Origin: Gammaproteobacteria bacterium
GTDB taxonomy: Bacteria > Pseudomonadota > Gammaproteobacteria > GCA-001735895
Assembly: GCA_030066335.1 (NCBI GenBank)
Contig: JASJBV010000002.1
Span: 1 to 35,983, forward strand
Reading direction: 5' to 3'
Length of the DNA stretch: 35,983 nt
Both the position numbers and the translations under genes were made by a program. How positions within the stretch are numbered: position 1 is the first letter of the stretch; every line of letters starts with the position of its first letter. Below, one piece after another: positions 1 to 35,983 of the stretch. A model generated the notes under the pieces. It was not told the DNA's origin, searched no databases, and worked only from the letters and a program-made list of their open reading frames with translations.

Positions 1-1747
1 CGTAGGTAGATTTTTTCGGGGCAGGTTCGGCCTTGTCGTCTTGCAATGCCTCGGCTTTCTCGATCAGCGTATCCACGAATGAACCATCGTCGGATTCTTC
101 TTCGCTGTCTTTTTGCTTGGCATCGAATCGACTCACATCAGAGTCAATTTCCTGCGTCTCTTCAAAATCGGCCTGATTGGATGATGCTGCCATACCTGGC
201 TGGGCTGGTTCCTGTTGGTCACCCAAGGGGGCTGGCTTTATTGCAGGATCCAGTACCGGCAGGTCATCTGCCGGTCCAGCTGGGGCTGACATGTGCTGCT
301 GCGGCTGTTCATTCACCGTGGCCGCTTTGTCATCCTCATCGGGCAGGGTTGTGGTTTGTTCGAGGGGGATGAACTCATACTCGTCGACGTCCTCTTGCTG
401 TTGTCCACTGAGTACCGACAGGGGGTTGGGTCTGGGCGGCTGACGTCCATCGGCAGCATCTTGAGCCTCGTAATCTTCACGGGTAGGCAATGGCTTGGAG
501 CGATTCTCGATGACCGGTTCCTGGCGTGCCGGCTCGGCCGCAGGCGGCGCCATTGGACTCGGTGCGGGTTCAGCCGGTGGGGTAGCTGATACCGGTGTCG
601 GTGTCGGTGTCGGTGTCGGTTCTGCAATAGTGCTGCTGGTATCAGGGGCGGCCGTCTGCTCAGCCATCGGAGCAGGTGCAGTAGCTGCCACTGGAGCCTC
701 TTCCTTGATCACCGGTTTAATTGGCTCAGCTGGTGGTTTTGCAGTATCCGCTGTATCGTTGACGCCACTATTGATGCTCACCACCGAGGCGGATTCCTTC
801 ACCTGGGGAGCGGTTTTTTCGCTTGGAGAATCGACTTGCGGCGCCGGGCTAGGTGCAGCAGGTTGAGTACCCGGATTTTCCGCGACGCCAACGTTACTGG
901 AGAACTCGGGACGTTCGAACTGATTGAGATACGGCGAGATACTGGATTTAATGCCGTAACCATCGCTGGTATTTTGCAGCCCACGATTCATTGACTGCAT
1001 CAACTGCAGAAACATCAGACGCAATGGCGCAATATCATTGCCAACACCCATCAACACGCGATCTTTGATCATAAAAGGCGCGGTATTACGCCAGGCAAAA
1101 CAGCCCTGGGTTGCGATCACCGCAGGGAGGGATTTAAGCTGCAATGCTGAGTGCTCCAGATGATAATGATCGATCCATTTATTCAGGTTTTCCGTCAGTT
1201 GTTTTTCACTGGTCTGAAATCCGGTGAAGGCATAAATAAATGTCTGGGGCCGTCCGATCAGATCGAAGCGACCGGTATTCAACGGATCGGCATGTACATA
1301 GCGCTGGTGCTCATCGAGCTGCATGTTCATTTTGGTGGCCATGATCTTCAGGGTTTCCGCATCTATCTCCGGCTCCAGCGTGCTCATTGATGCACATTGA
1401 TCGAGCGCACTGAAGAAGGTCTTGCGCACCAGCTTCGAACAAACCTGGATCGTCGCCAGCACACTCTCATAGATAAATACGTTATGACTGCCCGGCATAT
1501 TGAATTGTGGGTAATTCTTGCGATAGATGACGATGTCCTGCGGCTCGGAGATGTTACCGGCGGCGTCGATGACCCGTCCTGCAGAGATCGCATAACTGGC
1601 TGGCAGGAATGGCTCCAATACCACCCGGATGAAGGTCTCACGCGCAGCGTCCTCATACAGTTCACTCTTTGCCTGAGTGCCGACCATTTCGGCTTCTGAC
1701 TTCAGCTGTTTTGCGATCAGCCTCGCCCATTCTTCCAGGTGACTCAT
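1..1747 (-). CDS. DUF6602-domain protein with Pro/Glu/Thr-rich tail (C-terminus outside window)
   Basis: The reading frame is open from the ATG at 1747 to the window edge, so at least 582 codons are present and the stop is missing. A GAGG ribosome-binding site lies a few bases before the ATG. The first ~200 residues contain LEPFLPASYAISAGRVID followed by EPQDIVIY. This matches the DUF6602 family, whose D...(E/Q)xDIVIY core recalls a restriction-endonuclease-like fold; no activity can be claimed. From roughly residue 280 the protein becomes low complexity, rich in Pro, Ala, Glu, Thr and Gln, and it is acidic near the window edge. A hexamer tandem at 593-619 encodes alternating Pro-Thr. The upstream gap gives it its own promoter region. 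The family assignment is fairly likely; the function is unknown. Confidence 0.75.
   Translation of the reverse strand, partial: MSHLEEWARLIAKQLKSEAEMVGTQAKSELYEDAARETFIRVVLEPFLPASYAISAGRVIDAAGNISEPQDIVIYRKNYPQFNMPGSHNVFIYESVLATIQVCSKLVRKTFFSALDQCASMSTLEPEIDAETLKIMATKMNMQLDEHQRYVHADPLNTGRFDLIGRPQTFIYAFTGFQTSEKQLTENLNKWIDHYHLEHSALQLKSLPAVIATQGCFAWRNTAPFMIKDRVLMGVGNDIAPLRLMFLQLMQSMNRGLQNTSDGYGIKSSISPYLNQFERPEFSSNVGVAENPGTQPAAPSPAPQVDSPSEKTAPQVKESASVVSINSGVNDTADTAKPPAEPIKPVIKEEAPVAATAPAPMAEQTAAPDTSSTIAEPTPTPTPTPVSATPPAEPAPSPMAPPAAEPARQEPVIENRSKPLPTREDYEAQDAADGRQPPRPNPLSVLSGQQQEDVDEYEFIPLEQTTTLPDEDDKAATVNEQPQQHMSAPAGPADDLPVLDPAIKPAPLGDQQEPAQPGMAASSNQADFEETQEIDSDVSRFDAKQKDSEEESDDGSFVDTLIEKAEALQDDKAEPAPKKSTY
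593..619 (-). repeat. hexanucleotide tandem repeat encoding (Pro-Thr)n
   Basis: The unit cggtgt occurs four times plus a half unit. In the frame of the DUF6602 protein it encodes alternating Pro and Thr inside the low-complexity tail. Such a tract can vary in copy number by slippage, and because the unit is 6 bp the frame would be kept. Confidence 0.8.
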
Positions 1748-2156
1748 GCCTCTACCTCATTTTGATGTTGATTGTGTTGTACCGGGAATACAACAAATAA
1801 ATGCATTAAATCCTGAGGATAATGCTTAATATCCCAATCTCGTTTGTTTTTTATAGGGTTTTTATAAATAAAGAACCGCCGACAAGGATTAATCCAGTTT
1901 AACTATAGATAATAGTTCAACTGAGCGAGCCTTTATCGGATGGTTGAAACCGTTCATTCGGAAAAATACCCCGTTCTTCAATATTCAGGCGGATATTTCC
2001 GTCTTTATGCTGAAATTCCGGAAAATGAAGCTGACTGTCACGACCGATGGAGGTTGTTGCCGGAGTCGTTGTTTGAACTTTTGCTGCAGAAACTCTGCAC
2101 CCGTCAGGCCGGGCTAATGCGGTAGCCCGGCTGTTGGCGGTCACGCTCTAAACCAG
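1748..2156. other. 409-bp intergenic region
   Basis: This gap lies between the DUF6602 gene start and the histidine-kinase stop. Its left half is AT-rich and probably holds the promoter of the DUF6602 gene, but no convincing -35/-10 pair was found. A 61-codon plus-strand frame (1940-2125) has no clear ribosome-binding site and runs into a hairpin, so it is not called as a gene. The hairpin at 2108-2131 is listed separately. Confidence 0.5.
2108..2131 (-). terminator. hairpin downstream of the histidine-kinase gene, no U-tract
   Basis: GCCGGGCTA and TAGCCCGGC form a perfect 9-bp stem with a 6-nt loop, 26 nt after the kinase stop codon. No run of T follows on either strand. It may therefore be a 3'-end stabiliser or REP-like hairpin rather than a classical intrinsic terminator. 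Confidence 0.45.
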
Positions 2157-3482
2157 TCAGGCCTGTTTCAGGTTTTGCGGCATTTCCAGGGCTGCGGTTT
2201 TGCTGTCCGGGAAACTGACCACGATGCGGGTGCCCTTGCCCAACTCACTGGTTACCTCGATCGGCCAGTTGAAGCGCTCAGACAGGCGTTTGACGATGGT
2301 CAGGCCGATGCCATAGCCGGAAGCATTGACATTTTCCCCGCGCTGGAACGGCTTGAACATCTCCTCGATCTGCTGCTGCGGCATGCCTTTGCCAGAATCC
2401 TGGATGATGACGGTGTTATCCCGCAGCTCGATCTGGATACTGCCCTGCTCGGTATACAACATCGCGTTACGCACCAGGTTACCCAGCAGCACCGACAACA
2501 CCATGTCGGAACCCCAGGTCTGGATCTTGTTGCTGGCATGATAACGGATGTCCAGGCGCGGATTCTTGTTCAACAGGCGAGCGCGTTCAACCTCTTCTTC
2601 AACCACGTCATTCAGCACCACCATGTCCTTGGTCAGGGCCTCGTTGTTTTCCCGCGCCAGCATCAGAAAGACCTCGGTGAGGCGTTCCATATCGGCAATC
2701 GCCCGTTTGATCCTGGTGACCGAGTTGTACGCGGGCTTGGATAACTCCTGCTCACTGAGCAACATATCCGAGGCGATACTGATCACGGTCAGCGGGCTGC
2801 GAAGTTCGTGGCTGGCATCCCGGGTGAAGTTACGCTCCCTGGCGATGAACGCATCGAGTCTCTCACCCAGGTGGGAAATCGCGTCGGCCAGGACTTCGAT
2901 TTCGTCATCGGTGTCGAAGCCCAGTTCATCGATCTCGATCATCAGGTCATTCTGACTGAAATCTACCTGGTTGATCTGCTTGGCCAGCTGGATGATCGGC
3001 GATACCGTGCGATGGCTCAAACGATAGGTCAGCCACAGGGCAAGGTAGAGGATCAACAGCACGGTCAGCAATGGCACCAGGCCGTAGTACAACACCAATG
3101 CATCCACCTGGCCACGGTAGTAAAGCAGGTACAGCAAGCGATCTTCCTGCTCATCCAGATACAACACCAGGCCATCACCGCCATTGGCAAATTCATAAAA
3201 ACCCGGTTTTGTCGGAATCCCCTGCTGCTGAATCAGTTCGGGTAGTCCGGATGGGTCGAAGTAACCGGTCAGGTTGTTGGTATCCGGTAACGGAAATTCG
3301 GTATCCTGACGGTATTGCTGCCAGAAGTACTCTTTTTCATCGAGAATCGCGCTCTTGACCAGGATCTCTTCGATCACGATCTTGGCAAAAAACACACCGA
3401 GAATCGCCGCCAGCGCAATCAATAATCCCTGGAACAGGAATGCCCGGGTAATCTTGTTGAGTATGCCGTTGGTCTTAGACAT
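2157..3482 (-). CDS. sensor histidine kinase
   Basis: Predicted to autophosphorylate on His and pass phosphate to the response regulator encoded just upstream. The 441-residue protein has a membrane segment near 14-36, a periplasmic sensor of about 95 residues and a second membrane segment near 133-154. A HAMP-like linker follows, then a HisKA domain with the H-box HELRSPLTV (phospho-accepting His225). The ATPase domain shows an N-box LLGNLVRNA (332-340), G1 DSGKGM and G2 GYGIGL. The chosen ATG at 3482 overlaps the regulator stop by 8 nt (ATGTCTAA) behind a GGAG-like site; a longer start at 3512 is possible. The sensor matches no ligand family I can name. Confidence 0.9.
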   Translation of the reverse strand: MSKTNGILNKITRAFLFQGLLIALAAILGVFFAKIVIEEILVKSAILDEKEYFWQQYRQDTEFPLPDTNNLTGYFDPSGLPELIQQQGIPTKPGFYEFANGGDGLVLYLDEQEDRLLYLLYYRGQVDALVLYYGLVPLLTVLLILYLALWLTYRLSHRTVSPIIQLAKQINQVDFSQNDLMIEIDELGFDTDDEIEVLADAISHLGERLDAFIARERNFTRDASHELRSPLTVISIASDMLLSEQELSKPAYNSVTRIKRAIADMERLTEVFLMLARENNEALTKDMVVLNDVVEEEVERARLLNKNPRLDIRYHASNKIQTWGSDMVLSVLLGNLVRNAMLYTEQGSIQIELRDNTVIIQDSGKGMPQQQIEEMFKPFQRGENVNASGYGIGLTIVKRLSERFNWPIEVTSELGKGTRIVVSFPDSKTAALEMPQNLKQA

Positions 3483-4194
3483 CTTGCTCCGCATCCACCA
3501 TCTTGTAACCACTGCCCTGAATCGTATGCAGCAATTGCTTGTCGAACGGCTTATCGATGATCTTTCTCAGGTTATACAAATGGCTGCGCAGGGTATCGCT
3601 GTCGGGCAGGATATCGCCCCACACCTTGCGTTCCAGCTCACTGCGCGTGACCACGGCAGGTGATGCGCGCATCAACACGGTCAGAATCTTGAGCCCAATC
3701 GGGGTCACATTCAACGCGACGCCGTTACGCTCCACCTTGAGGGTCGAGGTGTCCACGGTCAGATCACCCACGCTAAGCACATCGCGGGTCATTTCACCTC
3801 GACTGCGGCGGATCAGTGATAGCACCCGCGCTTCCAGCTCTTTAATCGCGAACGGCTTGACCAGGTAATCATCGGCGCCGGTATCGAGCCCGGTGAGCTT
3901 GTCATCCAGGGTATCCCGCGCGGTCAGCATGATGATCGGCGTATCATTGCGGGCATCCTGGCGGATTTTCTGACATACGCTGAGACCGTCCATACCCGGC
4001 AACATCAGATCGAGCACGATCGCATCATACTGATTGCTCACGGCGAGATGCAATCCGGTCACTCCATCCGCGGCATAATCAACACTGAAACCACGGTTCT
4101 CCAGGTAGGCAGTCACCATTTCCGCGATGTCGGTGTGATCCTCTATCAGCAATACGCTCGATTCCGGTTTCATACGCTTAACAACCTTCAACAT
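3475..4194 (-). CDS. OmpR-family DNA-binding response regulator
   Basis: Receiver domain plus C-terminal winged helix, 239 residues from the ATG at 4194. The acidic pocket (LLIEDHTD), the phosphorylated Asp62 in IVLDLMLPGMDG, MLTARD and the LVKPF lysine are all visible. The effector ends with a typical RSHLYNLRKIID recognition region. AGGAAG lies 11 nt before this ATG; a TTG at 4200 sits closer (5 nt) and is an alternative start. It is translationally coupled to the kinase downstream. OmpR-type regulators bind direct repeats with about 11-bp spacing, and such repeats occur in this window at 5873-5916 and 13204-13247. Whether this regulator binds them is only an inference. Confidence 0.92.
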   Translation of the reverse strand: MLKVVKRMKPESSVLLIEDHTDIAEMVTAYLENRGFSVDYAADGVTGLHLAVSNQYDAIVLDLMLPGMDGLSVCQKIRQDARNDTPIIMLTARDTLDDKLTGLDTGADDYLVKPFAIKELEARVLSLIRRSRGEMTRDVLSVGDLTVDTSTLKVERNGVALNVTPIGLKILTVLMRASPAVVTRSELERKVWGDILPDSDTLRSHLYNLRKIIDKPFDKQLLHTIQGSGYKMVDAEQDV

Positions 4195-4292
4195 ATCCAA
4201 TTAATCTTCCTGTAGATACTACCTCAAAACCAACCTATCAACATTGTTTGCCGCCAAGGTGGTTGCTGGACATTAACTTCATGGTCAGCATG

Positions 4293-4724
4293 TCAGTTCC
4301 CCTGGCCGCTGATGAACAAAGTGTTCAGTAACAACAGAAAAACCACCATGCTGGTCAGCTGGATGCGCATTTTCTGAAACCAGCTGATGGCGAGATATTG
4401 CCGATAATCGAAAATCATCACCACGATGAAGCCTGCCGCCAGCAGGGGAATAGCCATCAGCGGCGGTAACAGCAGGCAACCACTGGCAAACAGGGAGGGC
4501 AACACCGACATCGTCAGTAAAGTGCCATCGCCGCTGTGCATCGCCCGCCCCCAGTGAATCGCGCCGACAAAGGTCAGGATCACGGCGGCGTAGGCTTTAA
4601 CGAAGTCGATGGCCAACAGCTTATGGTTATCCGCAATGACAAAGGCACTGGCCAACAGCAACGGGGTGACCCCGAGGTAACCCAGCCACAACACATGCCG
4701 TTTGATATCGCCAACTGCCTGCAT
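4293..4724 (-). CDS. DUF3429 inner-membrane protein
   Basis: A 143-residue, strongly hydrophobic protein with about four or five membrane segments. The segment LGYLGVTPLLLASAFVIA followed by AYAAVILTFVGAIHWG is characteristic of DUF3429 proteins. These are uncharacterised inner-membrane proteins of Proteobacteria, usually 140-160 residues long. It starts 2 nt after the glutathione-peroxidase stop codon, so the two are almost certainly co-transcribed. No catalytic residues are evident and no function can be proposed. Confidence 0.8.
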   Translation of the reverse strand: MQAVGDIKRHVLWLGYLGVTPLLLASAFVIADNHKLLAIDFVKAYAAVILTFVGAIHWGRAMHSGDGTLLTMSVLPSLFASGCLLLPPLMAIPLLAAGFIVVMIFDYRQYLAISWFQKMRIQLTSMVVFLLLLNTLFISGQGN

Positions 4725-4726
4725 GC

Positions 4727-5311
4727 TTACAATACGCTCTCGATCGCCTCGATAATCTTGCGTCCCTGTGGGTTAGTGGAGCTGCCGAAACTACCGACCA
4801 ATTTGCCATCGCGGTCCAGCAGGTACTTATGAAAATTCCATCTCGGCTCGGTACCAGCAGCCTGGGCCAGCGCCTTATAGAAGGGATCGGCATCCTGTCC
4901 GCGGACCCGAGTTTTGGCATACATCGGAAAGCGTACACCGTAGGTCAGACGACAGAAGCTCTTGATCGAACCCTCGCTGCCTGGTTCCTGGTTGCCAAAA
5001 TCGTTGGATGGAAATCCGGCGATTTCCAGGCCCTGATCACGGTATTGCGCGTACAACTGTTCGAGGTCGGCGTACTGGTCGGTGAAACCACAACGGCTGG
5101 CCGTATTGACCACCAGCAGCACCTTGCCGCGGTAGGCCTGACAGATGTTTTCTGTCTGTTCACTGTCCAGCCGACGCACATTGAAATCCTGGTTATCGGC
5201 ACACACCTGCGGGCCCTGGCTGCCGGCCATGGCTGGCCTGAACAACAGAAACAGCAACACGAGGGATACGGTTACCGGCATTAATAAAAATTTGGCATCT
5301 CTGGGTTTCAT
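4727..5311 (-). CDS. exported glutathione peroxidase-family protein
   Basis: Thioredoxin-fold peroxidase of 194 residues that should reduce hydrogen or lipid hydroperoxides using thiols. Residues 8-29 form a signal peptide or anchor ending FRPAMAG, so it probably acts in the periplasm. The peroxidatic Cys74 lies in NTASRCGFTDQY. The tetrad partners are seen as Gln108 (PSNDFGNQEPGS) and Trp158-Asn159 (RWNFHKYLL). FC120...YGVRFPMY matches bacterial members. Extra Cys37 and Cys57 lie in the mature N-terminus and could form a disulfide. It is followed closely by DUF3429 and preceded by two small genes, with a common start region behind an 11-bp repeat array. The native reductant cannot be decided from sequence. 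Confidence 0.9.
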   Translation of the reverse strand: MKPRDAKFLLMPVTVSLVLLFLLFRPAMAGSQGPQVCADNQDFNVRRLDSEQTENICQAYRGKVLLVVNTASRCGFTDQYADLEQLYAQYRDQGLEIAGFPSNDFGNQEPGSEGSIKSFCRLTYGVRFPMYAKTRVRGQDADPFYKALAQAAGTEPRWNFHKYLLDRDGKLVGSFGSSTNPQGRKIIEAIESVL

Positions 5312-5336
5312 GGTCTCACCTGCTGTGGTGGGTTGG

Positions 5337-5561
5337 TTAACTGACGGCGACCCTGGCGGATGATTCCGTCAGGCTGTCGCCAAGCAGTGACTGCATGCCT
5401 ATGCCTCTATGCAATAACATATTCATGTATTTCACCTTGTTTGCTTCGTTTTCAAAATAGATCTTCAATGCATGAGAGCCTTCACCGTCGACCACGTAAG
5501 GGGCGCTGTCGGTATCGGTCACGTCTTTCATCGAGATTGGATCCAGGGTTGAAATCAACAT
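5337..5561 (-). CDS. small protein of unknown function, 74 aa
   Basis: A short gene with a near-perfect Shine-Dalgarno (GGAGGAGATATT then ATG), which argues that it is expressed. The protein is acidic at the N-terminus. It holds an ordered-looking core with KDVTDTDSAPYVVDGEG followed by ALKIYFENEANK, then a Met-rich and Leu-rich end. There are no cysteines, signal peptide or membrane segment. The core gives the impression of a conserved small-protein family, but I cannot name it. It lies between the 54-residue gene and glutathione peroxidase on the same strand, 25 nt before the peroxidase start. No adjacent modifying enzyme supports a peptide-precursor role. Confidence 0.75.
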   Translation of the reverse strand: MLISTLDPISMKDVTDTDSAPYVVDGEGSHALKIYFENEANKVKYMNMLLHRGIGMQSLLGDSLTESSARVAVS

Positions 5562-5648
5562 AATATCTCCTCCAGGTTAGGGATTGCTTTGGTTTTATTT
5601 TTTAGTTTTGATTATGGTTATGACGCCTGCTGATGACCGCAGCAGGTA

Positions 5649-5813
5649 CTAGATATCATCGATATCCTCGGTCGTCGGATTATTGATGATGTCGTGCAAA
5701 CGACTGCCGGGCACCACGGAGAAAAGGATCTCGGGATCAAGCTCCTCGATCTCTTCCAGCATGCGGTCGTAATCTAATTCGATTTCATGTAGCTGTTGTT
5801 CAAACTGGGACAT
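5649..5813 (-). CDS. small acidic protein of unknown function, 54 aa
   Basis: A 54-codon frame with a strong site (AGGAGAACCGTT then ATG). The sequence begins MSQFEQQLHEIELDYDR, is very rich in Glu and Asp, and has a predicted helical first half (LDYDRMLEEIEELDPEIL). It ends NNPTTEDIDDI. No cysteine, signal peptide or membrane segment is present. It is the first gene of the minus-strand group that continues with the 74-residue protein, glutathione peroxidase and DUF3429. It starts 59 nt from an array of four 11-bp direct repeats. The ribosome-binding site and position make a real gene likely; the role is unknown. Confidence 0.65.
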   Translation of the reverse strand: MSQFEQQLHEIELDYDRMLEEIEELDPEILFSVVPGSRLHDIINNPTTEDIDDI

Positions 5814-5872
5814 AACGGTTCTCCTGGTTGCGCAGTGCGCTTATTTGGGTCAAAACATTGCATAACGGGAAG

Positions 5873-5916
5873 CGTCAACTGACCGTGAAGTCGGTGTGAA
5901 AATAATGTGAAATTCT
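5873..5916. promoter_or_regulatory. four 11-bp direct repeats, candidate OmpR/PhoB-type operator (site A)
   Basis: Four consecutive 11-mers read CGTCAACTGAC, CGTGAAGTCGG, TGTGAAAATAA and TGTGAAATTCT on the plus strand. This gives a consensus YGTSAAN5 with exact 11-bp phase. The array lies between the divergent 54-residue gene (-) and the VOC gene (+). A TAATAT box at 5931-5936 follows it on the plus strand. The same arrangement occurs at 13204-13247 in front of the SDR operon, in the same orientation relative to the minus-strand genes. Confidence 0.6.
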
Positions 5917-6012
5917 GTTGTTGTGGTAATTAATATCCCATCCAGGTTAATCTCTGAATCTGCTACCGGGACTGGCTGGTGGCCGCAACCGATATGCGAG
6001 TGGAGGCATAAC

Positions 6013-6453
6013 ATGATTGAACTTGGACACGTGGTTTTCTATGTCCGCGACCTGCAGCAATCCCTGCGCTTCTACCACGATATGCTGCAATTGCAACTCA
6101 AGGGCCGCATCTTCAATAATCGAGCCGCGGTGTTAACCGGTGGCCGCAGCCATCACGAGTTGCTGCTAATCGAGACTGATGCCAGCGAAGGTCCACTCAC
6201 GGGCAGGCGCATTGGCCTGTACCATGTCGGCTGGAAGATCGGTAATGATCTTGCAGAGTTGCGGGCGATGCAGCAACGCATTCTGGAGCATGGCTACCGG
6301 ATTGATGGCCAGTCCGACCATGGCATCAGTCAAAGCCTGTATCTGCGCGATCCCGATGGCAATGAAGTCGAGTTGTTCGTCGATGACCCGGAGATTGACT
6401 GGCACCAGGATGACAGCTGGATGCAGGCACCGGTCAAGCCGTTGAAACTTTGA
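6013..6453 (+). CDS. VOC-family (glyoxalase/bleomycin-resistance fold) protein
   Basis: A 146-residue protein with two betaalphabetabetabeta modules typical of the vicinal-oxygen-chelate fold. Metal-ligand candidates are His4 of ELGHVVFYV, the His of GLYHVGWKI and the Glu of GNEVELFVDD. The spacing resembles ring-cleaving dioxygenase-like or catechol-2,3-dioxygenase-like VOC proteins, but the substrate cannot be inferred. The ATG at 6013 is chosen because GGAGG lies 6 nt before it; an in-frame upstream extension to 5923 has no such site. The gene is divergent from the small-protein/peroxidase group and shares its promoter region. It faces the lipid operon tail-to-tail. Confidence 0.85.
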   Translation: MIELGHVVFYVRDLQQSLRFYHDMLQLQLKGRIFNNRAAVLTGGRSHHELLLIETDASEGPLTGRRIGLYHVGWKIGNDLAELRAMQQRILEHGYRIDGQSDHGISQSLYLRDPDGNEVELFVDDPEIDWHQDDSWMQAPVKPLKL

Positions 6454-6471
6454 CCCCGGCCCGATCAGCCC

Positions 6472-7674
6472 TCAGCTCTCAGCCACGGCACCCCATACTG
6501 CGAACACCGGATCCGCCACCCGCCTCTGGTTGCGGTGGATATCGTCTGGCGGCCGCGGTAACCCCCTGATCGATTCAGTATGCAAATCATCGAAACGTTC
6601 GCTTCGGACAAAGAAATCCAGCACCAGGCCCTGGCGCTCGAACGGGTGGAGTTCCGGCCACAGGTTAATCTCCTTGCCGGGGAACCAGCGATCAGAGAAA
6701 GTCACCATGAAGATTGCGCCGGGCTTGAGCACCCGTGCCACTTCAGCGACCACGGCCAGCGGGTCAACTAGGTATTCGATCGAGGAGGTGCAGATGACCG
6801 CATCAAAACTGTGGTCAGCGTAGGGTAACCGGGTCTGTTTATTCAGGTCATGGATCGTACGCGTGGACAGCCGCGGGTTTTGCGCCAGTTCCTGTTGATT
6901 CATACCCAGGCCGACAACCTCGAGTGGCTCGACCGCTGGCAGATGGGACAAATGGCTACTCATCAGATCCAGTACCTTCATCCCGGGGCGCAGGATCCTC
7001 GCATAGAATTCGCTGACCTGTTGGATAGCTGTATCATCCAGGTGCTGAACCAGGCGTGGTTGTCGATAGAACTCCGCATCATCGACCTCGTTATCCCGCG
7101 GGAATGAATAAGCAGGATAAAAATCGGTTGGCTGCGCGCGATAAGGACATTGCAGTCCTGACCCGCTGGCAGTGACCTGATGGGTTATATCCTGGCGGCC
7201 TGGATTGCTGTCTGCCGGTGACGCCAATACCTGCCAACACTTGACCGCAAGTCTGAGCGCATAGCTTGCCAGGGGATGATTCTTGTCGGCAACCAGTCTA
7301 TCTTCGCTGACTTCGAGCAGACGGAAGGGAGAGTAATTTACCGGTTCACTGGCCAGCGCAGCGGCGGCCAGGACCTGGGGATAGAAGCGTCCGCGCCGCG
7401 GTTCGATTTGCCTGGGCCCCAACTGGCGCTGAAATAGCGCGTCGGGGAATTCAATGATATTGCTCGCAGCATGGGCCGCGACCAGTTGCCCGGGCGCAAA
7501 TTCCTGTTCGACAGACTCACCCGGGGTTAATTCGGCAACAGCTGTTGCCAGGTCTGCGGGTAGCTCATCCCGACGCAAGTCAATATGCTCGCAGAATAGT
7601 CGATCGTTATACTGGGCAATCTCACTCTGCCACTTTAATGCAAACTCCAGTGACATATAACGCGTACTCTGCAT
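6472..7674 (-). CDS. SAM-dependent methyltransferase with N-terminal FKBP/SlyD-like domain
   Basis: Residues ~205-400 form a class I methyltransferase. Motif I is VLDLMSSHLSHLP (from 234), which lacks the usual glycines but is typical of a methyltransferase subfamily that continues VVGLGMNQQELAQNP. Later motifs are FDAVICTSSIEYL and VLKPGAIFMVTF. Residues ~47-150 resemble SlyD/FKBP-type prolyl isomerases: LTPGESVEQEF, GRFYP, PFRLLEV and NHPLAS (132-137), followed by a beta-strand LRLAVKCWQV. So the protein appears to be a fusion. It is the last gene of the lipid operon, 12 nt after DUF3833. No strong ribosome-binding site is visible at the ATG at 7674. The methyl acceptor is unknown. Confidence 0.8.
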   Translation of the reverse strand: MQSTRYMSLEFALKWQSEIAQYNDRLFCEHIDLRRDELPADLATAVAELTPGESVEQEFAPGQLVAAHAASNIIEFPDALFQRQLGPRQIEPRRGRFYPQVLAAAALASEPVNYSPFRLLEVSEDRLVADKNHPLASYALRLAVKCWQVLASPADSNPGRQDITHQVTASGSGLQCPYRAQPTDFYPAYSFPRDNEVDDAEFYRQPRLVQHLDDTAIQQVSEFYARILRPGMKVLDLMSSHLSHLPAVEPLEVVGLGMNQQELAQNPRLSTRTIHDLNKQTRLPYADHSFDAVICTSSIEYLVDPLAVVAEVARVLKPGAIFMVTFSDRWFPGKEINLWPELHPFERQGLVLDFFVRSERFDDLHTESIRGLPRPPDDIHRNQRRVADPVFAVWGAVAES

Positions 7675-7686
7675 TAGACCCGTAAG

Positions 7687-8205
7687 CTAGTCCTTTTCAA
7701 TCCACAGGGTGACTTCGCCGACCTTGAAACCCCATTTCTTCATCTTTGCCCGGTTGATCAGGCGGTTCTCATCCATCAGGTACATCCAGTCATCAAAATC
7801 GATATCCCAGGTTTTACCATCTACCGTAATCGTCAGTGTGTAACGCCAGTTCAGGGCATAGCCACTGGTTTGACCCTTGGCAGGATTGACCACGTCACTG
7901 GCGGTACCGCCGTAAATACCATCTGCATGTTTTTCCAGGTACCAGGTGCGCCGCTGTTCCTCGCCATCGTCATAGTAAAACATTTCATCCAGCACGCCCT
8001 TGTTGCCTTCCCAATTGCCGACCATGTCGACTTTGAATCGCCGTAATACCTTGCCGCTGCGATTTTGCACCATGCCGTAGGCGGTAAGCTTACCGTTGTA
8101 AAACTCTTCCAGCTTCAGCTCGGGACTGGTGTTCTGGTAATAACTCATCGGGGTAGCGCAACCGACCAGCAGCAACAGGAAGGGCCAGATCCAGTTACGC
8201 ATCAT
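7687..8205 (-). CDS. DUF3833 lipoprotein
   Basis: Lipoprotein of 172 residues. The start at 8205 (ATGATG) overlaps the stop of the preceding gene by 11 nt, which suggests coupling; an upstream extension in the same frame lies inside that gene and is rejected. A short signal peptide ends in the lipobox LLVGCATP with Cys16. The mature part shows LEEFYNGKLTAYGMVQNRSGKV and a C-terminal DFDDWMYLMDENRLINRA, which is the DUF3833 pattern. Family members accompany SDR/FAD-oxidase/CFA gene groups in Proteobacteria and are uncharacterised. It probably sits at a membrane facing the periplasm and may bind a lipid or lipid product; that role is inference. Confidence 0.88.
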   Translation of the reverse strand: MMRNWIWPFLLLLVGCATPMSYYQNTSPELKLEEFYNGKLTAYGMVQNRSGKVLRRFKVDMVGNWEGNKGVLDEMFYYDDGEEQRRTWYLEKHADGIYGGTASDVVNPAKGQTSGYALNWRYTLTITVDGKTWDIDFDDWMYLMDENRLINRAKMKKWGFKVGEVTLWIEKD

Positions 8206-8686
8206 ACTCGCCGAGCAACTGCATGCGCAGCTTCGGTTTGCGGGTTTTGTCGGACAGCCATATGGCGAGAAAAGCCGGGGCAAATTCTGCATCCTGGATC
8301 TCGCCGATCAAATCGTCGTTAAAGAAAAACTGGCTGATACCTTGGTCATTGACATGTAACAACAGCTCATCACCCGGCGTGACCGATGGCCAGATATCTT
8401 GCAGTTGCTCGCGCCATTGCGGTTTCCAGTCGACATCGATGCGTTGCCACTCTTTGACCGTGGTTTCGACCAACATTTCAGCCTCGATATCCCGCGCGTA
8501 TTCGATCGCCAGGGCAATCGGATAACCGCTGTCCTGGTAACGCCCACTGCCACTGAGCAGGGTGATGTCGTAGACTTTCCAGAACATCCAGTTCAATTCG
8601 CTCTGGCCAACGACGGACAAGGTTGCAACCGGACTGGCCATCACCGGTAAACCGATAAACCAACAGATCAATAATAGCTTTTTCAT
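8195..8686 (-). CDS. chalcone-isomerase-like periplasmic protein
   Basis: 163 residues from the ATG at 8686, which overlaps the DUF2878 stop as ATGA with GGGTGAGA before it. A signal peptide ends near PVMA (residue ~17). The mature domain begins VATLSVVGQSELNWMFWKVYDITLLSGSGRY, the hallmark of the bacterial chalcone isomerase-like family. A conserved ALAIEYARDI and a GDELLLHV hairpin follow. Bacterial members lack demonstrated chalcone isomerase activity; fatty-acid binding is known for related folds. Its place next to a CFA-like enzyme and DUF3833 fits lipid handling in the periplasm, but this is inference. Confidence 0.88.
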   Translation of the reverse strand: MKKLLLICWFIGLPVMASPVATLSVVGQSELNWMFWKVYDITLLSGSGRYQDSGYPIALAIEYARDIEAEMLVETTVKEWQRIDVDWKPQWREQLQDIWPSVTPGDELLLHVNDQGISQFFFNDDLIGEIQDAEFAPAFLAIWLSDKTRKPKLRMQLLGEYDA

Positions 8687-9168
8687 GTTCTCACCCTTAT
8701 CTTGTAGTCCAGCTGTACCAGCAGCGGTAACATAATCGCCCATAGGATGGCCAGGGTGGCAATCGTCCAGGTCAGGCCCATCGGCAATTCAACCGCCTCT
8801 AACTTCCAACCCGCCAGGTAAGAGGCGGTACCGGCCACCGCACCGATCGGTACCAGCACAAACCATGGCAGTTTGCGTAACCAGATCATGCTGTGGCCCA
8901 GGGTCAGGACAAAGCCTATCCAAATTAAACCCAGCCACAGCGGCAGGGTTTCGAAGACAAAAATCCCACTCAAGGTCAGAGTCGCGTCGACTGTGATGCC
9001 GATCAATGCAATAGGGATCACGCGCCAGTCAGTGCCGCGACTGGGGGTAAAAATAAAATGGGCGGCAATCAGCAGTAGCGACAGCATGATCCATTCGTTG
9101 CGTCCGATGACGGCGCTGAACCATAGAATTTGAAACGCAATCAGCTGTGCCCAGAACCATTTAGACAT
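8683..9168 (-). CDS. DUF2878 inner-membrane protein
   Basis: A 161-residue integral membrane protein with about five or six hydrophobic segments and a tryptophan-rich N-terminus (MSKWFWAQLIAFQILWFSAV). GITVDATLTLSGIF, LPLWLGLIWIGFVLTLGHSM and a long alanine/glycine-rich segment agree with DUF2878 (YbfB-like small membrane proteins). The ATG at 9168 lies inside the end of the CFA-like gene (28-nt overlap) behind GGAGCGAG. It overlaps the next gene by 4 nt. The function is unknown; the operon suggests a partner in membrane-lipid modification. Confidence 0.85.
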   Translation of the reverse strand: MSKWFWAQLIAFQILWFSAVIGRNEWIMLSLLLIAAHFIFTPSRGTDWRVIPIALIGITVDATLTLSGIFVFETLPLWLGLIWIGFVLTLGHSMIWLRKLPWFVLVPIGAVAGTASYLAGWKLEAVELPMGLTWTIATLAILWAIMLPLLVQLDYKIRVRT

Positions 9169-10391
9169 ATTCTCGCTCCTGGCTTGGCGGCTTCGAAGTG
9201 GACCAGACCGATAGTGCCTTCCCTGAATCCACCTTCACAATAGGCCAGGTAAAAATCCCACAGACGTTGGAAATCCATGTCATAACCCATCTCCACTAAC
9301 TGGCTGGTAGCCTCGTGAAAACGCTCGGTCCAGTCGGTTATGGTCTGGGCATAGTGATGTCCGTAATCGGTCAATCGGGTCACCGTCATCGAGGTTTGTT
9401 TTTTCAGATGCTTGGTCATCTCGCTGACCGATGGCAGGCAGCCTCCCGGGAAAATATAACGCTGGATGAAGTCAACGCTCTTGCGATACTGATCGTATCT
9501 CTGGTCAGAGATGGTAATGGCCTGGATCAGCATGCGGCCATCGTCTTTCAACAGCTGCTCCAGCTTCTTGAAATATCCTGGAAAAAATTGATGGCCGACG
9601 GCTTCGATCATCTCCACCGATACCAGTTTGTCGTACTGGCCCTCGAGGTCGCGATAATCCTGCAGCAACAGGGTAACTCTGTCCTCCAGGCCCTGTTGCT
9701 CGACCTGTTGCTGGGTGTAGTTGAACTGTTGTTGCGACAGAGTGGTCGTGGTCACCCGGCAACCGTAGTGTTTCGCTGCATAGCAGGCCAGTCCGCCCCA
9801 ACCGGTACCGATCTCGATCAGGTGATCCTCGGGATTTAACTCCAGCTGGTCACAGATTCTTTTCAGCTTGAATTCCTGCGCCTCGACCAGGCTTGCCTCC
9901 GGGCTTGGGTAGATCGCCGACGAATACTGCATGTGTGGATCCAGCATCAGCTGGTACATATCGTTACCGAGATCGTAATGCGCGGCGATGTTAGAACGAC
10001 TGCCTTCACGGGTATTCTTGTTCAACACATGGGATATTTTATGCCAGGGATAAGTGATCCAACCCAAACGCTTTTCCAGTTTCTCCAGGGTTGCCATGTT
10101 CCTGCAGAAAACCCTGATCACCGCGGTCAGGTCCGGGGTTTCCCAGTCACCTTCCACATAAGCTTCGGCATAGCCGACACTACCGCCGCTGAGCACGCGA
10201 GTATATAGACGACTGTCGTTGACCTTTACCACGGCCTGCAGAGACGCATCTTTATCGCCAAAGAAATATCTTTGCGAACGCTCTTCGACGGTAATGCCAC
10301 AATCTTTCAGGCCCTTGAACAAGGCAAAAACGAGTTTCCTCGACAGTTGTTCGATAATCCCGGATTGTTGATTGGTTATGATGGATTCCAT
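9141..10391 (-). CDS. cyclopropane-fatty-acyl-phospholipid synthase family methyltransferase
   Basis: Predicted to transfer a methyl group from SAM to the double bond of unsaturated phospholipid acyl chains. At 416 residues it has the usual family length. The N-terminal lipid-binding part carries VLSGGSVGYAEAYVEGDW. The catalytic part has HYDLGNDMYQLMLD (138-151), motif I LIEIGTGWGGLA (191-202), SVEMIEAVGHQFF (258-270) and YIFPGGCLPS. It is the fourth gene of an operon with SDR, FAD-oxidoreductase and DUF1365 genes, a set that in other bacteria belongs to singlet-oxygen or light-stress regulons. The product could be a cyclopropane, methyl-branched or furan fatty acid; sequence alone does not decide. 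Confidence 0.92.
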   Translation of the reverse strand: MESIITNQQSGIIEQLSRKLVFALFKGLKDCGITVEERSQRYFFGDKDASLQAVVKVNDSRLYTRVLSGGSVGYAEAYVEGDWETPDLTAVIRVFCRNMATLEKLEKRLGWITYPWHKISHVLNKNTREGSRSNIAAHYDLGNDMYQLMLDPHMQYSSAIYPSPEASLVEAQEFKLKRICDQLELNPEDHLIEIGTGWGGLACYAAKHYGCRVTTTTLSQQQFNYTQQQVEQQGLEDRVTLLLQDYRDLEGQYDKLVSVEMIEAVGHQFFPGYFKKLEQLLKDDGRMLIQAITISDQRYDQYRKSVDFIQRYIFPGGCLPSVSEMTKHLKKQTSMTVTRLTDYGHHYAQTITDWTERFHEATSQLVEMGYDMDFQRLWDFYLAYCEGGFREGTIGLVHFEAAKPGARICLNGSGHS

Positions 10392-10400
10392 GGTTAACTC

Positions 10401-11150
10401 CTATGGATGAGAATGATATGGAACTTTTTTTATGAACAGTTTCAATGCCTGCCAGTAAATACCCTTCAATATGGTCAGGGTCATCACCGGCCACTGCTTC
10501 AACACTGACCATAGCGAGGTACTGGTTAGCGCGTGCTGCTGTACCGACAAGGTTGCGTCGAATAATTTATCCTGTTGCCAGTTCTCTATGTGCACCAGGA
10601 TATGCTCATCGCTGTGCTCGATCCGCCAGTGGTATTGCATATCCATGCCCATGAACGGGGACACATGAAAATCCTTTTTCGTCTGTTGCGGATTTTCCAC
10701 GTCGACCAGGTAACAGTGACGTTCATTCCACGGCGTGTTGTGCACCTCGGCCAGCATGTACCTGGGCTTACCCTGCTGGTAACAGAAGAAGAAGTTGACC
10801 GGACTGAAATAAATGCCGAAACAGCGTACCTGGCCCAGTAACAGGACGGACTCGATGATGCTGTTGTCACCGCCCAGCTGCGCGACTTTTTCCAGTACCG
10901 CCTGCTTCAGGGAAAGCTCGTTATCGTCAAGGTAATCACAACGGCGGAAACTCAACGCGGCGAAACGGTTGGCGCCGAAGAAACGCAGGTTCTGATCCAG
11001 CGTATCCAGCTCATCCAGGTCCAGGCCGAGCATGTACATCGGGTAACTGAAACCATGCTCGGTTGGCGAGTAACGCATGTGATGGACCTTGCCGATGTAT
11101 ACAGCACTGTTCCAGGCAACACTTTCCGCACCAGCGACCATGGTATTCAT
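10401..11150 (-). CDS. DUF1365 protein
   Basis: A 249-residue protein with the DUF1365 signature SAVYIGKVHHMRYSPTEHGFSYPMYMLGLDLDEL, RFFGANRFAALSFRRCDY and a middle SPVNFFFCY. A later HVSPFMGMDMQYHWRIE is also typical. The ATG at 11150 overlaps the stop of the FAD-oxidoreductase gene as ATGA with GGAG before it. DUF1365 genes are almost always linked to an FAD amine-oxidase-like gene and a CFA-like gene, exactly as here. The family is uncharacterised biochemically, and a role in modified fatty-acid synthesis is inferred from linkage. Some relatives are fused to the methyltransferase partner. Confidence 0.9.
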   Translation of the reverse strand: MNTMVAGAESVAWNSAVYIGKVHHMRYSPTEHGFSYPMYMLGLDLDELDTLDQNLRFFGANRFAALSFRRCDYLDDNELSLKQAVLEKVAQLGGDNSIIESVLLLGQVRCFGIYFSPVNFFFCYQQGKPRYMLAEVHNTPWNERHCYLVDVENPQQTKKDFHVSPFMGMDMQYHWRIEHSDEHILVHIENWQQDKLFDATLSVQQHALTSTSLWSVLKQWPVMTLTILKGIYWQALKLFIKKVPYHSHP

Positions 11151-12394
11151 AAGGAAACTCCAAATCGTGCACAAACATCGAGAGCACTTTTTACCCCATC
11201 TTCATGGAAGCCGTTATACCAGTAGGCGCCGCAGAAGTGGGTGTGGTTCTTACCGCAAATCAGGTCCCGGTTTTGTTGCGCCGTAACCGTGCCGGGCTCG
11301 TATACCGGATGGGCATAGCGGAACTCGCCCAGGACCTGGTCCGGATCTATCGCCGAACTGCGGTTCAGGGTAACACAGAATGTTTCATCCGCAGCAAGCC
11401 CCTGCAGGATATTCATGTTGTAAGTGACCGCGGGTGCAGAATCATGGGATTGTCCCTGCCAGAAATTCCAGCTCGCCCAGGCTTTCGGTTGATCGGGCAG
11501 CAGGTTACGGTCGGTATGTAATACCACCTCGTTTTCGCGGTATTTGATCCCGCTCAAGACCTGCTGCTCATCGTCACTGATGTCCTTCAACAAGCGCAGT
11601 GACTGATCCGAATGACAGGCCAGGATTACCTCGTCAAATGTCCTGGAACCATCGGCGCTGTGCACCTCAACGCCCTCGGCGTTGCGCTCGACAGCTGATA
11701 CTGCACAGTCCAGCTTGATCTCCTGTACCGCTGCGGTCAGGGCCGGGATATAAGACCTGGAACCGCCCTTGATAACATACCACTGCGGTCGATCCACGAT
11801 ATTGAGCAGGCCATGGTTTTTGAAGAAGCGCAAAAACAATCCGAGCGGAAATTCACGCGCATCATCGATCGATGCCGACCAGATCGCGGCAACCATCGGC
11901 AGGATATAATGTTCGGCGAAGAAATCGGAAAACCTGTGCTGATCGAGGAAATCACCCAGGGTTAGATCACTTTGCGCGCTTTGCTCCTTTAACAACTGCT
12001 TGCTTGCTTTGTTGAAGCGGACGATATCATAGATGAACTTGTAGAAACGTGGACTGACCAGGTTCTTGCGCTGGGCAAACATCGTGGACAGGCTGTGGCC
12101 GTTATATTCGATACCGCTTTGCAGGTGTTGCACGCTGAAACTCATCTCGGTTTCCTGCTTGTCGATACCGGTTTTATCCAGCAGCTTGAGAAAGTTCGGG
12201 TAAGTCCAGTCATTGAACACGATAAACCCGGTATCAATGGCGTAATCTTTTTCGTTCACGGTCACATCGACGGTCGCGGTATGACCGCCGAGTACCGGGT
12301 TGGCCTCGTACAGGCAGACATGGTGATCCTGGCTGAGCAGATAAGCTGAGGTCAGGCCGGATATACCACTACCGATGACGGCAATCTGTTTCAC
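11147..12394 (-). CDS. FAD-dependent amine-oxidase-like oxidoreductase
   Basis: 415 residues starting at a GTG (12394) that overlaps the SDR stop as GTGA, with GGAG spaced before it. The dinucleotide-binding loop AVIGSGISGLTSAYLL (FAD) and the motif YEANPVLGGHTATVDV are clear, followed by DTGFIVFNDWTYPNFLKLLD. The C-terminal half contains the ACHSDQSLRLL segment common to this oxidase/desaturase-like group. It probably oxidises or desaturates a membrane acyl chain. Related proteins paired with CFA-like enzymes take part in making furan fatty acids in alphaproteobacteria. That functional link is by family and context, not shown by this sequence. Confidence 0.9.
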   Translation of the reverse strand: MKQIAVIGSGISGLTSAYLLSQDHHVCLYEANPVLGGHTATVDVTVNEKDYAIDTGFIVFNDWTYPNFLKLLDKTGIDKQETEMSFSVQHLQSGIEYNGHSLSTMFAQRKNLVSPRFYKFIYDIVRFNKASKQLLKEQSAQSDLTLGDFLDQHRFSDFFAEHYILPMVAAIWSASIDDAREFPLGLFLRFFKNHGLLNIVDRPQWYVIKGGSRSYIPALTAAVQEIKLDCAVSAVERNAEGVEVHSADGSRTFDEVILACHSDQSLRLLKDISDDEQQVLSGIKYRENEVVLHTDRNLLPDQPKAWASWNFWQGQSHDSAPAVTYNMNILQGLAADETFCVTLNRSSAIDPDQVLGEFRYAHPVYEPGTVTAQQNRDLICGKNHTHFCGAYWYNGFHEDGVKSALDVCARFGVSL

Positions 12395-13119
12395 GCAGCA
12401 CTCCGCGCCATCGATACCGCTATACGGTGCCAAAGTGAATGCGGCAGCCAGGATAACAATCGCATCACGGCGATAAACACAAACGGGAAATTGATCTCTT
12501 TCTTCTTTTTTTCCAGGCCGGTGCGAATGATATTACTTGCCTCTTTCACCCCGATCCGGCCCGGCATCGGAAAATCGTTGAGCTGGGTCAGCGGCGTATC
12601 GACAAACCCCGGGCGGATCAGCGACAGGCTGATGCCCTGATGGTCAAGGTCTACTGCCAGGGTGCGGGTCAGGTAATCCAGCGCCGCCTTGGAAGCCCCG
12701 TAGGCCTCGGCCCGGGTCAATGGCAGAAAGGTCACCGAGGAACTGACGATGGCCAGCTGGCTGCCCTCGCTCATGTTCGGCAATAACGCGGCCAGGCAAT
12801 TGACGGTACCCATAACATTGGTCGAGAACACCCGGTCGAACAACTCGGCGTCGAACTGCTTTGCGTCATCGATGTATTCACAACTGCCTGCATTGAGAAT
12901 GACCAGCTCCAGGTCGTCGACATCGGCCAGCGCCAGCCGGGTCTGTTCGCGGTCATTGGTATCAAAGCTGCGGTAGTCGTAATGGCTGGAATCCGATAGC
13001 TGACGCAGTCTTTCTTGATTACGGCCGCAGGCCACGACTGACCAGCCCTGCTCGAGGTAGTCCAGGCTGAGTTGTTTACCTATGCCGGACGATGCGCCGG
13101 TAATCAGTACCCGTTTCAT
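12391..13119 (-). CDS. short-chain dehydrogenase/reductase
   Basis: Classical SDR of 242 residues. The NAD(P)-binding TGASSGIG lies at 7-14, NAG at 76-78, the catalytic Ser near 127-128 and Tyr140/Lys144 in YGASK. The C-terminal tail is basic and hydrophobic (EKKKKEINFPFVFIAVMRLLSWLP), suggesting membrane association, which fits a lipid substrate. It is the first gene of the eight-gene lipid operon. The promoter region upstream holds four 11-bp direct repeats. Gly-Arg after beta2 (ACGRNQERL) suggests NADPH preference. The substrate is unknown. Confidence 0.92.
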   Translation of the reverse strand: MKRVLITGASSGIGKQLSLDYLEQGWSVVACGRNQERLRQLSDSSHYDYRSFDTNDREQTRLALADVDDLELVILNAGSCEYIDDAKQFDAELFDRVFSTNVMGTVNCLAALLPNMSEGSQLAIVSSSVTFLPLTRAEAYGASKAALDYLTRTLAVDLDHQGISLSLIRPGFVDTPLTQLNDFPMPGRIGVKEASNIIRTGLEKKKKEINFPFVFIAVMRLLSWLPHSLWHRIAVSMARSAA

Positions 13120-13203
13120 GATCAGATGGTCTCCCGAAAGAAATGATTGCCGGTTGATGATTGCGATCCGGCATAAAACATGGACATAACCTAGAAGACA
13201 GAT

Positions 13204-13247
13204 CGTGAAAGCCCTGTCAAAACCATGTGAAAATTATGTGAAATTAC
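13204..13247. promoter_or_regulatory. four 11-bp direct repeats, candidate OmpR/PhoB-type operator (site B)
   Basis: Plus-strand 11-mers are CGTGAAAGCCC, TGTCAAAACCA, TGTGAAAATTA and TGTGAAATTAC. Read on the minus strand they give TTTCACA-like blocks 11 bp apart ending 84 nt from the SDR start codon. The last two units are nearly identical to those of site A. The only genes around are on the minus strand, so the SDR operon is the probable target. A TTGACA occurs within the third repeat on the minus strand, so a bound regulator could sit over the -35 region. Confidence 0.6.
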
Positions 13248-13289
13248 AAAATTTAATTATTATTCAATGTGTTACGAACGAGCATGAAT

Positions 13290-13709
13290 TTACTTCAAGC
13301 GCTTTTTAATACCCTTTACCAGGCTGCCCAATAAGGGAATATGTTCGTACAGCATCGCCCCCAGATCATAATAATCACAGTGATAATCGATCTTTTCGCC
13401 GAAGCGCAAATGGCTGACACCGGGTACCTCGATTAAATTTCCGCCATTCAGTCGCGGGTGCTGGAAATTCATCACCCAGCGCACATAAGCTTCGTTGTCC
13501 TGTTCTATCACCTGTTCGATATCAAACCAGCAGCGCTGAACCTGCTGCATCATTTCTTCGAAATAGCGGGTGAATGTTTCGATGCCATGCACACAGTGCA
13601 CCGGATCGCAGAACTCGATATCATCGCTGTATATCTCCCCCAGCTGCGACAGGGGATTCTGGTCCAGTTTTTCATAATACTGACAAAAATCATTGACTAA
13701 CGCATGCAT
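13290..13709 (-). CDS. NTF2-like (SnoaL-type) protein
   Basis: 139 residues forming a compact cone-shaped NTF2-like fold. HALVNDFCQYYEKLDQNPLSQLGEIYSDDIEFCDPVHCVHG is the usual helix-then-strand start, and RWVMNFQHP plus GVSHLRFGEKIDYHCDYYDLGAMLYEHIPLLG is the typical end. Such proteins isomerise, hydrate or bind small hydrophobic compounds. Members next to photolyase and SDR genes are common in Proteobacteria but have no assigned activity. Its ATG overlaps the photolyase stop by one base (TAATG). Its stop lies 170 nt before the SDR start, and it appears to be the last gene of the photolyase operon. Confidence 0.85.
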   Translation of the reverse strand: MHALVNDFCQYYEKLDQNPLSQLGEIYSDDIEFCDPVHCVHGIETFTRYFEEMMQQVQRCWFDIEQVIEQDNEAYVRWVMNFQHPRLNGGNLIEVPGVSHLRFGEKIDYHCDYYDLGAMLYEHIPLLGSLVKGIKKRLK

Positions 13710-15109
13710 TAGGCAACCTCCGGATTCTTGGTGGATTGAAACATGCGCAGGGTTTTTTCCCGCGCCTCCTTGTGCACCACAATTGGCGCAGGATAACTAT
13801 GACCGAGTTCCTGTTCCGCCAGCCACTGCTGCGGGCTATGAATATCAGCATCCGGCACCGATGCTAATTCAGGTACCCAGGCCCGGATGAATTCACCCTG
13901 CTTGTCATAACGTTCGCCCTGTACCGTTGGGTTGAAGATTCGAAAATAGGGTGCCGCGTCGGCACCGGTACTGGCCGCCCATTGCCAACCACCATTATTG
14001 GATGCGAAATCCGCATCGATCAGCTGTGCCATGAAATAGTCTTCACCCCAGCGCCAATCGATTTGTAAATCCTTGACCAGGAAACTGGCGACGATCATGC
14101 GTAAGCGGTTATGCATCCAGCCGGTCTGATTGAGACAGCGCATCGCCGCATCGATGATGGGGTAACCGGTCTGGCCATCACACCAGGCCTGGAATTGGGA
14201 TTTATCCTGCGACCACTTGATAAGTCGGGTTTCCAGCTTGAATGGCTGGTGCATGCTGAGCCTGGGATAGGCCACCATCAGATGTCGATAAAATTCGCGC
14301 CAGATCAGTTCGTTGAACCAGGCAAAGCCCTGTTCCCCTGGACTGAGTGGTAGGTAACCCAATTGCTGCTCAATCGCCTGCAGGCACTGGGCGGTGGACA
14401 GTACCCCAGCCGCCAGATAGGGTGACAGGGAACTGGTGGCAGGCAAGGCCGGAAAGTCCCGGAGTTCTTTATAGTCGAGCAGATGTTCCCGGCAAAACTG
14501 CTGCAGCCGCTGCTGGGCGGCGTACTCACCTGCCGGCCAGGGTGAATCTTTATCGACATTGCCGTCGTCACCAGACGTTGGTGGATGATCCGAGTCAGGT
14601 GCCGGCAACAGCTTGTAGCCATGTTCCTTGAAATATTTTATCCAGGCGTTCCTGAACGGCGTAAACACCTTGTACATTTCACCGTTGCCGGTGACCAGGT
14701 TACCCGGTGACACGATACAATCCGCCTCGAACATGCTGAATTTCGCCTCGATGGCATCCCTGACCGCCCGGTCCCGGCGCAGCTCATTGATCCCGGTCTC
14801 GCGGTTGGCGAATAAGGCGTCAATCTGTTGCTGCTGACAAAAATCCAGCATCAGTTCGGGGATGTCATTAAACGAAGCACATTCGAGCCGATGCAGATGG
14901 ATATCGATGGCCTGGAGGGCTTGCGCCAATGCCTGCAGATTCTGTTGGATAAATGCCAACTGGCGCGAGCCCAGTCCATGTTGTTGCCACTGACCGGGGC
15001 AATCGATATGAATGGCCACGACCTCATCTCCGGTGGCCAGCGCACGCTGCAAGGCGGGATTATGGGTTAATCTCAGATCGGTTCTAAACCAGACCAAATG
15101 ACGCTTCAT
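13709..15109 (-). CDS. phrB: deoxyribodipyrimidine photo-lyase (CPD photolyase)
   Basis: Light-driven repair of cyclobutane pyrimidine dimers. 466 residues, the normal length of class I photolyases. The N-terminal antenna domain begins MKRHLVWFRTDLRLTHNPAL. The FAD-binding domain has WFNELIWREFYRHLM, WCDGQTGYPIIDAAMRCLNQTGWMHNR and LRMIVASFLVKDL. The tail DFASNNGGWQWAASTGADAAPYFRIFNP is diagnostic. The ATG at 15109 lies within the end of the MerR-family gene (26-nt overlap) and has GAGG before it. It is translated from the operon starting at 16875, whose promoter carries TGTACAAG-type repeats and whose second gene is a LitR/CarH-like regulator. Confidence 0.95.
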   Translation of the reverse strand: MKRHLVWFRTDLRLTHNPALQRALATGDEVVAIHIDCPGQWQQHGLGSRQLAFIQQNLQALAQALQAIDIHLHRLECASFNDIPELMLDFCQQQQIDALFANRETGINELRRDRAVRDAIEAKFSMFEADCIVSPGNLVTGNGEMYKVFTPFRNAWIKYFKEHGYKLLPAPDSDHPPTSGDDGNVDKDSPWPAGEYAAQQRLQQFCREHLLDYKELRDFPALPATSSLSPYLAAGVLSTAQCLQAIEQQLGYLPLSPGEQGFAWFNELIWREFYRHLMVAYPRLSMHQPFKLETRLIKWSQDKSQFQAWCDGQTGYPIIDAAMRCLNQTGWMHNRLRMIVASFLVKDLQIDWRWGEDYFMAQLIDADFASNNGGWQWAASTGADAAPYFRIFNPTVQGERYDKQGEFIRAWVPELASVPDADIHSPQQWLAEQELGHSYPAPIVVHKEAREKTLRMFQSTKNPEVA

Positions 15110-15929
15110 GTTGCCTCACCAATTGGGTAACAGATGGATGATAAGGATGGTCGAGCCAGCCCATGTCGAAATAAACATTACCGATATCACCGCAGAAAAA
15201 ACTGTTGTCGGGCCATACCGTTTGATACTTGTTGAACCAGGATTCGGTCAGGCCGGCGCCGAGCAAGACCAGGTAAGCATCGACGCTCAAGCGATCCTGA
15301 ATCAGCGGTAATTGAGTCGGCTCGATCTGGCCAAGATCCAGGCTGCGACATTCAACCCCCTGCAATTCATAGCGCGTCAACAGGCTATCCAGGGCCGAAA
15401 CCTTGCCGCAGCGCATGACTGCAATCATCGGACCGCTATGAATTGACAACCAGTGGATAAGCAGTTGTTGCAGCAGTCCATGACCGCTTTGTTCGATGAC
15501 CGCGCGATCGGGGCGCTCGAGCTGGCTTAACTGTAATAACCAGGGGCGGATGACATGCCCCAGTAACAGGTCTACCGGGTACAGTTTGGATAACTCTCGC
15601 AGCCGGCTCTCCAGCCCCGCCAGGTTCAACTGTTGCGCCAGCTCGATTAATTCGAGATTGATCTGTTCCCAGTTGGAACCCGTGGATTCGGTAGTTGCTG
15701 TCTGCAGCAGCGACTTGACCTGGCCAATACTGACCCCTTTTTCCAGCCAGTTCAGCACCTGCTGAATGGTGGCTATATCCTGCTCGGAATAAAGTCTATG
15801 TCCGCTGTCGGTACGGGCCGGTTTGATCAGACCATAACGCCGTTGCCAGGCGCGCAAAGTCACCGGATTGACCCCGGTCTTCTGCGATACCTCCCTGATC
15901 GGATACATAGTCGCTGGATCAGAGGGCAT
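15084..15929 (-). CDS. MerR-family regulator, LitR/CarH-like without visible cobalamin motif
   Basis: The N-terminal MerR winged helix MYPIREVSQKTGVNPVTLRAWQRRYGLI matches regulators of the LitR/CarH/CarA group, as do HRLYSEQDI and the LNWLEKGVSIGQVKSLL wing. Residues ~80-160 form a helical bundle, and the C-terminal ~120 residues have a Rossmann-like pattern. The DxHxxG cobalamin-binding motif of light-sensing CarH is not seen, so B12-based light sensing is doubtful. Position before phrB matches light-stress operons elsewhere. The start is uncertain: ATG at 15929 overlaps the upstream stop by 11 nt, while ATG at 15908 would begin MYPIREVS as in relatives. It is a probable repressor of its own operon. 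Confidence 0.85.
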   Translation of the reverse strand: MPSDPATMYPIREVSQKTGVNPVTLRAWQRRYGLIKPARTDSGHRLYSEQDIATIQQVLNWLEKGVSIGQVKSLLQTATTESTGSNWEQINLELIELAQQLNLAGLESRLRELSKLYPVDLLLGHVIRPWLLQLSQLERPDRAVIEQSGHGLLQQLLIHWLSIHSGPMIAVMRCGKVSALDSLLTRYELQGVECRSLDLGQIEPTQLPLIQDRLSVDAYLVLLGAGLTESWFNKYQTVWPDNSFFCGDIGNVYFDMGWLDHPYHPSVTQLVRQHEASFGLV

Positions 15930-16875
15930 AACGTAAGGCCAGCTCCGGTGGATGCGGATCGAGGTATTTCTGTTGGGCGATATAGTCGTTTGGATATTCT
16001 TCCTGGTAATGTCGCAACAGGGTAATCGGGGCCATCAACGGCAACTCGCCACGCCGGTAACGCTCGATCACCGAGGCCAGTTCCTGGCGTTGGCGGGAAT
16101 TCAGCTGATCCTTGAAATAGCCCTGGATGTGCTGCAGGACATTGCATTGTTGACGGCGACTGGCGACTTTTTTCAACGCCCGCATGAAAGCGCCAATATA
16201 TTCATCGGCCTTGCGCTCAAGGTCAGTGGAAAGATCCGCTAACAATTGGCCGAGATCGGAATAAGTCTGGGGATGGTGGGCCATCAGCATGAATTTGTAT
16301 CGACTGTGGAAATCGATCAGGCGGGCCGCGCTGAGCCCTTGATGCAGCAGGCACTGCCAGTCGTGATAGGCATACAGACGGGTAATGAAATTTTCCCGCA
16401 GTTCCTGGTCGTTGAGTCGACCGTTCTCTTCCAGCGGCAGGTTGGGGTGAAGATTGATCAGCTCGGCAGCATACAGGCCGATGCCGGTGCGTTTGCAGGA
16501 CTGACCGGATGGGGTGTAAATCCGTACCCGCTCCATGCCGCAGCTGGGAGATTTTGCGCACAGGATGTAACCGCTCAGATAATCTAAACCCGAGGCGGTA
16601 TCGCGGGAAAATGACTGCATTGATTCAGTAACGTCCTTGCCATCGGCACTGACCGCGCGTATTTCGTTTTCCTCGTCACCGACCAGGCGGATCGAAGCCC
16701 GCGGGGCGTCCAGACCGATCCCCATCTCGGGACATACCGGGACAAAACGGACATGCTTACTCAGGATATCGGCACTGAAATGATGGCGTTTATGGCCGCC
16801 GTCAAAACGCACCTCCTGTCCCAACAGGCAACTGCTGATGCCGACCTGGATGACTTCAGGATCAAACTTATACAT
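15919..16875 (-). CDS. DUF523 and DUF1722 domain protein (YbgA-like)
   Basis: 318 residues. The N-terminal DUF523 part has VGISSCLLGQEVRFDGGHK, FVPVCPEMGIGL and CAKSPSCGMERVRIY, with conserved cysteines that could bind metal or a cofactor. The C-terminal DUF1722 part has FHSRYKFMLMAHHPQTYSDLG and ends ELALRYAL. The fusion is common in Gammaproteobacteria, next to photolyase and a MerR regulator, and remains uncharacterised. It starts the operon, with a GAGG ribosome-binding site in front of the ATG at 16875. The promoter with TGTACAAG-type repeats lies 42-69 bases upstream. Confidence 0.92.
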   Translation of the reverse strand: MYKFDPEVIQVGISSCLLGQEVRFDGGHKRHHFSADILSKHVRFVPVCPEMGIGLDAPRASIRLVGDEENEIRAVSADGKDVTESMQSFSRDTASGLDYLSGYILCAKSPSCGMERVRIYTPSGQSCKRTGIGLYAAELINLHPNLPLEENGRLNDQELRENFITRLYAYHDWQCLLHQGLSAARLIDFHSRYKFMLMAHHPQTYSDLGQLLADLSTDLERKADEYIGAFMRALKKVASRRQQCNVLQHIQGYFKDQLNSRQRQELASVIERYRRGELPLMAPITLLRHYQEEYPNDYIAQQKYLDPHPPELALRYAL

Positions 16876-16887
16876 TGTTCAGCCTCT

Positions 16888-16978
16888 TGTACAATTTGTG
16901 CCACAGCCTAGATCAAGTTATACAAGAATGCAACAGCTGTACAAGTTTTAATCGTCCAGATATATCTGGTTGCACAAG
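16888..16978. promoter_or_regulatory. TGTACAAG-type operator array before the photolyase operon
   Basis: Four related octamers occur on the plus strand: TGTACAAT (16888-16895, within the palindrome TTGTACAA), TATACAAG (16919-16926), TGTACAAG (16938-16945) and TGCACAAG (16971-16978). The second and third overlap the predicted -10 and -35 boxes. LitR/CarH-type MerR regulators bind TGTACA-containing sites, so autorepression by the product of the second operon gene is the obvious hypothesis. Confidence 0.6.
16917..16944 (-). promoter_or_regulatory. sigma70-type promoter of the DUF523-merR-phrB operon
   Basis: On the minus strand a TTGTAC -35 box (16939-16944) is followed by 16 bp and a TATAAC -10 box (16917-16922). 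The start codon is 42 nt further on. Both boxes overlap TGTACAAG-type repeats, the usual layout for repression. Confidence 0.55.
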
Positions 16979-16987
16979 TTTGCAGGC

Positions 16988-17017
16988 AAAAAAAAGCCGG
17001 GTATTAGCATACCCGGC
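16988..17017 (-). terminator. intrinsic terminator of the chemoreceptor gene
   Basis: On the minus strand GCCGGGTA and TACCCGGC form a perfect 8-bp stem around a 6-nt loop, followed directly by eight T. It begins 31 nt after the stop codon of the chemoreceptor gene and isolates it from the operon starting at 16875. Confidence 0.9.
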
Positions 17018-17048
17018 AACGGTTGACCTTTATCGATCAGTTATCGCA

Positions 17049-18935
17049 TCAACTGATTTTGAAATTCGACACCATCTCTTTCAATTGACTGGCCAGGCCG
17101 GTCAGCCTGGATGATGCGGCCTGGGTTTGCTGCGAACCTGCCGAGGTTTTTTCCGCCATCTCGGAGATACGGATGATGCTTTGATTTATTTCGTTGGATG
17201 CCAATGCCTGCTGCTGGGAGGCATGGTCGATGTGCGCACTCTTGTCATTGATCAATTCAACCGAGGAGGAAATGGTATCCAGGGCCTGGTTGGCCATTAA
17301 TGCCTGGTCGACGCTTTCCACCGCCTTGTCCTTGCTGTGCGACATCGACACCGCGGCCCGGTTGGAATTGGCCTGTAGTTTTTCAATGATCCGGTTGATT
17401 TCCTCGGTGGATTCCTGGGTGCGACTGGCCAGGGTACGCACTTCATCGGCAACCACCGCAAACCCACGCCCCTGCTCACCGGCCCGGGCCGCCTCGATGG
17501 CAGCGTTCAACGCCAGCAGGTTGGTTTGTTCGGCGATCGACTTGATCACGTCCAGTACCGTGCTGATCTCCTGGCTGTCCTGTTCCAGGTCATTGACGAT
17601 GTCGGTGGTCTGCTCGATTTCCTGTGCCAGTTGACGAATCGACTCGACCGCCTGCTCGACAATCTGCTTGCCTTTCACGGTCTCGGCGTTGGTTGCCTGG
17701 GCCGATGACGAGGTGTCGGTAATACTGTCGCTGACATCCTGGATCGTGGTATTGATTTCCATCATCGCCGAGGCAGCCTGTTCGCTATGTGATTGCTGCT
17801 CCAGCAACGCCTCGCTGGTGCTGTTGACGACCTCATTCAGTTGCATTGACGATTCGGTGACATCCTTCGATGCATTTTGCAGCTGTTGCATGGTTTGCAG
17901 AAACTCGTTCATCATTTCATTTAAGGATTGCGCCATATCGCGAACTTCACTACTACCGGAGATATCGGCGCGCAAGGTCAGGTCCTTGCTGTTGCGGGCA
18001 TCGACCATCAACTGTTTAAGGCTATTGATCGGTTTGACGATACTACGCACTATCCACCACGACAGGGCCGCGAATGCGATGATCAATATCAGGCTTAACA
18101 TTAGCCCCAGTAACTGGCTGCCCTGAATCTTCGCTTCGATTTCAGGCTCGATCTCCGCGCCAACCTGGTCCATCAGGTCTTCACTCTGATGAATGGTGCT
18201 GCGCATTTCGCCCATCAGGCCCTGGTCACTCTTCAGGCCCTTATCCTGGCTCAGGGCAACGAATTGCCGGAACTGACCGGCATAGGAACCCAGCAGGGCG
18301 GCGATCTTCTGCTTGGTGTCGGCTGAATGCGGACTGGCATCCAGGCTTTTCTGCATCACCGCCACATCCTTGTCGAATTTGCCCAGGTATTTCATATCCC
18401 AGCGCAACATGAAATCCTTCTCCCGGCGTCTGAGCATCAGCATGTCTTTCATCAGGGTATCGTCGGCAACCGATTTGGTGATGGATTCGACCTCGTGGAC
18501 GGCTTTACGCAGGCTGCCATACAAGCCATCTTTTTCATGCAGTCCCTGTTGCTGTTGGATGGAGACCATCTGGGTAAATGCCGCGTGGTAATTCTCAAAC
18601 ACGCTCGGCATTTGTTGCGCCGCCGCACTGTCGATACCGGCGTCATTAAGTTTTTGATTCAATGCTTCGACGTCTAACATCATCGAGTTGAAGTTATTAT
18701 TGAATTTATCCGGGTATTTCATGTCCTTGCGCGCCAGGAAATCCTTTTCATTACGACGCAGGGTCAGCATGCCTGCTTCGATTTTATTGAGCAGGATCGA
18801 TGCCTGGTAGAGGTTGCCCTGGCTGGAATCCGAGGTAATTTTCAACAGGGTCAGCATCACGATGCTGATCACCGCCAGCAGGGCGAAAGCGATCAGCTTG
18901 GTCTTGACCGAGCTATTCTTGAGATTGGCAGGCAT
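17049..18935 (-). CDS. methyl-accepting chemotaxis protein with HBM-type sensor
   Basis: 628-residue transmembrane chemoreceptor. TM1 lies near 13-33 and TM2 near 275-298. The periplasmic helical region holds two similar segments, [18 protein letters not shown] (57-74) and [18 protein letters not shown] (166-183). This duplicated helix motif is the mark of the helical bimodular (HBM) sensor, which binds organic acids in characterised receptors. A HAMP domain (~300-350) leads to the signalling hairpin [20 protein letters not shown] (469-488). No C-terminal CheR-tethering pentapeptide is present. The ligand is unknown. It is monocistronic with a good terminator. Confidence 0.93.
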
Positions 18936-19028
18936 TTAACACTCCACTGGCGAAAATATTCAATTGGTAAGCAGGGTGTCGACCCAAGTGTCTAATACTT
19001 TAACTAATTTATGTTAACAATGGTCTGG

Positions 19029-20117
19029 TCAGGGGCATGCTGTGGTTGCCTCGCTGCCAGCCTGGGCCAGCATCCAGCCTTGCAGGCAAGCTGATCGTTG
19101 ATCCGAGGGTAATCTACTGAGCTCTGCAACTTGTTGATAAAACAAGGGAAAATTTCCATCCAGCTGCTCCAGGCGCGCCCTGAACGCGGGTTCCTGCGCA
19201 TGGTAGGCGGACACCGAGGCCAGCTTGGCATTATTCAATTCGCCGTCAAACCAGTATTTGAAACCGTCTTTAACCTCGAACCCCGCCGTCAACTCGGCGT
19301 AGTCCGACTTCAAGCGCTGCAATCTGTCCTGCTTGGCCTGGCGCATAGACTCGACGGTCTTATCGGTCTGATACAACCTGCCCAGGTCCTGCCTGGCGCT
19401 CTCGATCAGGCTGGTGACCTGTTGCCGGTTTTGCAGGTACTGTCGGTAGCGTTGTAATTGCTCGGTCTGATCCTTCGCCTGCAGCCATCTCTCCACCCCG
19501 GCATGCTGTACCGCCATTGCAAATGATTCATTGAACGGGGTATCACCATCCACGTACAACTGCTGATGGGCCAGTTCATGGAAGATCAGACCGGCAAGGC
19601 GATATTCCGGCCAGTCGATGAAGGTATTCAACACCGGGTCGTCAAACCAACCCAGGGTCGAATAGGCGGTCACCCGGGTTACATAAATATCGAAACCCTG
19701 ATCCTGCAAGCGCTGGCGGAATCGCTCGAGACGTTGTTCATCGAAATAGCCCCGGTATCCCATGCAACCCACGACCGGATAACACCATTGATAAGGGCGA
19801 ATGGAAAACTCTTCAGCGGCAATCAGATTCTTCACCACGTAGTTACGTCCGATATCGGCATACAAGGTATAACTATTGGATTCCGGCAGGGCCAGTTCAT
19901 TCATCGCAAAATCACGGATCCTGGCGATACGTGAGAGTTTTTCCACCAGTTCGGGATCGGTGGAGGCGTCCTGCATCCAGTCCGGAATCGGCCGGGTGCG
20001 GTTCATGATGTCGTAATGACCGTTAACGCTGTGCAGGTAATAGGACAGGTCGGCACAGGCACTCAGCAAGGCCAGACTGGCTATGATCAACAACAAAAAA
20101 CGGGGTTTTAGTTTCAT
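19029..20117 (-). CDS. putative aminopeptidase lipoprotein (PF10023-type)
   Basis: 362 residues with a lipoprotein signal ending ALLSAC (Cys21). The zinc site HELAHQ (180-185) is followed by NESFA (196-200) as the likely third ligand Glu197, which fits a gluzincin-like metallopeptidase. Preceding segments RTRPIPDWMQD, WCYPVVGCMGYRGYFD and AYSTLGWFDDPVLNTF are typical of the predicted aminopeptidase family PF10023. The C-terminus is helical and charged. It probably acts on the periplasmic face of a membrane. It stands alone between the chemoreceptor and a divergent membrane-protein gene. Confidence 0.88.
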   Translation of the reverse strand: MKLKPRFLLLIIASLALLSACADLSYYLHSVNGHYDIMNRTRPIPDWMQDASTDPELVEKLSRIARIRDFAMNELALPESNSYTLYADIGRNYVVKNLIAAEEFSIRPYQWCYPVVGCMGYRGYFDEQRLERFRQRLQDQGFDIYVTRVTAYSTLGWFDDPVLNTFIDWPEYRLAGLIFHELAHQQLYVDGDTPFNESFAMAVQHAGVERWLQAKDQTEQLQRYRQYLQNRQQVTSLIESARQDLGRLYQTDKTVESMRQAKQDRLQRLKSDYAELTAGFEVKDGFKYWFDGELNNAKLASVSAYHAQEPAFRARLEQLDGNFPLFYQQVAELSRLPSDQRSACLQGWMLAQAGSEATTACP

Positions 20118-20302
20118 CTGGAAAATGCTGGTTTGGCTGCAACGGCTCGATTATTGATCAGTTTAGTTGATATAAACCCCTGATTTTGCAGATTTTCGGC
20201 GCAAACAAGCACGTTGGTCGTGTTTTACCTAGGTTTGAAAATCCATGTGCTAATCTTTTTAGTCCCTAATGTGAAATTGTCGCTTTGCCGGAAACAGCCG
20301 CC

Positions 20303-20998
20303 ATGCACGAAATACAGATTGACATCGTCGCCGAAGAGGATATCACTCAATTCCAGGATACCGAGCATGTATCGGTGGATAAAATTAATCATGAGTTTGT
20401 GCAGGAAGACAGGCTAAAGGGCCAGATCAATGAATACACGATCTTCAACGATATCCATTGTTACCAGTCGGTGCAGAAAAAACACGGCGGCAAGATCAAG
20501 TTTCGGGTCAACCTGAGCTACCTGGACCCACAACCCCATCGTGAATTTATCCTGTCTAAATCCTGGATGATTACCGCGGCCAGCAGTTTTGTCCTTGGCC
20601 TGCTGGTGATTTACCTGGGTTGGTTCAGCCCGCTCCAGTTCACTGATCACACGATCCTGAGCATCGTAACCGCCAGCATCCTGACCTTCAGTGTTATCGC
20701 TTTTCTCGTCGCCTTGATGCGTACCCACGACCGAATCCTGTTTCACAGTCGCTACGGGCAGATACCGGTACTTGAATTTTTCAATAAAAAGCCTGATGCT
20801 GACAGCTTTGAAGAGTTTATTCATCGTCTGTCACGCTACATCGGGCTCGCTCAGCAAGTCTGTAAGTATGACACCCATAAGTGCCTGACCCTGGAACTGC
20901 AGGAATTGCGTCGCCTGAAACAAGAAAATGTCATTTCAGAACAACAATACGAGCAAGGCAAGCAGGTTATTTTCAAGAACAAGGCGTTCAAAGCCTGA
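20303..20998 (+). CDS. membrane protein of unknown function with SHOCT-like tail
   Basis: 231 residues from the ATG at 20303; a TTG at 20285 would add six residues. The N-terminal ~85 residues are soluble. Two membrane helices follow (about 87-107 and 117-139), then a cytosolic part. The end, LQELRRLKQENVISEQQYEQGKQVIF, has the short helical pattern seen in SHOCT-type tails. No enzymatic motif was recognised. It is the first gene of the plus-strand run that continues with gamma-glutamyltransferase, whose predicted start overlaps the end of this gene by 71 nt. Confidence 0.7.
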   Translation: MHEIQIDIVAEEDITQFQDTEHVSVDKINHEFVQEDRLKGQINEYTIFNDIHCYQSVQKKHGGKIKFRVNLSYLDPQPHREFILSKSWMITAASSFVLGLLVIYLGWFSPLQFTDHTILSIVTASILTFSVIAFLVALMRTHDRILFHSRYGQIPVLEFFNKKPDADSFEEFIHRLSRYIGLAQQVCKYDTHKCLTLELQELRRLKQENVISEQQYEQGKQVIFKNKAFKA

Positions 20999-22742
20999 AT
21001 CAATTCCATTTCGCCTCGGCAGGACATTCTTCGCCGCGCTGATTGTTGGCCTGGGCATTTTCAGCCCCGCGCTCCAGGCTACTCCACCCATCCTCAACTA
21101 TGCAGAGTTGGCGCAACCGGTCTGGTCCCAGCATGGCATGGTCTCCTCCCAGGAACAGATCGCGACCAGGGTTGGCGTTGAGATCCTCAAGCAGGGCGGC
21201 AATGCGGTGGATGCCGCGGTCGCGGTGGGATTCACCCTGGCGGTAACCCTGCCACGGGCCGGCAACCTCGGCGGTGGCGGTTTCATGCTGGTGCATCTGG
21301 CTGACAGCAAGCAGACCCTGGCGTTGGATTACCGCGAGATGGCACCGGCCGCCGCCTATCGTGATATGTATCTGAACGCAGACGGGTCGGTGGACAAACA
21401 GCGCTCGCGTTTTCATGGGCTGGCGGTCGGCGTGCCCGGCAGCGTCAAGGGCCTGACCACCGCCTTGCAGCGCTATGGCACGATGACCCTGCAGCAGGTG
21501 ATGCTGCCGGCGATCCGCCTGGCAGAGAAAGGATTCGCGGTTTCCCGTGACCTGGCATTATCCCTGGCCCGATCGGATCAACGCCTGAAACGCTGGCCGG
21601 CGGCGCAAAAAGTCTTTTACCATGCCGACGGTTCGAACTACCAAACCGGTGAAATCCTGCTCCAGGCTGACCTCGCGCGGACCCTGAAAAGAATCGCTCA
21701 GTATGGCGACAGTGGATTTTATCGTGGATCGGTGGCGCAGCGGATCGTCGACACGGTGAACCAGGCCGGCGGCAGCATGACCCTGGCCGATCTCTCCACC
21801 TACCAGGTCAGGATTCGCCAGCCGGTGGTCGGCGATTATCGCGGTCACCGCATCGCGTCGATGCCACCTCCTTCCTCCGGTGGTACCCATATCATCCAGA
21901 TCCTGAACCAGCTGGAGCATTATGACCTGCAGGCTGCCGGCCACAATAGCGCGCTCAGCATTCACCTGATGGCAGAGGCGATGAAACAGGCCTATGCCGA
22001 TCGCAGTGAATACCTCGGTGACCCGGATTATGTCGAGGTTCCGGTCGCAGAACTGACCGCCAAGGCCTATGCCGCGAAAATCAAGCGACACATCCATCCG
22101 GCGCGGGCGCGTGCCAGTGATAGCATCAAACCCGGACTCGAATTACCTGCCGAAAGCCCGCAGACCACCCATTTCTCGGTGGTCGACCGTTGGGGTAACG
22201 CGGTATCCAATACCTATACCCTGAACTTCAGCTATGGCTCCGGTCTGATGGCCGAGGATACCGGGGTCCTGCTGAATAATGAAATGGATGATTTCAGTGC
22301 CAAACCCGGGGTGGCCAATGCCTACGGATTGATCGGTGGCGAAGCCAATGCAGTCGCCGGGGGCAAACGCCCGTTGAGTTCGATGAGCCCGACCCTGGTC
22401 TTCACCCCCGACACCGATGAGGTATTGCTGGTCACCGGAAGTCCCGGCGGTTCACGCATCATCACTACCACCCTGCAGATCATCAGCAATGTCATCGATC
22501 ATGGTATGAACATCGCCGAGGCGACCCAGGCCCCGCGCTTTCATCACCAGTGGCTGCCGGACAAATTGACCCTGGAAAAGGGCTTCAGTGCCGACAGCAT
22601 CCGTCTGCTGCAACAAAAAGGTCATCATATCGACGCCAGCCGCTGGGCAATGGGCAGTACCCAGTCCATCCTCAGAACCGAGGATGGCTGGACCGGAGCC
22701 TCGGATCCGCGTCAATCCGGCACTTTAACTGCGGGGTATTAG
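20928..22742 (+). CDS. ggt: gamma-glutamyltransferase
   Basis: Hydrolyses or transfers the gamma-glutamyl group of glutathione, normally in the periplasm after self-cleavage. VSSQEQIATRVGVEILKQGGNAVDAAVAV, GNLGGGGFMLVH and LDYREMAP (substrate Arg) identify the large subunit. QTTHFSVVDRWGNAVSNTYTLN gives the small-subunit start; its nucleophile should be a Thr of TTH (413-415). GSPGGSRIITT and PLSSMSPT complete the site, and the protein resembles the Helicobacter-type enzyme. Start 20928 gives 604 residues with a long basic n-region before a hydrophobic stretch and a cleavage site near ALQA (51). It has only a weak ribosome-binding site, and no better ATG exists downstream. Confidence 0.93.
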   Translation: MSFQNNNTSKASRLFSRTRRSKPESIPFRLGRTFFAALIVGLGIFSPALQATPPILNYAELAQPVWSQHGMVSSQEQIATRVGVEILKQGGNAVDAAVAVGFTLAVTLPRAGNLGGGGFMLVHLADSKQTLALDYREMAPAAAYRDMYLNADGSVDKQRSRFHGLAVGVPGSVKGLTTALQRYGTMTLQQVMLPAIRLAEKGFAVSRDLALSLARSDQRLKRWPAAQKVFYHADGSNYQTGEILLQADLARTLKRIAQYGDSGFYRGSVAQRIVDTVNQAGGSMTLADLSTYQVRIRQPVVGDYRGHRIASMPPPSSGGTHIIQILNQLEHYDLQAAGHNSALSIHLMAEAMKQAYADRSEYLGDPDYVEVPVAELTAKAYAAKIKRHIHPARARASDSIKPGLELPAESPQTTHFSVVDRWGNAVSNTYTLNFSYGSGLMAEDTGVLLNNEMDDFSAKPGVANAYGLIGGEANAVAGGKRPLSSMSPTLVFTPDTDEVLLVTGSPGGSRIITTTLQIISNVIDHGMNIAEATQAPRFHHQWLPDKLTLEKGFSADSIRLLQQKGHHIDASRWAMGSTQSILRTEDGWTGASDPRQSGTLTAGY

Positions 22743-22786
22743 GACTTATATTTCGTTGCTCAAACCACTTTCGCTAAGGAATCCCG

Positions 22787-23449
22787 ATGAAACCCAAACT
22801 GATCAGCTTCAAACTCTGCCCCTTTGTGCAGAAAGCCGTGTTAACCCTGCTCACCAAGGGCATTGATTATGATATCGAGTACATCGACCTGGAAAATCCA
22901 CCAGCATGGTTCAAGGATGTTTCCCCGCTGGGCAAGGTGCCGGTACTGATGGTGGGCGACCAGGTGCTGTTCGAATCTTCGGTCATCGTCGAGTACCTGG
23001 ATGAGGTCTATGGCGAATCGCTGCATCCCGCCGATCCGTTGCTAAAGGCGCAAAACCGCAGCTGGATGGAATTCGGCAATGAGTGCCTGATGAACGGGTT
23101 CAACCTGATCGTCGCTGCCGATCAGGCTGCATTCGATGAACAGCGCGAGGCCCTGCTCAGCAAGCTGGATCAGCTCGAACACAAACTTGGCGATCAAAGT
23201 TTTTTTAATGGCGACGAGGTCTCGCTGGTTGACCTGAGTTTCACCCCGTTCTTCCAGCGCCTGACCTATCTCGAGGCTGCCAGCCCAGGCCTCATCGATC
23301 GCCAGCGTCACCCCAGGGTTAGCGGCTGGGCCGACAACCTGCTGGCACAGGATATCGTCGCCCAATCCGCGGTACCGGAGCTGCCAGAGCTCTATACCGG
23401 CATGATGAAAAAACGTGATGGATACCTGGCCGCGTTGATGGCTGCATGA
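22787..23449 (+). CDS. glutathione S-transferase family protein
   Basis: 220 residues: an N-terminal thioredoxin-like domain (KLISFKLCPFVQKAVLTLLTKGIDYDIEYIDL) with Cys11 in CPF, a cis-Pro loop GKVPVLMV and the ESSVIVEYLDE glutathione-binding motif. A helical C-terminal domain follows. The CPFVQ motif suggests an omega/beta-like or CLIC-like thiol transferase rather than a classical Tyr-type GST. The ribosome-binding site AAGGAA precedes the ATG. It follows ggt by 44 nt, and its stop overlaps the oxyR start (ATGA), so it is part of the same transcript. The substrate is not predictable. Confidence 0.92.
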   Translation: MKPKLISFKLCPFVQKAVLTLLTKGIDYDIEYIDLENPPAWFKDVSPLGKVPVLMVGDQVLFESSVIVEYLDEVYGESLHPADPLLKAQNRSWMEFGNECLMNGFNLIVAADQAAFDEQREALLSKLDQLEHKLGDQSFFNGDEVSLVDLSFTPFFQRLTYLEAASPGLIDRQRHPRVSGWADNLLAQDIVAQSAVPELPELYTGMMKKRDGYLAALMAA

Positions 23450-24360
23450 ACCTGCGCGATCTGCAGTACCTGATCGCGGTAGCCGAAACCCATCATTTTG
23501 GCAAAGCCGCTGAACGTTGCTTCGTCAGCCAGCCTACCCTGAGCGGCCAGATCAAAAAACTCGAGCAGGAACTCGGGATCACGATTTTCGAGCGCACCAA
23601 CCGCTCGGTGGAGATCACCCCGGCCGGCGCCCAGATCCTGGATCATGCCCGCCTGATCATGGAGCAGGCCGATGCGATCCGGCAGCTGGCACAATCCTAC
23701 CAGGACCCGGTCGCCGGGCCGCTGCGGGTCGGTGCAATCCCGACGATCAGCCCTTACCTGATGCCGCTGATCCTGCAGCCGCTGCAACATGAGCACCCAC
23801 AGATGCGCCTGGTGATCTCGGAAGAACAGACCGACACCCTGCTGCAGCGCCTGCACCACCATGAAATCGATGCCGCGATTCTCGCCACCGAGCACACGGA
23901 TAATGATTTTGATGTAATCCCGCTGTATCGGGAGCCGTTCTGGCTGGCCCACCCGCAGAAACACCCTTTTTATACCAAGGAAGAAATCACCCAGCAGGAT
24001 CTGGACGACAGTGAATTACTGCTACTGGCGGAAGGCCATTGCCTGGCCCAACAGGCAATGGAGCTATGCCACCTGCAAAACCGCCCTCAGCAACAGGACA
24101 TGGCTAACCTGCGGGCGTCGAGCCTGGAAACCCTGATGCAACTGGTCGCAGCGGGTTACGGCACCACCCTGGTGCCGGCGCTGGCGCTGACCGGATCCTG
24201 GGTATCCGGCCGCGGGGTGATCACACGCGAACTCGACCTGCCCAACAGTTGGCGCCAGATATCCCTCTACTACCGCCGCAGTTTTCCCCGCCAACAGGCG
24301 CTGCAGGCACTGGCAGAAATCATCAAGCTAAACCTGCCGAACACGGTGGAGGTTCTCTGA
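23446..24360 (+). CDS. oxyR: hydrogen-peroxide-sensing LysR regulator OxyR
   Basis: LysR-type activator of 304 residues. The N-terminal HTH reads LRDLQYLIAVAETHHFGKAAERCFVSQPTLSGQIKKLE. The sensor domain has EGHCLAQQAMELC with Cys199 and Cys208, in the same positions as the disulfide-forming pair of E. coli OxyR. The length (304 versus 305) and numbering match exactly. It should activate peroxide-defence genes; the peroxiredoxin-glutaredoxin gene 116 nt downstream is the obvious candidate. It overlaps the GST stop by 4 nt. Confidence 0.96.
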   Translation: MNLRDLQYLIAVAETHHFGKAAERCFVSQPTLSGQIKKLEQELGITIFERTNRSVEITPAGAQILDHARLIMEQADAIRQLAQSYQDPVAGPLRVGAIPTISPYLMPLILQPLQHEHPQMRLVISEEQTDTLLQRLHHHEIDAAILATEHTDNDFDVIPLYREPFWLAHPQKHPFYTKEEITQQDLDDSELLLLAEGHCLAQQAMELCHLQNRPQQQDMANLRASSLETLMQLVAAGYGTTLVPALALTGSWVSGRGVITRELDLPNSWRQISLYYRRSFPRQQALQALAEIIKLNLPNTVEVL

Positions 24361-24476
24361 ACCTGAAAACATCATCGTTCATACCTATCAATAAAATAAA
24401 AACAAACGATTATAAAAATAATTCTCCGGCAGCATAATACTCACACTTTTCATCATCAACTCAACTGGAGAAAAAC

Positions 24477-25226
24477 ATGTTAGAAAATCGACAAGGTCAA
24501 AACGTACCCCAGGTTACTTTCCGCACCCGTCAGGACCACGAGTGGGTAGACGTTAGCTCGGATGATATTTTCAAAGGCAAGAATGTCATCGTCTTTTCCC
24601 TGCCAGGCGCTTTTACCCCCACCTGTTCATCCACCCACGTGCCACGTTATAACCAGCTGGCTGACGTATTCAAGCAACAGGGCATCGACAATATCGTTTG
24701 TGTCTCGGTCAACGATGCATTTGTCATGAACGAATGGAAGACCGAGCAAAAGGCCGACAACATCACCTTCCTGCCGGATGGTAACGGCGATTTCAGCCGC
24801 GGTATGGGTATGCTGGTATCCAAGGAAGACCTGGGTTTCGGCGACCGCTCCTGGCGTTATTCGATGCTGGTCAAGGATGGTGTCATTGATAAAATGTTCA
24901 TCGAGCCCAATCAGCCCGGCGACCCGTTTGAAGTTTCCGATGCCGACACCATGTTGGAATACATTGCTCCGCAGGTGAGTGCGCCGAAAAACGTCACCGT
25001 GTTTACCCGTCAGGGTTGCCCGTTCTGTGTCAAGGCCAAGGGTATGCTCAGGGATGCAGACCTGCAGTTTGACGAACTGGTATTGAACCGGGATTTCCGC
25101 GAATCGACTATCCGCGCAGTTTCAGGTAAAACCACGGTGCCACAGATCTTCATCGACGGTGAACTGATCGGCGGCTCCGAAGAGCTGGAACAATACCTGG
25201 CAGATACCGGCGCTATCGCCGCGTAA
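24477..25226 (+). CDS. peroxiredoxin-glutaredoxin fusion protein
   Basis: 249-residue hybrid in which a Prx5-type domain is recycled by its own glutaredoxin domain using glutathione. The peroxidatic Cys50 lies in [14 protein letters not shown]. The glutaredoxin domain starts near 171 and has CPFC (Cys181, Cys184), [10 protein letters not shown] and a GGSEEL glutathione-binding end. A good GGAG ribosome-binding site precedes the ATG. The gap from oxyR holds AT-rich sequence with a possible CATAAT -10. The gene next to OxyR and the glutathione-reductase-like gene fits a complete peroxide-glutathione cycle. Architecture and length agree with known gammaproteobacterial hybrids. Confidence 0.95.
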
Positions 25227-25249
25227 ACTGCTCAGCTGTTCCATCATGT

Positions 25250-25273
25250 CCCGTTCCGCGCTGACGGAACGGG
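25250..25273 (+). terminator. hairpin between the peroxiredoxin-glutaredoxin and gor-like genes
   Basis: CCCGTTCCG and CGGAACGGG form a perfect 9-bp stem with a 6-nt loop, followed by no T-run. It lies 23 nt after the stop codon and could be a weak terminator/attenuator or 3'-end stabiliser within the transcript. Confidence 0.5.
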
Positions 25274-25297
25274 TCGAACAAACATTAGGATACAGTC

Positions 25298-26710
25298 ATG
25301 AACACGACAACTTTTGATTTACTGGTTATAGGTGGCGGCAGCGGCGGTCTGGCGGTCGCGGAAAAAGCGGCGCAGTTCGGCAAGAAAGTGGCCATTATCG
25401 AGAGCTGGAAGCTGGGTGGCACCTGTGTCAATAATGGCTGTGTTCCGAAGAAGGTCATGTGGTATGCGGCTAACCTGGCGCACGCGGTGGATGACGCCGA
25501 GGATTTCGGGATCGCGGTCAAGCGCGGTGAAACCGATTGGTACAAACTGGTCAGCGGCCGCGAGAACTACATTTCCAACATCAACAATTTCTGGGACGGT
25601 TATGTGCAGGATCTGAACATCACCCATATCCAGGGGCATGCCAGTTTCGTCGATAGCCATACGGTCGAGGCCAATGGTCAGCAATACCAGGCTGAACATA
25701 TTGTTATCGCCACCGGCGGCAAGCCGATCGTACCACCGGTGCCCGGTGCGGAACTGGGCATCACCTCGGATGGATTCTTCGAACTGCAACAGCAACCGAA
25801 ACGGGTCGCGGTCATCGGTGGCGGCTATATCGGGGTCGAACTCAGTGGGGTGCTGCGCGCACTCGGTTCCGAAGTCACCCTGGTCACCCTGGATGACCGT
25901 ATCCTCAATCTCTTCGACCCCTTGATCAGTGAGATCCTGCACCAGGAAATGACCAAGCAGGGGATAGAGATCCATACCGATTTCCAGGTCACCGGCCTGG
26001 CCCAGGGCGAGCAGGGTATTCATGTCAACAGCCCCGACCTGAACCTGGAAGATTTCGACGAGGTGATCTGGGCGGTCGGCCGCCGTGCCAATACCGACCA
26101 GCTCAATCTACAGGCTGCCGGTATCAAGGTTTTGAACAACGGCATCATCCCGGTCGATGACTATGAACGTACCAACGTGGACAATGTATACGCCTTGGGC
26201 GATATCATCGGCCGCGTGCAGTTGACCCCGGTGGCGATTGCGGCCGGGCGCAGACTGGCAGAACGCCTGTACAACAATCAAGCCGAACGCCGGATGGATT
26301 ACGACAATATACCGAGCGTGGTATTTTCCCATCCGCCGATTGCTACCGTCGGCCTGACCGAGCAACAGGCGATGGAGAAATACTGTGGGATCACCATCTA
26401 TCAGAGTGATTTCACCCCGATGCGTTATGCCCTGTCCGATCATGGCAGCACCACCGCGTTGAAACTTATCTGCGCGGAGGAAGATGAAAAGGTGGTCGGC
26501 ATTCACATCATTGGCGACAGCGCCGATGAAATGATGCAGGGTTTTGCGGTGGCGGTGAAAATGGGCGCGACCAAGGCGGATTTCGACAATACCGTGGCGA
26601 TCCATCCCGGCAGCGCGGAAGAACTGGTGACGATGAAGACCCCGCATATGGATCATCCCTGCCACGAGGTGGACGCGGGCAATGAATGGAAGCAAGCTGC
26701 CAGCGCCTAA
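25298..26710 (+). CDS. gorA: glutathione-reductase-like flavoprotein with unusual coenzyme pocket
   Basis: 470 residues; should reduce glutathione disulfide through FAD and the redox pair Cys43/Cys48 ([13 protein letters not shown]). The catalytic end is HPGSAEE. In the NAD(P)-binding domain the loop is [11 protein letters not shown], with Gly at position 179. The next strand reads [16 protein letters not shown], with Leu198, Asp199, Asp200 and Asn204. E. coli glutathione reductase has Ala179, Arg198, Lys199, His200 and Arg204, and those arginines bind the NADPH phosphate. The numbering matches without gaps, so the absence is clear. NADH use or another disulfide substrate is possible. A structured repeat lies 30 nt after the stop. 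Confidence 0.9.
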
Positions 26711-26739
26711 TCTATCGAAAGCTTCATTTGAACGTATTT

Positions 26740-26882
26740 AAATGAGGCCCGGCAACTGGCTTTAGTGTCCTCATACTGCGTTAAAAATGTACTCGAATGC
26801 TCATTTACGCTGTGTAAACTCCGCTTCTCCGTGCATTTTTGCCTTGTCTGAAAACACTAAAGCCAGTTGCCGGGCCTCATTT
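26740..26882 (-). repeat. nested stem-loop repeat element, copy 1
   Basis: The outer arms 26740-26768 and 26854-26882 are a perfect 29-bp inverted repeat. Inside, read on the minus strand, are the block AGACAAGGCAAAAA (26836-26849), a middle stem (26831-26840 with 26783-26792, one mismatch), a small apical stem TTTAC/GTAAA (26814-26818 and 26804-26808), TGAGCATT (26796-26803) and TTTTTAACGCAG (26776-26787). The same layout and blocks appear at 30222-30363 with different arms. It separates the convergent gor-like and potassium-channel genes; the TGA stop of the channel lies in its right arm. Confidence 0.85.
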
Positions 26883-28574
26883 TTTGGTTAATTTACTCCA
26901 TAACCAACCATGTTTCTCTACCCGGCCCAGGCGAACGTAGCTCAACACATTATCGTGTTGCAGATTCCACTCAAGGCGGGTAAAACCACTTCTGCCGGCA
27001 CAGAACAACAGGCGGTCGCCGATCCTGAGCTCGGTTTCATCCCCGGGCAGCGGGATGCGTTCGTCATCACGCTGCATCATCAGCACGATACAATTGAGAT
27101 GGTCACGCCGCTTCCAGGGGTCACGCAACAAGTCTTTCAGATACACTTTTTGCCCCCCGTTCAATACGTCGACGACCGCCCTGGCCTGCTCATCATCGAT
27201 GACAATTTCCAGTAATTGCGGGGCGTGCCTGACCACCAGTGCGGAAATACGGCTGACCAGTTCGCAGGCCCATTCATTGTCCTGGTGGTAAGCCAGGGAG
27301 ACGAATTCGTTGAGCATCGGGGTCGCCAACAATACCCGGATCTTGTCGGCGATGATCCTGCTCGGCTGCATCACCATGTCGGCGTTGACCGCACGGATGA
27401 TGGCACTGTTGTCACTGTAGTTCTGGCGCACGATGAAAAACAACTCCGGATTCAACTCGCGCGCGGTCACCACGATGGACAGGTTATTGGCATCGTTATC
27501 GGTACCGGCGATCAGGCCGGCTGCCTGCTCGACCCCGGCCTGCATCAGGGTTTCGGCCTCGGTACCCCGGCCTTCGACCACGCCGCCGGCCGGTAACCCG
27601 GTCAGGTCCGGCCGCGCCTCAACCACGATGATGTCGTTACCCTCTTTTTTCAGCCGTTGATACACGGCCTTGCCGAAGCGACCGAAGCCACAGATGATCC
27701 AGGGCTTGTTGCGCGGTGGATACACCGGTTCTTCCAACCTGACCTCTTCATTGCCGGAGTACAGCCACATCTGCAACAGGTAGAGACAAGGTTCCTCGAT
27801 CGCGGTGGCCAGGTAGGTGGCAAAGGTGTCGAACGGATCGATGATATGGTCGGTACCGAACGAGGCCATGTTTTTCTCATAATCATGCGAATCGGCCCGG
27901 CAGATCACGTTGATATGCGGATGCAGCAGCTTGCTGGTGATCGCGATCTTCAGGTTGGCTTCATTATCGTTGGTAACCGCGACCACGCCCTGGCACTGTG
28001 GATGCTGCAGGCCGGCTTCCTGCAGGTGCAGGGGTTTGCGTGCATCGCCATGCAGGGTGGGCACATAATCACGCAGGTTTTCCAGCTTGATGATCTGACT
28101 GCGTTGTTCATCGATCTCGATCACCACCACATGATAACCGACATCGGTCAGGCCCCTGACCAGGGCACTGCCGGTCTCGCCATAACCACAGACCAGATAA
28201 AAAGGCTCGCGCATATCGCGGATGTGCCGCGCCAGCTTGTTTTCCGCCACCGCCTGCTTGAAGGTCTTGTCCTGAACCAGGCTGAGGATGGTACCGATCG
28301 CATACAACCAGGCGATAACACTGGCATAGATCGACAACAACACCCACAGGCGCTGCGCATCGGTGAACTCATAGGGGATTTCGCCGAAACCGATCGTGGT
28401 CGACATGAAACTGACAAAATAGAAGGCATGGAAAAAATCCATGTGCCAAACGTTGCCGTCGGCATCCTGGCCCGGAATCAGGGTCAACCCCAGAATAGAC
28501 ACCGTATACACCAGCAACAGGGTGATCAACGGCGGGCGCATGCGCCGGAAAATGAGGAAGATAATGCTGTCCAT
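26877..28574 (-). CDS. potassium channel with two RCK (TrkA-N) domains
   Basis: 565-residue ion-channel protein. Two membrane helices flank a pore loop FVSFMSTTIGFGEIPYEF. The filter reads TIGFGE (60-65) instead of the usual TVGYGD. Two cytosolic Rossmann modules follow, LVCGYGETGSALV (127-139) and WIICGFGRFGKAVY (near residue 300). TrkA-C-like segments near the end include GDETELRIGDRLLFC. The two-RCK arrangement in a single chain is a BK-like or GsuK-like layout. The stop codon lies inside the right arm of the structured element. It follows the DUF6394 gene by 25 nt, suggesting a two-gene operon. Confidence 0.9.
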   Translation of the reverse strand: MDSIIFLIFRRMRPPLITLLLVYTVSILGLTLIPGQDADGNVWHMDFFHAFYFVSFMSTTIGFGEIPYEFTDAQRLWVLLSIYASVIAWLYAIGTILSLVQDKTFKQAVAENKLARHIRDMREPFYLVCGYGETGSALVRGLTDVGYHVVVIEIDEQRSQIIKLENLRDYVPTLHGDARKPLHLQEAGLQHPQCQGVVAVTNDNEANLKIAITSKLLHPHINVICRADSHDYEKNMASFGTDHIIDPFDTFATYLATAIEEPCLYLLQMWLYSGNEEVRLEEPVYPPRNKPWIICGFGRFGKAVYQRLKKEGNDIIVVEARPDLTGLPAGGVVEGRGTEAETLMQAGVEQAAGLIAGTDNDANNLSIVVTARELNPELFFIVRQNYSDNSAIIRAVNADMVMQPSRIIADKIRVLLATPMLNEFVSLAYHQDNEWACELVSRISALVVRHAPQLLEIVIDDEQARAVVDVLNGGQKVYLKDLLRDPWKRRDHLNCIVLMMQRDDERIPLPGDETELRIGDRLLFCAGRSGFTRLEWNLQHDNVLSYVRLGRVEKHGWLWSKLTKK

Positions 28575-28599
28575 GATCAGGACCCGGGGTTTGCTTTGC

Positions 28600-28983
28600 T
28601 TAGCGGCGCAACATCACGGTTTCGATGATGAGCAGGATCACCGAGATCACATTCGCCAGCATCGCGCCACCGGACAGGGAGACGATACTCGCCATCACCA
28701 CCGGGGTTAAGCCGGTCTGCGAGATATGCACCGCGAAGGTCCAGACCAGGGTCGCCGCGATCAACTGGATCATCGCCGCCAGGCTGGTGGCCAGTAGGAC
28801 CGCCCCCATCTGGCTGCGGTCGCCGAACTTGAGGATGGTCGCAATCAGGTTGACGATAACCACGGCAAACAACTCGTAGACATGATGATGATCCGGGTTG
28901 TCAATTTCCCCAATGAAGAACCCGAAATTCAGGGTCAATGACAGGACGATAAAAAAACCAAAGACGACTTTTTCCGGATTCAT
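28600..28983 (-). CDS. DUF6394 membrane protein
   Basis: 127 residues with four predicted membrane helices: VVFGFFIVLSLTLNFGFFIG, a middle pair, and ANVISVILLIIETVM. A histidine-rich turn EIDNPDHHHVYELFAVV is conserved in the DUF6394 group. These small membrane proteins are regularly encoded beside two-RCK potassium channels, as here. The link suggests an accessory subunit, but no experiment is known to me. The gene starts the operon behind a good promoter at 29022-29049. Confidence 0.8.
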   Translation of the reverse strand: MNPEKVVFGFFIVLSLTLNFGFFIGEIDNPDHHHVYELFAVVIVNLIATILKFGDRSQMGAVLLATSLAAMIQLIAATLVWTFAVHISQTGLTPVVMASIVSLSGGAMLANVISVILLIIETVMLRR

Positions 28984-29021
28984 GATAACGACCTATAACT
29001 TTATTGTTGTGATGTTTTGGC

Positions 29022-29049
29022 AGTTTAAACCCTTACCGGAACCTGTCAA
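29022..29049 (-). promoter_or_regulatory. sigma70-type promoter of the DUF6394-channel operon
   Basis: On the minus strand a consensus TTGACA (29044-29049) is followed by 16 bp and TAAACT (29022-29027). The DUF6394 start codon lies 38 nt beyond the -10 box. Confidence 0.6.
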
Positions 29050-29092
29050 ACCGCATGGATCAAGGCCGTGGCATAAAATCCTTGGGCAATGA

Positions 29093-30307
29093 TCAGAACC
29101 AGATCGACAGAAACAGACGGATGACGCTGGCATCAAAACTATACAGGGGTTCCTGGCCCGGAACCGGGGTGGATTTGGTCAGATCGCGGAAATCGTCGTA
29201 GTCGAGCATGATCAGATCGTAATTGAAATTGATACTGCCACGCTTGATAAAGCCATTGGTGCTCTTGGTGAACTCATAGTCAACCCCAAACCCAATGGTG
29301 TGATCGGTGAAGGTACTCATTTCCTTATCGCGGGCGAGAAAATTCTGCGCATTGGCGAAGGGAAACAGGTCGCTGTAAAAATCCGCCTTATTCTGATCGT
29401 AATAGCGATAGCTCAGGTCAAACACCACGTCTTCACTGTAGGGCCAGGTATAGCTCAATTCGATCGTGTGCGCATCGATACCCCAGGTGTCGGAAAAAAA
29501 CCGGTAACCGGCGGATGCTGCGGCGCGATGCGGCAAGTAGTAACGTGCACGCACGGCAAAGGCATTACTGGTGCGGGTATTCGGATAGACCTCCGACTGG
29601 AACAGGTAGCCGCCGGAACCGTCGAGGTAACGCACCGAGCGGTAAGGATTGTTCAGATAGCCTTCGTCGGTAATGGTTTCCAGCGCCAGCGCCATTATCA
29701 GGTCCTTGGTCAGTACCTGGGTCATGGAAATACGGAAGCTGCGGCTGTTGGATTCTTCGCTGAAGTTGGGGTCGGCACTATTGCCGACGATGTTGTCACC
29801 CTGGGCATAGCCCAGGCTGACCGTGGTCAGGTCACCGAACATGTCCTGGGAGATATTCATGCTGAAGGTTTCGGCATCGAAATCGTTTTCCAGGCTTTCG
29901 GTGAAGCCGGCGCTCATCAGGGTTTTTTCATGCAGGTAATCAAGGCTGATCGAGTTTTCCTCACGCTTTTCCTTGTACTTGCTGGCGCCCGAGGTAATGA
30001 CATCGATCGATGCACTGGTGACGTTATCGACGTAGTTGTTGATACTGGCCGAGAAGCTCTCGCTGAATTTTTTGCGGATCAGAACCGACGGTCCGGCAAT
30101 CTCCGCCCCACCACCGTCATAACTGTGATACAGCAAATCGGCCCGGTCCTCCGGCAATACCGCTGCATGTACTCTTGGAGATAGGAAAATGAGGAGAAAT
30201 ATTCCCCAAGGGATGAGATTGGATGCCTGATCAGCAGGCTTCAGTTGCGTGCTAGACAAGGTAAAAACTCGTTTGCAAGCGCAACGTACACGCGAGTACG
30301 TGAGCAT
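29093..30307 (-). CDS. DUF3570 outer-membrane protein with disturbed 5' end
   Basis: Predicted outer-membrane beta-barrel: alternating strands, aromatic girdles and a terminal LFLSIWF. AVLPEDRADLLYHSYDGGGAEIAGPSVLIRKKFSE is the DUF3570 N-terminal signature, preceded by a signal-peptide core IPWGIFLLIFLSPRVHAA. No ATG, GTG or TTG lies in frame between this core and a structured repeat that ends at 30222. The nearest start codons, TTG 30259 and ATG 30307, lie inside the repeat and lack clear ribosome-binding sites. The start given is the ATG. Expression may be altered or lost. It is the last gene of the TlpA-DUF4266-DUF3570 group; function unknown, perhaps an outer-membrane partner of redox proteins. 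Confidence 0.75.
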   Translation of the reverse strand: MLTYSRVRCACKRVFTLSSTQLKPADQASNLIPWGIFLLIFLSPRVHAAVLPEDRADLLYHSYDGGGAEIAGPSVLIRKKFSESFSASINNYVDNVTSASIDVITSGASKYKEKREENSISLDYLHEKTLMSAGFTESLENDFDAETFSMNISQDMFGDLTTVSLGYAQGDNIVGNSADPNFSEESNSRSFRISMTQVLTKDLIMALALETITDEGYLNNPYRSVRYLDGSGGYLFQSEVYPNTRTSNAFAVRARYYLPHRAAASAGYRFFSDTWGIDAHTIELSYTWPYSEDVVFDLSYRYYDQNKADFYSDLFPFANAQNFLARDKEMSTFTDHTIGFGVDYEFTKSTNGFIKRGSINFNYDLIMLDYDDFRDLTKSTPVPGQEPLYSFDASVIRLFLSIWF

Positions 30308-30363
30308 TGCAAACGAGTTTTTAACGCAGGATAGTGCCAACTGAAGCCTGCTGTTCAGGCATC
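30222..30363 (+). repeat. nested stem-loop repeat element, copy 2
   Basis: The outer arms 30222-30247 and 30338-30363 pair over 26 bp with one mismatch. A perfect 16-bp middle stem pairs 30263-30278 with 30307-30322. An apical stem ACGTAC/GTACGT pairs 30284-30289 with 30296-30301. The blocks AGACAAGGTAAAAA (30254-30267), TGAGCATT (30301-30308) and TTTTTAACGCAG (30318-30329) match copy 1, while all three stems differ in sequence but stay paired. It lies between the DUF4266 stop (30363-30365) and the coding region of DUF3570. Confidence 0.85.
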
Positions 30364-30581
30364 TAGTTGCAGCCACATCCGCCGCCTGTTGCGATTCCAG
30401 CTCCTCTTGCTCCCTCACGCGCATCATAGACATGGTGCAGATAACTGCTGGACACGGGATGACGTTCAAAACTCATGATCGGATCGGCCAGGTGAGCACG
30501 CTCATAAGGCTTGACCCACGGCTCGACAGCGCAGCCCTGCAGCATCAGCAGGGCAAGCAGGGCAAATATTTTGTTCGACAT
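30363..30581 (-). CDS. DUF4266 lipoprotein
   Basis: 72-residue lipoprotein: signal MSNKIFALLALLMLQGC with the lipid-attached Cys17. PWVKPYERAHLADPIMSFERHPVSSSYLHHVYDAREGARGA and a GGGCGCN tail follow. This is the DUF4266 pattern including its Cys-rich end. The ATG at 30581 has AGGTG 8 nt before it, better placed than the upstream GTG at 30587. It starts 15 nt after the TlpA stop codon. The family always travels with DUF3570 and thioredoxin-like genes. Its stop codon overlaps the edge of the structured repeat. Confidence 0.9.
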   Translation of the reverse strand: MSNKIFALLALLMLQGCAVEPWVKPYERAHLADPIMSFERHPVSSSYLHHVYDAREGARGAGIATGGGCGCN

Positions 30582-30596
30582 GATCACTACACCTGG

Positions 30597-31109
30597 TTAT
30601 TCGCGGACGAGCTTCTTGACCATCTTCTTGTATTTCTTCTCATCGCCGACCTGGTAGCCCTTGTGCAGGTAACGCATGTTGCCATCGCGATCGATCATCA
30701 CCGTGGTCGGCATCGCGATCACGTCATACATCTTGCTGACCTTGTTGGTCTTGTCCAACAGGATCGGAAAATCCACCGGGCTCTTGGCAATGAATGACTT
30801 GGCCAGTTCGGTCTCCTGTTCCACATTGACCCCGAGTACGGTAAATCCCAGCGCTTCATACTTGTTATGCAGGTCGTTGAGCAGCGGCATTTCGGTCCGA
30901 CAGGGACCACACCAGGAGGCCCAGAAATTCAGCAGCACCACGTTACCGGAAAGCTCACTAAGCTTGAGGTTCTTGCCCGACATGCTCTTCAGAGTGAAAT
31001 CCGGTGCTGCCCCGTCCAGGCTTGCGGCCTGCGCCTGCAGCATCAACAACTGGCTGAACACCACGACCATGACTAATTTAATGATTCTCGAAGGGTAAGT
31101 TTTCATCAT
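30597..31109 (-). CDS. TlpA-family thiol-disulfide reductase
   Basis: 170-residue thioredoxin-fold protein with an N-terminal signal peptide (IIKLVMVVVFSQLLMLQAQA, cleavage near AQA-AS). The active site is WASWCGPCRTEM, and the cis-Pro loop AMPTTVMIDRDG is intact. TlpA/ResA-type proteins reduce periplasmic disulfides, often for cytochrome c maturation. That fits the di-heme protein encoded upstream in the same cluster. GAGGATAG precedes a double ATG; the first (31109) is used. It follows the beta-barrel gene by 9 nt. Confidence 0.93.
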   Translation of the reverse strand: MMKTYPSRIIKLVMVVVFSQLLMLQAQAASLDGAAPDFTLKSMSGKNLKLSELSGNVVLLNFWASWCGPCRTEMPLLNDLHNKYEALGFTVLGVNVEQETELAKSFIAKSPVDFPILLDKTNKVSKMYDVIAMPTTVMIDRDGNMRYLHKGYQVGDEKKYKKMVKKLVRE

Positions 31110-31118
31110 CTATCCTCG

Positions 31119-31766
31119 TTAAAAAAACCAACTGATGCCCAGGGTGAAGGCCAGGTTATTGGTCGCCTTGTTTTCACCGAAGGTATCCATGTCGAATACG
31201 TGATTGCGAAAGTCGGTATAAATTCCGGTCGCATCATTCAATAAAAAGCGATAACCGGCACCATAATTGATAGTGAAACGGTCATCACCGGCAAATTCGG
31301 TCACACCGATACCTGCTGACAGATAAAAGGCCGTGTTATGGGCCAGTTGATCACCGAGGAAGGCTTCCCCCGGCAATAGGTTGTAACCAATATTGATATT
31401 GTAGTAGCTTAATTCACGTTCGCTTGGGGTTAATAGCGGTGCGCCCTGGGTAATAATTTCGTAACTGGTCTCACCACCATCGGACTGACCGAATGAAACC
31501 TGCACGAAGATGCTTTCGTTGACGTGATAATTGAGGTTGAACTGGAGTAATTCGTTGACGCCAAAATCCTCGATACTCAGATAACCGAGCATCAGCAGGA
31601 TCTCCAGGTCCTCGGTGTCAATCTGGGCCTCATCGAACTCGATGCGCTCGATCGATGGCTCTATCATCACCGAATCATCATCCGCGGCGGGTTGTTGCGC
31701 CACAAGCAACGAGCTGTAGCACAGCATCAGCGCTGTTAATAGAATACGGCGAAACCTAGTTTCCAT
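31119..31766 (-). CDS. outer-membrane beta-barrel protein
   Basis: 215 residues: signal peptide ILLTALMLCYSSLLVAQQ, then an acidic linker. The beta-rich domain contains FNLNYHVNESIFVQVSFG, YYNINIGYNLLPGEAF and FYLSAGIGVTEFAGDDRFTINYGAGYRFLLND. It ends LGISWFF with a terminal Phe, as outer-membrane barrels do. The pattern resembles the small outer-membrane beta-barrel group found with SH3-domain barrel partners. The ATG lies inside the end of the upstream gene (31-nt overlap) behind GAGG. No enzyme function is evident. Confidence 0.82.
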   Translation of the reverse strand: METRFRRILLTALMLCYSSLLVAQQPAADDDSVMIEPSIERIEFDEAQIDTEDLEILLMLGYLSIEDFGVNELLQFNLNYHVNESIFVQVSFGQSDGGETSYEIITQGAPLLTPSERELSYYNINIGYNLLPGEAFLGDQLAHNTAFYLSAGIGVTEFAGDDRFTINYGAGYRFLLNDATGIYTDFRNHVFDMDTFGENKATNNLAFTLGISWFF

Positions 31767-32494
31767 TCACTAATATCCTCGTTATCGTCTCTGTCATTAC
31801 TCGCGGAAAACACCACGTAATCGTTAAACTCGAAACGCAGGATGAAACGGCGGGATAAATAACGCTTTATCCCGAAACCGATCTGTCCAATCTGGTTACT
31901 CCGGTCTTCCGGATTAATCAGCGTGGCCTGCGGATCGACATCGATATTGCCCAGCCCCATGGAAAAATATGGCGAGTATTTCCATTGCGGGAACGGTTGC
32001 ATCATCAGGTTGACCTTGTAGATCGTACTGCTCGACACATTTCCCGTTGAGTGACTCAGGGTCAACTCGGTGGCAAAGTTCTTGGTAAAATTATAGGCGC
32101 CATACACCGAGTTTACCGGCGCATCTTCCAGTTCACCGGTCATCATCCCGATTTCCCAGTTGCGCTCGATGAAGGCGTCCTGCTGTAGTTCGCTCAGCTG
32201 CAGTCTTGCCCCATCGGGCAACAAGGTCTGCTGTAACTGTTGTTTGTTAACCCAGCCCTCCTTGCCATCGCTGGCGCGGATCTTGAACCACACGGTTTTC
32301 TGGCGCAGGACCAGGATCTGTTCACCACGATCGATGACATGAAACACCGGGTATGACGAGGCCGGCCCGGTACGTAATTCAATGAATGGGTCGGCAATGG
32401 TCAGCGGTGCCGGTTCTGACTCTGCGCCGGCCACTGACATTCCCATCAGCAGGCAACACAGCACCATCAGCTGTAGCTTGGTTGTTATTTTCAA
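31736..32494 (-). CDS. SH3-domain outer-membrane beta-barrel protein
   Basis: 252 residues. Signal peptide to about GAES, then a bacterial SH3 domain: IELRTGPASSYPVFHVIDRGEQILVLRQKTVWFKIRASDGKEGWV. After a linker, a barrel-like region (YGAYNFTKNFATELTLSHSTG, YFSMGLGNIDV) ends KLGFAVFY with an aromatic last residue. SH3b domains often bind peptidoglycan, so it may tie the barrel to the cell wall. It follows the HzsA-like gene across a 70-nt gap with a strong hairpin. It overlaps the second barrel gene. Confidence 0.85.
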   Translation of the reverse strand: MKITTKLQLMVLCCLLMGMSVAGAESEPAPLTIADPFIELRTGPASSYPVFHVIDRGEQILVLRQKTVWFKIRASDGKEGWVNKQQLQQTLLPDGARLQLSELQQDAFIERNWEIGMMTGELEDAPVNSVYGAYNFTKNFATELTLSHSTGNVSSSTIYKVNLMMQPFPQWKYSPYFSMGLGNIDVDPQATLINPEDRSNQIGQIGFGIKRYLSRRFILRFEFNDYVVFSASNDRDDNEDISEWKLGFAVFY

Positions 32495-32520
32495 AGGTTC
32501 TGGTTCCTTGTTGGACTAGC

Positions 32521-32558
32521 ATTAACCCGGAGACTATGTATATAGTCGCCGGGTTAAT
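32521..32558 (-). terminator. long hairpin between the HzsA-like and SH3-barrel genes
   Basis: ATTAACCCGG (32521-32530) pairs with CCGGGTTAAT (32549-32558). After one mismatch, GACTAT pairs with ATAGTC around a GTAT loop. A poly-T tail is lacking on the minus strand, so it is probably a partial terminator or processing site that lowers expression of downstream barrel genes. Confidence 0.6.
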
Positions 32559-32564
32559 TAAAAG

Positions 32565-35417
32565 CTAGTTCATAGGTACAGCTGGGTCAAATGGATCGTT
32601 AAAATATTGTGCCCCGATATCCAGCCACTCGATGATCAAGCGCAGCTCATCGCCGCTCATGAAGCCTGAATGATCGATATAGCCGGCATCGCCCGGGCCG
32701 AGGGAGGCGTTGCGAGTCGCGGTTGCACTAGACATCTTCTGGACAAAGTAACTGGCTCTGGCACTATTACCTGACATCACCGGAGTCGTTGCCGCATTTG
32801 GATTATCGATGGTATCGAAGATCGGGTCGCCATTGACATCGACATCCTGGATACCGTCACCATCGGCATCGACCGGTACCTGGATCGTGTCGTTGACCAG
32901 GTTACCGTCCATATCAACAATCTGCCCGGCATCGGAGGCGAACAGCTCGCGGTAGGATTTGTACTGGATGCCGTTATTCTGGTCCGAACCGCCATCGCTC
33001 AGATCGAGCTGGGCCGCCGGTACCATCGCCACCATCAGCACCTCATCGGTATCGTTATGGCAATTGGTACAGGTATCGGCATCCGCCACGCCGCGCGGTG
33101 CCGACCATAACGGATGAATATGCTGTTCATAGTTGATTACCGCCCGGCAGGTGAAATCCCAGTCGTCCGGGTCCTGGCAATTGGCCGCTACCGACGGATT
33201 ACGGAACGGCATGGTGGTGGTCAGGTTGGCATATTCGTAACTGAACGCGGTATCCGGGGTACGCACCGTCGGATCGGTCCAGTAGTCCTCGTACACCAGG
33301 TTCATCGTAACCTGGGGCTCGATCGCGCTGACCAGCGCGCCCATGGGCGGGATAGAGGTTTCGGCCAGGCGGAAACGGGCCTCGGCCATGGTCTCGCCCA
33401 TGTTCCCCCAGTATTCATCGACCGTGCCCGGGATCTGGGTATTGCCAAAGCTTAAGTTCTGCAGGCCGCTATTGATGGAAGCAGCCTCGGCATCACGGCG
33501 ATGATGGGCAAAGGGAATCGCCCCGTTCTGGGTCGTTTCGGTATGACAACCGGTACATTCGAGGGTATCGCCCGGTCGGACCGTGAACCAGTTCTGATGC
33601 CTGGGCCCGATGCGGCGTCCCATGCTGTCGAGCACGCTGATCGCCAATGGAATATTGGCCGGCAGCTTGACCTTGACCGAGCCGTCCGGTTCCACCGGGG
33701 CATAGCCGACGATCTCGCGCATGTCCTGGTTACGCTGCGGACCGAAAGCCTCGCGGGCGAGGTCCGGGGCCAGGTTACCCAGGTCCGGATCATCCTCGTC
33801 CGGCAGGGATACCGGCTTGACGAAACGGACGAAGCGGGCGGGGCGCTCAGCGGCATCGGCATTAGCCGGATCACCCAGCTCAGTTACCGAGCTAATGCCA
33901 GTGGCACTGGTACAGTCGTTGAGAAAGCAACCATTGAAACTGCCGTTACCGAAATCATAAACACTGCGGATGTGGATCGCACCGATACCATCGTCGCGCC
34001 AGCCAACATCGAGCTCACCGATCGTCTTGGCAGGGATGATCGTTGGGGTAACCGCGCGTGACTGGATAGCGACCACATCGGTAAATACCATGCCATCTTC
34101 ACCCAGCAGGATAATCTTTTCCGCGTGGTCATCCATGTCATACAGCCACAGGTTATATTCCGGCGAGGCCTCAACCGCATTCGGATCAGATAAATGAGGC
34201 TCGATACAGGGGAAATGCTCGTCGTTGATGTCTAATTCACAGGTACTCTTACTGACCAGCAGGCGATTACTGCCATCCCATAATGGCCAGGCCGCGGAGT
34301 AACGACCTCCCAGGGAGAATTCATTGTTGGAGCCACGGGTGCTGATTTGATTGATCGTGGCGGAGGCCTGCGCCGGGCCCTGCGAACTGCTCAGGCTATC
34401 CACCGGCTGGGTGTTGTTGAGGTAATTCTCGATATCGATGAGCACGATATCACCACCGCCAAAGGTATTGCTGTAGGGGCGGGCGATCACCAGGATGCGA
34501 CCGTCTTCCATCTCCTCGGCCTGCGAAAACTGGATGGTAGCATTGTTGTTACCATCGTTGGTGGCCCCGGTATTGTGGCTATGCACACCATACAATACCT
34601 GTACATCGGTGCCATCCGGGGTCATCTTGTACAGGTGCATGCCGTTATTGCCGCCGGCGTTGTCCCAACGGGTAAACAGCACTTCACCGGAAAAATTATT
34701 GGTCAGGATGGTTGGGTCCAGATCATGGCTCTGGTTGAAGGAAACCTGCTGCAGTTCACCGCCGTCATCATTCATGATATGCAAGGTCATGGCCGGGGTA
34801 TCTTCATCCTCATCCAGCGCCTTGAACCGGGGCTTGCCCTCGTTGGTCAGGATTTCACTGGACTGGCGCTGGCGATTGGAGCTGAAAATTATCCGCCCGT
34901 CCGGCAGGTAGGATGGGGCAATATCGTCACCCGCCTCGGCGGTCAGTTCATTCTGGATAATGCGTCTTAATACATCATTCTCCAGGTCATATTCATAGAT
35001 GTTCCAGCTTGGGGTATCGTCATCATTCGGATTCGGATCGAACAGGCGCAGGGTAAACAACAGCTTTTTGCCATCAAATGACGGCTTCAGGTCCTTGACG
35101 TCGCCCTGCCCGCCGGTCACCGCACTGGTGATATTGATCTCGGTGGCGGTCACCGTTGAATTGCTGCGGATATAGACATCACCGCCCTCACCGAAAAACA
35201 AGGGCTCGCGCAGATCCGATTCGATTTCTTCATCATCTTCATCGACCGGGATCGGACGTTTTACATAGGCTATCGGGGCTTCGAGCACCCCTGGATCAGG
35301 GCCATTGGCGGTGGAACCGGCATCGGTTATGGGATCGGAGCAGGATAGCTGCAACATGACACCAGCGGCCAGTGCAGTAGCGGCTAACCATCGACAGCAG
35401 GTAAATATCGACTTCAT
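32565..35417 (-). CDS. large di-heme lipoprotein, HzsA-like
   Basis: 950 residues. Signal ends LQLSC (lipobox). The N-terminal half has TolB-like beta-propeller repeats (DIAPSYLPDGRIIFSSNRQ, MHLYKMTPDGTDVQVLYG). The middle carries a segment similar to the hydrazine-synthase alpha-subunit middle domain. The C-terminal part has two c-type heme motifs, CTGCH (621-625) and CTNCH (783-787), with NYEQHIHPLW before the second as in cytochrome c-like modules. Such HzsA-related proteins occur outside anammox bacteria without known activity. A calcium-binding-like tract DADGDGIQDVDVNGD follows. It is the first gene of the cluster. Confidence 0.88.
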   Translation of the reverse strand: MKSIFTCCRWLAATALAAGVMLQLSCSDPITDAGSTANGPDPGVLEAPIAYVKRPIPVDEDDEEIESDLREPLFFGEGGDVYIRSNSTVTATEINITSAVTGGQGDVKDLKPSFDGKKLLFTLRLFDPNPNDDDTPSWNIYEYDLENDVLRRIIQNELTAEAGDDIAPSYLPDGRIIFSSNRQRQSSEILTNEGKPRFKALDEDEDTPAMTLHIMNDDGGELQQVSFNQSHDLDPTILTNNFSGEVLFTRWDNAGGNNGMHLYKMTPDGTDVQVLYGVHSHNTGATNDGNNNATIQFSQAEEMEDGRILVIARPYSNTFGGGDIVLIDIENYLNNTQPVDSLSSSQGPAQASATINQISTRGSNNEFSLGGRYSAAWPLWDGSNRLLVSKSTCELDINDEHFPCIEPHLSDPNAVEASPEYNLWLYDMDDHAEKIILLGEDGMVFTDVVAIQSRAVTPTIIPAKTIGELDVGWRDDGIGAIHIRSVYDFGNGSFNGCFLNDCTSATGISSVTELGDPANADAAERPARFVRFVKPVSLPDEDDPDLGNLAPDLAREAFGPQRNQDMREIVGYAPVEPDGSVKVKLPANIPLAISVLDSMGRRIGPRHQNWFTVRPGDTLECTGCHTETTQNGAIPFAHHRRDAEAASINSGLQNLSFGNTQIPGTVDEYWGNMGETMAEARFRLAETSIPPMGALVSAIEPQVTMNLVYEDYWTDPTVRTPDTAFSYEYANLTTTMPFRNPSVAANCQDPDDWDFTCRAVINYEQHIHPLWSAPRGVADADTCTNCHNDTDEVLMVAMVPAAQLDLSDGGSDQNNGIQYKSYRELFASDAGQIVDMDGNLVNDTIQVPVDADGDGIQDVDVNGDPIFDTIDNPNAATTPVMSGNSARASYFVQKMSSATATRNASLGPGDAGYIDHSGFMSGDELRLIIEWLDIGAQYFNDPFDPAVPMN

Positions 35418-35721
35418 CAGGATTGCTCTATATTAACTTTTTGTAACCAGTAGGATCGGCCGACGAACCACGGTCAGCGCTAATCTATATGTATTCGTAA
35501 ATAACACCTCTGAGTCAAAAATAGTCCTAGTTTGAATGAAAGGGGGTAAGTTACCGATGAAATGAGAATTTCACTTGTTCAACGGTAAGGCCAGATGATT
35601 TATGCCAGCTAAACTTAATTTAAGTTCACGGATATCTCCAGGTAATGCCCCCGAAACTGGCCTATCCAGCAACTAAATCCGGACTAAATCCCTTACTTCA
35701 AGCAGGATTTACCCGTTGTGA
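35418..35721. other. intergenic region between divergent genes
   Basis: About 370 bp separate the HzsA-like start from the next ATG at 35788; the final part (35722-35787) lies inside the fold-back repeat. A TTGACT followed by AATACA at 17-bp spacing on the minus strand is a weak candidate promoter for the HzsA-like gene. The motif ACTAAATCC occurs twice, 10 bp apart, near 35671-35689. Nothing else was recognised. Confidence 0.45.
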
Positions 35722-35983
35722 TAACTACAGAACCCAAGGCCAGGCTGCATCAACCATTCCTGGCAACCGAGGTATAGGAAGAACAACATGTTGACTAGAG
35801 CTATAACCGCATCAGCACTGTCTTTGCTGCTGATAATGAGTCAGGCCGCGCTGGCAGGACCTGACTCATTATCAGCAGCAAAGACAGTGCTGATGCGGTT
35901 ATAGCTCTAGTCAACATGTTGTTCTTCCTATACCTCGGTTGCCAGGAATGGTTGATGCAGCCTGGCCTTGGGTTCTGTAGTTA
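35722..35983. repeat. perfect 124-bp inverted repeat running to the window end (probable fold-back artefact)
   Basis: Arms 35722-35845 and 35860-35983 are exactly complementary over 124 bp with a 14-nt loop (35846-35859). The right arm reaches the last base of the window. The left arm contains a normal gene start with a ribosome-binding site and signal peptide, so the left arm is probably the true sequence. The right arm is probably a reverse copy produced during amplification, sequencing or assembly. Confidence 0.92.
35788..35859 (+). CDS. 5' end of a secreted-protein gene, cut by the fold-back repeat
   Basis: AGGAAGAACAAC precedes an ATG that opens MLTRAITASALSLLLIMSQ, continuing AALAG: a textbook Sec signal peptide with an AxA-type cleavage site near ALA. 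From 35860 on, the frame reads reverse-copied sequence and stops at 35902-35904. Only the first 24 codons are therefore trusted. The rest of the gene is absent and its product cannot be identified. Confidence 0.6.

Follow-up and report, generated by a model that had tools for sequence, protein, structure and literature searches.

A run of membrane-lipid genes that begins behind a row of short direct repeats raises the question of which protein reads these repeats, and of which other genes are governed by the same protein. The window analysed here, a stretch of 35,983 nucleotides from a Gammaproteobacteria bacterium, holds two such arrays, both directed toward genes on the minus strand. The array before the lipid genes (site B, 13204-13247) reads CGTGAAAGCCC TGTCAAAACCA TGTGAAAATTA TGTGAAATTAC on the plus strand and GTAATTTCACA TAATTTTCACA TGGTTTTGACA GGGCTTTCACG on the minus strand, in the sense of the genes downstream. 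In gene direction the natural unit is TTTCACA-N4, a 7-bp word followed by a 4-bp spacer with a period of 11 bp, and the four words of site B lie at 13237-13243, 13226-13232, 13215-13221 and 13204-13210, the third being TTTGACA, as unit 3 of the arrays frequently is. Over the 4 x 7 word positions, site B matches 27 of the 28 consensus bases; the highest-scoring of 1000 windows simulated under a first-order Markov model reached 21. The first-pass annotation had described tandem 11-bp repeats oriented to minus-strand genes at this place, and the sequence is as described. It had also called site B the same four-unit array as site A (5916 to 5873 on the minus strand: AGAATTTCACA TTATTTTCACA CCGACTTCACG GTCAGTTGACG), which holds for the intact units 1 and 2, whereas the third and fourth units of site A are degenerate, keeping 5/7 and 4/7 consensus bases (23/28 overall).

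Site B is flanked on one side by a SnoaL-like gene and on the other by a minus-strand run that opens with an SDR oxidoreductase (12391-13119, PF00106) and continues with a FAD-dependent, amine oxidase-like oxidoreductase (11147-12433, PF01593), a UfaO-like DUF1365 protein (10401-11174, PF07103), a cyclopropane-fatty-acid synthase (CFA)-like SAM methyltransferase (9141-10391, PF02353), a DUF2878 membrane protein (8683-9168), a chalcone isomerase-like protein (8195-8743, PF16036) and a DUF3833 lipoprotein-like protein (7687-8292). The unit behind site A, also on the minus strand, encodes two small proteins without a Pfam match, of 54 aa (5649-5813) and 74 aa (5337-5561), a glutathione peroxidase (GPx; 4727-5311, PF00255) that is likely periplasmic judging from its hydrophobic N-terminus, a DUF3429 membrane protein (4293-4724), a response regulator (RR; 3475-4200) and a membrane sensor histidine kinase (HK; 2157-3512); operon membership is read throughout from gene spacing only. 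Both the receiver domain (PF00072) and the Trans_reg_C domain (PF00486) of the RR score over threshold, which places it in the OmpR/PhoB family, and against the PhoB equivalog model it reaches 182.8 bits, below the cut-off of 296.2. The HK carries hydrophobic stretches on either side of a segment in which no sensor domain was recognised, and the nature of the target genes alone suggests photo-oxidative or lipid-peroxide stress as its stimulus. Upstream of site B are genes for a photolyase, a MerR regulator and RudS, an s4U desulfidase (PMC11417400).

The promoter architecture around the arrays is informative about the class of regulator. At site B a sigma70-like -10 hexamer, TAGGTT (13188-13193, minus strand), starts exactly 10 nt past unit 4, and no -35 element is present at normal spacing from it. 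Site A likewise has a sigma70-like hexamer, TGCAAT (5857-5862, minus strand), which together with units 3 and 4 makes up the weak parts of that site. When 34 arrays from the window and its relatives were aligned, having been scored without use of the -10, the sixth base of the hexamer (position 55) was T in all 34, the first base T in 28 and the second base A in 29; TAnnnT stood at offset 10 in 24 of the 34 and at any other offset in at most three, and no TTGACA-like -35 was found in these arrays with a spacer of 14-20 bp. Unit 3 shows a preference of its own for TTGACA or TTGACG (G in 17/34 arrays), which places a -35-like hexamer at a distance of 21 bp from the -10; a classical sigma70 promoter with this word as its -35 was considered and rejected on account of the 21-bp spacing. 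What the arrays resemble are pho boxes, in which tandem 7-bp words with 4-bp spacers substitute for the -35 beside a sigma70 -10 (PMC4971064), and the corresponding arrangement, an array in place of the -35 at a fixed distance from the -10, is what is found here. An array in this place implies an OmpR/PhoB-type activator and argues for activation rather than repression.

Genome-wide pattern searches, on which the following counts rest, returned seven four-unit sites in the window's own genome and, when 11 relatives are counted as well, about 40 across the 12 genomes, with no match to a reversed control pattern in the same 12; these counts, together with the simulation scores, rule out chance repeats. 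Besides sites A and B, arrays in the window's genome precede folX-folE-folM and genes for a dienelactone hydrolase, a Mut7-C protein, a DCC1-like thiol oxidoreductase and a DUF6134 protein, a list that represents a minimum because this genome is 82% complete. Among the relatives, arrays stand before the orthologues of the SDR gene in G003 (62% identity), of the GPx gene in G005 (52% identity) and of the 54-aa gene in G002 and G007, and before the lipid operon in G196 and G306; other targets include folX or folM and genes for fasciclin-domain and DUF4397 proteins. These orthologous arrays favour the earlier proposal that the glutathione peroxidase and the lipid operon would belong to one regulon. 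The units are conserved between close relatives while most of the spacers drift, so that the repeats do not vary freely; free variation is what the first-pass annotation had named as evidence against its reading. As side observations, genes for fasciclin-domain lipoproteins are recurrent array targets (L078, L141, L142 and L331), one lying directly before the RR gene in G196, and DUF4397 genes recur in the same way in G018, G031 and G004.

Which regulator goes with the arrays can be addressed from their distribution. The array with its -10 is present in eight of the nine genomes, the window's own included, whose RR is at least 70% identical to that of the window, and in none of the 86 other genomes searched, the reversed control again giving none; the ninth genome (G031) has the array under a looser pattern. 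The co-occurrence has a Fisher p of about 7e-11, a value that is overstated since the congeners are not independent. Four congeners (G002, G004, G005 and G007) have the array 100-160 bp upstream of the RR gene, and in G018 the gene behind the array encodes a DUF4397 protein and the RR gene comes next. When 369 genomes from across the class were scanned, nine outside the family had a match, and in five of these nine (G117, G133, G196, where it occurs twice, G306 and G337) the array is no more than 2 kb away from an RR homologue of 50-75% identity. The order in G196 and G306 is RR, HK, array, chalcone isomerase-like protein, DUF3833 and SDR, and in G196 the stretch goes on with the FAD oxidoreductase, DUF1365 and CFA genes. 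As the neighbouring genes differ among several of the families, shared descent of one locus cannot explain all of these associations. The association has exceptions: G114, G124 and G288 encode RR homologues of 52-56% identity but yielded no array, the array-bearing G253 encodes no RR above 45% identity, and none of the arrays of G014 is near its RR. The earlier suggestion that the two-component system next to site A is a candidate regulator of both operons thus gains from an array that co-occurs with the RR and adjoins it in several families, as far as genome comparison can indicate.

The array, the register of its -10, its conservation, the co-occurrence and linkage with the RR and the absence of an ECF-ChrR pair, discussed below, are direct observations, and their best explanation as a whole, held with considerable confidence, is that site B serves as an operator at which the RR would activate one photo-oxidative or lipid-peroxide regulon made of genes formerly under ECF-ChrR. 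The partner kinase is encoded beside the RR in the site-A operon. Once phosphorylated, the RR is predicted to bind the four 11-bp units head-to-tail, probably as two dimers, to take the place of the missing -35 and to recruit sigma70 RNA polymerase to the -10 situated 10 nt downstream. It would thereby switch on the SDR-FAD-DUF1365-CFA membrane-lipid operon. Through the array at site A it would also turn on the operon of the small proteins, GPx and the RR-HK pair itself, amounting to positive autoregulation, and folX-folE-folM and several other units would come under the same array. Protection against photo-oxidative or lipid-peroxide damage is the presumed purpose of such a regulon. In the window's genus, the two-component system would have taken over genes that are run by an ECF sigma factor and ChrR in sister genera.

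Two other candidates, the MerR/LitR gene and the ECF-ChrR background, had no part in the reasoning of the first-pass annotation and were both examined in the present analysis. It is conceivable that the arrays act as operators for the MerR/LitR-like regulator (15084-15929, minus strand; no recognised B12-binding domain), which would then repress the lipid operon in the dark. Its gene adjoins site B within the photolyase-rudS cluster, and 11-bp direct repeats can be bound by CarH/LitR-type proteins. In Pseudomonas, class II LitR controls similar light genes, and its published sites are TGTACA-N12-TGTACA (PMC9758184), as against the word TTTCACA of the arrays. Sites of the TTGTACA type, different from the arrays, do occur in the window at 16888-16944 (minus strand), before the regulator's own cluster of rudS, merR, photolyase and SnoaL genes. 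Moreover, the arrays do not follow the LitR-like gene: G005, G014 and G018 have arrays with only weak, HTH-level MerR matches, and in G006, where a LitR-like gene adjoins the lipid genes, there is neither an RR above 43% identity nor an array. On operator type and co-occurrence, the MerR/LitR-like protein is rejected as the array-binding factor, and its control of the lipid operon is considered improbable; we judge that it acts on the rudS-merR-phr-SnoaL unit. Upstream of rudS, at 16870-16960, TTGTACA and TTGTATA words overlap a plausible -35/-10 pair (TTGCAT-N17-TAGGCT), and this stretch is probably the operator of the LitR-like regulator itself.

Could a ChrR-type ECF sigma factor still drive the lipid operon, with the repeats incidental? 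In a sister genus, genes for an ECF sigma factor and ChrR are neighbours of the same lipid cluster, and the promoters there are divergent and of the form TGATCC-N16-CGTA, resembling those of RpoE2-ChrR in Shewanella. This motif is present at the ECF-ChrR locus in five of five sister-genus genomes read; ChrR and the ECF sigma factor are encoded in G014, G018 and G031. The same gene set is also an ECF-ChrR target in Shewanella, where the RpoE2-ChrR regulon includes a photolyase-cfa operon and a periplasmic glutathione peroxidase (PMC4336711), and UfaO, which carries DUF1365, belongs with a furan fatty acid pathway linked to ChrR (PMC7380195). Against this, the eight genomes of the window's genus (G000-G007) yielded neither a ChrR above cut-off nor a close homologue of that sigma factor, with completeness of 82% for the window's own assembly and 95-100% for G003, G004 and G007, and there is no TGATCC-N16-CGTA near the window's lipid operon. 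With both the regulator pair and its promoter missing, ECF-ChrR control of this operon is ruled out for practical purposes and scarcely credible. A third reading, in which another regulator owns the arrays and travels with the RR-HK genes by chance, draws on the large distance between array and RR in G159, G361 and G253 and on the fact that binding of the array by the RR is a prediction. It is nevertheless unlikely, as array and RR are physically linked repeatedly, in several families and in several of them among different neighbours, and 11-bp direct repeats fit an OmpR/PhoB-type DNA-binding domain well. The RR as activator at site B is the reading retained here.

How this activator came to its targets is suggested by the promoters of the two-component genes themselves. 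In all three sister-genus genomes that carry the RR (L084, L085 and L087), its gene has TGATCC-N16/17-CGTA about 100 bp upstream and no array at the promoter; in the window's genus, the position about as far upstream is occupied by an array. A takeover of regulator is likely because the window's genus is without the ECF-ChrR pair. It is somewhat probable that the two-component system, once itself an ECF-ChrR target, captured the regulon, with ECF and ChrR being lost, arrays replacing the TGATCC/CGTA promoters and the RR promoter becoming self-activating. A plausible order would place the two-component system under ECF-ChrR at the outset, with the loss of ECF-ChrR and the capture of its targets thereafter.

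Several known systems are close to this arrangement. Like PhoB-dependent promoters, the arrays have an 11-bp period, substitute for the -35 and go with an RR built of a receiver and a winged-helix domain; they differ in the word TTTCACA and in having four units against the basic two, while the RR scores under the cut-off of the PhoB equivalog model and its putative targets are photo-oxidative and lipid genes. With the RpoE2-ChrR systems of Shewanella and Rhodobacter there is an overlapping target set (photolyase, cfa, GPx and DUF1365), whereas a two-component system and sigma70-type promoters are found here and ECF, ChrR and the TGATCC/CGTA promoter are absent. Class II LitR/CarH of Pseudomonas overlaps in its targets (photolyase, rudS and folate/pterin genes), and the window encodes a LitR-like protein, yet the operators are of different types and the arrays do not go with the LitR-like gene from genome to genome. 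In the blue-light response of Vibrio cholerae, ChrR and MerR share photo-oxidative genes that include CFA synthase (PMC5241685); there an ECF-ChrR system partners MerR, and in the window the two-component system appears to hold that place. The RR-HK pair thus seems to run light- and oxidation-protection genes for which other bacteria use a sigma factor with ChrR, or LitR.

In the literature searched, no description of a two-component regulator of this gene set was found, and a regulator, together with its operator and a list of targets, can now be proposed for a system otherwise undescribed there. Genes for furan and cyclopropane lipids, glutathione peroxidase and tetrahydromonapterin would thereby be placed under one switch. 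If the takeover is true, a membrane histidine kinase would constitute a new route by which photo-oxidative or lipid-peroxide damage is sensed. The locus would also offer a rare case in which a swap of regulators is readable from promoters, so that how regulons change masters becomes directly testable.

Some further sites lie at greater distance. Among 80 named RR loci, L152, L165 and L174 are the only ones to hold array-like sites. In L152, from a Xanthomonadales MAG, a TTTCACA array (3362-3401) lies between the HK and a DUF2878 gene, with a FolE-like gene further on, and the region upstream of the RR gene (1150-1400) contains TTGTACA-N4-TTGTACA, a LitR-like word with an 11-bp period. The array-like sites of L165 (at 8003) and L174 (at 8417), both from Nitrosomonadales, have an A....T -10 in register and lie near RR homologues of 50% identity; they may indicate that the system extends outside the window's nearer relatives.
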